Shown here: positions 1 through 64,000 of the stretch, piece after piece
How positions within the stretch are numbered: the first letter of the stretch is position 1
Layout: the number at the start of each line of letters is the position of its first letter
From: Halobaculum sp. MBLA0143
Lineage (GTDB): Archaea; Halobacteriota; Halobacteria; Halobacteriales; Haloferacaceae
Assembly (NCBI RefSeq): GCF_041361465.1
Contig: NZ_JBGKAC010000001.1
Coordinates: 2,356,001 to 2,420,000, forward strand
Direction: 5' to 3'
DNA length: 64,000 nucleotides
Program-made: the position numbers and the translations under genes
Notes under the pieces: model-generated
The model's input: only the letters and a program-made list of their open reading frames with translations
What the model was told of the DNA's origin: nothing
The model's database searches: none

Positions 1-1610
1 CGTTGGCGACGGAGGTGGAGGTCGTGGTCGGGAACTACTACCACGCCTTCGATCCGACGACGGCGGGAGCGTTCACGGGCGGGCTGATCGACGAGGAGAC
101 GTTCCTCGTGTGTGACGAGGCGCACATGCTGGAGCCGCGGGTGCGGGATCTCGTCTCCGACGGCGTCGGTGACACGACGCTCCGGGACGCCGAGGGGGAA
201 CTCACCCGGGTGATCCAGCCCGTCGCGTTCGAAGACGAGGGGAAGGAGGCGGCCGGGTCGACGGACGCCGACCTCGTCCGGGGGGAGTTGGACGACGCCG
301 GCGTGGAGCTGGACGACCTCCGACGACTCCGCGAGTTCGTCCGCGACCTCCGGGAGGAGTTGGACGACCGCGTGCGACGGCACCTGGACGCCGTCCACCC
401 GGAGTGGACGGACGCCGACCCCGAGGAACTGGAGTCGTACGAGGTGCCGTTGCGTGACCCGGAGACGCCGGCCGAGGACGCGATCAGCCAGTGGGCGCGA
501 CAGGCGGGCTACGACGACCGAGTGTGGTCGCGGGCGGCGGCGGTCGGCGCGGTCGTGGAACGGGTGTTGGACGAGGCCGAAGACGAGGACCGCCAACGGG
601 CCGCACCGACGGTCGGCCGGGTCGTGACGGCGTGGTTCCAGTTCGACCACGAGTCGTACTTCCGGGAGATCGAGCTGGAGCCGACGTTCGACGAGACCGG
701 GGCACCCGACTCCTGGCGCCGGCAGTACAACGCCCGGCTGGCGCTCCAGAACTGCGTGCCGGCCGACGCCATCGGCGAACGGCTCGCGGAGTTCGGCGGC
801 GGCGTCCTGATGAGTGCAACGCTCGCGCCGACGGACGTGTTCCGAGAGGTGACGGGGCTCGACTACCTCGAAGACGCCGGCCGTCCGGTGGTCGAGGAGA
901 CGTTCGGGCTGTCGTTCCCGCCGGACAACAGGGCGTCGTTCGCGGTCGACGCCCCGAAGTTCACCTACGAGAATCGCGGGCCGCCGGGCGACCCGGAGGG
1001 GAACCGCGCCCGACAGGCCCACGTCGACGCCGTCGTGGACGTCGTCGAGACGACACCCGGGAACGTCCTGGTCGGCATGCCCAGCTACGGGGAGGCGGCC
1101 TGGATCGCGGACGTGCTCGGCGAGCGGGTGGACCGGCCGGTGTTGTCCGACGAGTCCAGCTCCGACGCCGCGACGGAGGCGCTGAAAGGGGAGTTCTTCG
1201 ACGGGGAGGCGAAGGTGCTGGCGACGAGCATCCGCGGGACGCTCACGGAGGGTGTCGACTACCGGGGTGACAGACTCGCGGCCGCGGTGATCTGTGGGGT
1301 ACCCATCGTCAGCACGGCGTCGCCGGCGGTGTCTGCGGTCCGGACGGCGTACGACACGCAGTTCTCTCGGGACGGATTCGAGACCGCGCTGACGGTGCCG
1401 GCGGTTCGGAAGGCGAGACAGGCGATCGGGCGCGTGATCCGCGGGCCGGAGGAGGTCGGCGTCCGGGTGCTCGTCGACGCCCGGTACGCCCGGGAGTCGT
1501 GGAACTCCGTCCGGGGACTGTTCCCGACGGCGGCCCGCGAGGAGTTCCGGACGGTGTCGCCGGACATGCTGCAGTTCGGCCTCGAACGGTTCTGGGACGG
1601 CCAGGGGTGA
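1..1610 (+). CDS. XPD/Rad3-family ATP-dependent DNA helicase, 3' part
   Basis: This is the C-terminal part (about 535 residues, reading frame starting at base 3) of a superfamily 2 helicase of the XPD/Rad3/DinG group; the start, Walker A and any Fe-S cluster cysteines lie upstream of the window. The visible part begins with a VVVGNYYHAFDP segment followed by the DEAH box (CDEAHML, near residue 38). Later come MSATLAP (motif III-like, near residue 275) and the motif VI sequence QAIGRVIRGPEE near residue 480, whose arginines contact ATP in this family. Such archaeal proteins unwind DNA 5' to 3' and act in repair. The gene stops 30 bases before rnhA on the same strand, so the two may be co-transcribed. 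The family is clear; the exact repair role is inferred. Confidence 0.88.
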   Translation, partial: LATEVEVVVGNYYHAFDPTTAGAFTGGLIDEETFLVCDEAHMLEPRVRDLVSDGVGDTTLRDAEGELTRVIQPVAFEDEGKEAAGSTDADLVRGELDDAGVELDDLRRLREFVRDLREELDDRVRRHLDAVHPEWTDADPEELESYEVPLRDPETPAEDAISQWARQAGYDDRVWSRAAAVGAVVERVLDEAEDEDRQRAAPTVGRVVTAWFQFDHESYFREIELEPTFDETGAPDSWRRQYNARLALQNCVPADAIGERLAEFGGGVLMSATLAPTDVFREVTGLDYLEDAGRPVVEETFGLSFPPDNRASFAVDAPKFTYENRGPPGDPEGNRARQAHVDAVVDVVETTPGNVLVGMPSYGEAAWIADVLGERVDRPVLSDESSSDAATEALKGEFFDGEAKVLATSIRGTLTEGVDYRGDRLAAAVICGVPIVSTASPAVSAVRTAYDTQFSRDGFETALTVPAVRKARQAIGRVIRGPEEVGVRVLVDARYARESWNSVRGLFPTAAREEFRTVSPDMLQFGLERFWDGQG

Positions 1611-1640
1611 GCCGCAACGTTCAGGCAGCGTCGTCGCCGA

Positions 1641-2246
1641 GTGACGACTGTGCCAGTCGTCGACTGCGACCCGGAGGCGGCGCGCGAGCGTCTCGAACGG
1701 ACGGGCGTGACCGTCGAGCCGGGCAACACGGACCACGAACTGTGGCGGGCGGACCGCGAGGGCGCGACCGCCGTCGCCTACGAGGGGAAGGTGGTCGTCC
1801 AGGGGAGCGACCCGGAGGCGCTGACGCTCCCGTTGCGCGAGGGTGGCGGTCGCGGGCACGTCTACTTCGACGGCGCCTGTCGGGGGAACCCCGGGCCGTC
1901 GGCGGTCGGCTGGGCGATCGTGACGAGCGACGGGATCGCCGCCGAGGGGGGCGAACGGATCGGCGAGACGACCAACAACCGCGCGGAGTACGCGGCCCTG
2001 ACGCGGGCGCTGGAGGCGGCCGTCGACTACGGTCTAGAGGAGGCCGACGTGCGAGGCGACTCACAGCTCGTCGTCCGTCAGGTGCGAGGGGAGTGGGACA
2101 CGAACGACCCCGGGCTCCGCGAGCGTCGCGTCCGGGTCCGAGAGCTCCTCGAACGGTTCGACCGGTGGTCGTTGGAGCACGTTCCGCGGGAGCTAAACGA
2201 GCGCGCCGACGAACTGGCCAACGAGGCACTCGATGACCGACAGTGA
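1641..2246 (+). CDS. rnhA: Ribonuclease HI, archaeal type
   Basis: RNase HI cleaves the RNA strand of RNA-DNA hybrids, as in primer and R-loop removal. The 201-residue protein has an N-terminal extension of about 70 residues and then the RNase H fold. All four acidic catalytic positions are visible: Asp in YFDGACRGNPG, Glu in NNRAEYAAL, Asp in RGDSQLVVRQV and Asp in NERADELANEA. The GTG at 1641 is used; a second in-frame GTG lies three codons downstream, so the first residues are uncertain. The end overlaps the next gene by 14 bases, showing translational coupling. It follows the helicase gene by 30 bases. Confidence 0.93.
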   Translation: MTTVPVVDCDPEAARERLERTGVTVEPGNTDHELWRADREGATAVAYEGKVVVQGSDPEALTLPLREGGGRGHVYFDGACRGNPGPSAVGWAIVTSDGIAAEGGERIGETTNNRAEYAALTRALEAAVDYGLEEADVRGDSQLVVRQVRGEWDTNDPGLRERRVRVRELLERFDRWSLEHVPRELNERADELANEALDDRQ

Positions 2247-2862
2247 CACCGAGGCAGACGAGGCGGCGGCGACACGAGCGGCACGCGAGCGGGCCGGCGT
2301 CGCAGACACGGGGTCTGACGAACTCCCGGCGGACCTGGTCCAGGACTGTCGGCGGCTGACGCGACTGGCCCGCCGGGCGACGGACGACGACGAGGCGACC
2401 GCCTACCGGACGGACCGCGACGAACGGCTGGCGGACCACGGGTTCGTCAGCCGGGTGCGCGAGACCGACGACACACTCGTCGTCTACCCCAGCGAGTGGG
2501 TCGACGACGACGGTACCGTGGACACGACGAACGTGAGCGACACGGACCGCGCGTACGAACTCCTGTTGTCCGGGGCGGGTGACCCCGACGAGTGGGACCG
2601 TGTCGAAGAGCACAACGCCGAGGTCGTGACCGCAGTCGGCGCGGAACACGGCTCGACACACCGTCGGAACGCGCGGGCGTTCGCCGACTTCGTCGGCAAC
2701 CACTACGCCAAGCGGGTGGAGACGGCGACGGCTGCGGAGGTAGAGGAGTTTCTGACCGAGTACTACCCCCGGAACGCCTGGCCGACGGAGCGGCAACGAG
2801 CAGTCGTCCGGGAGTCCGTGCGGTACGTGTTCGACGCCGCCGGGACGACCCCGCCGATCTGA
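2233..2862 (+). CDS. rnhA operon protein, unknown function
   Basis: This is a 209-residue acidic soluble protein beginning inside the 3' end of rnhA (14-base overlap), so the two are almost certainly translated together. I recognise the arrangement as the conserved haloarchaeal 'rnhA operon protein' family, whose biochemical function is not known. No signal peptide, membrane segment or zinc motif is visible. The N-terminal 40 residues are Ala/Glu/Asp-rich and probably disordered; the C-terminal third (around EFLTEYYPRNAWP) looks like a compact helical domain. It ends 10 bases before the convergent PadR gene. Confidence 0.8.
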   Translation: MTDSDTEADEAAATRAARERAGVADTGSDELPADLVQDCRRLTRLARRATDDDEATAYRTDRDERLADHGFVSRVRETDDTLVVYPSEWVDDDGTVDTTNVSDTDRAYELLLSGAGDPDEWDRVEEHNAEVVTAVGAEHGSTHRRNARAFADFVGNHYAKRVETATAAEVEEFLTEYYPRNAWPTERQRAVVRESVRYVFDAAGTTPPI

Positions 2863-2871
2863 CGGGCCCGG

Positions 2872-3231
2872 TCAGCCGACGTGGTCGAGCAGCTGCTCGA
2901 TCTCGCCGCGTCGCTCCGACCCGGTGACGTAGTTGTCGAGCATCCACTCCATCTGAGCCAGCACGGTCTCGCGTCCGGCGTCGGTGAGGGCGTACTGGTT
3001 CGTCCGCTTGTCCAACTCGCTCTTCTCGACGAGCCCCATCTCCACCAGATCGTCGAGGTTGGGATACAGCCGCCCGTGGTTCACGTCGTCGTCGTAGTAC
3101 GTCTCCAGTTCGCGTTTGATCGCCAGTCCGTACATCGGTTCGTCGGCGAGGATGGCGAGAATGTTCTGCTGGAACGCCGTGAGGTCCCGCGTCACAGCCT
3201 CGCCCTCGCGTCGTGTGCGTGCCTCTGACAT
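2872..3231 (-). CDS. PadR-family transcriptional regulator
   Basis: This 119-residue winged-helix protein belongs to the PadR/phiH1-repressor-like group common in haloarchaea. The DNA-binding part covers about residues 10-85, with an AFQQNILAILADEPMYGLAIK recognition-helix region and a wing containing GRLYPNLDDLVEMGLVEK. A short C-terminal helix (ending ERRGEIEQLLDHVG) would make the dimer. I chose the ATG at 3231; an upstream extension to 3402 is open, but its Arg-rich composition is unlike the family. The target is unknown. It may control itself through the AT-rich 3300-3430 region, where short inverted AGGT/ACCT elements occur. It is convergent with the rnhA operon. Confidence 0.87.
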   Translation of the reverse strand: MSEARTRREGEAVTRDLTAFQQNILAILADEPMYGLAIKRELETYYDDDVNHGRLYPNLDDLVEMGLVEKSELDKRTNQYALTDAGRETVLAQMEWMLDNYVTGSERRGEIEQLLDHVG

Positions 3232-3536
3232 CTGTGTTCTCCCTCGTCTGCTGCGGTCGGCACGCTCCGCCGCCCGGCCCCGGCCCACGTTGGAGCCCGG
3301 CCGTCGCCGGCCGTGCGCACCCCGCGTGTTACCTATGCGAGACCTATCAGATAAAACTTTGTTTCGAAGGTTAGTGTTGTACCTAGCTCTAAATTGGTTC
3401 ACTACTTCTACTGCTGTACCGTAGCTTCACACGCCAGTGAGCGCCCGTATCGTGAGATTCGGCGTCGGGTCGCGTCGTCGGTGTGCGCGCGGCGTTCTCG
3501 ACGAAACCGAAATAAATTGTATGTGTTTCCCGTACG
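3232..3536. other. Intergenic region with divergent promoters
   Basis: This gap of about 300 bases holds no convincing gene. Bases 3345-3430 are clearly AT-richer than the surroundings. An ATAAAAC element near 3351 would be a TATA box on the minus strand for the PadR gene, giving a leader of roughly 90 bases. AAATAAAT at 3509-3516 would be the TATA box for the plus-strand gene starting at 3537. The inverted pair AGGT (about 3369) and ACCT (about 3382), plus a second ACCTAT pair near 3330-3345, could be an operator for the PadR protein; this is inference only. Confidence 0.4.
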
Positions 3537-3881
3537 ATGTACAATCGAAAACGAGAGTTATTAGCTCTTGCGGCTCCATTCGCCGGTGGCGAGAGACCGA
3601 GGTGGCGCCGCGACGCAGTGTGGCGTGTGCCAGTCGTCAGGTTCGAGGCCGCAGACAGTCCAGAAGAGACGGCCATCGGCGAGGGGTTGACCCGGGTCGC
3701 GCGCGCAGCCGGCCGGCTGCGTGTCGACACGAGCGTCGGGAAGTACGCCGTCGCACACGCCGACGGCTGTGGCGTCTGTGGCGCCGCCGTCGAGACCGGC
3801 GACAGCTTCTACCTCGACAGCGACGCCGACGAGGTGTTGTGTGACGCACACGGCCGCGAACGCCGCGAGGAGGCCGACTAG
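3537..3881 (+). CDS. Small zinc-ribbon-like protein, unknown function
   Basis: This is a 114-residue protein of unknown function. Its C-terminal third contains CGVCG and a later Cys/His pair (VLCDAH), which together could bind one zinc ion. A TATA-like AAATAAAT about 25 bases before the ATG at 3537 supports a leaderless start there. However, a GTG at 3627 (protein starting MPVVRFEA, 84 residues) gives a more typical acidic haloarchaeal protein, so the first 30 residues are doubtful. The stop overlaps the stop of the convergent gene by 4 bases. No other domain is recognised. Confidence 0.6.
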   Translation: MYNRKRELLALAAPFAGGERPRWRRDAVWRVPVVRFEAADSPEETAIGEGLTRVARAAGRLRVDTSVGKYAVAHADGCGVCGAAVETGDSFYLDSDADEVLCDAHGRERREEAD

Positions 3882-4138
3882 AAGACGCCCTGGCTCTGGA
3901 GCCCCTCGAGGATGTCGTCGACGAGCGTCTCGACGTCGTCGTACGGGAACTCCTGTTCGTCACCGAGCTTGGCCGCCATCTCCATCGCCGTCAGCGACAC
4001 GTCGCCGGCCTCGAACTTCGTCCCCGGGCCGTTCGGGAGCGCGGGCACGAGGTCCATCTGGTTCGAGACGGGGTAGTCTGCACCCTCGAACGCCTCGGTG
4101 AACTGTTCACGGAGTTCTGCCTCCACGTCGTTGGACAT
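3878..4138 (-). CDS. MTH865-like family small protein
   Basis: This 86-residue acidic helical protein matches the MTH865-like family of small archaeal proteins, known by structure but without assigned function. Hallmarks are a helix rich in EQFTEAFEGADYPV, a central segment MDLVPALPNGP and a C-terminal stretch ending LVDDILEGLQSQGVF. The ATG at 4138 is chosen over an upstream extension to 4165 because the family starts near here and a CCTTTTGG promoter-like element lies about 28 bases further upstream. It is convergent with the zinc-ribbon-like gene, overlapping by 4 bases. Confidence 0.8.
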   Translation of the reverse strand: MSNDVEAELREQFTEAFEGADYPVSNQMDLVPALPNGPGTKFEAGDVSLTAMEMAAKLGDEQEFPYDDVETLVDDILEGLQSQGVF

Positions 4139-4240
4139 ACGTGTGACAGCGTCCGAGTTTCCCAAAAGGGTTCCGGAACCCCCGACAACACGTCCCCCGT
4201 TTCGGGCGCGAGAACCGGCCGTCTGGACGGGTACGAGTGG

Positions 4241-4247
4241 CTTTTAC
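4241..4247 (+). promoter_or_regulatory. TATA box for the M42 peptidase gene
   Basis: CTTTTAC lies 25-31 bases before the GTG at 4272. That is the right spacing for a haloarchaeal TATA element driving a leaderless transcript, and it supports the chosen start. Confidence 0.5.
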
Positions 4248-4271
4248 ACCGCCGGGTTGCAACGGGCTCGC

Positions 4272-5333
4272 GTGACGGACACACCGTTCGAGTTCGACTT
4301 CGACCTGCTCCAGACGCTCACCGAGACGAGCGGCGTCCCCGGCTACGAGGACCGCGTCCGCGAGCACGTCCGGTCTGTACTCACAGAAGAGACCGACAGC
4401 GTCGAGACGGACGCGATGGGCAACGTCGTCGGCACGATCGAAGGCGACGCCGACTACGAGGTCGCCGTCGCCGCCCACATGGACGAGATCGGGTTCATGG
4501 TGAAACACGTCGGCGAGGACGGCTTCCTCAAACTCGACGCCCTCGGCGGCTGGGACCCGCGCGTCCTCCGTGCACAGCGCGTGACTGTCCACACCGACGA
4601 CGGTGACCTCACTGGACTCGTCGGCTCCGTCCCGCCCCACACGCTCGACGAGGAACAGCGTCAGAAGGACGACGCCGTCGAGGACGTCGTCGTCGATCTC
4701 GGCCGCGACGGCGACACCGTCGCCGACGCCGTCTCCGTCGGCGACCTCGTCACGATGGAGCAGTCCACCGTCCAGATGGGCGACACTGTCACCGGCAAGG
4801 CGCTGGACGACCGAGTCTGCGTGTTCGCCATGCTGGAGGCCGCCCGCCGCATCGACGACCCCGACGTGACGATTCACTTCTGTGCCACCGTCCAGGAGGA
4901 GGTCGGGCTCCGCGGCGCGACCGCACTCGGCGTCGACGTCGCCCCAGACCTCGCCGTCGCGCTCGACGTCACCGTCGCCTCCGACGTGCCCGACGTGAGC
5001 GAGGACAAACAGGTGACGGAGCTCGGCGAGGGTACCGCGATCAAGCTGAAAGACTCCTCCGTCATCACGACGCCGAAGGTCCACCGCCGGATGCGAGCCG
5101 TCGCCGAAGACGCCGACATCGACCACCAGGTCGAGGTGCTGCCCGCCGGCGGCACCGACACTGCCGGCTTCCAGAACACGAACGGCGCCCGCCCCGTCGG
5201 CGCTATCTCCGTTCCGACCCGCTACCTCCACACCGTCACCGAGACCGCCCACGGCGACGACATCGCCGCGACCGTCGACCTCCTCACGGAGTTCCTCCGC
5301 ACGGAGAGCGGAGAGCACGACTACGCGCTGTAG
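4272..5333 (+). CDS. M42-family metallopeptidase (glutamyl aminopeptidase/endoglucanase family)
   Basis: This 353-residue cytosolic metallopeptidase is of the M42 (TET aminopeptidase) family, which trims peptides released by the proteasome and forms large tetrahedral assemblies. The dinuclear metal ligands are visible: His-Asp in VAAHMDEIGFMV (near residue 77), Asp in GKALDDRVCVF, Glu-Glu in VQEEVGLRGA, Asp in LDVTVASD and His in RYLHTVTE. The PA-like insert domain lies between about residues 80 and 170. The GTG at 4272 gives the normal family length and is preceded by a TATA box; the longer open frame to 4098 runs over another gene and is not used. It stands alone as a single-gene unit. Confidence 0.92.
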   Translation: MTDTPFEFDFDLLQTLTETSGVPGYEDRVREHVRSVLTEETDSVETDAMGNVVGTIEGDADYEVAVAAHMDEIGFMVKHVGEDGFLKLDALGGWDPRVLRAQRVTVHTDDGDLTGLVGSVPPHTLDEEQRQKDDAVEDVVVDLGRDGDTVADAVSVGDLVTMEQSTVQMGDTVTGKALDDRVCVFAMLEAARRIDDPDVTIHFCATVQEEVGLRGATALGVDVAPDLAVALDVTVASDVPDVSEDKQVTELGEGTAIKLKDSSVITTPKVHRRMRAVAEDADIDHQVEVLPAGGTDTAGFQNTNGARPVGAISVPTRYLHTVTETAHGDDIAATVDLLTEFLRTESGEHDYAL

Positions 5334-5748
5334 TAACCGCCCTCTCTCGTTCCTCGGCCGCGCGTCCGCACTCCCAGTCGAGAAGAGCTCGACCGAGAAG
5401 GCCCGGGTCTTCGACCCTCACCCACGCCGGGCCGTAGTGGCCCGCCACAGCCGCACCGCTCGCAACGGAGTCGAGTCTGTCGGTCCTGCTCGCTCCCGAC
5501 GGTCGCTGCGCGGGCTACCGTTCGTCGGTTCGAGTCGTCCCGGAGGCTGTCGGATGATTCGGATGGCTCGCTTCGCTCCCCGTTTCACGTCGAGAGAAAC
5601 GTCCCGGCGGCGATTTGAACGTGCCGAACGGGTCCTGCTCGCTCCCGACGGTCGCTGCGCGGGCTACCGTTCGTCGGTTCAAATCGTCCCGGAGGCTGTC
5701 GGATGATTCGGACGGCTCGCTTCGCTCCCCATTTCACGTCGAGAGAAA
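5334..5748. other. Gene-free region with a 140-base direct duplication
   Basis: No gene is supported here. The region is filled by two direct copies of a 140-base unit (described separately) next to tRNA-Arg. The remaining part, 5334-5481, is GC-rich with no clear promoter or reading frame. Confidence 0.6.
5482..5621 (+). repeat. Direct repeat, copy 1 (contains a tRNA-Arg 3' fragment)
   Basis: This unit is repeated 149 bases further on (5631-5770) with only a few mismatches. Its last 22 bases (5600-5621) equal the 3' end of the tRNA-Arg gene (T-arm half, acceptor strand and discriminator), so copy 1 carries a detached tRNA 3' fragment. The arrangement is that of a tRNA-targeted integration site or a tandem duplication across the tRNA end. 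Confidence 0.8.
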
Positions 5749-5770
5749 CGTCCCGGCGGCGATTTGAACG
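5631..5770 (+). repeat. Direct repeat, copy 2 (runs into the intact tRNA-Arg)
   Basis: This is the second copy of the 140-base unit. It ends 22 bases inside the 3' end of the functional tRNA-Arg gene, so the tRNA part is shared by both copies. It differs from copy 1 at isolated positions, for example CAAATCG against CGAGTCG in the middle. Confidence 0.8.
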
Positions 5771-5821
5771 CCGGTCCCTGGCTCCGCAAGCCAAGAGGAT
5801 AGTCCACTACCCTACCAGGAC
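5749..5821 (-). tRNA. tRNA-Arg (anticodon GCG)
   Basis: On the minus strand, the 73-base gene starts GTCCTGG, which pairs with CCGGGAC (one G-T wobble) to close a 7-bp acceptor with G as discriminator. The anticodon arm is TTGGC, loop TTGCGGA, GCCAG, giving anticodon GCG for CGC arginine codons. The T arm is CGGCG, TTCAAAT, CGCCG. No intron and no encoded CCA. The last 22 bases are duplicated upstream at 5600-5621. Confidence 0.93.
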
Positions 5822-5908
5822 TCATCTCACCGTACTGCCGAGTCACGTAAGACAGTTACGATCCGTCCGTCTACCGGATGGACAAGCGGCTGTTTGTCCG
5901 ACCACCGA

Positions 5909-5915
5909 GTATATG
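5909..5915 (+). promoter_or_regulatory. TATA box for the lipoprotein gene
   Basis: GTATATG lies 26-32 bases before the ATG at 5941, fitting a leaderless haloarchaeal promoter. Confidence 0.55.
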
Positions 5916-5940
5916 AGTTTCGGAGTCGAATACGCGGAAC

Positions 5941-6516
5941 ATGAGACGGAGACGACTGCTCGCTGCGCTCGCGGCGGGCGCGCTCGCTGGATGTACGGCC
6001 GACAGCGGCGGCGGTGCACCCGGCGACTCCGACAACCCCACGCGATCGGCGACTGCGACGGAGACTGCCACACCGTCGTCGACTGACACACCCACACCGA
6101 CCGACAGCCCGACACAGACCGACAGTCCCACGCCGACGAACGGTCTCCCGTCGTCACCGACGGATACAGTGACGCTGGGGTCCACCGTGGACGAGGCGAC
6201 GCTCGAGCGCACGGGCGAGTGTTCCAGAGCCGGCGGGGCCACGGCGACCGTCGGCGTCGACGGGACGGCCGTCCGCGTGGAAGGGTGTATCCGCGGCCCC
6301 ACCGGTTGCTCGCAGCCGAGGCTGTCGGCGGTGACCCGCGAGGGCGGCCGACTCGTCGTCACCGTCGAGACCGTCGAGACCGGCGACATCTGCACACAAC
6401 AGCTCGTCTACCGGAGTTACGCCGCCGAGTTGCGACTCGACGCGCTCCCCGAGGTGGTCGTCGTGCGCCACGCCCGCTCGGACGGCACCCGGGTCGCCGC
6501 CGAGACGGAGCCGTAG
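5941..6516 (+). CDS. Secreted lipoprotein, unknown function
   Basis: This is a 191-residue protein with an N-terminal run of four arginines, a short Ala/Leu-rich core and the lipobox LAGC (Cys at residue 18), so it is predicted to be exported, probably by the Tat pathway, and lipid-anchored outside the cell. Residues about 20-70 are a Ser/Thr/Pro/Asp linker made of repeated TDSPT-like units, a typical haloarchaeal cell-surface spacer and possible glycosylation region. The C-terminal 110 residues form a small beta-rich domain with four cysteines that could make two disulfides. The function is not recognised. It is a single-gene unit with a good TATA box. Confidence 0.75.
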   Translation: MRRRRLLAALAAGALAGCTADSGGGAPGDSDNPTRSATATETATPSSTDTPTPTDSPTQTDSPTPTNGLPSSPTDTVTLGSTVDEATLERTGECSRAGGATATVGVDGTAVRVEGCIRGPTGCSQPRLSAVTREGGRLVVTVETVETGDICTQQLVYRSYAAELRLDALPEVVVVRHARSDGTRVAAETEP

Positions 6517-6642
6517 CCCGCCGGAGGTTGAAGTGGGAGGCCGACACAGACGGCCCGTGACGGGAGCGACGACGAGACCACGCCACGGACGCACGACGGG
6601 GGACGACCCCGCGAACGACCGGTTCACGACCGAACGGCAACG

Positions 6643-6652
6643 TTTAACGGAG
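6643..6652 (+). promoter_or_regulatory. TATA box for the RPA gene
   Basis: CGTTTAACGG lies about 27-36 bases upstream of the ATG at 6679, matching the haloarchaeal promoter element TTTAA with near-leaderless spacing. Confidence 0.5.
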
Positions 6653-6678
6653 CCGTCTGCCTCTGGTACGACGAACAG

Positions 6679-8124
6679 ATGGGTGTGATCGAGGACGTAT
6701 TCGAGGAGGACGTAGACGCGGAAATCTCTCTGGAGGAGTTCACCGACGCCGTCGAGTCGAAGGTAGAACAGATGGGTGGGCTCGCAGACGAGGAGACGGC
6801 CGCGATGCTCGTCGCCCACGAGCTCGACGACCAAGACGTGGACTGCGTCGCCGACGTGGAGCCGGGGATGGACGACGTGACGTTCCTCGCCAAGGTCACC
6901 TCCGTCGGCGAACTCCGGACGTTCGAGCGCGACGAGGAGGACCGCGAGGACGGGAAGGTGTTGAACGTCGAGGTGGCAGACGAGTCCGGACACGTCACGA
7001 TCACGATGTGGGACCGGATGGCCGAAGACGCCGTCGAGCGGCTGGAGCCCGGCGACGTGTTGGACGTGGCCGGTCGGCCGAAGGACGGCTACAACGGCCT
7101 CGAGGTGTCCGTCGACGACATCGACCCCGACCCCGAGGGCGACGTGAACGTGGAGATCGTCGACGAGTACCGCGTCGAGGATCTGACGATGGGCGCGTCC
7201 GACGTGACGCTCGTCGGGGAGCTCCTCGACACGGACGCCGTCCGGACGTTCGACCGTGACGACGGCAGCGAGGGACGGGTGGCGAACCTCGCGGTCGGCG
7301 ACGAGACCGGTCGCGTCCGGGTGACGCTGTGGGACGAACGCGCCCCCCGGGCCGAGGAGCTCACGCCCGGCGAGACCGTCGAGATCGTCGACGGCTACGT
7401 CCGAGAGCGCGACGGGGATCTAGAGCTACACGTCGGCTCCCGGGGTGCCGTCGAGGTGGTCGACGAGACGGTCGACTACGAGCCGGACACGACCGACATC
7501 GGCGCACTCGAGCTGGAGGACACGGTCGACATCGCCGGCGGCGTGATCGAGACCAGCGAGAAACGCACGTTCGACCGCGACGACGGCAGCGAGGGGCAGG
7601 TCCGCAACGTCCGGCTGAAAGACGACACCGGGGAGATCCGGGTCGCGCTGTGGGGGGACAAGGCCGACCTCGACATCGACCTCGCCGACGAGATCGCCTG
7701 CACGGACGTGGAGATCCAGGAGGGGTGGCAGGACGACCTGGAGGCGTCGGCCGGCTGGCAGTCCACCGTCACCGTGCTCGGCGACACGACACCCGACACG
7801 GACGACGGCGACCAGGACGGCCTCTCCGCGTTCGGCGACGACACGGACACGACGGACGCGGACGAGGCGGCCGTCGCAGAGGCGACGACGGGCGGCGCCG
7901 TCGCCGCGACCGCCGAGACGGACGCCGGCGGCGACACGACCGAGACGGGCGAGACGGAGACGGAGTTCACCGGCACGGTCGTCCAAGCCGGCAGCCCGGT
8001 CGTCTTGGACGACGGGACGGAGACGAAACGGGTGGAGACGGACGCCTCCCTCCGGCTGGGCGAGGAGGTCACCGTTCGCGGGCCGGAGACGGACGGCACC
8101 ATCGACGCGGACGACGTGTTCTGA
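6679..8124 (+). CDS. rpaC: Replication protein A (single-stranded DNA-binding protein with several OB folds)
   Basis: This 481-residue single-stranded DNA-binding protein acts in replication, repair and recombination. An N-terminal helical part (about 1-60) is followed by three OB folds at about 65-160, 170-265 and 270-365, each showing the family pattern VTLVGELL...RTFDRDDGSEGRV...GDETGRVRVTLWD. A long Asp/Thr/Ala-rich linker (about 375-430) leads to a short C-terminal beta segment, probably a further small OB-like domain. The layout and length match the stand-alone haloarchaeal RPA (Rpa2/RpaC, essential in Haloferax) rather than Rpa1 or Rpa3, which sit in operons with partner genes. The symbol is assigned by this similarity. 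It ends at the start of a 19-base tandem repeat. Confidence 0.88.
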   Translation: MGVIEDVFEEDVDAEISLEEFTDAVESKVEQMGGLADEETAAMLVAHELDDQDVDCVADVEPGMDDVTFLAKVTSVGELRTFERDEEDREDGKVLNVEVADESGHVTITMWDRMAEDAVERLEPGDVLDVAGRPKDGYNGLEVSVDDIDPDPEGDVNVEIVDEYRVEDLTMGASDVTLVGELLDTDAVRTFDRDDGSEGRVANLAVGDETGRVRVTLWDERAPRAEELTPGETVEIVDGYVRERDGDLELHVGSRGAVEVVDETVDYEPDTTDIGALELEDTVDIAGGVIETSEKRTFDRDDGSEGQVRNVRLKDDTGEIRVALWGDKADLDIDLADEIACTDVEIQEGWQDDLEASAGWQSTVTVLGDTTPDTDDGDQDGLSAFGDDTDTTDADEAAVAEATTGGAVAATAETDAGGDTTETGETETEFTGTVVQAGSPVVLDDGTETKRVETDASLRLGEEVTVRGPETDGTIDADDVF

Positions 8125-8194
8125 CGCGGACGGGCTCTTCTGACGTGGGTCGACTGTTCCGACGCGGGTGAACTGTTCTGGCGCGGGTGATGTC
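8119..8194 (+). repeat. Tandem repeat of four 19-base units
   Basis: Four direct units of exactly 19 bases start at 8119, 8138, 8157 and 8176, each beginning TTCTGACG or a near match and containing GCGGGTGA or similar. The first overlaps the last codons of the RPA gene, and the array ends about 30 bases before the thrS TATA box. There is no coding role; it probably arose by slippage. Confidence 0.7.
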
Positions 8195-8218
8195 TTCGTC
8201 GCCGGCAGCGTCGTCGGT

Positions 8219-8227
8219 AAACCTTAA
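8219..8227 (+). promoter_or_regulatory. TATA box for thrS
   Basis: AAACCTTAA lies 26-34 bases before the ATG at 8253, with spacing for a leaderless start. Confidence 0.45.
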
Positions 8228-8252
8228 CCGCCCGCTCGGTCTCCCCAGGGAC

Positions 8253-10196
8253 ATGAGCGATATCAGCGTGACGCTCCCGGACGGCTCGTCGTTGTCCGTG
8301 TCGGAGGGGGCGTCGCTGGAGGACGTCGCCTACGAGATCGGCCCAGGGTTGGGCGACGACACGGTCGCGGGCAAGATCGACGGCGAACTCGTCGACAAGG
8401 CGACGCCGGTCCACGACGGCGCCGCAGTCGAGATCGTCACCGACCAGTCCGACGAGTACCTCGACGTGTTGCGCCACACCGCCGCCCACGTGTTCGCGCA
8501 GGCACTGCAACGACTCCGCCCGGAGGCCAAACTCGCCATCGGCCCGTCGACGGACGACGGCTTCTACTACGACGTGTCCGGAGTGGATCTGGACGAGTCC
8601 GACCTAGAGGAGATCAGAGCGGAGATGGAGGAGATTCTGGCGGCCGACTACGACCTCGTCCGCGAGGAACGCTCCCGAGAGGCGGCGTTCGAGGCGTACG
8701 ACGACAACCGGTTCAAACGAGAGATCCTGGACGACGAGGCCGCCGGCGAGGATCCCGTCTCCTTCTACGTCCAGGACGGCTGGGAGGACCTCTGTCAGGG
8801 GCCACACGTCGACTCTACCGGGAAGATCGGCGCGGTCGAACTGCTCCAGATCTCGACCGCCTACTGGCGGGGCGACGAGGACAACGAGACGCTGACGCGG
8901 GTGTACGGGACCGCCTTCGAGTCCGAGTCCGACTTGGAGGACTTCCTCGAACGCCGCGAGGAGGCGAAGGAACGCGACCACCGCCGGATCGGCTCCGAGA
9001 TGGACCTCTTCTCCGTCCCGGACCACTCCCCCGGCTGCGTCCACTTCCACCCCGCGGGAATGACGATCCGCCGGGAACTGGAGGAGTACGTCCGCGAGAA
9101 GAACGAGGAACTGGGCTACGAGGAGGTGTGGACGCCGGAGCTCAACAAGGCCGAACTGTGGAAGCCCACCGGTCACTACGACGCCTTCAAGGAGGAAGGC
9201 GAGATGTTCGCCTGGGAGCAGGACGACACGGAGTACGGCCTCAAGCCGATGAACTGCGCGAACCACGCGCACGTGTACGGCGACGAGCGTCACTCCTACC
9301 GTGACCTCCCGCTGCGGTTCGCCGAGTTCGGCACCTGCTACCGCAACGAGCAGTCCGGCGAACTCTCCGGGATGCTCCGCGTGCGCGGATTCACGCAGGA
9401 CGACGGGCACGCGTTCCTCCGCGAGGACCAACTGGAAGAGGAGCTTCTCGCGCACGTCCGCGTGATCGAGGACTTGTACGAGACCTTCGGCTTCGACGTG
9501 GAGTACGTTCTGGAGACGAAGGGTGACGACGCCATCGGCTCCGACGACATCTGGGAGACCGCCACGGACGCGCTCCGGAACGCCCTGGAGACGGAGGACC
9601 TCGACTACGAGGTCGAAGAGGGTGAGGCGGCGTTCTACGGCCCGAAGATCGGCGTCAACGCTATCGACGCGCTGGGGCGGTCGTGGACCATCGGCACCGT
9701 CCAGGTGGACTTCAACATCCCCGAACGGCTCGACCTGGCGTACGTCGGCGAGGACAACGAGGAGCACCGCCCCGTCACCATCCACCGGGCGCTGCTGGGC
9801 TCGTTCGAGCGGTTCATGGGCGTCCTGATCGAGCACTTCAAAGGGAACTTCCCGACCTGGCTCGCCCCCGAACAGGTGCGCGTGCTCCCCATCTCCGACG
9901 ACCAGCTCGACTACGCCGAGTCCGTCGCCGCCGAACTCGACGACGCCGGCTTCCGCGTCGAGGTGGAGGACCGCGACATGACCGTGGGTCGGAAGATTCG
10001 CGCCGGTCACGACGACCGCGTCCCGTACATGCTGATCGTCGGCAGCGACGAGGCCGACGCCGAGACCGTCTCCGTCCGCGACCGCCAGGAGCGCGAGGCC
10101 AACGACGTGGAGCTGAGTGCGTTCCTCGACCACCTCCAGACGGAACGCGAACAGAAGTCGACGGAGCCGTACTTCGTGCCCGTCCAGAAGCACTGA
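8253..10196 (+). CDS. thrS: Threonyl-tRNA synthetase
   Basis: This 647-residue class II synthetase charges tRNA-Thr. The domain order is complete and of bacterial/eukaryotic type: TGS domain (1-60), editing domain (about 65-230) with [11 protein letters not shown] and a later Cys-Gly-Pro-His (CQGPHVD), catalytic core (about 240-530) with motif 2 around [25 protein letters not shown] and motif 3 near [14 protein letters not shown], and the anticodon-binding domain (about 540-640). Zinc ligands appear as Cys in KPMNCANH and later His residues. The ATG at 8253 ([11 protein letters not shown]) is chosen because it begins the TGS domain and has a TATA box; the longer frame from 8187 is not needed. 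It is followed by tRNA-Leu on the other strand. Confidence 0.96.
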
Positions 10197-10327
10197 GTCC
10201 GGTCCACGGTCGTCTCTCACTACGACCGCGACGGTGGTGTTGTGTGGTGTGACTCGGAGTCGAGGGAGAGAGTCGAGCGAGCGACTTCGCCCGTGGCTCC
10301 CCGTTCACTTCGTTCACTCGGAGAAAC

Positions 10328-10412
10328 TGCGTGGGACCGGATTTGAACCGGCGGACCTCTACAGGACAGCGCCCTCAACGCTGCGCCGTTGGCCTAGCTT
10401 GGCTACCCACGC
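10328..10412 (-). tRNA. tRNA-Leu (anticodon GAG)
   Basis: This is an 85-base class II tRNA. The acceptor GCGTGGG pairs fully with CCCACGC, with A as discriminator. The anticodon arm is CAGCG, loop TTGAGGG, CGCTG, giving GAG for CTC codons. A long variable arm (TCCTGTAGAGGT) is present, as expected for leucine. A minus-strand TATA-like CCATTTATC lies at about 10447-10455, some 35-43 bases upstream. Confidence 0.93.
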
Positions 10413-10492
10413 GCACCATGACGACACCCGATCGTTCTCCGGTGAGAGATAAATGGCTTTCCATCTTCGCCGTCGTCTGGTGGTTCGCCACG

Positions 10493-10840
10493 CTAGTAGT
10501 CGTGGAACACCCGCCCGCAGTCCCGACACTTGATCTGATTCTTCGAGAAGAAGCCCCCACTCTTGACGACGGGTCCACGACAGTCCGGACACACCCCGAC
10601 CCCGTCGTTGTCCGCGAGGCGAGCAGAGAGGTCCATCACCATGTCGTTCAGTTCGTCGATCTGCTCCTGCTGCTGTTCGACGGTTTCCTCCAACTCCGCC
10701 GCCACGTCCTCGTACTCTGCGGCGGCCTCCAAGTCGACGACTGCCGCCTCCTCGGTGACGGACTCCGTCTCCGCCTCGGCTGCCTCCGTCTCCTCGGCCT
10801 CGGCGGTCTCCGTCGCCTCGTCCGCAGTGCTGTCTGCCAT
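10493..10840 (-). CDS. Acidic coiled-coil protein with C-terminal zinc ribbon
   Basis: This 115-residue protein has three parts: a very acidic Ala/Glu/Thr low-complexity N-terminus (1-40), a coiled coil rich in Glu and Gln (about 40-75, ELEETVEQQQEQIDELND) and a C-terminal zinc ribbon with CPDCRGP and CRDCGRVFHDY spaced as two CxxC pairs. The function is unknown; small haloarchaeal zinc-ribbon proteins are often regulators or RNA/DNA-binding adaptors. An AT-rich AAATTG element about 25-30 bases upstream (around 10868) on the minus strand could be its TATA box. It is divergent to the bacteriorhodopsin region about 500 bases away, so a link to bop control is possible but unproven. Confidence 0.75.
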   Translation of the reverse strand: MADSTADEATETAEAEETEAAEAETESVTEEAAVVDLEAAAEYEDVAAELEETVEQQQEQIDELNDMVMDLSARLADNDGVGVCPDCRGPVVKSGGFFSKNQIKCRDCGRVFHDY

Positions 10841-11178
10841 ACGGTACCGATAGGTGTGGCAGTCCCTTCAATTTGCCCACTCCACCGACACGGCTGTGTC
10901 GTGAGCGCGCGCGGGCCCGGCCCGGCGGTACCCGGCTCCACTTCGGTGCGCGCGAGCTGCCCGCCCACTGGACGGATAGAGCCCCGACAGTGGACACGCC
11001 GACCGACTGGACGGCATCGACTGGGACGGCGACCCCGTCGAACCCCCGAGGCGACCGTGACAGACGAGACTTTTCTTTCACCGATTCACAAGTGGAAACG
11101 TGCGAACTGAGGCTGGAGACTGGTACAATTTCCGGGGCGAGGTTCACGACAACATCTGTCGTGGTACTGTGTGTCACG
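10841..11178. other. Region upstream of bop with no clear gene
   Basis: These 338 bases lie between the divergent zinc-ribbon gene and the bop region and contain no convincing gene. The part after 11070 is AT-richer. It contains the perfect inverted repeat at 11145-11163 and half of a second one at 11172-11184, both described separately. Confidence 0.5.
11145..11163. promoter_or_regulatory. Perfect inverted repeat, possible operator
   Basis: CACGACA, a 5-base spacer ACATC, then TGTCGTG makes a perfect 7-bp inverted repeat. It sits about 28 bases upstream of the TATA-like TTATATTT at 11191 and about 170 bases upstream of the bacteriorhodopsin start. A regulator-binding role is inferred from position and symmetry only. 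Confidence 0.4.
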
Positions 11179-11198
11179 ATGACAGATGAGTTATATTT
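11172..11198 (+). promoter_or_regulatory. Second inverted repeat and distal TATA box
   Basis: TGTCA-CGA-TGACA (11172-11184) is a second perfect inverted repeat, followed at once by GTTATATTT (TATA box, 11190-11198). A transcript starting about 25 bases after it (near 11220) would carry a leader of roughly 115 bases before bop. Confidence 0.4.
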
Positions 11199-11328
11199 GA
11201 TAGGCGCTGACACCACGGACGGCCGGGAGAGCCACGCAACGGGCGCTCCGGAGGAAGTCGGAAGCTACCGCCCCAAAGACATAACAAGGGAGTTAGGGTT
11301 TAAGTGGGAGGAACCCCATGGATCCTGA
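11179..11328 (+). CDS. Possible small upstream ORF of bop
   Basis: This is a 49-codon frame from ATG 11179 ending 6 bases before the bop start codon. The product would be acidic at the N-terminus and end RELGFKWEEPHGS. Against it: a TATA box and half an inverted repeat lie inside its first 20 bases, so a transcript from that TATA box would lack this start. No family is recognised. It is reported only because it fills the bop upstream region and could act as a leader peptide or a bop-linked small protein. Confidence 0.25.
   Translation: MTDELYLIGADTTDGRESHATGAPEEVGSYRPKDITRELGFKWEEPHGS
11299..11304 (+). promoter_or_regulatory. Proximal TATA box of bop with UAS-like element
   Basis: TTTAAG at 11299-11304 lies about 31-36 bases before the bop ATG and would start transcription a few bases before it, as in Halobacterium bop, whose leader is 2 bases. 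Directly upstream, AGTTAGG (11291-11297) resembles the 3' half of the Bat-responsive bop UAS (TTnGG core); the 5' half matches poorly. Confidence 0.4.
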
Positions 11329-11334
11329 TGTACC

Positions 11335-12117
11335 ATGTCGCTAGCTGTTGAGGCTGGAGCACTCCTCCAGCAGAGTCCGCTCGCTCGGCCAGAGTCGATC
11401 TGGCTCGGAATTGGCTTCGTGGCGATGCTCCTCGGCACCTTCTACTTCATCGCGAAGGGCTGGGGAGTCACCGACCCGGAGCAGCAGGAGTACTACATTC
11501 TGACCATCATGGTGCCCGCGATTGCCGCGGCATCCTACCTGTCGATGTTCCTCGGCTTCGGTTACTCGACAGTGGAGGTCGCAGGCTTCCCGGAAGCCCT
11601 GCGCATCTACTGGGCACGCTACGCTGACTGGCTGTTCACCACGCCGCTCCTGCTGCTGGACCTGGCCCTGCTCGCCGACGCAGACCGGAACACGATCTAC
11701 GCGCTGGTCCTGACGGACGCGTTCATGATCGTCACCGGTCTGGTCGGCGCCCTGGAGAACAACGCCTTCACCTACCGGTACATCTGGTGGACCGTGAGCA
11801 CGATCTCGTTCGTGTTCCTCCTGTACATGCTGTACGGGACCCTCACGTCGAAGGTCGCGGAACTCGACGACGAGACCCAGTCCACCTTCACGACGTTGCG
11901 TAACATCACGTTGGTGTTGTGGACGGCGTATCCCATCGTGTGGATCGTCGGTACGGAGGGTGCCGGCATCGTGCCGCTCGGCATCGAGACCCTCCTGTAC
12001 GCAGTGCTGGACGTGACCGCCAAGGTCGGGTTCGGGTTCATCCTGCTCCGCAGCCGCGCCATCGTCGGCGACTCCTCGGCTCCGACGCCGTCGGCCGACG
12101 AGCAGGCTGCAGACTGA
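11335..12117 (+). CDS. bop: Bacteriorhodopsin/archaerhodopsin-type light-driven proton pump
   Basis: This 260-residue seven-helix retinal protein pumps protons out of the cell in light. The key bacteriorhodopsin residues are all present: helix [16 protein letters not shown] carries the proton acceptor (Asp85 equivalent) and donor (Asp96 equivalent); GTEG and IET carry the release-group glutamates (194 and 204 equivalents); [10 protein letters not shown] carries the counter-ion Asp212 and the retinal Lys216 equivalents. This is therefore an outward proton pump, not a halorhodopsin (which has Thr in place of Asp85) or a sensory rhodopsin. The N-terminus is short and archaerhodopsin-like. The ATG at 11335 fits a nearly leaderless transcript. 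A T-rich terminator follows at 12150. No bat, brp or crtB1 homologue is in the window. Confidence 0.97.
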
Positions 12118-12131
12118 GACGCACGACAGAC

Positions 12132-12157
12132 AACCGACGCGAATCGGTCTTTTTTCT
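12132..12157 (+). terminator. Transcription terminator after bop
   Basis: A short CCGA/TCGG stem (about 12134-12147) is followed by the T run TCTTTTTTCT (12148-12157), 15-40 bases after the bop stop. Confidence 0.5.
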
Positions 12158-12250
12158 ACGCGAAAGACGTAGGCCGCCGGCGACCGGAGTGTCCGCCGTG
12201 ACCAGAGGACCGATAACCGACAACCACGACATACTGACGGAGGACAAGAC

Positions 12251-12484
12251 GTGAGCTTCGACGACCCGAAGACGGCAGAGGAGGATCTCGACGTGCAGAC
12301 ACTGAACAGACTCGCGGTCGTCGGACTGATCGGGTCGTTCTTCGTCGCCCTGGCCGGGCTGTTCGCCATCCCGGCCGCGACCGCGATCGGGTTCAGCTCC
12401 CGGAACGCGTTCTGGGTGGTGCTCGTGATCGAGTTCGTCGCCGCGCTGGGCGTCGGCATCTCTGCCCGGAACCTGTACGACTAG
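12251..12484 (+). CDS. Small two-helix membrane protein
   Basis: This 77-residue protein starts at GTG 12251. A charged N-terminal stretch of about 22 residues is followed by two hydrophobic helices (about 23-45 and 52-72) with a short polar turn containing FSSRN. The function is unknown. It lies 134 bases after bop on the same strand but beyond the T-rich terminator, so it probably has its own promoter (GATAACC at about 12212). It is convergent with the AAA ATPase gene, sharing 4 bases. Confidence 0.7.
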   Translation: MSFDDPKTAEEDLDVQTLNRLAVVGLIGSFFVALAGLFAIPAATAIGFSSRNAFWVVLVIEFVAALGVGISARNLYD

Positions 12485-14643
12485 CGGTCTCGGGAACGCC
12501 CGACCACGTCTTCCACGACCGCCTCGTAGTTGGCCAGCGTCTCTTCCGTCAGCGACGGCCCGACCCGGCGCAACGCCCGGTCGAACTCCGCGGGACCGAC
12601 GGTGAGGCCGTCCAACCGCCGCGGGTCGACGCTGCCGGCTGCGGCCGGGCCGTCGGCGTCGAGCAGGTCCTCTAACGCGAGCAACGACGCCTCCCGCACC
12701 ACCGCCTCGATGTCGCTCCCGGTGTACCCCTCCGTCTGGGCGGCGAGTTCGTCGTAGTCGACCCCCTCTACCGGGCGGTCGCGTGTGTGAACCCGGAAGA
12801 TCGCCCGACGCGCCTCCTCGTCGGGCACCGGCACCTCGACGAGTCTGTCCAGTCGGCCGGGGCGCAACAGTGCGGGGTCGAGCCGATCCGGTCGGTTCGT
12901 CGCCGCCACGACGGTGATTCCGCCACGAGAGACGAGTCCGTCCAGCTCCGTCAACAGCTGTGAGACGACGCGTTCCGGCGCCGACGCCTCCGTGTCCTGC
13001 GTGCGGGCGGGCGCCAGTGAGTCCATCTCGTCGAAGAACACGACCGCCGGGGCGTTCGCCCGCGCCCGCTCGAACAGCTCTCGGACGGCTCGCTCCGACT
13101 CGCCGACGTACTTGTCCAACAGCTCCGGCCCGTCCACCGGGACGAAGTTGGCGTCCGTCGTCGCCGCGACCGCACGCGCCAACAGCGTCTTGCCGGTTCC
13201 CGGCGGGCCGTACAGCAGGACGCCGGTCGGCGCGTCGATGTCGAGCCGTTCGAACGCCTCCGGGTGCCGCAACGGCCACTCGACGGAGCGTGTCAGCTCT
13301 CGCTTCGGTCCGGCGAGCCCGCCGACGTCGTCGAACGAGACGTCCGGCCGCTCGACGGACGCTCCGCGCAGGGCGCTGGGGTCCGTCGCCCGGAGCGCAC
13401 TCTCGAAGTCGGCAGCCGACACGGCCGGCGTGGCGGAGTCGTCGCCCGTCTCCAGCGCGCGGTCGACTGCCGCCTCCAGTGCGTGCGACCACAGCCCACG
13501 GAGGTCGGCGGCGGTGTAGCCGAACGCCCGCCCCCCGACGGCCCCGGGGTCGGCGTCGTCTGCGAGCCGACCGCCTCGGGCGAGCGCGGTCAGGATCGCC
13601 GCGCGGTCCTCCCGGTCTGGGGGTGTCACCTCGACGACCCGAGACAGCCTGTCGCCGCGTCGGAGCCCGTCCGGCACCTCCTCGGCGGCGCTCGCTTCGC
13701 CGACGACCACCACGTCGTCCATCCCACGGAGTCGGTCGACGGCGGCCGCGATCCGGGCGAGCCGGCCGGCACCCGTCCGGCCCCCCTCACCCAGTCGGTC
13801 GAGGTCGTCTAGGTGGACGACCGCTCGGGGCGCGCGGCCGGCGGCCACCCGGAGGTCCTCCAACAGCTCTGCCAGTGTCTCGTCGCCGGCCGACTGGAGT
13901 CGGCCGGGGTCGGGGGCGACGAGTGTGGCGTCCGCCTGCCAGGCGGCGTGTCGGAGGAGGTGGCTCTTGCCGACGCCCGCCGGACCGACCAAGAGGACGC
14001 CGTTACCGGGGCGCGCGCCGGCGGCGTCGTAGGCGTCGCCGGCGGTCAGCGGGCGCACCACCGCCCGTTCGAGCGTCGCTCTGGCCTCGTCGTACCCGCC
14101 GACGTCGTCGGTCGGGACGTGCGGGACGCGGTGGTCGGCCTCGACCGCGGACGCCGGCCCGGCGACGAGGTCGATCTCCGTCTCGGCGGTGACGTACACC
14201 GGGCCGTCCGGCGACACGGCGGTGACACGCACCGGCACGTCCAGCGCGCCTTTGAACAACGAGACGCCGATCCGGTCGCCGGCGACGAGCGGCGTGCCGG
14301 CCGCGGCCCGCCGGACGGCCTCCTCGCCGCCCCGGATCGACAGGTCCGGCACCGGCGCGAACCGGAGGCTCGTCGCCGGACGGGGGTCGACCGCCTCCAA
14401 CGAGATCGTGTCGCCGACCGAGACACCCGCGCCGTCGGCCACCCGCTCGTCCACGACGAGACTCCGGGCGGCCAGATCGTCGTCGACGGCGACCGTCGCC
14501 GCCGTCTCCGTGTCCCCCCTGACGAGGACCGGCGTCTCGTCGGCCAACCCGGCATCGCGGGCGTCCGACGCGGCTAGCCGAACCAGTCTGTCACCCGCCG
14601 ACGAGATGCCGACGACTGTTCCGGTGTGGTCTGTCGCGGTCAT
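12481..14643 (-). CDS. Cdc48/p97-type AAA ATPase with atypical first ATPase domain
   Basis: This 720-residue protein has the Cdc48 plan: an N-terminal double-psi barrel and four-stranded domain (about 1-170), first AAA domain D1 (about 180-400) and second AAA domain D2 (about 435-690). D2 is canonical: GPPGTGKT at 479-486, Walker B FFDE near 537-539, sensor-1 Asn in ATNRPD and arginine fingers in LLRPGRLDR. D1 keeps Walker A (GPAGVGKS, 220-227), but its Walker B ends HLDD instead of DE and the usual sensor-1 Asn is replaced (GEAS). D1 may therefore bind ATP but hydrolyse it poorly. Archaeal Cdc48 proteins unfold substrates for the proteasome. It overlaps the upstream small membrane protein gene by 4 bases, implying a joint role. 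Confidence 0.9.
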   Translation of the reverse strand: MTATDHTGTVVGISSAGDRLVRLAASDARDAGLADETPVLVRGDTETAATVAVDDDLAARSLVVDERVADGAGVSVGDTISLEAVDPRPATSLRFAPVPDLSIRGGEEAVRRAAAGTPLVAGDRIGVSLFKGALDVPVRVTAVSPDGPVYVTAETEIDLVAGPASAVEADHRVPHVPTDDVGGYDEARATLERAVVRPLTAGDAYDAAGARPGNGVLLVGPAGVGKSHLLRHAAWQADATLVAPDPGRLQSAGDETLAELLEDLRVAAGRAPRAVVHLDDLDRLGEGGRTGAGRLARIAAAVDRLRGMDDVVVVGEASAAEEVPDGLRRGDRLSRVVEVTPPDREDRAAILTALARGGRLADDADPGAVGGRAFGYTAADLRGLWSHALEAAVDRALETGDDSATPAVSAADFESALRATDPSALRGASVERPDVSFDDVGGLAGPKRELTRSVEWPLRHPEAFERLDIDAPTGVLLYGPPGTGKTLLARAVAATTDANFVPVDGPELLDKYVGESERAVRELFERARANAPAVVFFDEMDSLAPARTQDTEASAPERVVSQLLTELDGLVSRGGITVVAATNRPDRLDPALLRPGRLDRLVEVPVPDEEARRAIFRVHTRDRPVEGVDYDELAAQTEGYTGSDIEAVVREASLLALEDLLDADGPAAAGSVDPRRLDGLTVGPAEFDRALRRVGPSLTEETLANYEAVVEDVVGRSRDR

Positions 14644-14849
14644 TCACTCCGGGAGACGATTCGGCCAGCCGAGCGACCAACGACCATGATCATCGCACCG
14701 ATCGTCGCCAACAGACCGCCCTGGACGAGATTCTGCCCGGCAGCGAGAACACCGACACCGATCAACCCGAGCGCGATGGCGGCGTGGAGTCCGAACACTG
14801 CGAGGCCGCCGAAGTCGTCGATACCGAAGATGATCCCATCAGTCGACAT
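14640..14849 (-). CDS. Small two-helix membrane protein upstream of the AAA ATPase
   Basis: This 69-residue protein starts at ATG 14849 (MSTDGIIFGIDDFGG). Two hydrophobic stretches (about 16-37 and 41-60) rich in Gly and Ala span the membrane, ending in a short basic tail. The stop overlaps the start of the Cdc48-type gene by 4 bases (ATGA), so both are made from one transcript. The function is unknown; it might anchor or regulate the ATPase at the membrane. The upstream extension to 14912 is not supported. Confidence 0.72.
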   Translation of the reverse strand: MSTDGIIFGIDDFGGLAVFGLHAAIALGLIGVGVLAAGQNLVQGGLLATIGAMIMVVGRSAGRIVSRSE

Positions 14850-14990
14850 ACAGGCTGCTAGGGGTGGTGGGTAGAAGAATGCCACCCTGTCCACGGCAGA
14901 GTCGGGCCACACTCGTCGCGGGCCACTCGCCGGGCGTCACTCGCGGCTCGGTCACAAGAGGCAAACCCTCGCCAGTCGAACGGAGTCTCA

Positions 14991-15401
14991 GTGGTCTCGA
15001 TCGGCTCGTCCAGCCCGCGCGAGCTGTTCACCGTCGTCGCCGTGACCGGAATCGCCGTCGCGCTCGTGGCCGCGCCAGTGTTGGTGTACACCGCGGAGAC
15101 GACCGTCGTCGTCGACGGCGTCGGGGAGTCGAGCGTGTTCACCGGTGTCGACGACGACGTCGACCGGTCGCTCCTGGGGCAGCCGATAGTGACGGTGAAC
15201 GTCACCGCCGGACGGGTGTCGCGCGTCACGACGACGACTCGGACCGGGACGGCCTTGGCGTCCGTCCGGGTGGATCCGACACAGACCAGCGTCCAGGTAG
15301 GGTGTGAGCCGGGGCGGACCTGTGTCGTTCGGGCACACGCCACGAACGGGACGACGATCGACACCGTGACCGTGACGCTGACCCGCGAGGGGCCGCTGTG
15401 A
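14991..15401 (+). CDS. Membrane-anchored extracellular protein, unknown function
   Basis: This is a 136-residue protein with one N-terminal membrane segment (about residues 12-33) and then a Thr/Val-rich beta domain of about 100 residues with two cysteines (GCEPGRTC) able to form a disulfide. It is probably exposed outside the cell. The GTG at 14991 is used; no other start gives the membrane segment. It ends 45 bases before the Agl23-like gene on the same strand, so a shared operon linked to the cell surface is plausible. Confidence 0.65.
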   Translation: MVSIGSSSPRELFTVVAVTGIAVALVAAPVLVYTAETTVVVDGVGESSVFTGVDDDVDRSLLGQPIVTVNVTAGRVSRVTTTTRTGTALASVRVDPTQTSVQVGCEPGRTCVVRAHATNGTTIDTVTVTLTREGPL

Positions 15402-15446
15402 GCCGGCAGACGACAGTTACTTGATCGGCCCACCAGAGGAATCGGT

Positions 15447-17270
15447 ATGTCGAGTCGGTTCGAGACCGTCCGGGTGCGGATCGACGCCGGGGTGACCGCG
15501 TTCGGTCGACTCACCGGGCTCCCTCCGGTCGTGGCCGCGGTGGCCGCGCTCACGACCCTCGCGCTCGTCTTACGACTGTTCGCCCTCGGCGACCGTGTCG
15601 CCCACTTCGACGAGGGGCGGGTCGCCTACTGGACCGTCCGCTACGCCGAGACCGGGTCGTTCCACTACCGCTACATCATCCACGGCCCGTTCGTCCAACA
15701 CGTCAACCGGGTCGTGTTCCAGGTGTTGGGCCGCAACGACGCGACGATGCGAGCGGTCGTCGCCGTGCTCGGCGGGCTGCTCCCGGCGAGCGTCCTCCTG
15801 GTTCGCCACCGGCTCCGTCCGGTCGAGACCGTCCTGGCGGCCGGCTTCCTCGCCGTCAACCCGGTGTTGTTGTACTACTCCCGGTTCTTCCGCAGCACCG
15901 TCCTGGTGGCCGCGTTCATGTTCGTCTCGTTGCTGTGGCTCGTCCGGGCGATCGACTTCGGCCGTCCCCGGGCCGTCCACGCCGCCGCCCTGTTCGCCGC
16001 CTTGGGCTTCGCCGCCAAGGAGAACGCCGTCGTCTACGTGCTCTGTTACGCCGGGGCTGGAGGGCTCCTCCTGGACTACGCTCTGATGGACCCCGTACGC
16101 CACGAACGGGGCACCGACGCCGTTCGCGCCCGGCTCGCGGCCGCCAGACGACTCCTGACCGACCCGGCCGGGCGGCGACGGCTGGGTTACTGGGTCGGCC
16201 ACACCGTGCTCGCTGTCGGGTTGTTCGCGGCCGTGACGTTGTTCGTCTTCGCCCCGCGTGACCCCAACGGGCTCGGACTGTGGTCGAGTCTGGCGAGCCC
16301 AGGGCGACTGCCGGCGCTCGTGGACGCGACAGTCGCCGACGTCCGCCGCGGGATGGAGTACTGGTTCGGGCACAGCGCCTCCACGAAGTGTTACGAGGAC
16401 TCGCTGATCGCGGGCTACGTCTGTTTCCTCGAACGTGCACTCGGCGTGCTGTGGCAGTACGCGCTGCCGCTCGTCGCCGCCGCCGTCGTCGGCTTCCTCG
16501 CCGAGCGGTACGCGACGGCCCGACCGCGGCCGCTCGTGATGTTGGCGAGCTACTGGGGATTCGTCAGCGTGCTGGGCTACCCGCTCGGGACGGACATCTT
16601 CGGGGCCTGGATCACGGTCAACGCCCTGGTGCCGCTGACGATCCCCGCCGCGGTCGGACTCGGGCTCGTCGTCCGTCGGGGGTACGACGCGCTGCCGGCC
16701 GACCCGGTCCGGACGGCCGTCGCCGGCGTGGTCGTAGTCGCGGTCGTCGCACAGGTCGCCGTCACGGGCGGCGCGGCGGTGTACGCCAACCCGGCCGCGG
16801 ACTCGAACGAACTCGTCCAGTACGCACAGCCGACGGACGACTTCCGGCCGGCGGTCCGCGACCTGGCGACGGTCGCACCGACGAACGAGGGGACGGACGT
16901 GTTGTTCTACGGGAGCGAACTCGTCGTCGAAGGCGAGGGCGGCGGGCCGATCCCGGAGTGTACGGTGATGGTGAAGACGCTCCCGCTCCACTGGTACCTC
17001 CAGGTCGCCAGGGCAGACGGCGACTGTGCGCGCGACCAGACGGCGTTGGACCGGGCGCTGGCCGACGACCCGCCGCCGGTCGTGATCGTCCACGAACAAC
17101 GGGCCGAGAGGGTCGCACGCCGACTCCCGGGGTACGAGTCGGAGACGTACCGACTCCGGACGGTCGCCCGCCCGGTGACGTTCTTCGTCGACCGTGAGGC
17201 CGTGACTGCGGCCGCGACGGACCGTGCTCCGCCGGCTCGGCTCCGCGCGGTGCGTGCGACCGACTTTTGA
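15447..17270 (+). CDS. Agl23-type membrane glycosyltransferase-like protein (TIGR03663 family)
   Basis: This 607-residue integral membrane protein has about 10-12 helices and resembles the ArnT/PMT-like GT-C superfamily. An acidic first-loop motif, HFDEGRVAYWTVRYAETG (about 52-70), matches the flippase-associated Agl23/TIGR03663 family. A later FAAKENAV and a C-terminal extracellular domain (about 440-600) follow. In haloarchaea the family is linked to the flipping of dolichol-linked sugars for surface glycosylation. The acid pair in loop 1 is the expected catalytic or sugar-lipid site of GT-C enzymes. No other agl genes are next to it. Family membership is fairly sure; the function is inferred. 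Confidence 0.82.
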   Translation: MSSRFETVRVRIDAGVTAFGRLTGLPPVVAAVAALTTLALVLRLFALGDRVAHFDEGRVAYWTVRYAETGSFHYRYIIHGPFVQHVNRVVFQVLGRNDATMRAVVAVLGGLLPASVLLVRHRLRPVETVLAAGFLAVNPVLLYYSRFFRSTVLVAAFMFVSLLWLVRAIDFGRPRAVHAAALFAALGFAAKENAVVYVLCYAGAGGLLLDYALMDPVRHERGTDAVRARLAAARRLLTDPAGRRRLGYWVGHTVLAVGLFAAVTLFVFAPRDPNGLGLWSSLASPGRLPALVDATVADVRRGMEYWFGHSASTKCYEDSLIAGYVCFLERALGVLWQYALPLVAAAVVGFLAERYATARPRPLVMLASYWGFVSVLGYPLGTDIFGAWITVNALVPLTIPAAVGLGLVVRRGYDALPADPVRTAVAGVVVVAVVAQVAVTGGAAVYANPAADSNELVQYAQPTDDFRPAVRDLATVAPTNEGTDVLFYGSELVVEGEGGGPIPECTVMVKTLPLHWYLQVARADGDCARDQTALDRALADDPPPVVIVHEQRAERVARRLPGYESETYRLRTVARPVTFFVDREAVTAAATDRAPPARLRAVRATDF

Positions 17271-17292
17271 GACTCCCCCGCGGACGTTCCGT

Positions 17293-18063
17293 ATGGAGAC
17301 CGTGACACACCACGGGCGGGAGACCGCCTACGAGACGTTCGACCGGGGCGCCGACGGCCCGGGACTACTCTGTATCCACGGCAGCGGCGGCACCCGCGGG
17401 GTGTGGAAGGCCCAGGCCCGACTCGCCGACCGACTGCCGGTCACGACGGTCGACCTGGCCGGTCACGGGAACAGCCCGGACACGGACGCCGACCCGGGCG
17501 TCGAGACGCTGGGGGTGTACGCCGACGACGTGGCCGCGGTCGCCGACGCGACGGACGCGCGGGTCCTCGTCGGCAACTCTCTGGGGGGCGCGGTCGCGCT
17601 GTGGGTCGCCTTGGAGCGTGACGTGTCGCTCGACGGACTCGTCCTCGCCGGCACCGGGCCACGGCTCCCCGTGTTGGACGACCTCCTCGCGTGGCTCGCC
17701 GACGACTTCGAGCGCGCCGTGACGTTCCTCCACGGCGAAGATCGGTTGTTCCACGACCCGGAGACGGAGTACGCCGCCGTCTCCGCCGAGACGATGCACG
17801 CAGTCGGGCGGGCGGTGACGGAACGGGACTTCCTGACGAGCCACCGCTTCGACGTCCGCGACCGACTGGACGAGGTGACCGTGCCGGCGCTGGCGCTCGT
17901 CGGTGAACACGACCACCTCACACCCGTGTCGTACCACGAGACCCTGGCCGAGGAGATACCCGCGTGTGAGTTCGGCGTGGTCGAGGACGCCGCCCACCTC
18001 GCCATGTTGGAGCGCCCGACCGCGTTCGGCGAGGCGCTCGTGTCGTTCTGCGACCGACTGTGA
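17293..18063 (+). CDS. Alpha/beta-hydrolase
   Basis: This 256-residue soluble alpha/beta-hydrolase fold protein has an oxyanion-hole HGSGGT (29-34), nucleophile elbow GNSLGG (Ser96), acid in LVGEHDHLTP (near 210) and His in EDAAHLAMLE (near 237). The cap region around 115-185 is moderately sized. It looks like an esterase or carboxylic-ester hydrolase, but the substrate cannot be read from the sequence. The ATG at 17293, 22 bases after the Agl23-like stop, gives the usual start just before the first beta strand; the two genes may be co-transcribed. Confidence 0.88.
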   Translation: METVTHHGRETAYETFDRGADGPGLLCIHGSGGTRGVWKAQARLADRLPVTTVDLAGHGNSPDTDADPGVETLGVYADDVAAVADATDARVLVGNSLGGAVALWVALERDVSLDGLVLAGTGPRLPVLDDLLAWLADDFERAVTFLHGEDRLFHDPETEYAAVSAETMHAVGRAVTERDFLTSHRFDVRDRLDEVTVPALALVGEHDHLTPVSYHETLAEEIPACEFGVVEDAAHLAMLERPTAFGEALVSFCDRL

Positions 18064-18189
18064 CCGGCGCGGCCGAACGTTGAAGTAGGGAGACGGGACC
18101 AGACGCGCCGTGCCCGACTGAGCGGCCTCGGACCGGGCGCGGGTGTGCGACACGACGGTCCGAGCGAGACGGTGTCACAGTGTCGCCTG

Positions 18190-19014
18190 TCAGTACACGT
18201 CGCCCACGTCGGACTCGTAGTGGCTGTGTTCCTCGGCCGGGAACGATCCGTCCTCGACGGCCTCGCGGAACGACTCGACGGCCGTGGTCATCTCCTCGCG
18301 TACGTCGCCGAACTCCGCCGCGAACGGCGGCGTCCGCTCGCTCAGCCCCAGCACGTCCGTGATCACGAGCACCTGACCGTCCGTCTCCGGACCGGCGCCG
18401 ATGCCGATGGTCGGGATCTCCAGTGCCGCCGTCACGTCCGCCGCGAGGTTCGCCGGGACGTGCTCCAACACGAGCGAGAACGCTCCCGCCGCCTCGTGTG
18501 CCTCTGCCAGCTCCAGCAGCTCCGCCGCCGCGTCCGAGTCCGTCCCCTGGCGGTGGTAGCCGCCGAGCTGGTTGACGTGCTGTGGCGTCAAGCCGAGGTG
18601 GGCCATCACCGGGATCCCCAGCTCCACGAGTCGCTCCGTCGTCTCGACGGTGTGTGGCCCACACTCCAGCTTCACCGCGTCCGCGTCCGCCTGCTTCAGC
18701 ATCTGTCCGGCGTTCTCGACACTGTCGGTCTCCGAGACGCCGAAGGAGAGGAACGGCATGTCCGCAACGACCAACGGCTCCGTCGTCGCTCGGGCGACCG
18801 CCGCCGTCCGACTCTGCACCTCGTCGACCGTGACGGGGAGCGTGGAGTCGTGGCCCAACACGGCGTTGCCCATACTGTCGCCGACGAGGATCACGTCGAC
18901 GCCGGCCGCCTCGACCACCTCGGCCGTCGGCGCGTCGTAGGCGGTCAGCATCGTGATCGGGTCCTCGCCACTCTCCCTGATGTCGCGCGTCGTCGTCACG
19001 ACACACGGCTTCAC
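18190..19014 (-). CDS. panB: 3-methyl-2-oxobutanoate hydroxymethyltransferase (ketopantoate hydroxymethyltransferase)
   Basis: PanB transfers a hydroxymethyl group from methylene-tetrahydrofolate to ketoisovalerate, the first step to pantothenate and CoA. The 274-residue protein is a TIM barrel with LTAYDAPTAEVVEAAGVDVILVGDS-type metal-binding segments (the motif around residues 23-48), VMAHLGLTPQ near 138 and the active-site IPTIGIGAGPETDGQVLV near 200-217. The start is uncertain by a few codons: ATG 19014 or GTG 18999 (MTTTRDIRES). It is monocistronic; a TATA-like element is not obvious. Confidence 0.95.
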   Translation of the reverse strand: MKPCVVTTTRDIRESGEDPITMLTAYDAPTAEVVEAAGVDVILVGDSMGNAVLGHDSTLPVTVDEVQSRTAAVARATTEPLVVADMPFLSFGVSETDSVENAGQMLKQADADAVKLECGPHTVETTERLVELGIPVMAHLGLTPQHVNQLGGYHRQGTDSDAAAELLELAEAHEAAGAFSLVLEHVPANLAADVTAALEIPTIGIGAGPETDGQVLVITDVLGLSERTPPFAAEFGDVREEMTTAVESFREAVEDGSFPAEEHSHYESDVGDVY

Positions 19015-19091
19015 ACCGGACGGCTAAAACCGTACGGTCGGCCGACAGATCGGACCGACACGGCTTAGACCGTCGCCGCCGAACCGGGCGT

Positions 19092-19361
19092 GTGCCAGAG
19101 CGCGTCGAGAGCCACGACCCCGACGGCGTCGACTACGGGTGGGTGATGCAGACGACGTTCGTCACCACGATCGTCGTCGGCGCGCCGACCGTCGCGCTGC
19201 TGTCTCTGTTCGTCGGCCTGCAGGACACCTGGGCCGCACGTGCGGAGTTCGCCGTCCGGGTCGGTGCCGTCGTCTGGATTCTCACCGCCGTGGGCGTCTA
19301 CCTCTACGCTCGACGGCACGTCGACGACGAAGAAGAGGCGTCGACGGAGACCGCCGAGTGA
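19092..19361 (+). CDS. Small two-helix membrane protein (DUF5822-like)
   Basis: This 89-residue protein from GTG 19092 has two membrane helices (about 21-43 and 56-74) framed by an acidic N-terminus and a very acidic tail (DDEEEAS). I believe this is the haloarchaeal DUF5822 family, of unknown function. It is divergent to panB (77 bases apart) and convergent with the HAD gene (12 bases apart). Confidence 0.72.
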   Translation: MPERVESHDPDGVDYGWVMQTTFVTTIVVGAPTVALLSLFVGLQDTWAARAEFAVRVGAVVWILTAVGVYLYARRHVDDEEEASTETAE

Positions 19362-19373
19362 GAACGGTGACGG

Positions 19374-19904
19374 CTACCCGACGGCCAGGAACTCGACCCC
19401 GGCGCGCTCGGCTGCGAGAGCGTCGCGTCGTGAGTCGCCGACGAACACCGTCTCCGCCGGCGACGCGCCGAGTCGGTCGACGGCCGCGAGCAACGGCTCC
19501 GGGTCGGGCTTGCGGGTCGCCACGCTGTCGCGTCCGACGACGGCGTCGACAGCGTCCGCCAGCCCGTGTGTCTCGAGTGCGACCCGGCAGGCAGCCTCAC
19601 AGTTGAGCGAGCAGACGCCGACCGGCACGGACAAGGGGAGGTCGTCGGCACGCGGGGCGAGTGTCGACTCCCGGGCACCCGCTCGTTCGTGGTCGGCGAT
19701 CACGGCCTCCAGCTCCGGCCGGAGCCCTCTCGTGTCTGCCTCGTCCAGTAGCTGCCAGAGGTCACCGTCGACCTCGTGGCCGCGGTCGGTGAACACCGCC
19801 CGTCCCTCGGCGGCGACGGTGTCCCACGAGACCACGAGGTCGACGAGCGTTCCGTCGAGGTCGTACACGACGGCCGCGTACGGCTCCAGATCCGCGGGCG
19901 TCAC
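19374..19904 (-). CDS. HAD-superfamily phosphatase
   Basis: This 176-residue HAD hydrolase of the phosphoglycolate phosphatase type has motif I VYDLDGTLVD (nucleophile Asp near residue 14), motif II Ser in VCSLN, motif III Lys in ATRKPDPEP and motif IV FVGDSRRD. A small helical cap lies between motifs I and II. The substrate is unknown. The GTG at 19904 overlaps the stop of the upstream small gene (GTGA), so they are coupled; the open frame further upstream runs over that gene and is rejected. Confidence 0.87.
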   Translation of the reverse strand: MTPADLEPYAAVVYDLDGTLVDLVVSWDTVAAEGRAVFTDRGHEVDGDLWQLLDEADTRGLRPELEAVIADHERAGARESTLAPRADDLPLSVPVGVCSLNCEAACRVALETHGLADAVDAVVGRDSVATRKPDPEPLLAAVDRLGASPAETVFVGDSRRDALAAERAGVEFLAVG

Positions 19905-20137
19905 GCCTCCCCTCCGTCGACGGCTGCCTCGGCCGCCTGCACGACGGCCGTCACGTCCGTTCCGAGATCGGGCGAGAACGGGACTCCCTCCGTCTGGCCG
20001 CCGAACGCTCGGACGATCGTCGCGTTCTCCACGTGCGTCGTCGTCGGGTCGACGCGGCCGTCTGCCGCCGCGCGAGCGCCCGCCACGACCTCGTTCGTGT
20101 CGAACGCGACCAGCTTCGACTCCTGTGAGATCGTCAC
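19901..20137 (-). CDS. Conserved small haloarchaeal protein, unknown function
   Basis: This is a 78-residue acidic soluble protein, MTISQESKL...AAVDGGEA. No domain is recognised. The central stretch is polar with few hydrophobic residues, suggesting a small two-layer fold. It is translationally coupled (4-base overlap) to the HAD phosphatase, so a shared pathway is likely. It sits 55 bases from the acyl-CoA dehydrogenase gene on the same strand. Confidence 0.68.
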   Translation of the reverse strand: MTISQESKLVAFDTNEVVAGARAAADGRVDPTTTHVENATIVRAFGGQTEGVPFSPDLGTDVTAVVQAAEAAVDGGEA

Positions 20138-20191
20138 ACGGCGTCGTACGGAGTCGCTCGATATAACTCCGGGGGAGCGCCCGGAACGGAG

Positions 20192-21346
<1,155 letters not shown>

Positions 21347-21386
21347 ACCGCAGTATTTGCCAGCGGCGAGTTAACTCCTGCGAGGC

Positions 21387-22580
21387 TTACTCCCTCCGCA
21401 GCCACGCCAGTACGCGGTCGGCGTCGGCGTCCAGCCCGCCGCCCTGCGCGAACGTCGGACCGCCGCCACCCCCGCCGCCGAACGTCCCCGTCAGGTCGTC
21501 CACGACGCCGCCGGCGTGAACCTCCCCGTCCGTGGCGACGACGACGAACGGCGCCGGGCCGTCGCCGACGACCGCCACCACGCCACCGTCGTCGTCGACC
21601 CGTTCTTGGGCGCGTTCGCCCACGTCGTTCGGGTCGGCGTCGGGGAGTTGGCCGACGCGCCAGGTCGTACCGTCGCGCGTCGTCGTCGGGAGGTCGGCGA
21701 GTCTGGCGTCCAACAGCTCCGCGCGTGTCTCGGCCAACTCCGCCTCCAACTCCGCGACGCGGTCGTCCAGCCCGGCCGTCTCCGCCGGCAGACTCTCCAG
21801 GTTGCCGTCGACGGTCCCCGCCGCGGCGCGGGCGTTGGCGTGGACGGTCGCGCGGTGGTCGATCCCGGCGGGGCCGACGGCGAACTCCACGCGGGTCATC
21901 CCCTCCCCGGGGTTCGACCGCGACAACACCGTGATCGGGCCGATCTCGGCGGTGTTCGAGACGTGGGTGCCGCCGCAGGCTGCCCAGTCCCACCCCTCGA
22001 TCGTGACGATCCGGACGGTGTCGGCGTCCGCCATCACGCCCTCCTCCGTCTTCGTGTTGAACGACACCCGGTCGCTGTCGCGGGCCTCCGTGACCGGCAC
22101 CTCCCGCCAGGACACCGGCCGGGAGTCCCACACGGCTCGGTTGGCGAGCCGTTCCAACTCGACGAGCGTCTCGTCGTCGATCTCCGTCGTCGTGGTGAAG
22201 TCCACCCGCACCTTCTCCTCGCCGATGCCGAACCCGCCGTACCCCAGGTCGTCCAAGAGGTGACGGCCGGCGCCGTACAGGACGTGACTCGCGGTGTGTG
22301 CCCGGCTACAGTACGTCCGGAAGTCGTCGTCGACGACGGCCACCACCGTGTCGCCGGGCTCGAACGACGGTGGGTCGGCCAGTCGGTGGACGACGCCGTC
22401 GTCCGTCGTCGCGACGGTGTCGACGACGACCCCGTCCAGCGTCCCGCGGTCTGCGGGCTGGCCGCCGCTCTCGGCGTAGAAGTACGTCTCTTCGAGCCAC
22501 ACGTCCCGGCCGTCGACCGCGGCGACGACCGCGTCGAACTCGCGGACCGTCGGGTCCGCCGGTGCGAGACTGGCTGTCAC
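21387..22580 (-). CDS. Alanyl-tRNA editing protein of the AlaX-L type (with DHHA1 domain)
   Basis: This 397-residue free-standing editing protein deacylates tRNA-Ala mischarged with Ser or Gly. The N-terminal beta-barrel (about 1-85) resembles the AlaRS linker. The zinc-binding editing site is intact: HTASH (His95 and His99) and CGGTH (Cys202, His206). A coiled coil (about 255-290) leads to a C-terminal DHHA1 domain ending in the Gly-rich FGGGGGGGPTFAQGGG (about 365-382). It starts 38 bases from the aMBF1 gene stop on the same strand. Family assignment is sure; the substrate amino acid is inferred from family. Confidence 0.9.
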   Translation of the reverse strand: MTASLAPADPTVREFDAVVAAVDGRDVWLEETYFYAESGGQPADRGTLDGVVVDTVATTDDGVVHRLADPPSFEPGDTVVAVVDDDFRTYCSRAHTASHVLYGAGRHLLDDLGYGGFGIGEEKVRVDFTTTTEIDDETLVELERLANRAVWDSRPVSWREVPVTEARDSDRVSFNTKTEEGVMADADTVRIVTIEGWDWAACGGTHVSNTAEIGPITVLSRSNPGEGMTRVEFAVGPAGIDHRATVHANARAAAGTVDGNLESLPAETAGLDDRVAELEAELAETRAELLDARLADLPTTTRDGTTWRVGQLPDADPNDVGERAQERVDDDGGVVAVVGDGPAPFVVVATDGEVHAGGVVDDLTGTFGGGGGGGPTFAQGGGLDADADRVLAWLRRE

Positions 22581-22618
22581 ACCTCCAGACAGCAGCCGAG
22601 ACTACAAGAACACCCAGG

Positions 22619-23131
22619 TCACTCGTCGATCAGCTCCGTCTCCAAGAACGACTCCATCGACGCGACGACGGAGCCGCCGACGTTCGCTCGCGCCGCTCGC
22701 CCCTGTTCGACCGCCAACACCTCGTCTTCCGTCAGGTCCAGTTCCGTCGCGAGTTCCTCGACCGTCAGCCCGGCGTCCTGGCGGGCCCGTTCTGCCCGCG
22801 GACCGTAGTCGGAGACGAGGTACGGCAGCTGGTCGTCCTCGTACTCCGTCCCGTCGGCGACCCAGTCCGAGTTCCCTCGGCTGGCGTCGTACACCCGGGC
22901 GGCGTTCTGTGCCGCGCGCTTGCCGGCGTCCGGCTCGCGCTCCCCACGATCTTCCCCAGGGTCGTCCCGGCCGTCGTCGTCGTCGTCGCCGTGGGGCGCA
23001 CACTCCGAACAGACCAGCAGTTCGGCGCCGGCGACCGACTCTCGGCTGAGATTTCGATCCTCGCGTCCGCAGAGCTCACAGGCGTCGCCGGAGCCGGCGG
23101 AACCCGACCCGCCCGTCGAGTACTTGGCCAT
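22619..23131 (-). CDS. Archaeal multiprotein bridging factor 1 (aMBF1)
   Basis: This 170-residue protein has the aMBF1 layout: an N-terminal zinc ribbon (CELCG at about 18-22 and CSEC at about 42-45), a very acidic linker (about 47-70) and a C-terminal Cro-like helix-turn-helix (about 108-165; AGLTVEELATELDLTEDEVLAVEQG). In archaea MBF1 binds ribosomes and TBP and is thought to link translation and transcription. The ATG at 23131 begins the family N-terminus (MAKYSTGG). A GTAATAT element at about 23134-23140 lies just upstream. Confidence 0.9.
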   Translation of the reverse strand: MAKYSTGGSGSAGSGDACELCGREDRNLSRESVAGAELLVCSECAPHGDDDDDGRDDPGEDRGEREPDAGKRAAQNAARVYDASRGNSDWVADGTEYEDDQLPYLVSDYGPRAERARQDAGLTVEELATELDLTEDEVLAVEQGRAARANVGGSVVASMESFLETELIDE

Positions 23132-23290
23132 AGGGTAATATCCGAGTGAGCGCTCATAAAGCCGTTGTCAGTGTGTCGACTCTGCCGGATTGTCCCGGCG
23201 AGTCCGAAACTGTCGTCTCGTCTGTGCAGTCGAGCGGCCCGAGTCCGTCTCGTGGCTTTCGGGTGTTTCGGTACGCAGAACCCAGTCAGT

Positions 23291-23300
23291 ACAGTTATAC
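23291..23300 (+). promoter_or_regulatory. TATA box
   Basis: ACAGTTATAC lies 30-39 bases before the ATG at 23330, consistent with a short or absent leader for the three-helix membrane protein gene. Confidence 0.45.
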
Positions 23301-23329
23301 GCCCGAGAGCCGGTGACCCGTGTACCTCG

Positions 23330-23635
23330 ATGTTACGACGACGACGGGAGTGGCCACGGGAGTGGATGTCGACGTACGCGACAGTGTCCGCGCTCGCGGT
23401 CGTGCTCCCTGGCGTGTTCCTGATAGACGCCGTCGCAGCACGGTCCGCCGTCGTCGAGGGTGCGCTCCTCGTCGGTCTCTGTGGCGGGCTGATCCTGTCC
23501 GAACTGCTACTGCACGCCGTGTTCCGACGGCTGGACGAACGCGGAGACGACAGGCTGTTGTACGGCTTCGTCGCCGCCAGCCTCCTGGCGTACTCACTGC
23601 TGTGGTACAGGCCGGTCGTACATCTTCTCGGCTAG
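23330..23635 (+). CDS. Small three-helix membrane protein
   Basis: This 101-residue protein begins at ATG 23330 with an Arg-rich cytoplasmic start (MLRRRREWPREW) and has three predicted membrane helices (about 17-37, 41-64 and 75-94). The function is unknown. The TATA-like ACAGTTATAC upstream supports this start over the longer frame from 23165. It lies 43 bases before the metB-like gene on the same strand. Confidence 0.68.
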   Translation: MLRRRREWPREWMSTYATVSALAVVLPGVFLIDAVAARSAVVEGALLVGLCGGLILSELLLHAVFRRLDERGDDRLLYGFVAASLLAYSLLWYRPVVHLLG

Positions 23636-23678
23636 GCCAAAGCGAAGACTGACAACTGTCGAATCACTCAGCAGTCGT

Positions 23679-24842
23679 ATGAGCGAGGACCACGAGTTCC
23701 GGATCGAGACGGACGCCATCCACGCCGGCCAGGAGCCGGACGACGACACCGGCGCCCTGATGACGCCCATCTACGCCAACTCCACCTACGAGCAGGACGC
23801 TCCCGGCGACCACCGTGGCTACGAGTACTCCCGGACCGGCAACCCCACCCGGACGGACTTAGAGGACAATCTCGCGGCCCTGGAGGGCGCGGAGTACGGC
23901 CGCGCGTTCGCCTCCGGAATGGGCGGGATCAACACTGTACTCAACCTCCTGGAGGCGGGCGACCACGTCGTCGCCGGTGACGACGTGTACGGCGGGACCC
24001 ACCGAATCTTCACGCAGGTGTACGAGGAGTACGACCTCTCGTTCGACTTCGTCGACACCACCGACCACGACGCAGTCGGGGACGCGCTCCGCGAGGAGAC
24101 GGAGCTGGTGTGGGTGGAGACGCCGACGAACCCGTTGATGCGGGTCAACGACATCGGAGCGCTGTCGGAGATGGCCCACGCGCACGACGCCTTGTGTGTC
24201 GTCGACAACACGTTCGCCACGCCGTACCTCCAACGGCCCCTGGAGTTCGGCGCCGACGTCGTCTCGCACTCGCTGACGAAGTACCTCGGCGGCCACTCCG
24301 ACGTGGTCGGCGGGGCGCTCGTCACCGACGACGAGGAGCTAGACGAACGGATCGGCTTCTACCAGAACTCCGTGGGCGCGACGCCGTCGCCGTTCGACTG
24401 TTTCCTCGTGCTCCGGGGGACGAAGACGCTCCCGGTGCGGATGGACCGTCACTGCGAGAACGCCAACGAACTGGCGGCCTGGCTGGCCGACCACGAGGCG
24501 GTCGACCGGGTGTACTACCCCGGGCTGGAGAGCCACCCACAGCACGACCTCGCGGCCGCACAGATGGACGACTTCGGCGGAATGCTGTCGTTCGAGTTCG
24601 ACGGCACGTTGGAGCAGGCGTCGACCGTCGTGAGCGAGACGGAGGTGTTCACGCTCGCGGAGTCGCTGGGCGGCGTCGAGAGCCTGATCGAACAGCCGGC
24701 GGCGATGACCCACGCCGCGATTCCGCGGGAGGAACGGCTCGCCGCGGGGCTGACGGACGGGCTGATCCGCGTCAGTGTCGGCGTCGAACACGTCGACGAC
24801 ATGCGACGAGATCTACAGACGGCGTTCGAGGCGGCCCAGTAG
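23679..24842 (+). CDS. Cystathionine gamma-synthase/lyase-family PLP enzyme
   Basis: This 387-residue fold-type I PLP enzyme of Cys/Met metabolism catalyses transsulfuration or gamma-elimination. Visible are YEYSRTGNPT (about 47-56), the PLP-stacking region FASGMGGINTVL, the Asp pocket VVDNTFATPYLQRPL and the PLP lysine in SHSLTKYLGGHSDVVGGA (Lys near 206). The C-terminal domain has ESLGGVESLIEQPA. Whether it makes cystathionine (MetB) or cleaves it (MetC/CysA type) cannot be decided from the sequence. It is monocistronic. Confidence 0.9.
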   Translation: MSEDHEFRIETDAIHAGQEPDDDTGALMTPIYANSTYEQDAPGDHRGYEYSRTGNPTRTDLEDNLAALEGAEYGRAFASGMGGINTVLNLLEAGDHVVAGDDVYGGTHRIFTQVYEEYDLSFDFVDTTDHDAVGDALREETELVWVETPTNPLMRVNDIGALSEMAHAHDALCVVDNTFATPYLQRPLEFGADVVSHSLTKYLGGHSDVVGGALVTDDEELDERIGFYQNSVGATPSPFDCFLVLRGTKTLPVRMDRHCENANELAAWLADHEAVDRVYYPGLESHPQHDLAAAQMDDFGGMLSFEFDGTLEQASTVVSETEVFTLAESLGGVESLIEQPAAMTHAAIPREERLAAGLTDGLIRVSVGVEHVDDMRRDLQTAFEAAQ

Positions 24843-24869
24843 CTCGGCCGGGAGCTCGCAGACGCAGAC

Positions 24870-25124
24870 TCAGGCGTCGCCGTAGCCGTGACCGACGAGC
24901 AAGGCGAGGACGTTCACGGCCAGGAGCGCGCCGACCGTCGACGCGTTCCCCGCCGACAGTCCGCCTGCCACCATCGGGAGGTAGACGAACGGGAGGGCGA
25001 TTGCGGCGTAGAAGCCGACGGCGCGCACCGGGGCCGTCGCCTTCCGGGCGGTGAAGTACTCTCTGGCACGCGGGAGGGACCTTCGCAGTCGACTCGACTC
25101 GGAGGGGCTGATGGAGGGCGTCAT
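24870..25124 (-). CDS. Small two-helix membrane protein
   Basis: This 84-residue protein from ATG 25124 has a basic N-terminal stretch of about 34 residues (SRLRRSLPRAREYFTARK) and then two hydrophobic helices (about 36-54 and 60-79). The function is unknown. The frame remains open upstream to 25247, but that part is Arg/Gly-rich and crosses AT-rich DNA resembling a promoter, so the shorter start is taken. It is convergent with the metB-like gene. Confidence 0.62.
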   Translation of the reverse strand: MTPSISPSESSRLRRSLPRAREYFTARKATAPVRAVGFYAAIALPFVYLPMVAGGLSAGNASTVGALLAVNVLALLVGHGYGDA

Positions 25125-25375
25125 TTCGTGATCGCGGGCGGGTGTGCCCACCTCACTGTACGACCCACCCCCACTAATACCCCGCCGAGGGTTCCGCTCT
25201 GTTCGTCGCGTTTCACGGGGGACACTCCCCGCCGCCGCTCGTTTCACGAACGGTCCAGCGTCTCCGAGAACGTTTATCGACCGCTCTCACTCTTTCTCGT
25301 CGATCTCCGTCGTCCGCGACGGGTGCCGCCCGGGAGTCGCGCCGTCCCCGCCGCCCGGCGGGAGTTACGTGTCAC

Positions 25376-25735
25376 TTACTCGAACACCGACGAGTCGACG
25401 GTCTCGCTGTTGACCACGGACGACTGGTTGTCGTTGGCGCGTGGCTTCGACTTCACCGTCAGGACGCCGACCGGCATCGACCCCTCGACGGCGACGATGT
25501 CACCGTCGGCCGGCGGGAGCACCTCGCGGTCGGCGACACTGTGTCCCGCCCCGTCTTCGACGACGCGTGCCCAGTCCAACTCGAAGTGGTCGTGATCCAG
25601 CAACGACTTCACCACGGTCGGCTTCGCGCTGTAGACGGTGAACGAGTTGTCCTGGCCGCCCATCGTGATCGTGGTCTCCTTCTCGTCGCCGTTCAGCTGC
25701 GGGTCACGGTCGACGTGTTCGGTCAAGTCCGTCAC
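25376..25735 (-). CDS. Conserved hypothetical protein
   Basis: This 119-residue soluble protein starts at GTG 25735 (MTDLTEHVDRDPQL); an in-frame start at 25789 adds 18 residues of less convincing sequence. It is rich in beta-type segments (ETTITMGGQDNSFTVYSAK), contains DHDHFELDW in the centre and has no cysteine. No family is recognised. It is convergent with nothing close; 250 bases of non-coding DNA follow it. Confidence 0.6.
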   Translation of the reverse strand: MTDLTEHVDRDPQLNGDEKETTITMGGQDNSFTVYSAKPTVVKSLLDHDHFELDWARVVEDGAGHSVADREVLPPADGDIVAVEGSMPVGVLTVKSKPRANDNQSSVVNSETVDSSVFE

Positions 25736-25816
25736 GTTCCACGGTCGGAGCGTCACACGGAAGTTCGTTTCGGGGGCGACAGTCCACACTCTGCGAGCGG
25801 GCGCCCCGACGGACTC

Positions 25817-26764
25817 TCACTCCGGGTGCCGGTCGGCGAGCCCGAGTTCGGTGGCGACGGCCCGTCGTTTCAACAACGCGAAGCCGACGACGATACAGAA
25901 GAATCCGACGGCGGTGGCGGTCGTCGGGCGCTCGCCCAGCAGGAGCCAGCCGACCAACGCCGCGAACGGCGGGACGACGTACGACACGAGGTTGATCTCG
26001 ACGGAGCCCAGCCGTTCCAACAGCCGGAAGTAGATCAGGAACCCCAGCCCGGAGGCGACGACCGCGAGGAACGCCAGCGACCAGACGGCGCCGGCGTCCC
26101 AGGCGACGGCGGCGGTCCGTTCGCCCAGTCCGTAGGCGGCGACGTGCAACGCCGCGGCGCCGCCCAGCATCGCCCACGCCTCCAGCGTCTCCGTCTCCAG
26201 GTTCGAGTCCAGCCGCTCCGTGACGACGGAGCCGAGCGCGAACGCCGTCACGGCCGCGAACACGAGCAGTTTGGCGACGACGCCGCCGGCGAGCAGGTTC
26301 GACGGGTCCGGCTCCGCCAACACGGCCACGCCGACGACACCGGCCGCGAGCCCGGCGACTCCCGCGGGCTCCAGCCGTCGTCCGGGCAACAACAGCCGCG
26401 AGAACCCCGTCGTCAGGACCGGGTTGAGTCCGACGATCACCGCCGCGGCGGCGCTCGTCACCGCGGGGTCCGTCTCGCCGACGAACAACAACGCGTGGTA
26501 GCCCGCGATCACGAAGACGGCACCGACCGCGACCGCGAGCCACTGGCGGGCGCTCCGGGGCACCGGGTCGTCGACTGCCCAGACGGCGTACGCCAGCATC
26601 ACCACGCCCGCGACGTCGAACCGGAAGGCCGCGAACAACACCGGCGTCTCGAAGAACCCCCCGGGCGCGGTCGGCGTGCCGAGCCCGGCCTTGATAGCGA
26701 CGAACGCGGCTCCCCAGACGGCCGCCAGCGTCAGGAACAGGCCGGCGTCGCGGTATCGTGGCAC
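25817..26764 (-). CDS. EamA/DMT-family transporter
   Basis: This 315-residue protein has ten predicted membrane helices in two EamA repeats (about 8-145 and 165-300), the drug/metabolite transporter plan. Conserved features include WGAAFVAIK in helix 1 and the GLNPVLTTGFSRLLLPGRRL loop before the second half of repeat 1. Such transporters exchange amino acids, nucleotides or drugs; no substrate can be assigned. It is divergent from nothing and lies 43 bases from the end of the ABC transporter operon. Confidence 0.88.
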   Translation of the reverse strand: MPRYRDAGLFLTLAAVWGAAFVAIKAGLGTPTAPGGFFETPVLFAAFRFDVAGVVMLAYAVWAVDDPVPRSARQWLAVAVGAVFVIAGYHALLFVGETDPAVTSAAAAVIVGLNPVLTTGFSRLLLPGRRLEPAGVAGLAAGVVGVAVLAEPDPSNLLAGGVVAKLLVFAAVTAFALGSVVTERLDSNLETETLEAWAMLGGAAALHVAAYGLGERTAAVAWDAGAVWSLAFLAVVASGLGFLIYFRLLERLGSVEINLVSYVVPPFAALVGWLLLGERPTTATAVGFFCIVVGFALLKRRAVATELGLADRHPE

Positions 26765-26807
26765 GGCCGTCGTTCGACCACCGTCGTCGAGAGGGTTGCG
26801 GTCGCGG

Positions 26808-28214
26808 CTACGGCTCCTCGCTCGAGGGGACGCCGTCGGCGTCGCCGAACGCGGACTCGATGTCCGGCTGCTCGACCGTCTGCTCGTCGCGGAGGTCGTC
26901 GCGGTAGAGGTGACAGACGGACGACTGGCCGTCGCCGCGGTCGTGGGCGACCGGCGACTCCGTCTCGCAGACGGAGGCGAACCGGTCGGTCAGCCGTTCG
27001 GCCGCCTCCTCCGTCCGGCCGTTGACGAGGATCTCCAACGCGTCCTCGACGGTGTCCTCGTCGGCGCCCGTCAACCCGTCTACGTCGAACTCCTCGCGGA
27101 CGGACCGTTTGAACGCCTCGTCGCCGTCGCCGCGGAAGCGGTCGGCGCCGAACTCCCCGCGGGCGAGCCTGTCGCGCAGCGTCAACACCGCCCGGTAGTC
27201 CTCCTGGGCGGTCTCCACCCCTGCCGGGGGGATCACCTCCGGACACCGGGTGCGGAAGCGACAGCCAGAGGGCGGCCGGCGTGGCGACGGCACGTCGCCG
27301 GCCAACGGCTCCACCTCCCGGCCCTGTTCTGCCGTCTCCGCCCGCGGGACGGAGTTCAACAACGCCTCCGTGTACGGGTGGGCCGGCGACTCGAACAGCT
27401 CGGCCGTCGGCCCGCGTTCGACGATCTTCCCGAGGTACATCACGGCCACACGGTCGCAGATGTGCCGGACGACACTCAGGTCGTGGGCGATGAACAGGTA
27501 CGTCAGCCCGTACTCCGCCTGCAGTTCGTCCAGGAGGTTGAGGATCTGCGCCTGGACGGACACGTCCAGCGCAGACACCGGCTCGTCCAACACCACGAAC
27601 TCCGGGTCCAGCGCCAGTGCGCGGGCGATCCCGACTCGTTGGCGCTGACCGCCGGAGAACTCGTGTGGGTACCGGTCCACCTGGTCGGCCGACAGCCCGA
27701 CCCGTTCGAGCAGTTCCTCGGCGCGCTGCCGGCGCGCCTCCGGTTTCGACGTGTCCGGCGGCGTCTCCTCGGGGAGATCGTGGATTCGGAGCCCCTCGGT
27801 CACCATCTCTCCGACGGTCATTCGCGGGTCGAGACTGGAGAACGGGTCCTGGAACACGATCTGTGCCCGTTCGCGGAACGCCGTCAGCTCCGCGTCCGAC
27901 AGCTCGCTCACGTCGTCGCCGTCGAAGCTGACCCGGCCGCCGGTGGGCTCGCGCAGCCGCAACAGGGTCTCGCCGGTCGTCGACTTCCCACAGCCGGACT
28001 CGCCGACGAGTCCCAGCGTCTCCCCGCGGCGCACGTCCAGGTCGATCCCGTCGACCGCCTTCACGCTCTCCGTCTCTCGACCGAGCAACGTGTCGACGAC
28101 AGTGTCGTTCTCGTAGTAGTACTTCTCGAGGTCCCGCACCTGCAACAGGGTCTCGCCGGTCGCGGCGTCGGCCGTGCCGGTCGCCCCCAACGAGCCGGTG
28201 TCGGCGTCAGTCAT
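26808..28214 (-). CDS. Peptide-type ABC transporter ATP-binding protein (OppF/DppF type)
   Basis: This is the last gene of a five-gene ABC importer operon. The 468-residue ATPase has Walker [10 protein letters not shown] (near 65-73), signature SGGQRQR and Walker [12 protein letters not shown]. The Opp-type C-terminal cysteine motif is split: CRFRTRC near 330 and two further cysteines about 90-110 residues later (VCETES and VCHLY), separated by a long acidic helical insert. In the family these cysteines bind an Fe-S cluster. The total length is well above the usual 320-350 because of this insert. The ATG at 28214 overlaps the upstream oppD-type gene by 8 bases. Confidence 0.93.
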
Positions 28215-29412
28215 TCGACACCACCTCGCGGTCGTCCGCCAGTGCTCGGGCGGAGTCGAACTCCTGGTCCGCCAGCACACACCGGACGGTGTGTTCTCGG
28301 CTGCCGTCGGCCGCCTCGTGCTCTGGAACGGGCTGGAGACAGTCCTCCATCGCCTTCGGGCAACGGTCGGCGAAGTAACAGCCCTCCGGCATCTCCCGGT
28401 CGAGCAACGACGGGACGTTCCCCTCGATGGGCTGGAGCCGGGGCTCGGGGTCTTCTAGATCGGGGATCGAGCCGAGCAGACCCTCCGTGTACGGGTGGAC
28501 CGGCGAGTCGAACACGTCCGCCAGCTGTCCCCGCTCGACGATCTGACCGGCGTACATCACGCCGACCCGGTCGCACATCCGGGCGATCACGCCCAGGTCG
28601 TGGGTGATCATCACGACGGACGTGTCGCCGTCCGCCTGGAGGTCTCGCAGGAGATCCAGGATCTGCGCCTGGATCGTCACGTCCAGCGCGGTCGTCGGCT
28701 CGTCGGCGATCAGCAGGTCCGGCTCGCCCGCCAGCGCCTGGGCGATCATCGCCCGTTGGAGCATCCCGCCGGAGAACTGGTGTGGGTACTCCTCGGCCCG
28801 GTCGGCCGGGTCCGGAATACCCACCTGGTCCAACAGTTCGACGGCTCGCTCGTGGCTCTCGTCGCTGGCGTAGCCGCGCGACGGGAGCAGGGTGTCGGCG
28901 ATCATTCGGCCGAGGCCGTACCCCTGGGTGCGTTGGCGGGTCGAGCGGGGGTTGGCGCTGGCGCGTCGCTGCACCTCGACGGCCTCGGCGATCTGCTCGC
29001 CGACCGTCAGCGAGGGGTTGAGCGACGACATCGGGTCCTGGAAGATCGTGCTGAACGACGACCCCCGGAGCGACCGACGGACGGAGTCGGGCACGCGCCG
29101 GAGGTCGACGTGGTCGCCGACGGCGGCACCGTCCGCGCGGAACTCCTCGGCCAGCTCCGGGTCGCGGTACCACACCTCTCCTTCGGTGATCCGGCCGGGC
29201 GACTCCACGAGGTCGATCAGCGACAGCGCGGTGACCGACTTCCCGGAGCCGGACTCGCCGACGATTCCCAGCACCTCGTTGTCTCTGATCTCGAAGGAGA
29301 CGGACTCGACGGCGTTCACCTGTCCCTCGTCGGTGAAGAACCGGGTGGAGAGATCCCGGACGGCGACGAGCACGTCGTCGTCGAGCTCGGGGTCGGGAGG
29401 CGTGTCGCTCAC
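28207..29412 (-). CDS. Peptide-type ABC transporter ATP-binding protein (OppD/DppD type)
   Basis: This 401-residue ATPase pairs with the OppF-type protein. Walker A is GESGSGKS (near 50), the signature [14 protein letters not shown] and Walker [15 protein letters not shown]; the C-terminal Opp motif has [14 protein letters not shown] plus a later Cys (HTVRCVL). An insert of about 70 residues between Walker A and the Q-loop (around 75-150) is larger than in bacterial OppD. It starts with GTG 29412, 1 base from the end of the permease gene. Substrate unknown: peptides, nickel or sugars are all handled by this family. Confidence 0.93.
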
Positions 29413-29413
29413 G

Positions 29414-30430
29414 CTAGGCCCCCCCCTCGCCCTCGATTCCGGGGTCGAGGGCGTCCCGTAGCCAGTCGCCGATCAGGTTGATCCCGATCACGGACACCAT
29501 GATTGCGAGCCCGGGCATGCCGGCGATCCACCACTGGCCCGAGGAGATGTAGTCGCGGCCCTGGGAGATGTCGAACCCCCACGACAGCGTCGTCCCGGAG
29601 AAACCCAGGAACGACAGCGACGACTCCAACAGTATGATCGCCGCCACCTGGACCGTCCCGAGGACGATGATCGGGGTGATCGCGTTCGGCAGGACGTGGC
29701 CGGCGATGATCCGGCTGTCGTCGGCACCCAACGCCCGGGCGGCCTTGACGTACTCCTGGTCGCGCAGCGACAACGCCTCCCCGCGGGCGATCCGGGCGAA
29801 CCACACCCAGTTGACGAGCCCGACGACGACGATCACCGTGCCGGGCAGTACGAACGTCTCCGGCATCCCGGAGACCAGCCCGAAGACGACGAACGGATCG
29901 GGGACAGAGAGGCTCGCGCGCCCCCATAGCCCGATCAGGGCGATGGCGAGCACGAGCGAGGGGAACGCCAGGCTCACGTCCGCGAACCGCATCAGTCCGT
30001 CGTCGATCCGGCCGCGGTAGTAGCCCGCGATCAGTCCCACCGGAACCCCCACGAGCGCGGCGAACACGGTGCCGAGCACGCCGACGATCAGTGACGTGCG
30101 GGCGCCGTACACCACCCGCGACAGCATGTCTCGGCCGAGTCCGTCCGTCCCGAGAGGGTGGGCCGCCTCGGCCTCGATGGTGACGGTCTCCGTCACTGTC
30201 TGCACTTCCCCGTCGACCACCTCGGACCGTGTCTGTTCTTCCGTCTGTGAGAAGCCCAGCGGCGGGAGCTGTGCGTTGTCCAGGTCCTGTGCCGTCGGGT
30301 TGTGGGGCGCGACGAACGGCGCGAAGATCGCCACCAGGACCACGAGTAAGACGAGCGCTACGCCCAGCTTGGCGAGCACGCTGTCGCGGAACTCCGAGGC
30401 GAGGTTCCGGCGGACGCGGTCGGACACCAT
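29414..30430 (-). CDS. Peptide-type ABC transporter permease (DppC type)
   Basis: This 338-residue inner-membrane permease has an N-terminal helix (about 22-44), a long extracytoplasmic insert (about 50-95, many Glu and Thr) and the five-helix BPD core. The EAA loop is visible as EALSLRDQEYVKAARALGADDSRIIAGHVLPN, which contacts the ATPases, and the HPLGTDGLGRDMLSRVVYG segment typical of DppC precedes the core. The ATG at 30430 overlaps the dppB-type stop by one base. Confidence 0.93.
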   Translation of the reverse strand: MVSDRVRRNLASEFRDSVLAKLGVALVLLVVLVAIFAPFVAPHNPTAQDLDNAQLPPLGFSQTEEQTRSEVVDGEVQTVTETVTIEAEAAHPLGTDGLGRDMLSRVVYGARTSLIVGVLGTVFAALVGVPVGLIAGYYRGRIDDGLMRFADVSLAFPSLVLAIALIGLWGRASLSVPDPFVVFGLVSGMPETFVLPGTVIVVVGLVNWVWFARIARGEALSLRDQEYVKAARALGADDSRIIAGHVLPNAITPIIVLGTVQVAAIILLESSLSFLGFSGTTLSWGFDISQGRDYISSGQWWIAGMPGLAIMVSVIGINLIGDWLRDALDPGIEGEGGA

Positions 30431-31422
30431 CAGTCGTTCACCACCCGTGGGTCGAGCGAGGAGTACACCACGTCGACGAGGATGTTCACCAGGACGAAGC
30501 TGGTGCCGATCACGATCAGACTCCCCTGTAACACCGGCCAGTCGCGGAGACTGATGCTCCGGATCACGAGTGTCCCCAGCCCCGGCCACGAGAAGACGGC
30601 CTCAGTGATGACCGCTCCACCGATCAGCGTGCCGAGCTGGAGCCCCAGCACGGTGATCACCGGGATCAGAGTGTTCCGTAGCGCGTGTTTGTACCGAACC
30701 AGCGTCTCCGGCAGTCCCTTCGCTCGGGCCGCCCGAACGTACGGTTTCCCGAGTTCGTCCAGCATCCCCGAGCGCGTGAGTCGGGTGACCAACGCTGTGA
30801 AGTACGTCCCCAGCGCGATCGCCGGCAGCGTGATGTGGGCGAGCCACAGCCGCAGCGTCTCGAAGAACGACGCCGGCCCGACGACGGCCGCCAACACCTC
30901 CACCGCCGCGACCGCGCGGCCACTGGTCTGGAAGATCCCCAACTGCACCGCCAACACGAGGATCATCATGATCCCCAGCCAGAAGTTCGGGGTAGAGATG
31001 CCCGCGAGCGAGAACAGCGTCGCCAGCCAGTCGACGGGCTGGTTCCGGCGGGTCGCCGAGACGACTCCCAACGGGATCGACAGTAGGATGGCGACGAGCG
31101 TCGCCGTGACCGCCAGCTCCACCGTCGCCGGCACCTTCGAGAAGACGAGTCTCGTCACCTCCTGGCCTCGCACGTACGAGAAGCCCATGTCACCCTGGAC
31201 GAGTTCGAACAGGTACTCCCCGTACTGAGCGTACAACGGCTGATTCAGGCCCAGTTCGCGGGCGATGGCGCGACGAGTCTCCTGGTTGGCGTCCAACGGC
31301 GCGACGGCGTTGATCGCGCTCCCGGGGGTGATGAACCGCAGGGCGAACACGACAGTGACTACCCCCCAGACGACGCCGACTCCTTGGAGCGTCCGTTTGG
31401 CGATAAACCGTCCCTGTGACAT
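30430..31422 (-). CDS. Peptide-type ABC transporter permease (DppB type)
   Basis: This 330-residue six-helix permease has the DppB hallmarks: an N-terminal helix with GVGVVWGVVTVVF, the DMGFSYVRGQEV segment, and the EAA-like loop containing YVRAARAKGLPETLVRYKHALRN. It forms the membrane channel with the DppC-type subunit. It follows the binding-protein gene by 22 bases. Confidence 0.93.
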   Translation of the reverse strand: MSQGRFIAKRTLQGVGVVWGVVTVVFALRFITPGSAINAVAPLDANQETRRAIARELGLNQPLYAQYGEYLFELVQGDMGFSYVRGQEVTRLVFSKVPATVELAVTATLVAILLSIPLGVVSATRRNQPVDWLATLFSLAGISTPNFWLGIMMILVLAVQLGIFQTSGRAVAAVEVLAAVVGPASFFETLRLWLAHITLPAIALGTYFTALVTRLTRSGMLDELGKPYVRAARAKGLPETLVRYKHALRNTLIPVITVLGLQLGTLIGGAVITEAVFSWPGLGTLVIRSISLRDWPVLQGSLIVIGTSFVLVNILVDVVYSSLDPRVVND

Positions 31423-31444
31423 CAGTGAGTCGCCTCCGCGTTGG

Positions 31445-33103
31445 TCACTGCCGGCTAACCGTGTCCACGTCGATGAACTCGTCTGCCCGTGGCTCCCACG
31501 CGACGTCGCTGGCGACGCCGTAGACGCTGAACTGCTGGTGGAGGAACACCCACGGCGCCAGCTCGTGGAGCCGGGAGTTCGCCTCCTGGAGGACCTCCTC
31601 GCGGGCCTCCGGGTCCGGCTCGTTTTGCGCCTCGTCCATCAGCGAGTCGATCTCGTCGTTCTTCAGGATCGTCAGCGCTCCGTTCGTCGTCAGGAGCGGG
31701 ATGATCGTCTGGCTGGCGTCGAACTCCCCGTTCCCCCACCCCAGGAGGTTGAAGTTGGGCTTGTCCTCGATGTTCCCGGTGGTGATGTCCTGGACGAGCG
31801 AGGAGAACTCCCGTTGACGCAGTTCACACGAGAGGTTCGACAGCGAGTCCATGTTGTTCACCGCCGCCTGTGCCACCTCCACGTCCTTCAGGTACCGTCC
31901 GATCGGGGTCTCCAGCGTGATCTCCGCGCCGGCGTAGCCGGACTCCTCGATCAACTGCTCTGCCCGTTCGGGGTCGTGTGGGTACGGGTCCAGCTCCGGA
32001 TTGTACCCGGTGAACTGTTCCAGCGTCGGCTGAGCGGTGACGCTCCCGAACCCGTTGAGGACGTTCTCCACGATGCTCTCGACGTCGACGGCGTAGTTGA
32101 GCGCCTGCCGGAACGTCTGGTTCGAGAACGGCTCCACGTCGTACCGCATCTGGAGGAAGATGATCCGGGTGGACGGGACGGGGCTGATCCCGGCCACGTC
32201 GGAGCTCTCCACCCGCGACACCTCCTGTGGCGGCACGTTCGTGACGATCTCCGACTCCTCGGCCAGCAGTCTGTTGACCCGCGTACTCGACTCGCTGGAG
32301 GCGTTGAGCGTCGTCTCCGTCACCGCCGGCTCCTCGCCCCAGTAGTCCGGGTTGCGTTCGAACGACACCTCGTTGCCGGAGTCGTAGTTCGTCAACTGGA
32401 ACGGACCGGTGCCGTTGGCGTTGCGGTTGATGTAGTCTTGACCGTTCTCCTCGACCCAGGACTGCTGGACGATCGGGCCGTTGGTGGCGAACAGCTGGAA
32501 CACGATGGGGTTGAGCCCGTCGAACCGAACCGTCACCTCGCCGTCGCCCGCCTCGACCGGCGGGGGGCCGTCGGCGTCTCGCGGCTTCAGGACACCCAGG
32601 TCGTTGTTCTGCGGACTGGCGATCCCGACGTCGTTGAACACGATTCGGCGGATGGAGAAGGCTACGTCTTCGGCCGTGAGCGCGTCCCCGTTGTGGAACG
32701 TCACGTCCTCGCGGAGGGTGAAGCGAGCGACTCCCGGCTCCACGCGTTCCCAGTCGGTCGCCAGCGCCTCGATGATCCCGCCGGTCTTGTTCCGGTCCAT
32801 CAGGCCGTCGTACGCCTGCCCGACGATGATCTCCGTGTTCGTCTCCGCGTGGTCCTGTGGGTCCAGCCCGGAGTCCATCTGACCCATCGTGACAGTCACG
32901 TCCAGTTCGGACGCCTGTGTCTCCATCTCCTCGGTCTCGGTGGCCGTCGGCGTGTCCTCACCGCCGCCGCCACTGGTCTCCGTCTCGGTCGTTCCCGCCT
33001 CGCCGGTGTCACCCGCACAGCCCGCGAGCGCCGTCGCGGCGGCCGTGCCGGCGGCTGCGAGATACGTTCGTCTGTCCACGTTCCGATCTTGACTGTCACT
33101 CAT
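31445..33103 (-). CDS. ABC transporter substrate-binding lipoprotein (SBP family 5)
   Basis: This is the first gene of the operon. The 552-residue extracytoplasmic receptor has a Tat-type signal (twin arginine in NVDRRTYLAAAG) and the lipobox LAGC, so it is folded before export and lipid-anchored. After a Glu/Thr/Gly linker (about 35-60) comes the SBP_bac_5 fold with FTLREDVTFHNGDALTAEDVAF (near 130) and the HDPERAEQLIEES type helix near 350. The family binds oligopeptides, nickel or glycosides. The ATG at 33103 is chosen over a GTG two codons upstream; the TATA box fits a leaderless start. Confidence 0.93.
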   Translation of the reverse strand: MSDSQDRNVDRRTYLAAAGTAAATALAGCAGDTGEAGTTETETSGGGGEDTPTATETEEMETQASELDVTVTMGQMDSGLDPQDHAETNTEIIVGQAYDGLMDRNKTGGIIEALATDWERVEPGVARFTLREDVTFHNGDALTAEDVAFSIRRIVFNDVGIASPQNNDLGVLKPRDADGPPPVEAGDGEVTVRFDGLNPIVFQLFATNGPIVQQSWVEENGQDYINRNANGTGPFQLTNYDSGNEVSFERNPDYWGEEPAVTETTLNASSESSTRVNRLLAEESEIVTNVPPQEVSRVESSDVAGISPVPSTRIIFLQMRYDVEPFSNQTFRQALNYAVDVESIVENVLNGFGSVTAQPTLEQFTGYNPELDPYPHDPERAEQLIEESGYAGAEITLETPIGRYLKDVEVAQAAVNNMDSLSNLSCELRQREFSSLVQDITTGNIEDKPNFNLLGWGNGEFDASQTIIPLLTTNGALTILKNDEIDSLMDEAQNEPDPEAREEVLQEANSRLHELAPWVFLHQQFSVYGVASDVAWEPRADEFIDVDTVSRQ

Positions 33104-33127
33104 ACACACGGGGAATGCTCCAGGGGT

Positions 33128-33136
33128 ACTTATACT
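33128..33136 (-). promoter_or_regulatory. TATA box of the ABC transporter operon
   Basis: On the minus strand AGTATAAGT lies 25-33 bases upstream of the ATG at 33103, a near-consensus haloarchaeal promoter for the whole five-gene operon. Confidence 0.6.
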
Positions 33137-33260
33137 CTGTGTCGCGTCGTCCGTACGTCGCCGAATTTTCTCTGGTATCCTGCGTAGTTTAGACGGGGGG
33201 AGACGCTCCCGCGGAGAGAGAAGCGAAGGCTCTACAAGCGGTGACGCGTATTAGCCAGCC

Positions 33261-34709
33261 ATGAGTTGGAAGGAAACGGCCGAACCACTACTCACGCGGA
33301 TGCCCACGGTCACCCAGCCGGAGGGCCACGTCCCGTTCAAACGGAAGCTGGGGTGGACTGCGGGGATTCTCGTGATGTACTTCTTCCTGGCGAACGTGAC
33401 CCTGTTCGGGCTCGGGACGGGGGGGAGTGACGCCTTCGGACAGTTCCGGTCGATCCTGGCCGGCACGTCCGGATCGATCCTACAGCTCGGGATCGGTCCG
33501 ATCGTCACGGCGTCCATCGTTCTCCAGCTGCTGGGCGGCGCGAACCTCCTCGGGCTCGACACCGACGACCCCCGCGACCAGGTGTTGTACCAGGGGCTCC
33601 AGAAGCTCCTCGTGGTCGTGATGATCTTCCTCACGGGGCTGCCGATGGTGTTCGCCGGCGGGTTCCTGCCCCCGAGCCAGCAGGCTGCCGCGTCGCTGGG
33701 AATCGGCACCACCGGGGTGCAGGCGTTGTTGTTCGCACAGATCGCCGTCGGGGGTATCCTCATCCTGTTCATGGACGAGGTCATCTCGAAGTGGGGCGTC
33801 GGCTCCGGGGTCGGGCTGTTCATCATCGCCAACATCAGCCAGCGTATCCTCGGCGGGCTGTTCGGCACGGAGTCGCTGGGCCTCACGAACGGCTTCTTCC
33901 CCAACTGGGTCGGCATCGCCACGGGGAGTGTCGCCGTCAACGGGCTGGGCGGGATCCTGCTCGAACCCGGGAAGCTGATCGCGTTGTTCACCACCGTCCT
34001 GATCTTCGTCACGGTCGTGTACGCGGAGTCCGTCCGCGTGGAGATCCCACTGAGCCACGCCCGCGTGAAGGGGGCTCGTGGGCGGTTCCCGGTGAAGCTG
34101 ATCTACGCCAGCGTCCTGCCGATAATTCTCGTCCGGGCGCTGACGGCCAACATCCAGTTCTTCGGGCAGATCCTCAGCTCCCAGCTGGGTTCGCTGCCGG
34201 CCTGGTTCGCGGTGTACTCCAACGGCCAAGCGGTAGACGGGCTGTTGTACTACCTCCGGCCGATCCGCGGCCCACAGCAGTGGATGTGGTTCGTGTACGC
34301 GCCGCCGGGCGACCCGATCGACATCATCGCCCGGGTCGCCGTCGACCTCACGATCACCATCGGCGGCTCCGCCATCTTCGCCGTCTTCTGGGTGGAGACG
34401 ACCGACATGGGGCCGGAGTCGACCGCGAAACAGATCCAGAACTCCGGGATGCAGATCCCCGGGTTCCGGCAGAACCCCCAGGTGATCGAGAAGGTGATGG
34501 AGCGGTACATCCCGCAGGTGACCGTCATCGGCGGCGCGCTCGTCGGCCTGCTGGCCGTCCTGGCGAACATGCTCCCGACGCTGGGCAACGTCTCCGGGAC
34601 CGGGCTCCTGCTGACAGTGTCTATCACCTACAAGCTGTACGAGGAAATCGCCGAAGAACAGATGATGGAGATGCACCCGATGATGCGGCAGATGTTCGGT
34701 TCGGACTAG
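33261..34709 (+). CDS. secY: Preprotein translocase subunit SecY
   Basis: SecY is the channel of the Sec translocon. The 482-residue protein has ten predicted membrane helices. The plug/helix-2 region has QLGIGPIVTASIVLQLLGG (about 74-92), followed by GLQKLLVVVMIF, and the ribosome-binding C5 loop contains ESVRVEIPLSHARVKGARGRFPVKLIY. The start MSWKETAEPLLTRMP is the normal haloarchaeal one. Normally secY ends the spc ribosomal-protein operon after rpl15; here no ribosomal gene precedes it and an ABC transporter operon lies divergent, 157 bases away. A terminator hairpin follows. Confidence 0.96.
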   Translation: MSWKETAEPLLTRMPTVTQPEGHVPFKRKLGWTAGILVMYFFLANVTLFGLGTGGSDAFGQFRSILAGTSGSILQLGIGPIVTASIVLQLLGGANLLGLDTDDPRDQVLYQGLQKLLVVVMIFLTGLPMVFAGGFLPPSQQAAASLGIGTTGVQALLFAQIAVGGILILFMDEVISKWGVGSGVGLFIIANISQRILGGLFGTESLGLTNGFFPNWVGIATGSVAVNGLGGILLEPGKLIALFTTVLIFVTVVYAESVRVEIPLSHARVKGARGRFPVKLIYASVLPIILVRALTANIQFFGQILSSQLGSLPAWFAVYSNGQAVDGLLYYLRPIRGPQQWMWFVYAPPGDPIDIIARVAVDLTITIGGSAIFAVFWVETTDMGPESTAKQIQNSGMQIPGFRQNPQVIEKVMERYIPQVTVIGGALVGLLAVLANMLPTLGNVSGTGLLLTVSITYKLYEEIAEEQMMEMHPMMRQMFGSD

Positions 34710-34714
34710 GATAT

Positions 34715-34738
34715 CCTCGCTGACCCGAGGTTTGTTCT
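34715..34738 (+). terminator. Terminator hairpin after secY
   Basis: CCTCG (34715-34719), 6-base loop, CGAGG (34726-34730), then TTTGTTCT, placed 6 bases after the secY stop. Confidence 0.5.
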
Positions 34739-34783
34739 AGATATCTCACAGCAGCGGTCCTATCGACTGTAGTGAGAGGCAAA

Positions 34784-34815
34784 CGTTAAGACCGTATCAA
34801 CCAGATATTCAGGAG
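34784..34815 (+). promoter_or_regulatory. TATA box and ribosome binding site of the low-GC module
   Basis: CGTTAAG at 34784-34790 lies 30-36 bases before the ATG at 34820, and AGGAG at 34811-34815 sits 4 bases before it. A good Shine-Dalgarno site is unlike most single genes in this window and fits foreign origin. Confidence 0.45.
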
Positions 34816-34819
34816 AGCA

Positions 34820-35749
34820 ATGCCCCAAGAGGAATTGGAGTTCGGTGAGCCAGAGTTCTTGGGGTGGCTACTGCTGACCCGTCTTAAAAACCAAAGCGAC
34901 GATCAGATTTCTCGCTCTAAGTTTCTGAAGCTCTGTTGTATCGCTGACAGACGCCTCATCGAATCTCAGGGATACGAGGTTGGGCTTCCTCGCTACTGGT
35001 ACATGTACGGGGAATTAGCCAACGAGCACGAGTTTTCGGGGCGATTCTACAACGCGCCGCATGCTATTGGCTGGGACGGACAGCAGTACATTCCTAAGGA
35101 CTTGTCATTCGAAAGCTTTGATCTCTCAGAGGCCGGCCAGGAGGTGATTCCTGAAGCGGTCAACTGGACAGTGCGAAACTTTGGGCGGGAAAGTGTTGAG
35201 CAGATCAAGCAACATCAGTACGAGGAGTATGCTGAAAACGAGTTCATCCACCAGTATAGCGAACTCCGGTGGCTTCTGAACACGATAGACCTAGGTAAAC
35301 AGGACCGGCTTGCAAAGTACGAGGTTGGTGGGGAATCAAATGAGGAGTATCTCAAGCGGCAACTTGATGAGATGATGGCGGTATATCCAGGTGATGAAGA
35401 CCGTTACGGCGAAGTGAAGTCAGTCTACTTCAGGTGGGACGATACTGTCCGACTTATGATTGACCAGTCTATGGAGTACAGTCGTATTGCCGAGTTTCTT
35501 GACGCCTTTATTTCTGTATTGAGTAAAACAGTACTTAGATTTGTATACAGTCAAAATATATCTGGAGAGAGACTATCAGACTGGAAAAGAGACGCTAAGA
35601 AGGAGCGAGAGGAATTTACGAAGACCCTCGGGAGTATGCGCTCAAAACTTCTCAAACGACGTTCTCGAAGCACGGAGCTTGACAGCGTTTCGGATGCATA
35701 CTCACAAGCGGTGAACGAGAAGATCAAAAATATCTCGCATCAAGAATAG
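34820..35749 (+). CDS. Low-GC protein of unknown function, first gene of a two-gene module (possible antitoxin)
   Basis: This 309-residue protein is encoded by DNA much AT-richer than its neighbours, with different codon use (many Ser TCT, Lys AAA, Ile ATA), so it is probably acquired. Residues about 20-75 (LKNQSDDQISRSKFLKLCCIADRRL...YWYMYGELANEHEF) faintly recall the KLLYLAD...YGP pattern of Panacea/SocA-like (DUF4065) antitoxin domains; this is a guess by eye. The rest is helical, ending in a Lys/Arg-rich coiled segment (about 255-295). Its stop TAG is directly followed by the ATG of the PIN-domain gene, so the two are coupled. Together they look like a toxin-antitoxin or defence pair. Confidence 0.72.
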   Translation: MPQEELEFGEPEFLGWLLLTRLKNQSDDQISRSKFLKLCCIADRRLIESQGYEVGLPRYWYMYGELANEHEFSGRFYNAPHAIGWDGQQYIPKDLSFESFDLSEAGQEVIPEAVNWTVRNFGRESVEQIKQHQYEEYAENEFIHQYSELRWLLNTIDLGKQDRLAKYEVGGESNEEYLKRQLDEMMAVYPGDEDRYGEVKSVYFRWDDTVRLMIDQSMEYSRIAEFLDAFISVLSKTVLRFVYSQNISGERLSDWKRDAKKEREEFTKTLGSMRSKLLKRRSRSTELDSVSDAYSQAVNEKIKNISHQE

Positions 35750-36829
35750 ATGCCGGAGGCGTCGTTTCTAGACACGGGAGTCGTACTCGGATTCTGTTTT
35801 CGTGACGACTCGCACCACCACCGTTGTCGGGAGTACCTCAACAGTCGTGATTTTGAGCTGTTCGTCTCCGACAGCGTGGTTTCAGAGTACCTGAATCGAG
35901 AACCGAGTCTTGCCGAGGAGATCGCGGATGGAGTCTTCAGTCATATTGCTCGCCTTCAAGACTCAGAGTTCGAAGGACAACTGGATTCGATGGACACTTC
36001 TCAAATCCGCCAGAATTTGATTTCTAGATATAACGAAGCTGGAACAACACTCCACTCCTTCTACAGTGACCAGATCCCTAATTTCATCCAGATTAACGAA
36101 TTGATCAACCGGCTTCGTAACCTCGCGCGTGACATCGAGCAGGTCGCAAACGAAAATCACCAGTCGCTGATGGAACAGGTAGAGGTTTGGACTCGAAAGA
36201 GCGACTATTCAGATATTGACGATGGTCTTTCAGAGATTCCATCGGATGACCGGCGTATTTGTCTCGATGCGCATGATGTCGCCGAGTCAACTGACTACGT
36301 CACCGAGCTAGCGACAACGAACCCGATTGATCTGTTGACAATGGGTTCCGGACGCAAATTCTGGAACAAACATCGATTGAAGATGTGGTGTCGGTTGCGA
36401 GTCGATCATGAGTTTCTATTGTTCGGTCGCACGCAACATCCCGCTGTCACCCGGGTCGGCCTCCAGCTTCCCGCCGGGGAAGGCCAACAGTCCGGCGCCG
36501 TGATCTTCGTCTTCCCCTCGCTCGATCAGGAGGTACTCCCCGTCTCGCACGACCGCGACGTCGACGTTGACGACGTAGGTGGGCTCGTCCACGTCGGACC
36601 GTCGGCCACGGCGCCTCCTGAATCCGACCGTAGAGTGGCAGAGACTGGAACGGTCGCCGTGGCGTCACACGTTCACACGCAACAAAACCCTTACCCCGAC
36701 TCCGCTCCAGCCACCGAGTGTGACGGACGACAGCGAGCCACGGCCGGTCGACAGACGCGCGTTCCTGGCGGCCTGTGGCGCGACGGCGCTGGCGGGGTGT
36801 GCGGCCGGCAGCGGCGACACGGACGGTGA
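35750..36829 (+). CDS. PIN-domain protein with its 3' end replaced at an element boundary
   Basis: About the first 225 residues are genuine low-GC coding sequence. They resemble a PIN nuclease: FLDTGVVLGFCF with the first Asp at residue 8, VSDSVVSEYL with Glu46, a long helical middle (about 60-165) and a C-terminal block DDRRICLDAHDVAESTDYVT with further Asp residues. PIN domains are metal-dependent RNases, often VapC-type toxins. Near base 36425 the DNA turns abruptly GC-rich, and the frame then runs antisense through a Nudix fragment and into the start of the next gene to 36829; that tail is not natural. The native stop was lost at the junction, so the protein is truncated or carries a junk tail. 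It is coupled to the upstream gene. Confidence 0.62.
   Translation: MPEASFLDTGVVLGFCFRDDSHHHRCREYLNSRDFELFVSDSVVSEYLNREPSLAEEIADGVFSHIARLQDSEFEGQLDSMDTSQIRQNLISRYNEAGTTLHSFYSDQIPNFIQINELINRLRNLARDIEQVANENHQSLMEQVEVWTRKSDYSDIDDGLSEIPSDDRRICLDAHDVAESTDYVTELATTNPIDLLTMGSGRKFWNKHRLKMWCRLRVDHEFLLFGRTQHPAVTRVGLQLPAGEGQQSGAVIFVFPSLDQEVLPVSHDRDVDVDDVGGLVHVGPSATAPPESDRRVAETGTVAVASHVHTQQNPYPDSAPATECDGRQRATAGRQTRVPGGLWRDGAGGVCGRQRRHGR
36416..36592 (-). pseudogene. Nudix hydrolase, N-terminal fragment
   Basis: From GTG 36592 (with AGGAGG about 18 bases upstream) 58 codons encode the first strands of a Nudix hydrolase: YVVNVDVAVVRDGEYLLIER and then AFPGGKLEADPGD, the start of the Nudix box. The frame then hits TAG at 36416, at the edge of the low-GC module, before the REXXEE part of the box. 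The catalytic helix and the rest of the gene are absent; nothing like them is found beyond the other edge near 34740. The insertion therefore removed or displaced the 3' part. Confidence 0.7.
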
Positions 36830-38039
36830 GCCGGCGTCGGCGGCCGGGACGGCGACTCGGACGGAGACCCGGACGGCGACACCGGCCGACGAGCTCGACT
36901 TGGGCGAGCCGGAGGCGTGGCCGATGGCGGGGTACGACGCCCGGAACACGGGGCACAACCCGGCCGCGAACGGGCCGACGGCGACGCCGACGGACGGCTG
37001 GGGGTCCGACGTGACCGGCTACAAGACGATGTCGGCGGGCGCGTTCTACGACGGCCGGCTGTACCTCGGCTCCGGCGAGACCGGCTACGGGTTCGATCCG
37101 CGCGACGGCTACCCGGACTGGACGGTGAGCCTGGAGTACTCGCCGAACTTCACGGCGCCGGCGGTCGCCGCGGCCGACGGGGTGACGACGACGTACCTCG
37201 CCACCCGGAGCACGACGGGGGCGATCCGGGGCGGCGGCGACGGTCGGCTGCTGGCGGTGACGGCGGACGGCGGACGCCGGTGGGCGAGGGACCTCCCCGT
37301 GACCGGGTCGGCGAAGCCGGTCGGCGACCGGCTGTACGTCCCGTCGTCGACGAGAGAGACCGGGCGACTCCACGCGCTGTCGCCGACGGACGGCACGACC
37401 GTCTGGGAGCACACGGTCTCCGGCGACCGGACTGGCGTGTTCGGTGCGCCCGCGGTCGCCAACAGGGTCGTCTACGCGCCGGTGACACAGTTCGACGGGG
37501 AGACGGCGACGGCGGAGCTACGGCAGCTGTCGGTCGACGACGGCACGCGGCGTCGGGGGGTGACGTTCCCCGGTGAGTTCCGGGCACGGCCCGTCGTCGA
37601 CAAGGACGGTACGGTGTACGTGACGACACGAAGCGGGGTGGTCGCGGCGGTCGCCGACGAAGTCGCCTGGGAGACACAGGTCGACGGAGAGATCTGGGCG
37701 ACGCCGGTGCTCGTCGACGAGCAGTTGGTCGTCCTGGCGGGCCGTCGACTCGTCGCGTTCGACACGACGACGGGTGGACGACAGTGGACGGTAGAACTTC
37801 CCCCGACCCGTGGGAGCGAGCTGGCGACGGACGGCGAGACGGTGTACGTCGGCGGCAACCGGCTGACGGCCGTCGCGGTCGCCGACGGGACGAAGCGGTG
37901 GGCGGAGCCGATTCCCGGCGGCAACGCCGGCGGCTGGGGGTCGCCGGTCGTCGCCGGCGAGGCGTTGTTCGTCGGCGTCTGCGTCAAGAACGGGGAGAAC
38001 GGCGGGCTGTACGACGACCGGATGCGGCTGTTGGTGTGA
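36720..38039 (+). CDS. Exported PQQ-like beta-propeller lipoprotein
   Basis: This 439-residue protein starts at GTG 36720 and has a Tat-type signal with lipobox (RRAFLAACGATALAGC, Cys near 27), then an Ala/Thr/Glu linker and an eight-bladed beta-propeller built of repeats such as LYLGSGETGYGFDPRDGYPDW, VYAPVTQFDG and VYVGGNRLTAVAVADGTKRW. Such haloarchaeal proteins sit on the outer face of the membrane; they share the fold with BamB and PQQ dehydrogenases but lack obvious catalytic residues, so a binding or scaffold role is more likely. It lies just to the right of the Nudix fragment, divergent from it. Confidence 0.87.
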   Translation: MTDDSEPRPVDRRAFLAACGATALAGCAAGSGDTDGEPASAAGTATRTETRTATPADELDLGEPEAWPMAGYDARNTGHNPAANGPTATPTDGWGSDVTGYKTMSAGAFYDGRLYLGSGETGYGFDPRDGYPDWTVSLEYSPNFTAPAVAAADGVTTTYLATRSTTGAIRGGGDGRLLAVTADGGRRWARDLPVTGSAKPVGDRLYVPSSTRETGRLHALSPTDGTTVWEHTVSGDRTGVFGAPAVANRVVYAPVTQFDGETATAELRQLSVDDGTRRRGVTFPGEFRARPVVDKDGTVYVTTRSGVVAAVADEVAWETQVDGEIWATPVLVDEQLVVLAGRRLVAFDTTTGGRQWTVELPPTRGSELATDGETVYVGGNRLTAVAVADGTKRWAEPIPGGNAGGWGSPVVAGEALFVGVCVKNGENGGLYDDRMRLLV

Positions 38040-38051
38040 TGCGAGCAGCGT

Positions 38052-39299
38052 TCACTCGGAGGCGGACGCGCCGACGATCACCGGCCGGTCGGCGAAGACG
38101 ACGACCGTAGCGACGGCGAGGAACGACGCCCCGACTCCGGCCATCGCCACTCGCGGCGACACCACGTCGGCGGCGGCGCCACTCGCGAGCATCACTGGAA
38201 TTCGCAGCAACGCCCCGAGGAACGATTCCGCGCTGTTGATCGTCGCCCGTGTATCCGACGTCATTCGGTCGTTGAGGTACTGTCGGACCCCCGGTTGTGC
38301 GAGCTTCGGCAGTGACATCATCGCCACGACGGCCGGGACAGTCGTCACCGGAGCGAGAACCGGGAGAATCATACACGCCGCGCCGCCGCCGTACGCGGCG
38401 GCGACAGTTCGGCCCAGTCCGAGCCGCGACTGGACGCGCTCCGCGAAGTCCAGCATCACTCCGGAGCCAAGTGTGAACACGGCGTACGTGCCGGCCACGA
38501 GCATCGCACTCGGGACAACCACACCCGACAGTGAGTAGCCCGCCTCCGGGATGGCGTCGAACGTCGTCGGCTGGATGTACTTGCTCGCAGTGTAGATGGC
38601 ACCGCCCGAGAGAACGGACAACAACAGGACCGCCCGAATCGTGGGGTTTGTGAGAAACGTCCGGGTCGCCGTGAGCGCTGCTCGCGGGTCGACGGCGTCG
38701 CCGTCGTCGTCCGTCGCCTCGTTCGTCGGGAGACTCAACACGACCGGCGCGGCGATCAGCGATGTCGCCGCTCCGATGGCGACGGCGTACACCGGCTCGA
38801 TTAGGTACAGCAGTCCGCCGCCGATCATCGTCGCCGTCGTGACGTACTTGACGTACGACCCGATTTGTCCCATCACGGCGGCAAACTGCTCTTGATCGTC
38901 GTGCTCTGCGAGTTTGTCGTAGAACCACGCCGTCCCGGCACCGGACCTGAGTGCCGCCCCAATACCGAAGGCGAGGTACGTTAACACGATGTCGACGGTG
39001 CCGTCGGAGACGACGTAACCGACTGTCCCGAGCCCCAGCCCGACCTGGCTCAAGAACATCGTCCGGCGGCGCCCGAACACGTCGGCAAAGTACCCCGACG
39101 GGAGTTCCAACAGGATCGTAGTGACTGCCATCACGCTCGTCCCGACAGCGATGTCGGTGTAGGTGACGGTGTTGGACACCATGAACACGACGTAGAACGG
39201 GGTGGCAAACCCGGCGTCCGCGAACGCACGGAACACCCCGTACTTCGCCACCGCGCGGCGCGACACGGGGTGGAGCGACCCGAGGCCGCTCTCACTCAT
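38052..39299 (-). CDS. MFS transporter next to the lanthipeptide genes
   Basis: This 415-residue protein has twelve predicted membrane helices. The loop 2-3 motif of the major facilitator superfamily is present as GYFADVFGRRRTMFLSQ (about 73-90), and the middle loop (about 190-215) is acidic. It resembles multidrug or metabolite exporters. The ATG at 39299 overlaps the end of the peptidase-like gene by 8 bases, so the two form an operon divergent to the lanthipeptide synthetase genes. Export of the modified peptide or self-protection is a reasonable inference; typical class II systems use an ABC transporter with a peptidase domain (LanT), which is not seen here. Confidence 0.85.
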   Translation of the reverse strand: MSESGLGSLHPVSRRAVAKYGVFRAFADAGFATPFYVVFMVSNTVTYTDIAVGTSVMAVTTILLELPSGYFADVFGRRRTMFLSQVGLGLGTVGYVVSDGTVDIVLTYLAFGIGAALRSGAGTAWFYDKLAEHDDQEQFAAVMGQIGSYVKYVTTATMIGGGLLYLIEPVYAVAIGAATSLIAAPVVLSLPTNEATDDDGDAVDPRAALTATRTFLTNPTIRAVLLLSVLSGGAIYTASKYIQPTTFDAIPEAGYSLSGVVVPSAMLVAGTYAVFTLGSGVMLDFAERVQSRLGLGRTVAAAYGGGAACMILPVLAPVTTVPAVVAMMSLPKLAQPGVRQYLNDRMTSDTRATINSAESFLGALLRIPVMLASGAAADVVSPRVAMAGVGASFLAVATVVVFADRPVIVGASASE

Positions 39300-41278
39300 C
39301 CGTTCCCTCCGTCCGACGGGTAGTCAGCCACTGTTCAGTGCGTTCGAGCCTGTCGAGAACCGTCTCTGGAGGCGTGTAGACGGAGCCGCCGAGCTCTGGG
39401 TAAGTGTACAGCGTCACATCGGCTCCCTGACGCGCGAGGTGGGTGTACAGCCGCCGTGACTGTTCGGCCGGGTGAGCGTCGTCCGCACCGCCAGCGAACA
39501 GGAGCAGCGGCGCGTCGATCCGGTCGGCGTCCCACAGCGGCGACTTTCGCCGTGACGGCACTGGCTCCACCCAAGGCGCGATCACTGGGCGCCGCCAGTC
39601 GTCATCTCCGGAGACGGCGCTCGTGTAGTCGTAGGTCCCGTGTTTGGCGATAGCGCCGGCGAGGAGATCCGTCTCGGCCAGTAGCCCGACGACGCAGTCG
39701 GCGCCGTAGAACATCCCACAGCCGAACACGTTCTCGGGGTCCAGTGGCGGTGCGTCGAGCACTTGCCCCAACGCCGGCGGTGAGGTCGGCGACGGCGGCG
39801 TCGAGATACTTCTCTCGACCGGCGGCGCAGAAGTCGGCGCCGTACGAGCGACTACCCCGGAAGTTCAGCTTCAGGACGGCGTACCCTCGGTCGAGCAGAA
39901 ACTGGTGCCGGAACCGGAAGCGGGGAGCGTCGACGGAGTCCATCTCCCGGTGAACGTCGACCACAGAGGGGACGCTGGCTGCCGGGGCATCGTCGAAGCC
40001 TGGTGGGACGCAGTAGAATCCCTCGACTGTGGTGCCGTCGTCCGTCTCCGTCCGGAGCTGTCTGGTGTCGATCTCACCCTCCGGGTGGATCGTCGCGTTC
40101 AGCGTGTGGCGAGTGGTCCGCGACGCGACGGCCTGGCGCTGTGAGTCGAGGTGAAGTCGGACGACACGACTCGCCGTCGGGTGGATCGTCGCCGTCTCGA
40201 TCCGGCCAGCCGCTCGGTCGACATCGAACGGGCGGTGTCTCCCGGACCACTTGACCGACTCTGGCCACGCCGGCTCGTACAGCGGGGAGCAGTCGCCGTC
40301 GATTTCGAGCGCGTACAACACGCCGCTTCCCGCATCGAGGACGCATCCGACGACTGTGTCGGAGTCCAGCCAGTCGACGTAGTGGATACAACGGTCAAGA
40401 CCCGCCGACAGTGACCGCACCTGGTCGTCTTTGGAACTGACGACACACGCCTCGTGTGGGGTCGCCAACTCGCGTTGGTCGTACTGCACGAATGCAATCC
40501 GGTCGCCGTCCGGCGACCACTCCGGGTCGGTACAGGCGTGCTCCGAGTCGGTGTGATTGCGTCGGTTGGAGCCGTCTGGTTCGACGCTGAACACGTCGAA
40601 CCCAGCCGGACTACCCCCCTGGTTGGCGACGAACGCGATCCGCCCGTTCGGTCCCCACGCCGGCTTCATCCGGTGGAGCCACTGGCGGCCGTATGTCGAA
40701 CGACTCCACGTCCCCTCGACGTGCTGGTGGTCACCCATCTCGTTTACCACGACCAACGACCGCTCGAACGACGCTGTCTCCTCGTCGTCCGGACGAGAGA
40801 CTCGCGGGCGCCGGGCAGGTGGAAGGCGGTCGTCGTTGCTTCTCCCCTCGTCGACCGGCCGTCTGACGGCGAGAACGGCCCGGCTCCCATCTGGACTCCA
40901 GTCGAATCCCTCGACTCGGTTCGGGCACGTCGACAGCTGGCGCGCGTCGCCGCCGGCGAGGTCGTAGAGCCACAGGTCCGTCGTCTCCGTCGCCTGGTCG
41001 GCCGTCTCCGGGTGACCGGTGACAGCCGGGTCTGGCGGACGACAGGAGCAGATGCCCAACTGCTGCCGCCCCGGTCGCCACCGTGGGTGACGGCTCTGCC
41101 CGATACGGGTCAGCCGACGCCACTCCCCGTCAGAGTCGATAATGAAAATATCGTGGCTCTCTCCTCCTGGGACCGGCGACCGGACGTACACTGCCGTCGT
41201 CGACGCAACCGACGACGAGCGAACGCTGTACGGCAACTGTTTGTCGTAGTAGTCGGTACTCTCGACGGTCGTGTTCAC
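39292..41278 (-). pseudogene. S9-type (prolyl oligopeptidase-like) peptidase homologue, frameshifted, catalytic residues lost
   Basis: From GTG 41278 the frame encodes an N-terminal seven-bladed propeller (about 1-390, repeats such as DPEWSPDGDRIAFVQYD) and the start of an alpha/beta-hydrolase domain (GYAVLKLNFRGSRSYGADF). A single extra base near 39775-39780 (GACCTCACCGCCGGCGTTGG) shifts the frame; removing one G restores LTAALGQVLDAPPLDPENV and gives about 661 residues to the stop at 39292. In the restored domain the nucleophile elbow reads GCGMFYGAD where the family has GxSxGG, and the His region reads ELGGSVY where EGH is expected; only the acid (GGADDAHP) remains. So even without the frameshift it is unlikely to be a peptidase. 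TTTAAA at 41302-41307 is its TATA box. Confidence 0.72.
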
Positions 41279-41301
41279 GCCTCATTCAGGTTCCTTCTTA
41301 C

Positions 41302-41376
41302 TTTAAAGTGTTTTGATAGAGTTCGATATTATTCTACAATACTCAGAAGTATAGGATTGAAGAGTAAGGCTTAACC
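41302..41376. promoter_or_regulatory. Divergent promoters of the lanthipeptide locus
   Basis: This AT-rich stretch lies between the divergent units. TTTAAA (41302-41307) lies 24-29 bases before the GTG of the peptidase-like gene on the minus strand. GCTTAACC (41369-41376) lies 27-34 bases before the ATG of the precursor peptide on the plus strand. Both spacings fit leaderless transcripts, and the closeness (about 60 bases) allows shared control. Confidence 0.5.
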
Positions 41377-41402
41377 AGTATGCGGCATTATGGCTCGTTG
41401 CA

Positions 41403-41531
41403 ATGTCCGAACTCGACCGAAGCGCCGTCGAGGCACAGTACAATTACGACTACGTCGACCCGGACGAGGGGACGACACTGCCGGCTGACGACACGACATC
41501 CGGTGGGTGTAGCGGACCGAATTCCTTCTGA
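41403..41531 (+). CDS. Putative class II lanthipeptide precursor (LanA)
   Basis: This 42-residue peptide is encoded 26 bases before the dehydratase gene. It has an acidic leader of about 28-35 residues (MSELDRSAVEAQYNYDYVD...) and a C-terminal region rich in modifiable residues, TTSGGCSGPNSF (positions 31-42), with Thr31, Thr32, Ser33, Ser37, Ser41 and a single Cys36. A Gly-Gly pair (34-35) sits directly before the Cys; in class II leaders a double-glycine often marks the cleavage site. One cysteine allows one lanthionine ring. The gene has its own TATA box. The role is inferred from size, composition and position; it matches no family I can name. Confidence 0.7.
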   Translation: MSELDRSAVEAQYNYDYVDPDEGTTLPADDTTSGGCSGPNSF

Positions 41532-41557
41532 GCGACCGTCAAACGCCACCGACTTCG

Positions 41558-43519
41558 ATGGAAGTGTTCACGCGGAGCCAGCGACGACGGATTCTCGCAG
41601 GGAGTCGACTTCTCCACGACGCAGTCCCGGTGACTGAGGCGTCCGAGGCGGTCGAGCCGCCGGACAGTGACGGTGCGACAGCCGGCGAGCGGTTCGCGGC
41701 GCTGTACCGAGAGAGCGAGTTCGGCGACCTGACACGGCGGTCGCGGGTCGCCGGTCTCGACCCGGAGACGGTCGACGCGCGCGCCACCGCCGAGTCAGCA
41801 GCAGACCCGCCTGACGAGCGGCTGACTGAGCCGCCGGAGTGGTTCACTCATCTCTGCTGGCTGGCCGAGACCCTGGTGTCAGTCGACCCACGCGAGACTA
41901 TCCCGGACGGCTGGGGAGAGATCCCGTTCGCCAACTTTCTCGTCCCAGTCGTTGAGCTCGCACAGGCGGAACTCGCGTCTTGGCTCCCCACGGATCGGGT
42001 CGCCGACGGGGCCTTGGAGCCGGCGGCACGCTGGCTGTGTCACCGTCTGTCCGAGACTGTCGCACAGCCGTTGCACGTCGAGTTCCGGCTGTTCCGGGAC
42101 GGCGAGCAGTCGGCGGACGACTCGACGACGGCATACGAGGCGTTCGTCGCGTCGCTCCACGACGGAGGGTTCACCGACTTCTGTGCTCGGTACCCGTTCG
42201 CCGCACGCCGGCTCGCTGTCACCGCCGACCGGTGGCGAACGGCGACGGCGACGCTGATCGAACGGCTCCGCGGGGACTGGTCGGCGTTGCGCGACCGGTT
42301 CGACGCGACCTTCGACACGCTGGAGGCCGCCATCCCGGGACGTGGGGATGTCCACGACGGGGGACAGACGGTCACGGAACTCCGGTTCGACAACGGACAT
42401 CTCTACTACAAGCCGCGTCCGGTCGGTCCCGACCGCCTGTACGCGGAGATCGTCGACCTGCTCGAGGGTGACTGCCCCGTCGAACTCACAGCGCCGATCG
42501 TACTACCGAGGGACGGCTACGGCTGGGTCGCAGCCGTCAGGACGGCCGCGCTGGACGGTCGCGACCCGGCCACGTACTACGAGCGTGTCGGAGCCGTCCT
42601 CTGTGTCTACTACGTATTCAACGGGTCTGATCTCCACTTCGAGAACCTGCTCGCCGCCGGGGATGTCCCGATCCCAGTGGACACCGAGACGCTGCTCACG
42701 CGGTCACGGGTTCCCCGGCTGCTCCCGAACGGACGGGCGGACCAGCGTGTGGTCAAGTCCGCAGTCGAGGAGTCCGTGTTCCGGACCACACTGCTCCCGT
42801 TCGAGACGGACATCGAGAGTCGGGTTCCAGAGACCGCCGGTGACGACATCTCCGGGTTAACTGCCGTCGGAGAGATGGAGAGTCGTCAGCTGACCCCCGA
42901 CTGGCGCCACGTCAACACCGACCGAATGTCGTTCGAACTGACCCCAGGGCGCTATCGCTCCACCGGGAGCTACCCACACGAGAACGGCGAACCGGTACGG
43001 CCGGAAGGGTACGCAGATGCTGTCGCCGACGGATTCCGGGCAGCGTACGACACCCTGTCGCGGCTCGATCCGGATCGGGTCACGCAGGTGCTATCGTCGC
43101 CACTAGACGCCGTCGAGTCCCGATATCTGTTCCGCAACACGAGCGGCTACTTGGCCGCGCTGCGCCAGCTCCGGACCCCCCAGTGTGGACGCAGCGGTGT
43201 CGAGGCTGGGTTGAAGCTCGAACGGCTCGTCCCAGAGCTACAGATTTTCGACGAGGAGACACAGCAGTCTATCGAGCCGATTCTCGACGCCGAGCGAACC
43301 GCGCTCCGGGACGGTGACGTCCCGCGGTTCGGAATCGACGGCCGGGATCTCACCTTCCGCGGAGAGACGCTCCTGGCGGGGTTCTTCGAACGATCACACG
43401 AGTGCATCGTCCGCGATAGGCTCGAGTCGTTGTCGCCGGCTGATCGCCGGCAGCAGTCGGGCTACATCACTGCGTCGTTGGCCGCACGGCGCGGACCGTC
43501 CGACGGTGGGGAGGAATGA
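41558..43519 (+). CDS. Class II lanthipeptide dehydratase, the N-terminal half of a split LanM
   Basis: This 653-residue protein corresponds to the dehydratase (DUF4135) part of LanM, which phosphorylates Ser/Thr of the precursor and eliminates phosphate to give Dha/Dhb. The lipid-kinase-like active site is complete: Lys285 in YYKPR, the D-x-H-x-x-N motif at Asp358-His360-Asn363 (GSDLHFENLLAAGD), Asp375 and Glu377 in PVDTETLL. Elimination-type residues are seen at Arg409-Thr410 (VFRTTLLP) and Arg526 (YLFRNTSGYL). The cyclase domain that normally follows in the same chain is encoded separately by the next gene, overlapping by 4 bases (ATGA). It acts in the cytosol on the peptide from 41403. 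Confidence 0.92.
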   Translation: MEVFTRSQRRRILAGSRLLHDAVPVTEASEAVEPPDSDGATAGERFAALYRESEFGDLTRRSRVAGLDPETVDARATAESAADPPDERLTEPPEWFTHLCWLAETLVSVDPRETIPDGWGEIPFANFLVPVVELAQAELASWLPTDRVADGALEPAARWLCHRLSETVAQPLHVEFRLFRDGEQSADDSTTAYEAFVASLHDGGFTDFCARYPFAARRLAVTADRWRTATATLIERLRGDWSALRDRFDATFDTLEAAIPGRGDVHDGGQTVTELRFDNGHLYYKPRPVGPDRLYAEIVDLLEGDCPVELTAPIVLPRDGYGWVAAVRTAALDGRDPATYYERVGAVLCVYYVFNGSDLHFENLLAAGDVPIPVDTETLLTRSRVPRLLPNGRADQRVVKSAVEESVFRTTLLPFETDIESRVPETAGDDISGLTAVGEMESRQLTPDWRHVNTDRMSFELTPGRYRSTGSYPHENGEPVRPEGYADAVADGFRAAYDTLSRLDPDRVTQVLSSPLDAVESRYLFRNTSGYLAALRQLRTPQCGRSGVEAGLKLERLVPELQIFDEETQQSIEPILDAERTALRDGDVPRFGIDGRDLTFRGETLLAGFFERSHECIVRDRLESLSPADRRQQSGYITASLAARRGPSDGGEE

Positions 43520-44712
43520 CGAGCGTGTCGCGACGAAGACGGGCGCTCGCGTGGATCGACGACCGACTCCGAGCCGCCGCCGTCAACCACGGGACGGACG
43601 CCGTCGGGTGGGTCTCGCTCGACACCAGGCACGAGGGATCGCTGACGGTCGCCGGGGGCCGGTCGTTGTACGGCGGGCAACTCGGAATCGCACTGTACCT
43701 CGCGGTCCGTGCGCGTGTCGGTGAGATGGAGAGAGACGACGGCAATCCGGGAGCACTCGCGCGGCGTGCGGTCTCGCCGTGGCTCTCGTGTGACGTGAGC
43801 GAGATCGAAACAAGACACACCGGCGGGACGAACGGCATCGGTGCGCTTGTATACGGGTTCACGCGCCTCGCCGAGGAGACAGGCGACGAGCGGTACGCCG
43901 ACCGGGCGAGCGAAATCATCGATGTCACCACTGAGCGGTTTATACGTGCCGACGATCGCCACGGTGTGGTGTACGGCAACGCCGGGCTGATCCTCGCGCT
44001 GACAGCACACTACACCCGACAAGAGGATGATCGTGCCGTGGCGCTGGCTCGGGTCGCTGGCGACCACCTTCTGGAGACGGCAACAGAACGAGCCGACGGG
44101 CTGGCGTGGGAGACGGACGGGGTCGCGGCGGCGGGGTTCGCCCACGGGAGCGCTGGCGTCGGGTACGCCCTCGCCCGGCTGGCCGCCGCGACCGGCGACC
44201 GGAGGTACGCCGAGGCGGCCGCAGACGCACTGCTGTTTGAGGCGAGCCGGTTCGACGACGAGACAGTACAGTGGGCTTCCGGTCCGAGCCACAGTCGTCA
44301 CGGCGTCGGAGAGGGATGGTGTTGGGGGCGACCGGGCCACGCGCTCGCCCGGGTCGCGGCCGCGGACCTCGTCGAGACGCTGCCGAACCGGGTTGTCGAC
44401 CGCGGCCGGCGAGGCGTCGCCGCCGTCGGCACGACCGACTACGACAACGACACACTGTGTCACGGAACGTTCGGGGACGTTGCCGTGTTGACGGCCGCGA
44501 GCCACGCCCGGACGGCGCCGCTCGACCGGGCGCGACGACTCACATCGACCGCACTGGCCCAGTGGCGCCAGCGTGGTCGGTTCCGTCTCGCCGAGACCGC
44601 CCACGTTCCCGGCGGTCGCCCCTCGTTGTTCCGTGGGCTTGCCGGAATTGGCCACACGTTGTGTCGTCTTCAGGCTCCCGACACCGTCCCGTCTGTTCTC
44701 CTCCTAGAGTGA
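43516..44712 (+). CDS. LanC-like lanthionine cyclase, the C-terminal half of a split LanM
   Basis: This 398-residue alpha/alpha-barrel protein corresponds to the cyclase domain of LanM; it joins Cys thiols to Dha/Dhb to form lanthionine rings. The zinc ligands are intact: Cys269 in WCWG and Cys315-His316 in LCHG. The GFAHGSAGVGYAL segment (His210) is the conserved catalytic-base region, and LYGGQLGIALYLA (51-63) is the typical opening of the domain. The ATG lies in the stop codon of the dehydratase gene, so equal amounts of both are made. No sign of decay. It is convergent with the HPP-Usp gene, 17 bases away. Confidence 0.92.
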   Translation: MTSVSRRRRALAWIDDRLRAAAVNHGTDAVGWVSLDTRHEGSLTVAGGRSLYGGQLGIALYLAVRARVGEMERDDGNPGALARRAVSPWLSCDVSEIETRHTGGTNGIGALVYGFTRLAEETGDERYADRASEIIDVTTERFIRADDRHGVVYGNAGLILALTAHYTRQEDDRAVALARVAGDHLLETATERADGLAWETDGVAAAGFAHGSAGVGYALARLAAATGDRRYAEAAADALLFEASRFDDETVQWASGPSHSRHGVGEGWCWGRPGHALARVAAADLVETLPNRVVDRGRRGVAAVGTTDYDNDTLCHGTFGDVAVLTAASHARTAPLDRARRLTSTALAQWRQRGRFRLAETAHVPGGRPSLFRGLAGIGHTLCRLQAPDTVPSVLLLE

Positions 44713-44729
44713 ACCGGAGTCCGGTGTAG

Positions 44730-46244
44730 TTACAGCCGACCCCGATCGACGACGGCCACGTCACAGGAGATGTCTTCCACGCGCTCGAACGTCGGCGGCG
44801 ACAGCAGTCGTGAGGCGGCAGACCGGTCGCGGGAGGCGCCCATCACGACCAGGTCGTAGCCGTCGGCGTTCCGGTCGAGAAACGCCAACACGTCGGCGAC
44901 AGCGACGCGGGTCTCCACCGGGCGCGTGACGGTGTCGACTAGCTTCGAGAGCTTGTCTTCCGCGCGCCGGCGGCCGGCCTCGCTGGCCACACAGCTCGCG
45001 ACCGAGACGGTGCCGGCGGGGCCGGCGAGTCGGGCGGCGAAGTCCACCATCGCGTGGGCGGTGTCGCCCGGCCGGGCGACGAGGACAAGCACGTCGCGCC
45101 ACTCCTCGCGGGGCGCGACCGACCGGAGCGTGACGGCGTCCGTCTCCGTCCGGAACACGGCCCGGACGAACGGGGAGGCGGTGCCGTACTCCGTCTCGTA
45201 GGCGGTGGCGATCAGGTCACAGTTGGCGGCGTCTGCGGCCTCACCGACGACGGACGTGGGGTCGCCGGCGGCGACGACCACCTCCACCGGGACGCCGGCC
45301 TCCGTCCGAACGCGCTCGGCGACGGTCTCGATCCGGTCGACGGCCGCGGTCGCGGTCTCGCGCACAGACGGGTCGGCCTCCGCCAGCCGGTCGACTACCT
45401 CGCGGTCGTCGGCCGTGCCGACGGTCGTCGGCGTCAGTAGCCGGCGCTCGACGGCCGCCACCTGCTCGTCCGCGACCACGTCCAACAGGACCACCTTCCC
45501 GGCCTCGTGTGCCTCGGCCAGCCGGGCGCCGAACAACGCGGTGGTCGTCGGGTTCGAGCCCCGCAACGGGACGAGAACGTGGTCGTCCGCCCGGACGGTC
45601 CCGTAGAGGAAGTTCGCTCGGCTCTCGTAGACGGTCTCGCGCCAGACGGCGAACACGGCGGCGACGAGCGTGCTCGCCGCCAGCGTGAACAGGACGTACC
45701 CTCCAGGGGTGGGCGCCGCGAGGACGAGCAACGCCGCCGAGAACGACGTCGGCACGTCCACGTCCAGCGCCCACGTCGTCACGCCGACGAGGAGGATGGA
45801 GACGGCGGCACTGGCGGGGGTGACCGCCGCCGACCCCACGCCCAGGAGGACGGTCTCGCCGCGTAGAGCGAGCCAGCCGCAGGCGGCGCCGCCGGTGACG
45901 CCGACGACGAACCGGACGGGGTCGGCGCTCTCGGCTTCCGGGTCGGCGAACAGACTGTACGTGCCGGCCGCCAACGGCGGGAACAACAGGAACGAGAACC
46001 CGGGGAGCACGTTCGCCAGCGCGGTGACGACCGCGACCAACAACGGGACGAACAACAGCGCAGACACGCGCAACAGGTTGTCGGTGTGTTCCAGCCACCG
46101 GCGCAGTCCGGCGATCTGGCGGCGTTCCGTCCGGCGGAGCCGGTAGCGCAAGGCGGCACTGTCGGCACGGAGTCGGGTGAGACCACGCCGGAGCGCGTCC
46201 CGGAGCACGCGCACGGCCCGTGACAGCCGATCGCGTGCCGTCAT
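44730..46244 (-). CDS. HPP-family membrane protein fused to two universal stress domains
   Basis: This 504-residue protein has a basic N-terminal tail (1-55), an HPP-like membrane part with four to five helices (about 57-205; FSFLLFPPLAAGTYSLFADPESE type segment) and two C-terminal UspA-like domains (about 215-360 and 370-504). The second Usp has VMGASRDRSAASRLL, a nucleotide-binding G-x2-G-x9-G-S/T-like loop. HPP proteins have been linked to nitrite or anion transport in plants; in haloarchaea the fusion may sense energy state. The function is inferred. It lies 4 bases from the nucleoside phosphorylase gene on the same strand, forming a two-gene operon. Confidence 0.85.
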   Translation of the reverse strand: MTARDRLSRAVRVLRDALRRGLTRLRADSAALRYRLRRTERRQIAGLRRWLEHTDNLLRVSALLFVPLLVAVVTALANVLPGFSFLLFPPLAAGTYSLFADPEAESADPVRFVVGVTGGAACGWLALRGETVLLGVGSAAVTPASAAVSILLVGVTTWALDVDVPTSFSAALLVLAAPTPGGYVLFTLAASTLVAAVFAVWRETVYESRANFLYGTVRADDHVLVPLRGSNPTTTALFGARLAEAHEAGKVVLLDVVADEQVAAVERRLLTPTTVGTADDREVVDRLAEADPSVRETATAAVDRIETVAERVRTEAGVPVEVVVAAGDPTSVVGEAADAANCDLIATAYETEYGTASPFVRAVFRTETDAVTLRSVAPREEWRDVLVLVARPGDTAHAMVDFAARLAGPAGTVSVASCVASEAGRRRAEDKLSKLVDTVTRPVETRVAVADVLAFLDRNADGYDLVVMGASRDRSAASRLLSPPTFERVEDISCDVAVVDRGRL

Positions 46245-46248
46245 CCGC

Positions 46249-46977
46249 CTACGACAGCCGCGTCACGGCGTCTAAGGCGATGTCGATGGCACGCGAGACG
46301 TTGTCGCGGGCCTTCGCCGGGAGCTCTTCGTCGGAGTCGGCACCCTTCTGGTTGCCGGCGACGAGGTTCCCGTCGACGGTGCAGATAGCGCCGGCGTCGA
46401 GCCCGCGCCGGCGGGCCAGCGAGAACACGGCCGCCGCCTCCATCTCGATCGCCAACAGCCCGGCCGCCTCCCAGTCGGCGACGTACTCGTCCGTCTCGTT
46501 GTAGAAGGCGTCGTCGGAGACGATGGGGCCGACGTGGACGGTCCCGGGGTCGTCGTCGGCGGCCGCGACGAGTCCGGACAGCGTGTCGTAGTCCGGGACG
46601 GCCGGGTAGGTCGCCGACTCGTAGCGTGCGCTGGTCCCCTCCTCTTTGGCGGCGCCGGTGGCGACGACCATGTCGCCGATCTCGATGTCCGCCTGGAGCG
46701 CGCCACAGGTGCCGACCCGGAGGACGCGCTCGGCGCCGACCTCCGCCAGCTCCTCTACCGCGATCGCCGCGGACGGGCAGCCGATTCCCGTGGAGGTGAT
46801 CGTCAGGTCCGTCCCGTCGACGGTCGCGTTCACCGTCCGGTACTCTCGATTCTCGGCGACGACCGTCGACTCGTCACAGTGGTCCGCGATCCGGTCGACG
46901 CGGTCCGGGTTGCCGGGGATCAACACGGTGTCGTTGACGTCACCCGGCTCCAACAGGAGGTGTGGCTGTTTCGCCAT
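46249..46977 (-). CDS. Nucleoside phosphorylase (uridine/purine nucleoside phosphorylase family)
   Basis: This 242-residue PNP/UDP-family enzyme splits nucleosides with phosphate for salvage. Present are LIPGNPDRVDRIA (phosphate loop, about 19-31), RVGTCGALQADIEIGDMVVATGA (about 88-110), the nucleoside-binding LAIEMEAAAVFSLA (about 183-196) and a C-terminal helix. Uridine phosphorylase is the closest type by eye, but substrate choice is not certain. The ATG at 46977 is supported by the TATA-like ACTTATCC at 47001-47008 on the minus strand, 24-31 bases upstream. Confidence 0.9.
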   Translation of the reverse strand: MAKQPHLLLEPGDVNDTVLIPGNPDRVDRIADHCDESTVVAENREYRTVNATVDGTDLTITSTGIGCPSAAIAVEELAEVGAERVLRVGTCGALQADIEIGDMVVATGAAKEEGTSARYESATYPAVPDYDTLSGLVAAADDDPGTVHVGPIVSDDAFYNETDEYVADWEAAGLLAIEMEAAAVFSLARRRGLDAGAICTVDGNLVAGNQKGADSDEELPAKARDNVSRAIDIALDAVTRLS

Positions 46978-47297
46978 ACCACCCACTGTGACGGTCGTTC
47001 GGATAAGTGCACGGAACCGTCCGATCACGACGAGCGACACGGTCGACGGGACGGCCACGACGCGTCACCCCCCGACGACGCGCCGCGGCGGTCGGCCCAG
47101 TTTCCCCCCGTCCGCCGGGCTGTCCCGCCGTCGGCCGGCCCCTGTCGTGCCGGCCGCCGCCGCTCTGTGTCGGTGACCACCGACACGAACTACACTGCGC
47201 GCTATCACAACAAAAATTCTTCTATATCTCACTGGAGGTTTGGCGTTGCGGGGTGAGGCCGGAGAGGATACAAGCCTCCGGGGCCGGATGTCGGTGT
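46978..47297. other. Divergent intergenic region
   Basis: This gap of about 320 bases lies between nucleoside phosphorylase and cofD. ACTTATCC (minus strand, 47001-47008) is the phosphorylase promoter. TCTATATCT (47221-47229) is a plus-strand TATA box that would start the cofD transcript near 47250, giving a leader of about 45-50 bases. No gene is seen between. Confidence 0.5.
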
Positions 47298-48293
47298 ATG
47301 GTGACGTTTCTGGCCGGTGGCACCGGGACGCCGAAGCTGCTCGCGGGGCTGTCGGCACACTACGACCCGGCGGCGACGACGGTCGTCGGCAACGTCGGCG
47401 ACGACGTGGAGCTGGGCGGGCTCGTCGTCTGTCCGGACCTCGACACCGTGTTGTTCGCCCGCGGCGGGGAGCTGGACCGCGAGACCTGGTGGGGGATCGA
47501 CGACGACACGACGGCGACACACGCGGAGCTCCGGCGGCTGAGCGAGGCCGCCGGGCTGTCGACCGGGCCACGGTACCTCCCGGACGACCGGCAGACGGCC
47601 GGCCGAGAGATCGCCGACTGGCGGCGTTTCTCCGGCGTCGGGGAGTTCATGGAGATCGGCGACCGCGACCGTGCCGTCCACCTCCTCCGCACCTCGCTGC
47701 TGGACGAAGGGGAGTCGCTGACGGCCGCCACCCGACGGCTCGCGGAGGCGTTCGACCTCCAGCTCGACCTGTTGCCGGTGACGGACGACCCGGTCGCCAG
47801 CCTGATCCACACCGAGGCGGCCGGTCGGATGCACTTCCAGGAGTTCTGGGTGGCCCGGCGGGGCGAACCGACGGTGACGGACGTGGAGTTCCGGGGGGCG
47901 TCGACGGCGACGCTCACGGAGCCGGCCCGGGAGGCGCTCGCGGAGCCGGTGATCGTCGGCCCGTCGAACCCGGTGACGAGTCTCGGCCCGATGCTGGCCG
48001 TCCCGGACGTCGAGGCGGCGCTGTCGGAGACGACCGTCGTCGCCGTCTCTCCGTTCGTCGAGGACCGGGTGTTCTCCGGGCCGGCTGCGAACCTGATGGA
48101 GGGGGTGGGCTACGAGCCGTCGACCGCCGGGGTCGCCGACGCCTACTCGTTCGCGGACGCCTTCGTGCTCGACGAGGCGGACGGCACCGCTCTCGACCGC
48201 CCGGTCGTCCGGACGGACACGACCCTGGACGACGACGGCGACGCCGAGCGGGTGTTGAGCGCCTGCCGAGAGGCGTTGGAGGTGGTCCGGTGA
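47298..48293 (+). CDS. cofD: 2-phospho-L-lactate transferase (coenzyme F420 synthesis)
   Basis: CofD joins the lactyl-phosphate (or related) group from its GDP-activated form to the deazaflavin Fo, making F420-0. The 331-residue protein has the family N-terminus [16 protein letters not shown] (about 3-18), [24 protein letters not shown] (31-54) with the metal-binding Asp, the [12 protein letters not shown] segment and [13 protein letters not shown] near 216-228. It is first in a four-gene operon in which each start overlaps the previous stop by 4 bases. Haloarchaea use F420 in several oxidoreductases. Confidence 0.95.
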
Positions 48294-49054
48294 CGCCCGG
48301 ACTGGCGCTGGCGTCGCTGTCGGGCGCCGCCGACGCCGACTGGGCCCGGGCGGGCGCCGACGAGGCGGACCTGGCGTTCCTGGGTGGGCTCGCCGTCGAC
48401 GAGCGGACGCGGACCGCGGTCCGGAAGCTCCGGGCGCGCGACCGCCAGGAGTTTCTCCCGCCCGACCCGTTCGACTGGATCGACGAGCAACTGGCCGCGC
48501 TGTCGGACGCACCGATCCGACCGGGAGTGAACGTCCGCGCGACGGGGTCAGAGCCCGTTCGACGGGCCGCACGGATCTGTGCCCGCCACGAGGCCGTCTT
48601 AGAGGTGAACGCCCACTGCCGACAGGCGGAGATGTGCGCGGTCGGCTGCGGGGAGCGGCTGTTGGCGGACACGCCGCGGTTGGCCGACTTCGTCGCCGCC
48701 GCCGCCGAGACGGGGGTGACGACGAGTGTGAAGCTGCGGGCGGAGGTAGACGGCGTCGACCTGCCGGCGACGGCACGGCGGCTGGCCGACGCCGGCGCGG
48801 ACCTGCTGCACGTCGACGCGATGGACTCCGAGGGCGTGGTCGCGCTCGTCGCCGACGCGGCGCCGTCCGCGACCGTGATCGCCAACAACGGTGTCCGCGA
48901 CCGCCGCACCGTCCGAGAGTACCTCGCGTGTGGTGCCGACGCCGTCAGCCTCGGCCGGCCGAGCGACGACCCGCGGGTGCGCCGGCGCGTCCACGCCGCC
49001 GTCCGGGAGTGGGCCGACGAGACGGCGACCAGCCCGCCGGAGGTCCGGTCGTGA
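48290..49054 (+). CDS. tRNA-dihydrouridine synthase-like TIM-barrel protein
   Basis: This 254-residue protein from GTG 48290 (GTGA overlap with cofD) has the FMN-binding TIM-barrel of the Dus family. VNVRATG strand, [20 protein letters not shown] (around 100-120, with the Cys expected to protonate the uridine), [13 protein letters not shown] (Lys), [11 protein letters not shown] and [29 protein letters not shown] are all at family positions. It is shorter than bacterial DusA/B and lacks the C-terminal helical RNA-binding domain, as is usual for archaeal copies. The link to F420 genes is positional; a flavin-dependent role other than tRNA reduction cannot be excluded. Confidence 0.85.
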
Positions 49055-49929
49055 GCGACGAGCCGTCCGTCGGCCGCGGACCCGAGACGGAGCGTGGGCC
49101 GGCGGCGAACGCGGAGCTCGCGCTCCTGTTGGAGGTCGCCGGCACGCCGAAGCCCGGCAACGTCGACCGGGAGCGCGACTTCTCCGGCCTCCACTTCGAG
49201 CAGTTCCTCGCGGGTGCCGTCGGCGCGCGGCCGGGGTTGGAGCGAGCCGCCGACGGCGTCGCGTTCGGCGAGGCGTTCGAGACGGCCGTCGCCGGCATGA
49301 GCCGACAGGACGGCGGGAACACGCAGTTCGGCTGTCTCCTCCTGCTCGTCCCGTTGGTCGCGGCGACCGTCCGCGCCGACGGCGAGGTGCCGACCCGCGA
49401 GACCGTCCGAGCGGTCTGCCGGGCGACCACCGTCGACGACGCCGCCGGCTTCTACCGCGCGTTCGAACTCGTGGACGTGGCGGTCACGGACCCGCCGGCG
49501 GGGATGGAGCCGTTGGACGTACGCCGCGGGGCCGCGGCCGTCCCGACGCTGCGCGAGCGCGAGGTGACTCTGTGGGATCTGATGCGCGACTCCGCCGACC
49601 ACGACGCGAACGCCCGGGAGTGGGCGGAGGGGTTCCCGCGGACGTTCCGGGCGGCCGCCCGGATCGAAGAGGACGACGGCCCCGTCACCGACCGCGCCGC
49701 GCGGGCGTTCCTCGACCTCCTGGCCGAGGCGCCGGACACGCTCGTCGAGACGCAACACGGCACTGCAGTCGCGGAGGAGGTTCGGACGCGTGCCGCCGAG
49801 ATCGACGACCTCGCCGCCGCCCGCGAGTGGGCCGACGACCTCGTCGACCGCGGGATCAACCCCGGGACGACCGCCGACCTCACCGCCGCGGGGCTGTACG
49901 TCGCACTGTCGCGGGGGGTGTCGCCGTGA
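49051..49929 (+). CDS. Triphosphoribosyl-dephospho-CoA synthase family protein (CitG/MdcB-like)
   Basis: This 292-residue helical protein of the CitG family, which joins dephospho-CoA to the ribose of ATP in bacteria to build the citrate/malonate lyase cofactor. The signatures TPKPGNVDRERDFSGLHFEQF (about 31-51) and GGNTQFGCLLLLVPLV (about 87-102) are clear. No citrate or malonate lyase genes lie nearby; instead the gene is coupled on both sides within the cofD operon, so in this archaeon it probably makes or modifies a different nucleotide cofactor. It starts at GTG 49051 in a GTGA overlap. Confidence 0.87.
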   Translation: MSDEPSVGRGPETERGPAANAELALLLEVAGTPKPGNVDRERDFSGLHFEQFLAGAVGARPGLERAADGVAFGEAFETAVAGMSRQDGGNTQFGCLLLLVPLVAATVRADGEVPTRETVRAVCRATTVDDAAGFYRAFELVDVAVTDPPAGMEPLDVRRGAAAVPTLREREVTLWDLMRDSADHDANAREWAEGFPRTFRAAARIEEDDGPVTDRAARAFLDLLAEAPDTLVETQHGTAVAEEVRTRAAEIDDLAAAREWADDLVDRGINPGTTADLTAAGLYVALSRGVSP

Positions 49930-50573
49930 GCGACGACACCGTCACCGGCGCGGGCGAGGGCGAGAACGACGCGACGACGGAGTGGCCCGTCGACCTGACG
50001 GGCGTGACGGAGACCGTCGTGACGACACTCGGCCCGAACGAGCTGTGGAACGTCGCCGCGCTGGGGGTTCACGCCCCGAGTGGTGCCGGGGACGGTGGGG
50101 GGTATCCGGCGGCGTGGGCTCGCACCTGGGGACGCACTCGGACGTGGCGCAACTTCCGGGAGCGCGGCGAGGGCGTGATCCAGTTCACCGTCGACCCGGT
50201 CGCGTTCGCGGAGGCGGCGCTGACGGTGCGCGAGGAGTCCGAGCCCGTGATCGACGCCGCCGACGCCTGGGTGCGCGTCGCTGTCGAGCGCGTCGACGGC
50301 GGCGAGCGCGGCGGCACGCAGTGGGTAGACTGGCGACTCTCCCCCCAGGAGACCCGCGTGCTGCAAGAGGGGGTCCGGTCGCTGGACCGCGCGACCGCCG
50401 CCGTCGTGGAGGCGACCGTCGCCGCCTCGCGGCTGGACGTGCCGACGTACGACACCGAGACGCTCGTGGACCGACTCGCCTACTTCGACGACGTGGTGGC
50501 GACCGCCGGCGGCGAGCGCGCCCGGGCGGCGTTCGACGTGGTCGACGAGGCGACGGACTGGCGGGAGCTGTGA
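49926..50573 (+). CDS. DUF447-family protein, probably flavin-binding
   Basis: This 215-residue protein of the archaeal DUF447 family has a split-barrel flavin-reductase-like N-terminal half (about 20-120; TETVVTTLGPNELWNVAALGVH) and a helical C-terminal half (about 130-215). Homologues bind FMN or related cofactors, but no reaction is firmly assigned. As the last gene of the cofD-dus-citG operon (GTGA overlap at 49926), it probably works with F420 or a flavin. The N-terminal 20 residues are acidic and disordered. Confidence 0.85.
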   Translation: MSDDTVTGAGEGENDATTEWPVDLTGVTETVVTTLGPNELWNVAALGVHAPSGAGDGGGYPAAWARTWGRTRTWRNFRERGEGVIQFTVDPVAFAEAALTVREESEPVIDAADAWVRVAVERVDGGERGGTQWVDWRLSPQETRVLQEGVRSLDRATAAVVEATVAASRLDVPTYDTETLVDRLAYFDDVVATAGGERARAAFDVVDEATDWREL

Positions 50574-50584
50574 GTCGCCGGGCG

Positions 50585-50849
50585 CTATCGGTACTCGTCC
50601 ACGTCGACGACCTCGCGGACTGCGCCGTGGGTCATATCAGTATCGGCGGAGACGACGGTTCCACCGACTTCTCTCGCGACGGCGGCGACGACAGCGGCGA
50701 CGGCGGTCAACTGCGGCCCCTGTGAGGTCACGGTCGTCTGACAACACTCGTTCGAGCACGTCGTTGTACGACTCCCCCTCCTCACGACGCCGGTCGAGTT
50801 CCTGCTTCACTTCACCACTTACGCGAATGTGTCTCTCTGCGGCGGTCAC
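50585..50849 (-). pseudogene. Decayed vapBC toxin-antitoxin remnant
   Basis: From GTG 50849 about 42 codons encode the start of a VapB-type antitoxin of the short haloarchaeal kind (HIRVSGEVKQELDRRREEGE...NDVLERVL). The sequence then passes, after a frame change, directly into the last 35-40 codons of a VapC-type PIN toxin (VAREVGGTVVSADTDMTHGAVREVVDVDEYR, stop at 50585). Most of the toxin (first catalytic Asp and Glu) is missing, so neither protein can be functional as a pair. The deletion joined antitoxin start and toxin end. Confidence 0.65.
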
Positions 50850-50895
50850 GTATACGTCCGTGTTAACGCCGACGCTACTCCAGCTCTGTCGGTTT

Positions 50896-51372
50896 TCACT
50901 CCCTACCCTCCCGCCGTCGGTACATCACCAACCCCTCCATCCGGAACACGAGTTCGCCGTCGTCGTCCCCGTCCGCGGCCTCGCCGTCGCCGACGCGGTA
51001 CGTCTCCGTCTCCGCTCGGACGAGCCCGCGGCCTGGGTGTTCCGGCTCCTTCTCCAACACCTCGTAGCGACACGCCAGGGTGTCGCCCGGTCGCACCGGC
51101 GCGGGCCACCGGAGTCGGTCGACGCCCTTCGCGCCGACTGTCGCCGCCTCGGACAGCACGTTGTCCACGAGCAGCCGCATCGTCAGACTCGCCGTCTGCC
51201 AGCCGGAGGCGATCACGCCGCCGTACGGCGACTCCGCGCTGGCGCGCTCCGGGTCCGTGTGGAACCACTGTGGGTCGTACTGCTCGGCGAACGTCAACAT
51301 CTCCTCGCGGCTCACTTCGTAGCTGCCGAACGTCTCCGTGTGACCGACGGTCACGTTCTCGTAGTGTCGCAC
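50896..51372 (-). CDS. MaoC-like hot-dog dehydratase
   Basis: This 158-residue hot-dog-fold protein of the MaoC (R-specific enoyl-CoA hydratase) family has the Asp-His pair region EQYDPQWFHTDPERA (about 30-44) and ASGWQTASLTMRLLVD (about 57-72), corresponding to the hydratase active site. It hydrates or dehydrates short acyl-CoA, for example in polyhydroxyalkanoate or branched-acid metabolism. It is a single-gene unit upstream of oxidase subunit III, divergent. Confidence 0.9.
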   Translation of the reverse strand: MRHYENVTVGHTETFGSYEVSREEMLTFAEQYDPQWFHTDPERASAESPYGGVIASGWQTASLTMRLLVDNVLSEAATVGAKGVDRLRWPAPVRPGDTLACRYEVLEKEPEHPGRGLVRAETETYRVGDGEAADGDDDGELVFRMEGLVMYRRREGRE

Positions 51373-51536
51373 GGCTGTCCGCGAGGGCGTGCTGGCCCCT
51401 GAAGCTTCGTGTCGGCGACGGTGACTGCGACGACAGAACAGACGAGAGCCGGGCGGACGGGAGAAGAACGGGGGAGAGCGGGGCAGACGAGGGCGAGGTG
51501 GATGGATTTTTGACCCCCCGGGAGTAACCCGCGGCT

Positions 51537-52397
51537 ATGGCTACGGAGACAGACGACCACGGGGACGACCACCACCTCCCGGCGGTCGAGGACTGGCCGC
51601 GTGGGTTCGGCGAGGCGTCCTGGTGGCCGTTCGTGACGGCGCTTGGTGCAGCCGGGCTCTACGTCGGCGCGGCGTTGTTCCTGATGGGGCGTGCCGACGT
51701 GGGCGGGGTTCCGTCCGTCGCGGGGCCGGCGGTCGTCGTCGGCTCGGTGGGCACGTTCCTCGTCGGGCTGTACGGCTGGCTCTACCACGCGTTCGTCAGC
51801 AACTTCTGGGAGCGTGGCGCGAGCGAACACGGCGCGAACAAGCTCCGCTGGGGGATGATCGCCTTCCTCGGCTCCGAGGTGGCGACGTTCTCGGCCGGGT
51901 TCACCTACTTCTTCTTCATCAGGTCGAACCCCGTCGCGTGGCCCCCGGGGAACCTCCCACACCTGTTGTCCTCGCTCGTGCTCGTCAACACGGGACTGCT
52001 GATCGTCTCGTCGTTCACTCTCCACGCCGCTCACACGGCCATCCGGAAGGACAAGTTCCGCCAGTTCACTGCCTGGCTCGCCGTCACGTTCCTCCTGGGC
52101 GTGGTGTTCCTGGGCGGTCAGGTGCTGGAGTACTACGAGTTCCTCGTCAACGAGGGGTTCACCCTGACCGACGGTGTGTTCGGCTCGGCGTTCTACGGCT
52201 TGACGGGGCTCCACGGGCTCCATGTCTCGCTCGGTGCCGTCCTGATCGGGATCGTGTTCGTCCGCGCACTCCGGGGACAGTACTCCGCCGAGCGGCACGT
52301 CTCCGTCACCACCGTCTCGATGTACTGGCACTTCGTGGACGCGATCTGGATCCTGCTCGTGGTCGTGCTGTACGTCGGCGCCGCCGTGGGCGCGTAG
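51537..52397 (+). CDS. Heme-copper (cytochrome c/quinol) oxidase subunit III
   Basis: This 286-residue protein has seven predicted membrane helices and the subunit III signatures FWERGASEHGANKLRWGMIAFLGSEVATFSAGFTYFF (around 97-135, with the conserved Glu) and the late GLHGLHVSLGAVLIGI plus YWHFVDAIWILLVVVLY. It supports proton pumping of the terminal oxidase in the cell membrane. Subunits I and II are not in the window, so it is separated from them. The ATG at 51537 is supported by length and composition. Confidence 0.92.
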   Translation: MATETDDHGDDHHLPAVEDWPRGFGEASWWPFVTALGAAGLYVGAALFLMGRADVGGVPSVAGPAVVVGSVGTFLVGLYGWLYHAFVSNFWERGASEHGANKLRWGMIAFLGSEVATFSAGFTYFFFIRSNPVAWPPGNLPHLLSSLVLVNTGLLIVSSFTLHAAHTAIRKDKFRQFTAWLAVTFLLGVVFLGGQVLEYYEFLVNEGFTLTDGVFGSAFYGLTGLHGLHVSLGAVLIGIVFVRALRGQYSAERHVSVTTVSMYWHFVDAIWILLVVVLYVGAAVGA

Positions 52398-52424
52398 GCG
52401 TCCGCCGACGACTCGTCTCCCTTC

Positions 52425-52892
52425 TCACTCGGTCTCGGGTTCCCGGTCGCGTCCGAACCACGTCTCCGGCGACGGCAACACGCCGGTCGCGACGCCGGCC
52501 AGCAGCGCCGCGTAGCCGACCAGCCCGCCCGACAGCGCCGCGAGCACCGACCCCGCGACGGCCGGCCGGGCGAGCGCGACGGCCGGCAGCCCGACGGCGA
52601 CGGTCGCGGTGCCGGCGAGGCGGACGCTCCGCCGGCGCCAGAGCGCTCGCCCGTGCCGCGGCGCCAGCGCGAACCCGAGCTCCAACAGGACGGCGCCGGC
52701 GACGCCGGCCGCGAGCGGGACCGGTCGCGCCAGGAACGCGACGACGACCCCCGGGTCGGCCTCGGTGGCGTCGCCGACGGCGACGGTCGTCGCCGCGAGG
52801 ACGCCGACTGCTGTGACGGCCGCGAGCCCGGCGTCCCGGCGGCGCGAGAGGCCGTCGTGGTCGTCACCTCGTCCCGAGTCGTCCCCAGCCAC
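52425..52892 (-). CDS. Membrane protein, unknown function (last gene of the hflX operon)
   Basis: This 155-residue protein from GTG 52892 has a short acidic start and four hydrophobic helices (about 20-40, 48-70, 85-107 and 110-132), ending WFGRDREPETE. No family is recognised. Two bases separate it from the previous gene's stop, so it is co-transcribed with the other membrane gene, the ferredoxin and hflX. It is convergent with oxidase subunit III. A role in respiration or heme/electron transfer is a guess from context. Confidence 0.65.
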   Translation of the reverse strand: MAGDDSGRGDDHDGLSRRRDAGLAAVTAVGVLAATTVAVGDATEADPGVVVAFLARPVPLAAGVAGAVLLELGFALAPRHGRALWRRRSVRLAGTATVAVGLPAVALARPAVAGSVLAALSGGLVGYAALLAGVATGVLPSPETWFGRDREPETE

Positions 52893-52894
52893 GG

Positions 52895-53257
52895 CTACGA
52901 CCCCGACGGTGTTCGGCGACGGGCCGGCGGCGCGACGGGCGACGGCAGCGTCACCCACGCCGCGAGCGCGACGGCGCCGACGAACTCCGGACCGGCGAGC
53001 CCCGGCGAGAGCAGCCCCCGACTCCACGCGAGCCAGTCGGCGGCGTGAGCGACCCCGACGGCGGCCAGCGCGACCCCGGTGACCGCGAAGCCGGCGGCAC
53101 GGACTCGGCCGAGCCGGTCGGCCGCGGTCGTCCACGGCAGCCAGGCCAGCGGCACTGTCGGGGCGCCGCCCGCGATCAGTGTCCCGTCGAACAGCGTCGG
53201 GGTGCCGACCGCGGAGGCGACGCCGGACGCGACCGCCGGCCGGCGGGCGTCGGTCAC
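52895..53257 (-). CDS. Membrane protein, unknown function (third gene of the hflX operon)
   Basis: This 120-residue protein from GTG 53257 has three predicted helices (about 10-45, 55-78 and 88-108). It contains AAVGVAHAADWLAW, with a His in a helix that could in principle bind heme, though nothing proves it. The start overlaps the ferredoxin stop (GTGA). No family is recognised. Confidence 0.65.
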   Translation of the reverse strand: MTDARRPAVASGVASAVGTPTLFDGTLIAGGAPTVPLAWLPWTTAADRLGRVRAAGFAVTGVALAAVGVAHAADWLAWSRGLLSPGLAGPEFVGAVALAAWVTLPSPVAPPARRRTPSGS

Positions 53258-53637
53258 GGCTCCGCGGCTCCGTCGTCGCCCTGCGGCGGCTCGTCGCCGG
53301 ACAGCGGCGGCTCGTCCGTGTGTTGACCCCAGAACCCGGGGAACTTCTGGACGGTCACGTCGCCGAGCACTCGGGTCTGGCAGGCGAGTCGGAGCTCGCC
53401 GTCCCCGTCGTGAGGCGGGACGGACAGGCGGAGTCGTTCCCGGCGGGTCGGCTCGGAGACGGCGCCGCTCACCGCGACGGCACAGGTGCCACAGGAGCCG
53501 AACCCGCGGCAGTTCAGCCGGTCGGCGCCGTCGCTGTGCGGGGACAGCCCCGCCTCGCGCAACACCGTCCGGAGCCGGTCGCCACGCTCACAGCCGATCT
53601 CCCGGCCGCGGAAGCTGACGGTCGGCACGCCGGTCAC
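53254..53637 (-). CDS. Plant-type [2Fe-2S] ferredoxin
   Basis: This is a 127-residue ferredoxin. The cluster cysteines appear as NCRGFGSCGTC (C-x5-C-x2-C, about 43-51) and the distant Cys in LACQTRV (about 87), the plant-type pattern. The C-terminal tail (about 105-127) is acidic and Pro-rich. It transfers single electrons; the partner is unknown. It overlaps the hflX stop by 4 bases and the following membrane gene by 4 bases, an uncommon pairing of a GTPase with an electron carrier. Confidence 0.9.
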   Translation of the reverse strand: MTGVPTVSFRGREIGCERGDRLRTVLREAGLSPHSDGADRLNCRGFGSCGTCAVAVSGAVSEPTRRERLRLSVPPHDGDGELRLACQTRVLGDVTVQKFPGFWGQHTDEPPLSGDEPPQGDDGAAEP

Positions 53638-55022
53638 CTCCGGCGGGGGGGGCTGGGCGGTGTCGACTCGTCGCCGGTGTCCTCGCTGTGGGAGTGGTCG
53701 TCACCCCGGTGGTCGACGACGGCACCGCCGACCGCGGCCGTCCCCTCCAGGTCGGCCGCACGGGAGCGGGCCTGTTGGACGATCGACGGCGGTGCCTCGA
53801 AGACGAGCTCCACCTGGTCGCCGTCGTACGACTCCTCCGTGACGTGGCCGTTGTCGTGGACCCACGACACCAGACTCATCGCGTCGTCGGAGACGGGGAG
53901 GAGGAGCCGTTCGTCCGTCCAGTCTGGGAGCTCGTCTTCGATCCGGGCGCGGAGGCGACCGACGTTGTCGCCCGTCAGCCCGGAGACGGCCACGGGAGTG
54001 GGCGCCAGCGACGACAGCGCGTCTCGTTTGTGGCGGAGTTCGTCGTCGTCCACCTGGTCGGTCTTGTTGAACACGGTGACGATGGGCGCCTCGTTGCGCT
54101 CGTACAGCGTGTCGTGGGAGGTGACGAGCTTCTCGCGCATCTCCGCCACCGGCTCGCTGGCGTCGACGACGAGCAACACCAGGTCCGCGTGGTAGACGGA
54201 CGCCAGCGTCGAGTGGAAGGAGTCGACGAGCCAGTGGGGCAGATCGGAGATGAACCCGACGGTGTCCGTCACGAGCACCTCGCGTTTGCCCGTGTCCGCT
54301 CGCCGAGTGGTCGTCCCGAGCGTGGTGAACAGTCGATCCTCCGACTCGGCGGTGTCGTCTAAGTCCGGGTGTCGGTCGGCGTTCTCGTCGATGTCCAACG
54401 CGTCTGCGAGTCGGCGCAACAACGTGGACTTGCCGGCGTTCGTGTAGCCTGCCAGCGCCACCAAGTCGAAGCCCGACTCTCGGCGACGCTCGCGGCGCGT
54501 CTCCTCCTGTTCGGCGATCTGGTCGAGTTCGTCCCGAATTCGGGAGATCTGGGCCTTGATGTCGCGTTCGCGGGACTCGTCGTACTCCCCGAGCCCCATG
54601 AACCCCGGTCGTTCGTCGCGCTTCGCGAGGCTGGTCTTCGCCTCCGCTCGGGGGAGTTCGTACCGCAGCTCCGCCAACTCCACCTGGAGCTGTGCCTTCC
54701 GGGTCTGGGCACGCTGGCCGAAGATCTCCAGGATGAGGGTGAAGCGGTCGACCACCTCGACCCCCTCCGGCACCGTCTTGCCGACGTTGTACTTCTGGTA
54801 GGGGCCCACTTCGTTGTCGACGATCAGGGTGTCGGCGTCCTCGCGGGCACAGACGGCCGCGAGCTCCTCGACTTTCCCCTCGCCGAAGTGGAAGGCGGCG
54901 TCTTCCGTCCGTTTCTGGGTTCGTGTGGCGGCGATCTCGTAGCCCGCCGCCTCTGCGAGCCCGGCGATCTCCGAGAGGTCCGCGTCATCGTGTTCGTACC
55001 GCTTGGCGACGACTGCCCTCAC
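53634..55022 (-). CDS. hflX: GTPase HflX
   Basis: HflX is a ribosome-associated GTPase that splits stalled or inactive ribosomes, especially in stress. The 462-residue protein has the N-terminal HflX domain (about 1-110; HFGEGKVEELAAV and DNEVGPYQKYNV), a coiled-coil linker (about 115-190) with PGFMGLGEYD, and the G domain with G1 GYTNAGKST (near 203-211), G3 DTVGFISDLP and G4 NKTD. A C-terminal acidic-His tail (about 420-462) is family-specific. The GTG at 55022 is used. It heads the operon hflX-ferredoxin-two membrane proteins. Confidence 0.93.
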   Translation of the reverse strand: MRAVVAKRYEHDDADLSEIAGLAEAAGYEIAATRTQKRTEDAAFHFGEGKVEELAAVCAREDADTLIVDNEVGPYQKYNVGKTVPEGVEVVDRFTLILEIFGQRAQTRKAQLQVELAELRYELPRAEAKTSLAKRDERPGFMGLGEYDESRERDIKAQISRIRDELDQIAEQEETRRERRRESGFDLVALAGYTNAGKSTLLRRLADALDIDENADRHPDLDDTAESEDRLFTTLGTTTRRADTGKREVLVTDTVGFISDLPHWLVDSFHSTLASVYHADLVLLVVDASEPVAEMREKLVTSHDTLYERNEAPIVTVFNKTDQVDDDELRHKRDALSSLAPTPVAVSGLTGDNVGRLRARIEDELPDWTDERLLLPVSDDAMSLVSWVHDNGHVTEESYDGDQVELVFEAPPSIVQQARSRAADLEGTAAVGGAVVDHRGDDHSHSEDTGDESTPPSPPRRR

Positions 55023-55437
55023 GCTGTCACCTCCGGACGACCGCGTCTGCTGACTGACGGTGCGACTCGACGGAACGGCGTCGTGACTGGTCGAACATGG
55101 GAGAAACTGCCGTGGCTCGCGGCCGGCGTCGTGCCGGCCGGTCGATCAGGGGCGGGCGTCCCGCACCTCGCGTTGTGTCGTCACGGCTGATTCGGTGGTT
55201 CTACGCGGTCGGCGAACATAACAGTGGTGCCATCCTGTCGGGACGAGGTCGACACGACGCGAAGGTTAATATCGGGCCGCCGAGAAGAGGTACGGAGAGG
55301 ATTTGATTCGCGCGTGACACACACAGCGCCCCCACCGGTAGACGCTCGGTCCGGTAGCGCACACGCCGCCTCGGACGACAGCCGACGAACGGTGACGGGG
55401 CCACTCGCTCCAGTCGGGCAGTCGCCCGTGGTCGGCC
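55023..55437. other. Divergent intergenic region with a strong stem-loop
   Basis: These 415 bases lie between hflX and the sensor kinase. CGGCCGGC (55120-55127), loop GTCGT, GCCGGCCG (55133-55140) is a perfect 8-bp hairpin in the hflX upstream region. GGTTAATATCG (about 55264-55274) is a plus-strand TATA box that would give the kinase gene a leader of roughly 140 bases. No protein-coding gene is seen. Confidence 0.45.
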
Positions 55438-57336
55438 GTGAGTGAGTCCGACGGGGGGACGGCGGCGGCCGCAGAGGTCGCGCTCGACCGGATGGCCGAC
55501 GGGTTCGTCGCCGTCGACCGGGAGTGGCGAGTGACGTTCGTCAACGAACGGGTGAGCGAACTCCTGGGGCGGGACAACATGCCCGAGCGCGGGACGTCGC
55601 TGTGGGACGCCTACCCCGGGTTGGAGGACAGCCCGTTCGGCGAGGCGTACCACCGCGCGCTCGACACCGGCGAACAACAGACCGTGGAGGCGTACTACGA
55701 TCACCTGGACGGGTGGTTCCGTGCGACCGTCTACCCGGACGACGACGGGCTGTCGATCTACTTCCAGGACGTGACACAGCGCCGACGACTGGAGGAGAAC
55801 CTCCGCCGCGAGAACGAACTCCGAGAACGGGTGTTCGAGACGACGCCGACTGGGGTCGTCGTCCTCGACGCCGACGGCGTGTTCCGGCGAGCCAACGAGC
55901 GAGCGACGGAGCTCCTGGGACTGTCGCCGTTCGACCTCGGAACGGTCGCGTTCGACGACTCCCGGTGGGAGGCGTTCGACGGGGCGGGCGAGCCGTTGTC
56001 GGAGTACCCCGTCGAGCGCGTACTGGAGACGGGCGAGCCGGTCGAGGAGTTCGAACACGGCTTCACACGGCCGGACGGGGAGCGCCGGTGGCTGTCGGTC
56101 AGCGCCGCTCCGCTGCACGACAGCGACGGCAACGTCGACCGGATCGTCCTCGTCGTGGACGACCACACGGCAAAACGCCGGCTGGAGTCGCGGCTCCGCG
56201 ACAACGAGGCGACGCTGCGCCGGGTGTACGAGGTCGCGGGCGACCCGGAACTGTCGTTCGAGGAGAAGCTCCAGGAGCTGCTCTCGGCCGCCAGCGAGCG
56301 GCTAGACGTCGAAATCGGCTTCCTCACCCGAATCGAGTCCGACACCCAGACGTTCGTGGAGACGGTCGGCGACTACGACCCGATCCAGCCGGGCGAGACG
56401 TGTCCGCTGTCGGAGGCGTACTGTCGCCGGACCGTCGAGTCCGACGGACTGCTCACCGTGCGCGACGCCGAGTCCCAGGGGTGGGCCGGGACACCGCCAC
56501 ACGACGTGTTCGGGCTGGGGTCGTACGTCGGCGGCAAGGTGATCGTCGACGGAGAGCTGTACGGCACGCTGTGTTTCGCCGACGAGACCCCCCGCGAGGA
56601 GGCCTTCTCCGACACGGAGGTGACGCTCGTCGAACTGCTGACACAGTGGGTGAGCTACGAGCTCGGTCGCCGCCGGAGCCGCGAACGGGTCGAACGCAAG
56701 AACGAACGGCTCGACGAGTTCGCCAGCGTCCTCAGTCACGACCTCCGGAACCCGTTGAACGTCGCCGCCGCCCGCGTCGAGATGGCGACGGAGACGGGCG
56801 ACGCGGACCACCTCGCCGACGCGGCCGGCGCCTTGGACCGGATGGACGAGTTGATCGACGACGTGTTGTCGTTGGCCCGCCACGGCGAACGGGTGGTCGA
56901 CGCGGAGCCGGTGGCGGTAGGGGACGCCGCAGAACGCGCCTGGGCGGGCGTCGGCGGTTCGGACGACCCGGACGCGACCCTCCGGCTCCGCGACCCGCCG
57001 ACCGTCCGGGGCGACGAGAGCCGGATCGTCCAACTGTTCGAGAAGCTCCTGGGCAACGCCACCGACCACGCCGGGCCCACGCCGACCGTCACCGTCGGAC
57101 GGCTCGACGACGACGACGGCTTCTACGTCGAAGACGACGGGCCGGGAGTTCCGACGGACCACCGCGACGACGTGTTCGACCGCGGGTTCTCGACGGACGA
57201 CGACGGCACCGGCTTCGGGCTCGGGATCGTCGAGGAGATTGCCGACGCACACGACTGGACCGTGCGCGTCGCAGACGTCGACGACGGCGCCCGGTTCGAG
57301 GTGCTCGCGCCGGTCGTCGAGCCGTTCGACGGCTGA
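55438..57336 (+). CDS. PAS-GAF sensor histidine kinase
   Basis: This 632-residue cytosolic sensor kinase has a PAS domain (about 10-120), a second PAS (about 125-250), a GAF domain (about 270-420), HisKA (about 430-495; phospho-acceptor His in VLSHDLRNPLNVAAA) and an HATPase domain (about 515-625) with N box LLGNATDHAG, G1 DDGPGVP and G2 GTGFGLGI. No membrane segment is present, so it senses an internal or diffusible signal such as redox or light through PAS/GAF cofactors. The GTG at 55438 is used. The response regulator at 58900 may be its partner, though the two genes are not adjacent. Confidence 0.92.
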   Translation: MSESDGGTAAAAEVALDRMADGFVAVDREWRVTFVNERVSELLGRDNMPERGTSLWDAYPGLEDSPFGEAYHRALDTGEQQTVEAYYDHLDGWFRATVYPDDDGLSIYFQDVTQRRRLEENLRRENELRERVFETTPTGVVVLDADGVFRRANERATELLGLSPFDLGTVAFDDSRWEAFDGAGEPLSEYPVERVLETGEPVEEFEHGFTRPDGERRWLSVSAAPLHDSDGNVDRIVLVVDDHTAKRRLESRLRDNEATLRRVYEVAGDPELSFEEKLQELLSAASERLDVEIGFLTRIESDTQTFVETVGDYDPIQPGETCPLSEAYCRRTVESDGLLTVRDAESQGWAGTPPHDVFGLGSYVGGKVIVDGELYGTLCFADETPREEAFSDTEVTLVELLTQWVSYELGRRRSRERVERKNERLDEFASVLSHDLRNPLNVAAARVEMATETGDADHLADAAGALDRMDELIDDVLSLARHGERVVDAEPVAVGDAAERAWAGVGGSDDPDATLRLRDPPTVRGDESRIVQLFEKLLGNATDHAGPTPTVTVGRLDDDDGFYVEDDGPGVPTDHRDDVFDRGFSTDDDGTGFGLGIVEEIADAHDWTVRVADVDDGARFEVLAPVVEPFDG

Positions 57337-57393
57337 CGGTCGTCGGGAGCGGTGCCGCCGCGGCCACCGGCAGCGCCGGACGACGGGGGATCG

Positions 57394-57990
57394 TCAGGGC
57401 GCCCGTCGGGCGAACACGAACTCCGTGCTGGAGCCCAGCGGGTCCGTCGCCGTCTCCGTCCTGATCTCGTCGAACCCCGCCTCGCGGAGCCGCGACAGTG
57501 TCTCCTCCCGGCCGGGCGTCGAGAAGTACATCCGGCCGCCCATCCACCCCCGGCGGACGGTCTCGTAGCGACCGCCCGGCAGCGTCGCCAACAACAGTCC
57601 ACCCGGCCGGAGCACGCGGGCGAACTCCGTGTACACGTCCGCGTGGCGCTCCCGGTCGACGTGGAAGACGGCGTGGTAGGCGGTGACGGCGTCCGCGGCG
57701 TCCGTCCGGACCGGGAGCGACAGCATGTCACCCTGGAGGAGTCGCGAGTCGACCGTCTCGGCGGCCAGATCGAGTCCGGCACGCGAGAAGTCGACGCCGA
57801 CGGCGTCCGGGGGGAGGTTCGCCAGCGTCCGGGCGCCGTCGCCACAGCCGGCGTCGACGACGAGCGGGTCCGGCGGGAGTTCGGCGAGCAGATCGTCGAT
57901 CAGTGCGGCGTCGGAGCCGTCCGGGTCGCGGGCGTCGGCGTACGCCGCCGCCACGTCGTCCCACGCCGCGCGCACGTCTCGGTGGTCCAC
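57394..57990 (-). CDS. SAM-dependent methyltransferase
   Basis: This 198-residue class I methyltransferase starts at GTG 57990. SAM-binding motif I is VVDAGCGDGARTLANLP (about 42-58), with motif II around GVDFSRAGLDLA and a post-motif region LRPGGLLLATLPGG. The substrate is unknown; small-molecule methylation (UbiE/Methyltransf_11 group) is most likely. It is 7 bases from the kinase gene stop on the same strand, suggesting an operon. Confidence 0.87.
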   Translation of the reverse strand: MDHRDVRAAWDDVAAAYADARDPDGSDAALIDDLLAELPPDPLVVDAGCGDGARTLANLPPDAVGVDFSRAGLDLAAETVDSRLLQGDMLSLPVRTDAADAVTAYHAVFHVDRERHADVYTEFARVLRPGGLLLATLPGGRYETVRRGWMGGRMYFSTPGREETLSRLREAGFDEIRTETATDPLGSSTEFVFARRAP

Positions 57991-57997
57991 GACCGTC

Positions 57998-58636
57998 TCA
58001 GGTGCTCGGGGGGCTTGAGTCGTCCGGCCGGGGCGGCGACGGGCGAGAGGCCAACGCCGCCGCCACCTGACGCTCCGTCTCGTCGGTCGTTCCGGAGTTG
58101 TCGATCCGGTCGTGTGGCCGGTCGACGGACTCGAACTGCCGCCGAATCCGGCGGTGGATCTCGAAGTCCGCGTCGCTCGCGTCACCCTCGCGGGCGGCGA
58201 TCCGTTCGCGCACCACCGACTCCGCACACTCGACTCGCAGGAGCCGGGCGTCCGCGCCACACTCTCGGGCCGCCGCGACGGCCTCCCCCCGTCGACTCCG
58301 GGTACGGAAGGTGCCGTCCAACACGACGGAGCGGCCGGCCGCGGCGTGGTCGCGGCTCCGTTCCAACAGTTCGGCGTAGACGGCCTCCGTCTCCGAGTCG
58401 GCGTACGTCGGCTCCGGGAACAGCTCCTTCCGGACCACGTCCGTCCGCAGGACGGTCGCGTCCAGCCGCGTCGCCGCCGCACCCGCGACCGTGGTCTTCC
58501 CGACACCGGGCGGCCCGCAGACCACGACCACCGCCGGCGACCCCCCCAACGCTGCCGTCCCGGCAGACTCGCCGACACCCCCAGCGTCCCTCTCGGGGCC
58601 GCTCTCGCCCGCCGTCTGGTCGGTCACGTTCCCCAC
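57998..58636 (-). CDS. P-loop kinase (AAA_33 type)
   Basis: This 212-residue protein has a disordered acidic/Gly-rich start (about 1-32), then a P-loop VVVVCGPPGVGKTT (about 35-48) and a kinase core with LRTDVVRKELF, a lid around 105-125 (VVLDGTFRTRSRR) and RVECAESVVRERIAARE. This is the small-molecule or nucleic-acid-end kinase type (zeta-toxin/AAA_33 group), often of unknown substrate. The start may be GTG 58636 or the GTG three codons later. It lies directly upstream of the methyltransferase gene. Confidence 0.85.
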   Translation of the reverse strand: MGNVTDQTAGESGPERDAGGVGESAGTAALGGSPAVVVVCGPPGVGKTTVAGAAATRLDATVLRTDVVRKELFPEPTYADSETEAVYAELLERSRDHAAAGRSVVLDGTFRTRSRRGEAVAAARECGADARLLRVECAESVVRERIAAREGDASDADFEIHRRIRRQFESVDRPHDRIDNSGTTDETERQVAAALASRPSPPRPDDSSPPST

Positions 58637-58717
58637 CCCCGGCCCCTCTGGCGTCGTCTCATCGGACAGTCCTGACGTACACCCCTCGATATTTCAACCG
58701 TGTGGTCCGACGCCGCC

Positions 58718-58771
58718 GTCGTCACTGCCGCCACTGTCGGACCCCGTCGTCACTGCTGCCGCTGTCGGACC
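58718..58771 (+). repeat. Short tandem duplication
   Basis: Two direct copies of a 26-base unit beginning GTCGTCACTGC and ending TGTCGGACC start at 58718 and 58746, with a third partial copy after 58771. They are non-coding and lie between the kinase gene and the response-regulator promoter. Confidence 0.6.
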
Positions 58772-58866
58772 TCGCCGTCGTCGAACCCCGTCGTCGACGA
58801 CACCACCGATAGCGTTCCGGACACCGCCACCGGTCGCCGGCTCCGTCGGTGGTCCCCCCGACCACA

Positions 58867-58876
58867 GTTTTTATTA
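58867..58876 (+). promoter_or_regulatory. TATA box of the response regulator
   Basis: GTTTTTATTA at 58867-58876 lies 24-33 bases before the GTG at 58900, a clear leaderless promoter that supports this start. Confidence 0.55.
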
Positions 58877-58899
58877 CTGTCAGATTCTTTCTTTACGAT

Positions 58900-59637
58900 G
58901 TGACCGCTGGAGACGACTCGATTCGTGTCCTCCACGTCGACGACGACGAGGCGTTCAGCGAGCTCGTCGCCGACAGTCTCGAACGCCGCACCGAGGGGGT
59001 CGTCGTCGTGGAGACCCCGTCCGACGCGGCGACGGCACTGACGCACCTGGACGAGGGGTTGTCCGTGGACTGCCTGCTCAGCGACTACGCCATGCCCGGC
59101 GCAAACGGGCTGGAGTTCCTCGCGGGAGTCCGCGAGCGTCGCCCCCGGCTCCCGTTCGTCCTCTACACGAGCCACACGGACGAGGAGCTCGTCGCCGAGG
59201 CGCTCGCCCAGGGCGTCTCCGCCCACGTCCGCAAGGGTGCCGGCCGCGCACACTACGTCAAGCTCGCCAACCGCATCCGGCGGGCCGTCTCCGAGGCCCG
59301 CGCCGAGGCGACGGTCGACCGGCTCGAACACGCGATGAACGCCGTCCGCGAGGGGGTCTGTGTCGTCGGTGCCGACGGCTGCGTGAAGTACGCCAACCGC
59401 GTCTACCTCGACCTGTTCGACTACGATCGGGAGGAGCTGCTGGGCGAACGGTGGGAACGGGTGGCGCCCGCGGACGCCGACACCGTCGTCGGCGACGTGC
59501 TCCCGTTCACCCCGGACAACGAGGAGTGGTGCGACGACGGTGTCGACTCCGACGAGCGGTCCGCGAGCGTCTCCGAGACGCCCGACGGAGAACTCGTCGT
59601 GACCGTTCGGGAGTTCGAGACCGGGAAACGGGCGTAG
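58900..59637 (+). CDS. Response regulator with REC and PAS domains
   Basis: This 245-residue protein from GTG 58900 has a receiver domain (about 7-125) with the acidic pocket VLHVDDDE, phospho-acceptor Asp in LLSDYAMPG, Thr in LYTSHTDE and Lys in VRKGAG, followed by a PAS domain (about 140-225). It has no DNA-binding domain, so it acts by protein contact, as in many haloarchaeal phosphorelays; bacterio-opsin activator-like regulators elsewhere combine such domains with a helix-turn-helix. The stop is followed by AT-rich foreign DNA. Confidence 0.9.
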   Translation: MTAGDDSIRVLHVDDDEAFSELVADSLERRTEGVVVVETPSDAATALTHLDEGLSVDCLLSDYAMPGANGLEFLAGVRERRPRLPFVLYTSHTDEELVAEALAQGVSAHVRKGAGRAHYVKLANRIRRAVSEARAEATVDRLEHAMNAVREGVCVVGADGCVKYANRVYLDLFDYDREELLGERWERVAPADADTVVGDVLPFTPDNEEWCDDGVDSDERSASVSETPDGELVVTVREFETGKRA

Positions 59638-59697
59638 GGAAGGCACTTAACAACAGTTCTGGGTTTCATCTGTGTGAACCATCAGAACCGTTGTCCT

Positions 59698-60795
59698 TTA
59701 TATTTCACTCGGTCCTAGCGACTTTGTGTCTGTTCCCCAATCGAGACGGTCGAATATAGATTTTGCATCGATTTCGTCAGTGTAGACATTTGGAATATAC
59801 GCAACGTCATGGTGGTAGAACCGCACCATCACACCAGCGATGCTAGATACTTCTTCATTTGCAAAAACTCCCTCATCTCCAGGTGGAATGGCCTCTCTGT
59901 GGCCCGTTTTTGCACCAATTTCTTTCAGATAATCGTCCCAGGTCGAATCTGTGTCTTTAATTTCTGGAGATATTTTGACATCACTAGGATAGGCGAACGA
60001 GTATGGTTCACCGATCGTTTCACAAATAACCTCGTCAACTGTATCAACTGTGCGGAGATCAAGGTCAATAAAAACCACAACTGAGCGTGTCTCCCTCTGC
60101 TTGTTTGATTTTTGACATATGGTCCGCCGTATCTTCCCGTCTCTATCTGGCGTGATTGCCGACGGCTCCGTCACACCGATATACCCGACATCGTCAGTAT
60201 CGGCCTGTTTAATCTCCAATCGAAGCGCTTCTGTTTCGATTTTGAGTGGGAGTTCGCTGTGCGCGACATCACCCAGTTTGCTGAGTAGGTCCTGTACCTG
60301 GTCCTCGTTTTTCTCCCATTCAGGGTTTCCGCCCGCGTAATCGTCGTAGCTATCTCTCTTTTCAACTATTGCGAAGCAATTATCACCAATTTGTTCTTGT
60401 AGATGCGCCCGGACCCTATCCACCTCAGTCGATTCAAGTTCACGAGAGACTTCAACATCGAACTCGGAACACTCAAACTCAGGCAAGCCACTAGTTCCCT
60501 CCACATCGAGAACGTTCGGATCAGAGCACAGCCACCGTTCCGTAGCGATGAATCCCACCATCTCGCTCAAGAAAGAGTTAAACTTGCTTTCTCTTTGTAG
60601 ATTATTTTTGTATTGAGATACAATCTTTTTTGCCGGAGAGTTTTCTACTAGACTAGATAGGTAGTCAAAAAATTCTGAACTTTCTCTTGAAATGTTGTGG
60701 TTGATGGGGTGCGTGTCTGGTGCATCTGACCAGAAGTCTGAACCAAAAGCCGACTCAATTTCAGGAAATTCTCTTGTAAACTGTTGTCTGTCCAT
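59698..60795 (-). CDS. Low-GC orphan protein, unknown function
   Basis: This 365-residue acidic protein from ATG 60795 is encoded by DNA far AT-richer than its surroundings and ends in very AT-rich flanks, so it was probably acquired. It is predicted mainly helical in the N-terminal 150 residues and mixed alpha/beta after that; a segment RSVVVFIDLDL (near 255) forms a hydrophobic strand ending in Asp. No nuclease, methylase or integrase motif is certain. A restriction-like or other defence protein is possible but unproven. It lies next to the tRNA-Pro 3' fragment, a usual landing site for mobile DNA. Confidence 0.65.
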   Translation of the reverse strand: MDRQQFTREFPEIESAFGSDFWSDAPDTHPINHNISRESSEFFDYLSSLVENSPAKKIVSQYKNNLQRESKFNSFLSEMVGFIATERWLCSDPNVLDVEGTSGLPEFECSEFDVEVSRELESTEVDRVRAHLQEQIGDNCFAIVEKRDSYDDYAGGNPEWEKNEDQVQDLLSKLGDVAHSELPLKIETEALRLEIKQADTDDVGYIGVTEPSAITPDRDGKIRRTICQKSNKQRETRSVVVFIDLDLRTVDTVDEVICETIGEPYSFAYPSDVKISPEIKDTDSTWDDYLKEIGAKTGHREAIPPGDEGVFANEEVSSIAGVMVRFYHHDVAYIPNVYTDEIDAKSIFDRLDWGTDTKSLGPSEI

Positions 60796-61152
60796 AGTTC
60801 GCCTGTGGTCATTCAGCATATTAAACCCTTTTTATTATTAGTTAGAATAGTCTATAAGTATCAATTTTTACTGATAATCTAGGTGACTTCAGTATTTCAA
60901 TAATGCTAGGCAACGACCTTCGCGTAACATACCAATTAACTTACACACAGCATAGGCTCGCCGTTGCACTGCGGGAGAAGTGGGCCGGCACGAATTTGAA
61001 TCTCGGTCGCTCACTTCGTTCGCTCCCTGATTCAAATTCTCAATACGCCACACACCCGCAGCGCGGACTCGTCGCTCCGCTCACGGCCGCGACCTCACTG
61101 CGTTCGGTCGCGGCTGTTCGCTCCGCTCCTCGTCGTTGCGCTGCGGGAGAAG
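60796..61152. other. AT-rich flank and tRNA 3' duplication
   Basis: No gene here. Bases 60796-60960 are extremely AT-rich (runs such as TTTTTATTATTAG) and contain likely promoters for the orphan gene. From 60962 the DNA is GC-rich again, with the duplicated tRNA-Pro 3' end (described separately) and haloarchaeal palindromic CTCACTTCGTTCGCTC-type repeats. Confidence 0.55.
60962..61002 (+). repeat. Direct repeat copy with tRNA-Pro 3' fragment
   Basis: These 41 bases recur at 61134-61174 with one mismatch. The last 22 (60981-61002) equal the 3' end of tRNA-Pro (discriminator, acceptor strand and T-arm half); the first 19 equal its immediate flank. The arrangement is att-like and mirrors that at tRNA-Arg. 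Confidence 0.8.
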
Positions 61153-61174
61153 TGGGCCGGCACGAATTTGAATC
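61134..61174 (+). repeat. Direct repeat copy overlapping the intact tRNA-Pro
   Basis: This is the second copy of the 41-base repeat; it runs 22 bases into the functional tRNA-Pro gene. The mismatch with the other copy is at 61140 (G here, A at 60968). Confidence 0.8.
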
Positions 61175-61225
61175 GTGGTTACGGCCACCCGAAGGCCGAA
61201 GGATACCAAGCTACCCCACCGGCCC
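61153..61225 (-). tRNA. tRNA-Pro (anticodon CGG)
   Basis: This is a 73-base gene on the minus strand. Acceptor GGGCCGG pairs with CCGGCCC, discriminator A. The anticodon arm is CGGCC, loop TTCGGGT, GGCCG, giving CGG for CCG proline codons. The T loop is GATTCAAAT. No intron, no encoded CCA. A minus-strand TATA-like GGATTAAG lies about 25-35 bases upstream (near 61250-61258). Confidence 0.93.
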
Positions 61226-61286
61226 GCAATCACGACTTGCCCGGGGCGATTCTTAATCCTTCCGAAAGTCGTGGACGGCGGGGCGC

Positions 61287-61877
61287 TCACTCCCCGTACG
61301 CCGTGTAGCCGTCCGTGTCGAGCCAGTTGTGGACGACGGCGACGGTGTGGTCGGCGTGGATCGCCCGCGGACCGACACGGAGGCGGTCGTCGGCCCGCTC
61401 GGCCAACAGCGTCGCCTCCTCGTCCGTGAAGTCGCGGTGGTCCGACAACACGAAGATCGGGTCTGCCGGCGGCGACGCCTCCGGGAGCGGGCTGCCGTCC
61501 TCGTGGAGCTGGACGAGGTGGCCGTCGAGCCGGTCCAGCGTGTCGGCCAAGCCCGTCCGGTACAGCTTCACCCCGGGGCTGACTTCGGCAGGCTGGTGGC
61601 CGATGGCGTCCGCGCGGCTGTCGAGCGCGTCACGCACTCGGGCGGCCGTCGACCGGGCGTCCGGGTTGAGGTTGCGGGCCGTCTCGCCGTCGAACTCCAC
61701 CGTCACGTCGCCGACGACGAGGTGGACCCGAGCGTCGCGGATCCCGTGTGAGGTGAACAGGCCGGCGCCGACCGCCCGGCAGAGGAGGTCCATCCGGCCG
61801 CCGTCGCCCGGGAGGTCGTTCAGCGAGAACGTCGGCTCCGCCGGGGCGTCGTGAGCACGGAGCAGGAACTGTCGCAC
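61287..61877 (-). CDS. trmY: tRNA (pseudouridine54-N1)-methyltransferase
   Basis: TrmY methylates N1 of pseudouridine 54 in the T loop of archaeal tRNAs, giving a modification found instead of thymidine. The 196-residue SPOUT-class protein begins at GTG 61877 (MRQFLLRAHDAP). Family signatures include FSLNDLPGDGGRMDLLCRAV (about 18-37), FTSHGIRDARVHLVVGD and the knot region FVLSDHRDFTDEEATLL (about 150-166). The length is normal. It lies beside tRNA-Pro, but there is no reason to think of co-transcription. Confidence 0.93.
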   Translation of the reverse strand: MRQFLLRAHDAPAEPTFSLNDLPGDGGRMDLLCRAVGAGLFTSHGIRDARVHLVVGDVTVEFDGETARNLNPDARSTAARVRDALDSRADAIGHQPAEVSPGVKLYRTGLADTLDRLDGHLVQLHEDGSPLPEASPPADPIFVLSDHRDFTDEEATLLAERADDRLRVGPRAIHADHTVAVVHNWLDTDGYTAYGE

Positions 61878-62029
61878 GCTCGGTGAGTCGCGGGCGACGG
61901 GCAAGTAGTCGACGGTTCCGCCGGCGCTGGGGCGGGCCAGGGGTCCGCGAGCACCCGGTGTCGACCCGGAGTCGTCGCGTGCTTCGAAATCCTTTTCCGG
62001 GTATCCGCCGGAGTTTCGACAACTGAACC

Positions 62030-62329
62030 ATGGAGATCGCTATCGTCCACGAGGATGAGAACCCGATGTTGCACCGGACGGACGTGAAGTTCGAGGTCGT
62101 CCACGACGACGCCACCCCCGAACGACTTCAGGTCCGCGACTCGCTGGCGGCGACGCTGGACAAGGCTGCAGAGGAGGTCGTCGTCCGCGAGCTGGACACG
62201 AAGTTCGGCATGCGGAAGACGGTCGGCCACGCGAAGGTGTACGACTCCGCCGCCGACGCGACGGACGTCGAACAGGAGCACATGCTGGAGCGCAACAGCA
62301 TCGGCGACGCGGACGCAGAAGAGGCGTAA
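62030..62329 (+). CDS. rps24e: 30S ribosomal protein S24e
   Basis: This 99-residue ribosomal protein has the S24e signature NPMLHRTDVKFEVVHDD (about 11-27), RDSLAATLD and FGMRKTVGHAKVYDS (about 59-73), ending in an acidic tail. It starts at ATG 62030. It is followed after only 12 bases by kae1-bud32; the S27ae gene, which I know between these two genes in related haloarchaea, is absent. Confidence 0.95.
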   Translation: MEIAIVHEDENPMLHRTDVKFEVVHDDATPERLQVRDSLAATLDKAAEEVVVRELDTKFGMRKTVGHAKVYDSAADATDVEQEHMLERNSIGDADAEEA

Positions 62330-62341
62330 CTGCCGCCGCGG

Positions 62342-64000
62342 ATGCGCGTTCTCGGGATCGAAGGAACGGCCTGGATGGCCAGTGCGGCCGTGTACGACGC
62401 GGCGACGGACGCGGAGCCGACGGAGTTTCACGACCGCTACGAACCCGACAGCGGTGGGATTCACCCCCGCGAGGCCGCAGAACACATGGGGTCGGCAATC
62501 CCCTCCGTCGTCTCGCAGGCGCTGACACACGCCCGCGACACCGCCGACGGCGACCCCCCGGTAGACGCAGTCGCCTTCTCCCGCGGCCCGGGGCTGGGTC
62601 CGTGTCTCCGGATCGTCGCGACCGCCGCGCGGGCGTTGGCCGGCCGGCTGTCCGTCCCGTTGGTCGGCGTCAACCACATGGTCGCGCACCTGGAGATCGG
62701 CCGCCACCGCTCCGGCTTCGACGCCCCGGTGTGTCTGAACGCCTCGGGTGCCAACGCTCACCTCCTGGGGTTCCAGGGGGACCGGTACCGCGTGCTCGGG
62801 GAGACGCTGGACACCGGCGTCGGCAACGCCATCGACAAGTTCACTAGACACTTGGACTGGAGTCACCCCGGCGGGCCGAAGGTCGAACGACGCGCCGCCG
62901 ACGGCGACTACCACGAGCTCCCGTACGTCGTCAAGGGGATGGACTTCTCGTTCGCGGGGATCACCTCCGCCGCGAAGCAGGCCGTCGACGACGGCGTCCC
63001 CGTCGCCGACGTGTGTGCCGGGCTCCAGGAGACGGTGTTCGGGATGCTCACGGAGGTGAGCGAGCGAGCACTCTCCTTGACCGGCGCGGACGAACTCGTG
63101 CTCGGGGGCGGGGTCGGCCAGAACGAACGGCTCCGGGCGATGCTGGGGTCGATGTGTGCGCAACGCGACGCCGACTTCTTCGCGCCGGCGCCGCGGTACC
63201 TCCGAGACAACGCGAGCATGATCGCGGTGTTGGGCGCGCGGATGGCCGCCGCAGGTGACACGGTCCCCGTCGCAGACTCCGCCGTCGACCCGGACTTCCG
63301 GCCGAACCAGGTGCCCGTCACCTGGCGGGAGCCGACGGAGACCGTCACGCGCGTCGGCGACCCCGGGGAGACGGCCGTCCAGGGCGCGGAGGCGACCGTC
63401 GAGGTGGGGGAGACGGTCCGCAAGCGGCGCGTCCCACGGGCGTACCGACACTCGGCGTTGGACGAACGACTCCGGGGCGACCGGACGGTGTCGGAGGCGC
63501 GACTCCTGTCTGCGGCCCGCCGGCAGGGGGTGCCGACGCCGCTCGTCCGCGACGTGGACCTGGAGACGGCGACGCTGGAGCTGTCCCGCGTCGGCGACCG
63601 CGACCTCGCGGACGCGGTCGCGGCGGCCGACGACCCGACGCGACTCGTCGCGGCCGTCGGGGGCCACCTCGCCCGCCTCCACGCCGCCGGCATCGTCCAC
63701 GGGGACCCGACGACCCGCAACGTCCGGGTGGCCGACGACGGCGTCACCGACCCCGGGCCCGGGGAGACCCCGGAGACGTTCCTGATCGACTTCGGGCTGG
63801 GCTACTACGCCGACCACGTCGAGGACCTGGCAGTCGATCTCCACGTGTTCGAGCAGTCGTTGTCCGGGACGGTCCGGGAGTCGGCGCCGCTCGTCGACGC
63901 CGTCGAGGAGCAGTACGCCACGGTCGCCGACCGGACGACGACGACCCGCGAGACCGCCGGCGAGCAGTCCGTGCTCGAACGCCTCCGCGACGTGGAGGGG
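62342..64000 (+). CDS. Kae1-Bud32 fusion protein (KEOPS complex), 3' end outside the window
   Basis: The fusion makes N6-threonylcarbamoyl adenosine in tRNA together with Cgi121 and Pcc1. From ATG 62342 the Kae1 part (about 1-330) has the nucleotide-binding GIEGTA, the metal ligands His-x3-His in NHMVAHLEIG (near 117-121), the GLQETVF segment and VLGGGVGQN with the late metal-binding Asp in RDNASMIAVL. A linker of about 25 residues leads to the Bud32 kinase/ATPase part (from about 360) with RRVPRAYRHSALDERL, HGDPTTRNVRV (catalytic Asp region) and DFGLGYYADHVEDLAVDLHVF. The frame is open through base 64000. Confidence 0.95.
   Translation, partial: MRVLGIEGTAWMASAAVYDAATDAEPTEFHDRYEPDSGGIHPREAAEHMGSAIPSVVSQALTHARDTADGDPPVDAVAFSRGPGLGPCLRIVATAARALAGRLSVPLVGVNHMVAHLEIGRHRSGFDAPVCLNASGANAHLLGFQGDRYRVLGETLDTGVGNAIDKFTRHLDWSHPGGPKVERRAADGDYHELPYVVKGMDFSFAGITSAAKQAVDDGVPVADVCAGLQETVFGMLTEVSERALSLTGADELVLGGGVGQNERLRAMLGSMCAQRDADFFAPAPRYLRDNASMIAVLGARMAAAGDTVPVADSAVDPDFRPNQVPVTWREPTETVTRVGDPGETAVQGAEATVEVGETVRKRRVPRAYRHSALDERLRGDRTVSEARLLSAARRQGVPTPLVRDVDLETATLELSRVGDRDLADAVAAADDPTRLVAAVGGHLARLHAAGIVHGDPTTRNVRVADDGVTDPGPGETPETFLIDFGLGYYADHVEDLAVDLHVFEQSLSGTVRESAPLVDAVEEQYATVADRTTTTRETAGEQSVLERLRDVEG

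Follow-up and report, generated by a model that had tools for sequence, protein, structure and literature searches.

Can the two activities of a class II lanthipeptide synthetase, an enzyme described as a single bifunctional chain (e.g. PMC10027976, PMC9953058), be divided in nature between two proteins? The question is raised by a locus of Halobaculum sp. MBLA0143 that lies within the window, by which we mean the whole stretch of 64,000 nucleotides analysed here (contig NZ_JBGKAC010000001.1, positions 2,356,001 to 2,420,000 of the forward strand). The original prediction for this locus was a precursor-like gene followed by a LanM that is naturally split into a dehydratase gene and a cyclase gene. 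The predicted open reading frames (ORFs) of precursor, dehydratase and cyclase, and the ATGA overlap between the latter two, were found exactly where they had been placed, and the observation of a locus with a precursor, a DUF4135 dehydratase and a LanC-like cyclase is confirmed. The features of the locus and its neighbourhood are given below in window coordinates, with L047 and L048 denoting two related loci that are introduced further on.

41403..41531, plus strand: lanA-like precursor of 42 aa, sequence MSELDRSAVEAQYNYDYVDPDEGTTLPADDTTSGGCSGPNSF
41558..43519, plus strand: LanM dehydratase subunit of 653 aa with the kinase-like site (Pfam DUF4135, E 2.1e-84)
43516..44712, plus strand: LanM cyclase subunit of 398 aa (best Pfam match LANC_like, E 1.2e-38)
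43516..43519, plus strand: ATGA overlap, the cyclase start codon lying over the dehydratase stop codon (read directly)
38052..39299, minus strand: MFS transporter, putative peptide exporter (Pfam MFS_1, E 3e-16)
39292..41278, minus strand: S9 prolyl-oligopeptidase-like protein, frame interrupted near 39770 (homologues at L047 and L048)

The dehydratase matches positions 2–523 of the TIGR03897 LanM model (932 positions) and the cyclase positions 556–932, which places the break between the two domains; TIGR03897 is the sole NCBIfam match of the dehydratase, and DUF4135 is its sole Pfam match. In AlphaFold models (pLDDT of 82.5 for the dehydratase and 88 for the cyclase), the last eight residues of the dehydratase (646–653) are predicted to be disordered and a confident helix starts the cyclase at residue 3, so the break would fall between folded domains. 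The best PDB matches were LicM2 and CylM for the dehydratase model, and LicM2 and LanC-like proteins for the cyclase model. The kinase-like site of the dehydratase, which had been claimed to be complete, proved to be so by alignment to CylM (PDB 5dzt), where K285, D358, H360, N363, D375 and E377 correspond to K274, D347, H349, N352, D364 and E366. The same alignment pairs D264, H266, R522 and T528 with the phosphate-elimination residues D252, H254, R506 and T512 of CylM, and these four residues are kept across 23 relatives. CylM mutants have been reported for all of the mapped kinase and elimination residues except E366 (eLife 2015, PMC4550811). The three zinc ligands that had been named for the cyclase (C269, C315 and H316) are likewise present and conserved; at position 316 the split proteins have His, where most of the aligned bacterial relatives have Cys.

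Profile searches with Pfam and NCBIfam found the glutamylation and elimination domains of LanB to be absent from the dehydratase; the kinase and lyase domains of classes III and IV (LanKC, LanL) are absent from both proteins, and the cyclase scores far under the class III and IV cut-offs. Among the features by which a LanM is defined, the DUF4135 site, the elimination residues, the zinc ligands and an adjoining precursor whose core has Cys and Ser/Thr are all present, while the two activities are encoded by two ORFs instead of being on one polypeptide.

The small gene in front of the dehydratase encodes a peptide with one Cys (C36), for which T31, T32 and S33 before it and S37 and S41 after it are possible ring partners. 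Its description as precursor-like gains support from the nearest split locus, L047, whose precursor (at 8385) is homologous (local score of 62, z ~10, with 0 of 500 shuffles reaching this score), and the precursor start relative to the dehydratase is −155 in the window locus and −165 in L047. The precursors of the other split loci resemble the window precursor weakly (L176 most closely, 3 of 500 shuffles). In eight of the nine split loci described below, the dehydratase gene is preceded by short ORFs that contain Cys and have related leaders, and the split-locus precursors have Cys next to Ser/Thr; upstream of the dehydratase of L048, no precursor was found. In a motif search, a leader motif was found only at split loci, but we rejected it as split-specific and claim no such leader, because short ORFs upstream of the single-chain LanMs at L055 and L060 carry similar leaders. 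The published motif Kx(Y/F)(D/E)xx(F/Y) was matched by none of the short Cys-bearing ORFs in any locus tested.

A search of ~530 Halobacteria genomes yielded 67 haloarchaeal DUF4135 loci, a number that is a lower bound as the class search scored only some candidates per genome. Of these, 55 are single-chain and nine are split, while two have no cyclase nearby and one is frame-broken. The split loci belong to six haloarchaeal genomes of four families: two are in the host genome (the window locus and L043), three (L046, L047 and L048) are all in G345, a MAG of the host's genus, one (L050) is in Halopiger djelfimassiliensis, and the remaining ones are L174 (G467), L175 (G459) and L176 (G478). The host genome has seven DUF4135 genes, five of them single-chain (open frames of 957–1093 aa) and two split (in the window and at C2:222982, frames of ~660 aa). 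In all nine split loci the cyclase is the next gene after the dehydratase. On the proposed count of split against fused forms in haloarchaea (nine against 55 of the 67 loci), the expectation that a two-protein form is unusual holds insofar as single-chain forms are commoner; however, the split form is not unique to the host and recurs in what appears to be a lineage of single origin.

Taken by itself, the window locus might also be one LanM gene recently broken by a frameshift (i.e. a pseudogene), or the junction might contain an error of sequencing or assembly. In the window, the open frame of the cyclase reaches back 75 bases before the stop codon of the dehydratase, which means that gain or loss of one base could fuse the two, and the adjoining S9-like gene is itself frameshifted. 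Against such a broken gene stand the eight other loci, which come from independent assemblies and divide at the same point between the domains but through other junctions. The ATGA junction occurs in the window locus, L047, L050 and L174; in L048, L046 and L175 the last base of the stop is the first base of the start (TGATG/TAATG; the L175 cyclase start was taken as the ATG at offset 0, not the upstream GTG); and in L043 and L176 a TAA is followed by an in-frame ATG seven bases on. Cyclase start offsets across the nine loci thus run from a 4-base overlap to +7, and since the junctions differ in offset, sequence and frame relation, one sequencing error cannot explain the split. In L050, no more than 6 bases of open cyclase frame precede the stop, and the cyclases of L043 and L176 are in the same frame behind the TAA. 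Two outcomes had been named at the outset as fatal to a natural split, and neither was encountered: an error near 43516 that joins the frames is contradicted by the recurrence of the split at this border through differing junctions, and close homologues are not all single-chain, as the window dehydratase has split proteins as its nearest relatives.

In phylogenetic analysis, the split loci come out as one lineage. In a careful tree of 40 rows, all nine dehydratases of split loci group in a single clade (97/93, ultrafast bootstrap/SH-aLRT), to which none of 21 single-chain haloarchaeal LanMs belongs; a dehydratase tree of 79 rows has a branch that sets the nine off from all other rows (SH-aLRT 95), and with dehydratase and cyclase joined the split group reaches an SH-aLRT of 100. 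The cyclase alone is weaker, giving one split group with a support of 67 in a 77-row tree and requiring two changes for the split rows in a 35-row quick tree, and for this reason we base the claim of a single origin on the dehydratase and the combined data. The dehydratase and cyclase topologies mostly agree, and three tree rows are long-branched, L048 most of all. For the closest pair (L043/L046), dN/dS is ~0.18 in the dehydratase and ~0.21 in the cyclase, and both halves are therefore under purifying selection in that pair, while for more distant pairs dN/dS is saturated and uninformative; the enzymes of the window and L047 are 38 and 36 percent identical. The intact catalytic residues, the recurrence, the single clade and the selection in L043/L046 together support the claim that the split is functional, and nine independent junctions within one clade leave a pseudogene or sequencing error with next to no likelihood.

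A working enzyme of one chain could also be produced from two genes if programmed frameshifting or stop readthrough joined the frames. In favour of such joining is the arrangement at the junctions, where a single in-frame TAA separates the genes in L043 and L176 and the frames overlap elsewhere. By eye, however, no slippery sequence is common to the junctions, which vary in their overlap, their stop codon and the relation of the frames, and in every case a start codon for the cyclase is present at −4 to +7 relative to the stop. We thus regard frame joining as highly improbable.

Outside haloarchaea, ~45 full-length cyanobacterial DUF4135 matches were all single-chain, with open frames of at least 1041 aa, and in samples of Actinomycetota and Bacillota the forms were single-chain apart from a few that were short or broken and had no LanC gene beside them. 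A split at the domain border was absent among the bacterial loci fetched by similarity, in which one Nostoc gene (L119) has its break within the dehydratase itself and a few loci are without a cyclase nearby, and no split LanM was found on the viral contigs searched. A Deinococcus LanC-family match was considered as a split LanM and rejected, being an 800-aa protein beside a phosphotransferase gene. As a separate observation, an Actinomycetota locus (L191, 5519–7069) encodes a stand-alone DUF4135 protein of 516 aa, and the 14 kb retrieved there contain no match to LanC. Among the sampled genomes, in which bacteria are represented by samples only, the split form has so far been confined to haloarchaea. 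Because the sampled bacterial relatives are nearly all single-chain, the most parsimonious account is that a LanM lineage of haloarchaea underwent a single early fission, with the trees fixing neither the root nor an exact sister group.

How would the two proteins then work? From the sequences we infer complex formation, activity, substrate, ring number and export. The ATGA overlap would couple translation of the two genes and provide the subunits in roughly matched amounts. Using ATP, the larger subunit (653 aa) would transfer phosphate to Ser/Thr of the precursor and then eliminate it to give Dha/Dhb, after which the smaller, zinc-dependent subunit (398 aa) would close one (methyl)lanthionine ring by adding Cys36 to a dehydro residue. 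The peptide would be exported, perhaps through the MFS transporter encoded nearby, and would be cut by a protease. Physical separation is compatible with this chemistry because dehydratase domains cut from CylM, HalM2 and NukM suffice for dehydration (PMC10676384). Counting against a two-subunit enzyme are the halves of CcaM, which do not function in trans when separated (PMC10676384), the single Cys of the window precursor, the frameshift in the S9-like neighbour, and the five single-chain DUF4135 proteins of the host, which might act on the same peptide. The dehydratase and cyclase could instead be independent, for example with the dehydratase producing uncyclised dehydropeptides and the cyclase serving another system, and haloarchaeal orphan DUF4135 proteins without LanC do exist (L049, L051). 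This independence is distinctly unlikely given that each of the nine split dehydratases is directly followed by a cyclase gene, that the trees of the two proteins are mostly alike, and that the precursors carry Cys beside Ser/Thr. We consider it very probable that the two halves act together as a two-subunit class II lanthipeptide synthetase on the 42-aa precursor.

Compared to known systems, the window enzyme resembles class II LanM (CylM, LicM2; TIGR03897) in its kinase and elimination residues, LanC zinc ligands and adjoining short precursor, and differs from CylM and LicM2 in being two polypeptides from overlapping genes and not one chain; identity to LicM2 over the models is 22 percent for the dehydratase and 20 percent for the cyclase. 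With archalan and its relatives (PMC10105419, PMC12144867) it shares a haloarchaeal host and DUF4135 plus LanC chemistry, whereas LanM in these surveys is one protein with a LanC-like domain, and we found split forms mentioned in neither; the list of one survey covered earlier archaeal LanMs except for a few truncated ones (PMC10105419). Dehydratase and cyclase are also separate proteins in class I (LanB and LanC), but the window dehydratase is a kinase-like DUF4135 protein and not a glutamyl-tRNA-dependent LanB. The split LanB of pinensin and thiopeptides (PMC7268733) is similarly a RiPP dehydratase system divided in two at a domain border, although it belongs to another enzyme family and its split parts glutamylation from elimination, not dehydration from cyclisation. 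No natural split LanM was found in the open-licence literature searched, and an earlier description elsewhere is possible.

The comparisons made here support a naturally two-protein class II synthetase that forms one old lineage in haloarchaea and is a real design, not a broken gene. Such a lineage would offer free-standing dehydratase and cyclase partners, with which one could directly ask if ordered dehydration and cyclisation require the two domains to be covalently joined, and in what way the subunits share the leader. Engineered halves have given mixed answers, in that the CylM dehydratase works alone and the CcaM halves do not work in trans (PMC10676384). In genome mining, filters based on LanM length may discard split loci as truncated.

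The genes around the split loci differ between two subgroups. In the window subgroup (window, L047 and L048), an S9 prolyl-oligopeptidase-like protein is found nearby in three of three loci, with the homologues at L047 4907–7063 and L048 5257–7200 lacking the catalytic Ser and His; in an alignment read by eye, the Ser nucleophile and the His of the triad are replaced in all three copies. This protein was not seen near the single-chain LanM loci examined. Parts of the window locus may be decaying, since the window copy of the S9-like gene is frameshifted near 39770. An MFS gene is common to the window and L047 (43 percent identical), the L047 copy being directly upstream of lanA. It is conceivable, if doubtful, that the window-type subgroup of a distinct two-subunit class II machine has added a catalytically dead S9 peptidase-like beta-propeller, e.g. 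for peptide binding or self-protection. In the other split subgroup, DUF6895 and ABC-transporter genes occur in place of the S9-like and MFS genes.

DUF6895 proteins are encoded near the split LanM in L043, L046, L050, L174 and L175, and a relative is encoded near the orphan dehydratase of L051. The DUF4135 orphans without a nearby LanC gene lie at L049 7467–9551, on a plasmid of Actinarchaeum halophilum, and at L051 8298–10304. In both orphans the His of the DxHxxN motif is replaced, and the one at L049 is located near a transposase gene.

Follow-up and report, generated by a model that had tools for sequence, protein, structure and literature searches.

The question raised by this locus is whether a frame of only 42 codons, lying immediately ahead of genes for lanthipeptide modification, encodes a precursor peptide, and what that precursor would become. 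The window, by which we mean the whole 64-kb stretch of DNA analysed (G000:C1:2356001-2420000), lies on the larger of the two contigs of a haloarchaeal genome. The frame opens with ATG and occupies 41403-41531 on the forward strand; its product is MSELDRSAVEAQYNYDYVDPDEGTTLPADDTTSGGCSGPNSF. In agreement with the sequence-only reading, the translation has a single cysteine, Cys36, immediately preceded by Gly34-Gly35, and the residue numbering given there is correct. Candidate residues for dehydration are Thr31, Thr32, Ser33, Ser37 and Ser41, together with Thr24 and Thr25, and since there is only one cysteine, no more than one ring can form. From the open reading frame, its position and a homolog described below, we assign the frame as a lanthipeptide precursor gene (lanA) with a leader of approximately residues 1-35 and a predicted core CSGPNSF (residues 36-42).

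Several properties of the DNA indicate that the frame is a gene. Only 26 bases separate it from a dehydratase gene (41558-43519), and both modification enzymes, the dehydratase and a LanC protein, are encoded directly downstream, as had been proposed. When the 279-nt gap before the dehydratase was subjected to Markov shuffling, an acidic open reading frame of at least 35 residues with a cysteine within its last ten residues arose in 0.12% of trials. The G+C content rises from 38% upstream to 60% within the frame, and its GC3 value is 0.74, compared with 0.80 for the dehydratase and 0.78 for the cyclase. A precursor profile built from nine sequences without the window peptide ranked the 42-mer first of 636 window open reading frames (E=0.27), and with a profile of 18 sequences it was second of 636 (E=0.16); these ranks are weak evidence alone and are consistent with the position of the frame. 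Ranking the window frames by profile revealed no better-placed candidate in the 64 kb. No family for the 42-mer was found in Pfam or NCBIfam, and no near-identical DNA among plasmid records.

The dehydratase (41558-43519, forward strand, 653 residues; DUF4135, PF13575 E=2.1e-84) corresponds to the N-terminal half of a class II synthetase and covers positions 2-523 of the 932 in the LanM model TIGR03897. The LanC-like cyclase (43516-44712, forward strand, 398 residues; PF05147 E=1.2e-38) covers positions 556-932 of the same model, and its start overlaps the dehydratase stop in the sequence ATGA. Thus both halves of LanM are present as two proteins, and the system is a split variant rather than a typical LanM system. 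It has a DUF4135 dehydratase with catalytic residues, a LanC-like cyclase with a Cys-Cys-His zinc motif and an adjacent precursor with a leader and a Cys/Ser/Thr core, all of which are expected of class II; the bifunctional single protein is replaced by two overlapping frames. Alignment with CylM picks out D264, H266, K285, D358, H360, N363, D375, E377, R522 and T528 of the dehydratase, the matching CylM positions being those that we take to form the CylM active site. All ten positions are invariant in five split dehydratases. The cyclase retains the motifs WCWG, LCHG and FAHG in alignments that included LicM2. With their catalytic positions kept, both enzymes look active.

Profile searches of haloarchaeal families identified nine loci, spanning four families, with a separate dehydratase and an adjacent LanC: the window, L054, L055 and L056 (all three in genome G161), L057 (on the second contig of the genome that contains the window), L094 (G265), L137 (G443), L138 (G435) and L139 (G478). 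A tree built from 66 dehydratase domains places all nine together as a single group (SH-aLRT 97), with the window, L054 and L055 on one side of its division and the remaining six on the other. When six bacterial fused LanMs were added as an outgroup, the two sub-branches had supports of 97 and 99 and both branched basally among the haloarchaeal sequences; the best outgroup-rooted tree joined the nine as one group with a support of only 53. Judged from these trees, a single fission is likely to lie behind the split lineage. We also considered whether the split had arisen through misassembly or a frameshift; this is disfavoured because the arrangement recurs at nine loci in four families and each inspected cyclase start lies beside or overlaps the dehydratase stop.

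Other LanM-type loci were encountered in the course of these searches. The short LanM-like frames L076/L095 and L089/L096 fall elsewhere in the tree and have no LanC match alongside. In L095/L076 (G288:C3:77625-79505) the LanM ends after the dehydratase domain, no LanC match was found nearby, and a 44-residue precursor-like frame (MSELDMTSVKEQIEAKYSR...) overlaps the start of the LanM frame; similar coordinates are found in the Actinarchaeum halophilum plasmid NZ_CP071308.1. L096 (G368:C11, 6298-8304 and 12169-13968) combines a stand-alone dehydratase, a DUF6895 gene, an ABC transporter and an intact S9 peptidase, but has neither a LanC match nor an evident precursor. The genome that contains the window has seven LanM-type loci (L001-L007, at C1:2397558, C2:222820, C1:2582342, C2:271606, C1:986245, C2:571155 and C2:564294, respectively), two of which are split, and in L004 five related precursor frames follow one another.

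A search over 170 genomes of the family with the 42-mer returned G161:C285:12411-12497 (E=0.03), which lies shortly upstream of the best relative of the dehydratase (G161:C285:12798-14435). This is locus L054, in a member of the same genus, and its peptide, MSVADSSAQTRTAVEAQFENGYLDRDDVMTLGSDNSGSTCNCMVRS, occupies the equivalent position ahead of the dehydratase. The local alignment of the two peptides scores 62, a value reached in none of 5000 shuffles. An equivalent peptide upstream of an orthologous synthetase, the absence of which had been named as a test against the sequence-only reading, is therefore present. The L054 peptide contains SGSTCNC and has two cysteines and no Gly-Gly, so the nearest relative does not share the single cysteine. 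A scan of contigs for named relatives yielded only the metagenome-assembled genome CAKZQY01, which carries the same locus as G161. A comparison of the DNA ahead of the precursor genes in the window and in L054 gave no convincing shared promoter element. The 42-mer also aligns to frames that adjoin haloarchaeal LanMs of fused or truncated form (L076, 0 of 5000 shuffles; L066a, 4 of 5000), and precursors were found upstream of six further split loci besides the window and L054. Among those of the other split sub-branch, L057 (275 of 5000 shuffles), L138a (730) and L137b (4274) gave no significant alignment. The L138 pair has two single-cysteine precursors, ending in WCSITA and WCTITATKE; no convincing precursor adjoins L055. 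On the basis of reading frame, position and homology, 41403-41531 almost certainly encodes a lanthipeptide precursor.

Building on the established gene, its homolog, the intact enzyme motifs and the gene order, we infer the ring position, cleavage site, export and biological role. The leader, through the region SAVEAQYNYDY, would be bound by the stand-alone dehydratase, which would phosphorylate at least one Ser or Thr in the C-terminal segment and then eliminate the phosphate. The separate LanC, probably translationally coupled, would add Cys36 to the dehydro residue, most likely that derived from Ser41 and alternatively from Ser37, to give one lanthionine. The leader would be cut close to Cys36 by a protease with no evident active gene in the cluster, and an MFS protein would export a product of about CSGPNSF. 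By analogy, we predict that the product is CSGPNSF or a slightly longer form with a single lanthionine between Cys36 and Ser41 (or Ser37).

The Cys36-Ser41 ring is favoured because of its likeness to sallan A2 and to the single-cysteine precursors of L138. A minimal one-ring core has a precedent in sallan A2, likewise made by a haloarchaeal class II route (SalA of Halorussus salinus): the mature peptide, CTRYSF, has six residues, begins with Cys and ends with Ser-Phe, as does the predicted CSGPNSF, and contains one Cys1-Ser5 ring (PMC12144867). The Cys7-Thr9 ring of ciblan A1 is a further Cys-first ring from haloarchaea (PMC12144867). The window sequence is compatible with a sallan-type product, in which a mature peptide of about 6-7 residues would carry a single Cys-to-Ser ring. 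The published core is contained in a frame of L118 (G441) ending in ...CTRYSFDYASKN, and sallan is therefore excised from the middle of its precursor. In contrast to the window, where the precursor has one cysteine and no tail and the enzymes are split, this precursor has two cysteines and a C-terminal tail (CTRYSFDYASKN), and its LanM is a fused protein of 1041 residues. The archalans, medlans and larlans, haloarchaeal class II lanthipeptides made by a fused LanM (PMC10105419, PMC12144867), likewise combine dehydratase and cyclase domains with short acidic precursors, whereas in the window the two domains are separate proteins and only one cysteine is present. The window leader resembles the published haloarchaeal motif K-x-(Y/F)(D/E)xx(F/Y) (PMC10105419, PMC12144867), but E stands in place of K, and N in place of D/E.

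It is possible, though in our judgement less likely, that the ring runs in the reverse direction, with Thr31, Thr32 or Ser33 joined to Cys36 (TTS-GG-C), cleavage upstream of Thr31 and SGPNSF left as a tail. The segment TTSGGC has the order usual in bacterial lanthipeptides, with Ser/Thr before Cys, the L054 homolog likewise has Ser/Thr directly before Cys (GSTCNC), and ciblan A1 contains a Ser2-Cys6 ring beside its Cys-first Cys7-Thr9 ring (PMC12144867). Against this, the single-cysteine L138a precursor (NWCSITA) offers Ser or Thr within reach only after its Cys, and sallan is itself a one-ring peptide of the Cys-first form.

The idea that the leader is removed after Gly35, as at a double-glycine site, gained no support. 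No match to the C39 peptidase family PF03412 was found in the genome, although the identical search was positive in 8 of 14 control genomes; the Gly-Gly is replaced in the nearest homolog, which has SGSTCNC; and the adjacent transporter is an MFS protein. On these grounds Gly34-Gly35 is unlikely to be a double-glycine site of the classical kind, and we rejected the classical route, cleavage by a C39 peptidase/ABC exporter (LanT). Work on other haloarchaea also points to leader proteases encoded outside the clusters (PMC12144867).

Divergent from the precursor lies a gene for an S9 (prolyl oligopeptidase-like) homolog (39292-41278, reverse strand; PF00326/PF07676, with tblastn similarity to the L054 homolog). 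It was first considered as the leader protease because S9 enzymes can remove lanthipeptide leaders, as in the case of FlaP (PMC10885120); FlaP and other class III/IV leader proteases of this kind are encoded beside their clusters. Unlike FlaP, the S9 homologs of the window, L054 and L055 lack an intact Ser-Asp-His triad, as an active enzyme would have: in alignments that included PDB alignments, the catalytic Ser is replaced by F, G and G, respectively, and the His by G, Y and G. The S9 protein of L096, used as a control, keeps both residues (GRSYGG and GHS). Judged by these residues, the S9 homologs of the three window-type split loci are conserved pseudo-peptidases. With the triad broken in each of them, the window protein is not an obvious leader protease, and this assignment is now disfavoured.

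The neighbouring gene (38052-39299, reverse strand; PF07690 E=3.2e-16) encodes the MFS transporter, a candidate for export or self-protection. A relative 43% identical to it lies between the S9 homolog and the precursor in L054, where the order on one strand is S9 homolog, MFS transporter, precursor, dehydratase and cyclase. In the window the S9 and MFS genes are both divergent, L055 has a divergent S9 gene and an ABC exporter, and most loci of the other split sub-branch carry ABC transporters and a DUF6895 gene in place of S9 and MFS. The DUF6895 gene was located at L056 9553-10869, L057 6203-7516 and L094 2330-3715, and also in L137, L138 and L096.

The state of the S9 gene bears on whether the cluster is real but decaying, with a precursor that has ceased to be processed into an exported product. 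The gene is read in two overlapping frames (39602-41278 and 39292-39771), the site concerned being at about 39737-39774, near 39.75 kb, and the Ser and His of the triad are missing. The double frame could reflect a true frameshift or else an error in the sequence, which a TTGGGG run close by makes possible. The precursor, dehydratase, cyclase and MFS genes are intact frames with conserved motifs. Moreover, the S9 copies of L054 (7907-10063, forward strand) and L055 (5257-7200, forward strand) are unbroken and yet lack the triad as well, so its loss characterises the subtype and does not point to recent decay. We consider a decaying cluster unlikely. Finally, short open reading frames are common in G+C-rich DNA and precursors can lie elsewhere, as the split locus L055 with no evident adjacent precursor indicates, but given the positional homolog in L054, the low chance of such a frame and the want of a better-placed window candidate, it is highly improbable that the 42-codon frame goes untranslated and that another site in the genome encodes the true precursor.

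Taken as a whole, 41403-41531 very probably encodes a precursor from which the split enzyme pair would make a very small haloarchaeal lanthipeptide of class II type. In the open-access papers, to which our search extended, we found no description of a split or separately encoded LanM, and a survey of archaea attributes to most clusters a typical LanM that includes a LanC-like domain (PMC10105419). The excised dehydratase domains of CylM, HalM2 and NukM, cited in PMC10676384, show that a class II dehydratase domain can function alone; these are laboratory constructs, whereas the separation in the window is natural. What is new, provisionally, is the two-protein synthetase with its dead S9 companion; the peptide joins an already known kind, and its published relatives both act against archaea and affect motility (PMC12144867). 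We tentatively envisage an old haloarchaeal class II lineage with separate, coupled dehydratase and cyclase, in one branch of which a catalytically dead S9 partner might bind the peptide without cutting it; in the window that machinery would make a one-ring product near the lower size limit of lanthipeptides.

One-ring lanthipeptides are the simplest objects with which to test how a synthetase chooses the site of dehydration and the direction of the ring. A natural split class II pair would allow dehydration and cyclisation to be studied separately without cutting an enzyme. Furthermore, the conservation of an S9 homolog without its catalytic residues suggests a non-proteolytic role, in peptide maturation or in self-protection.
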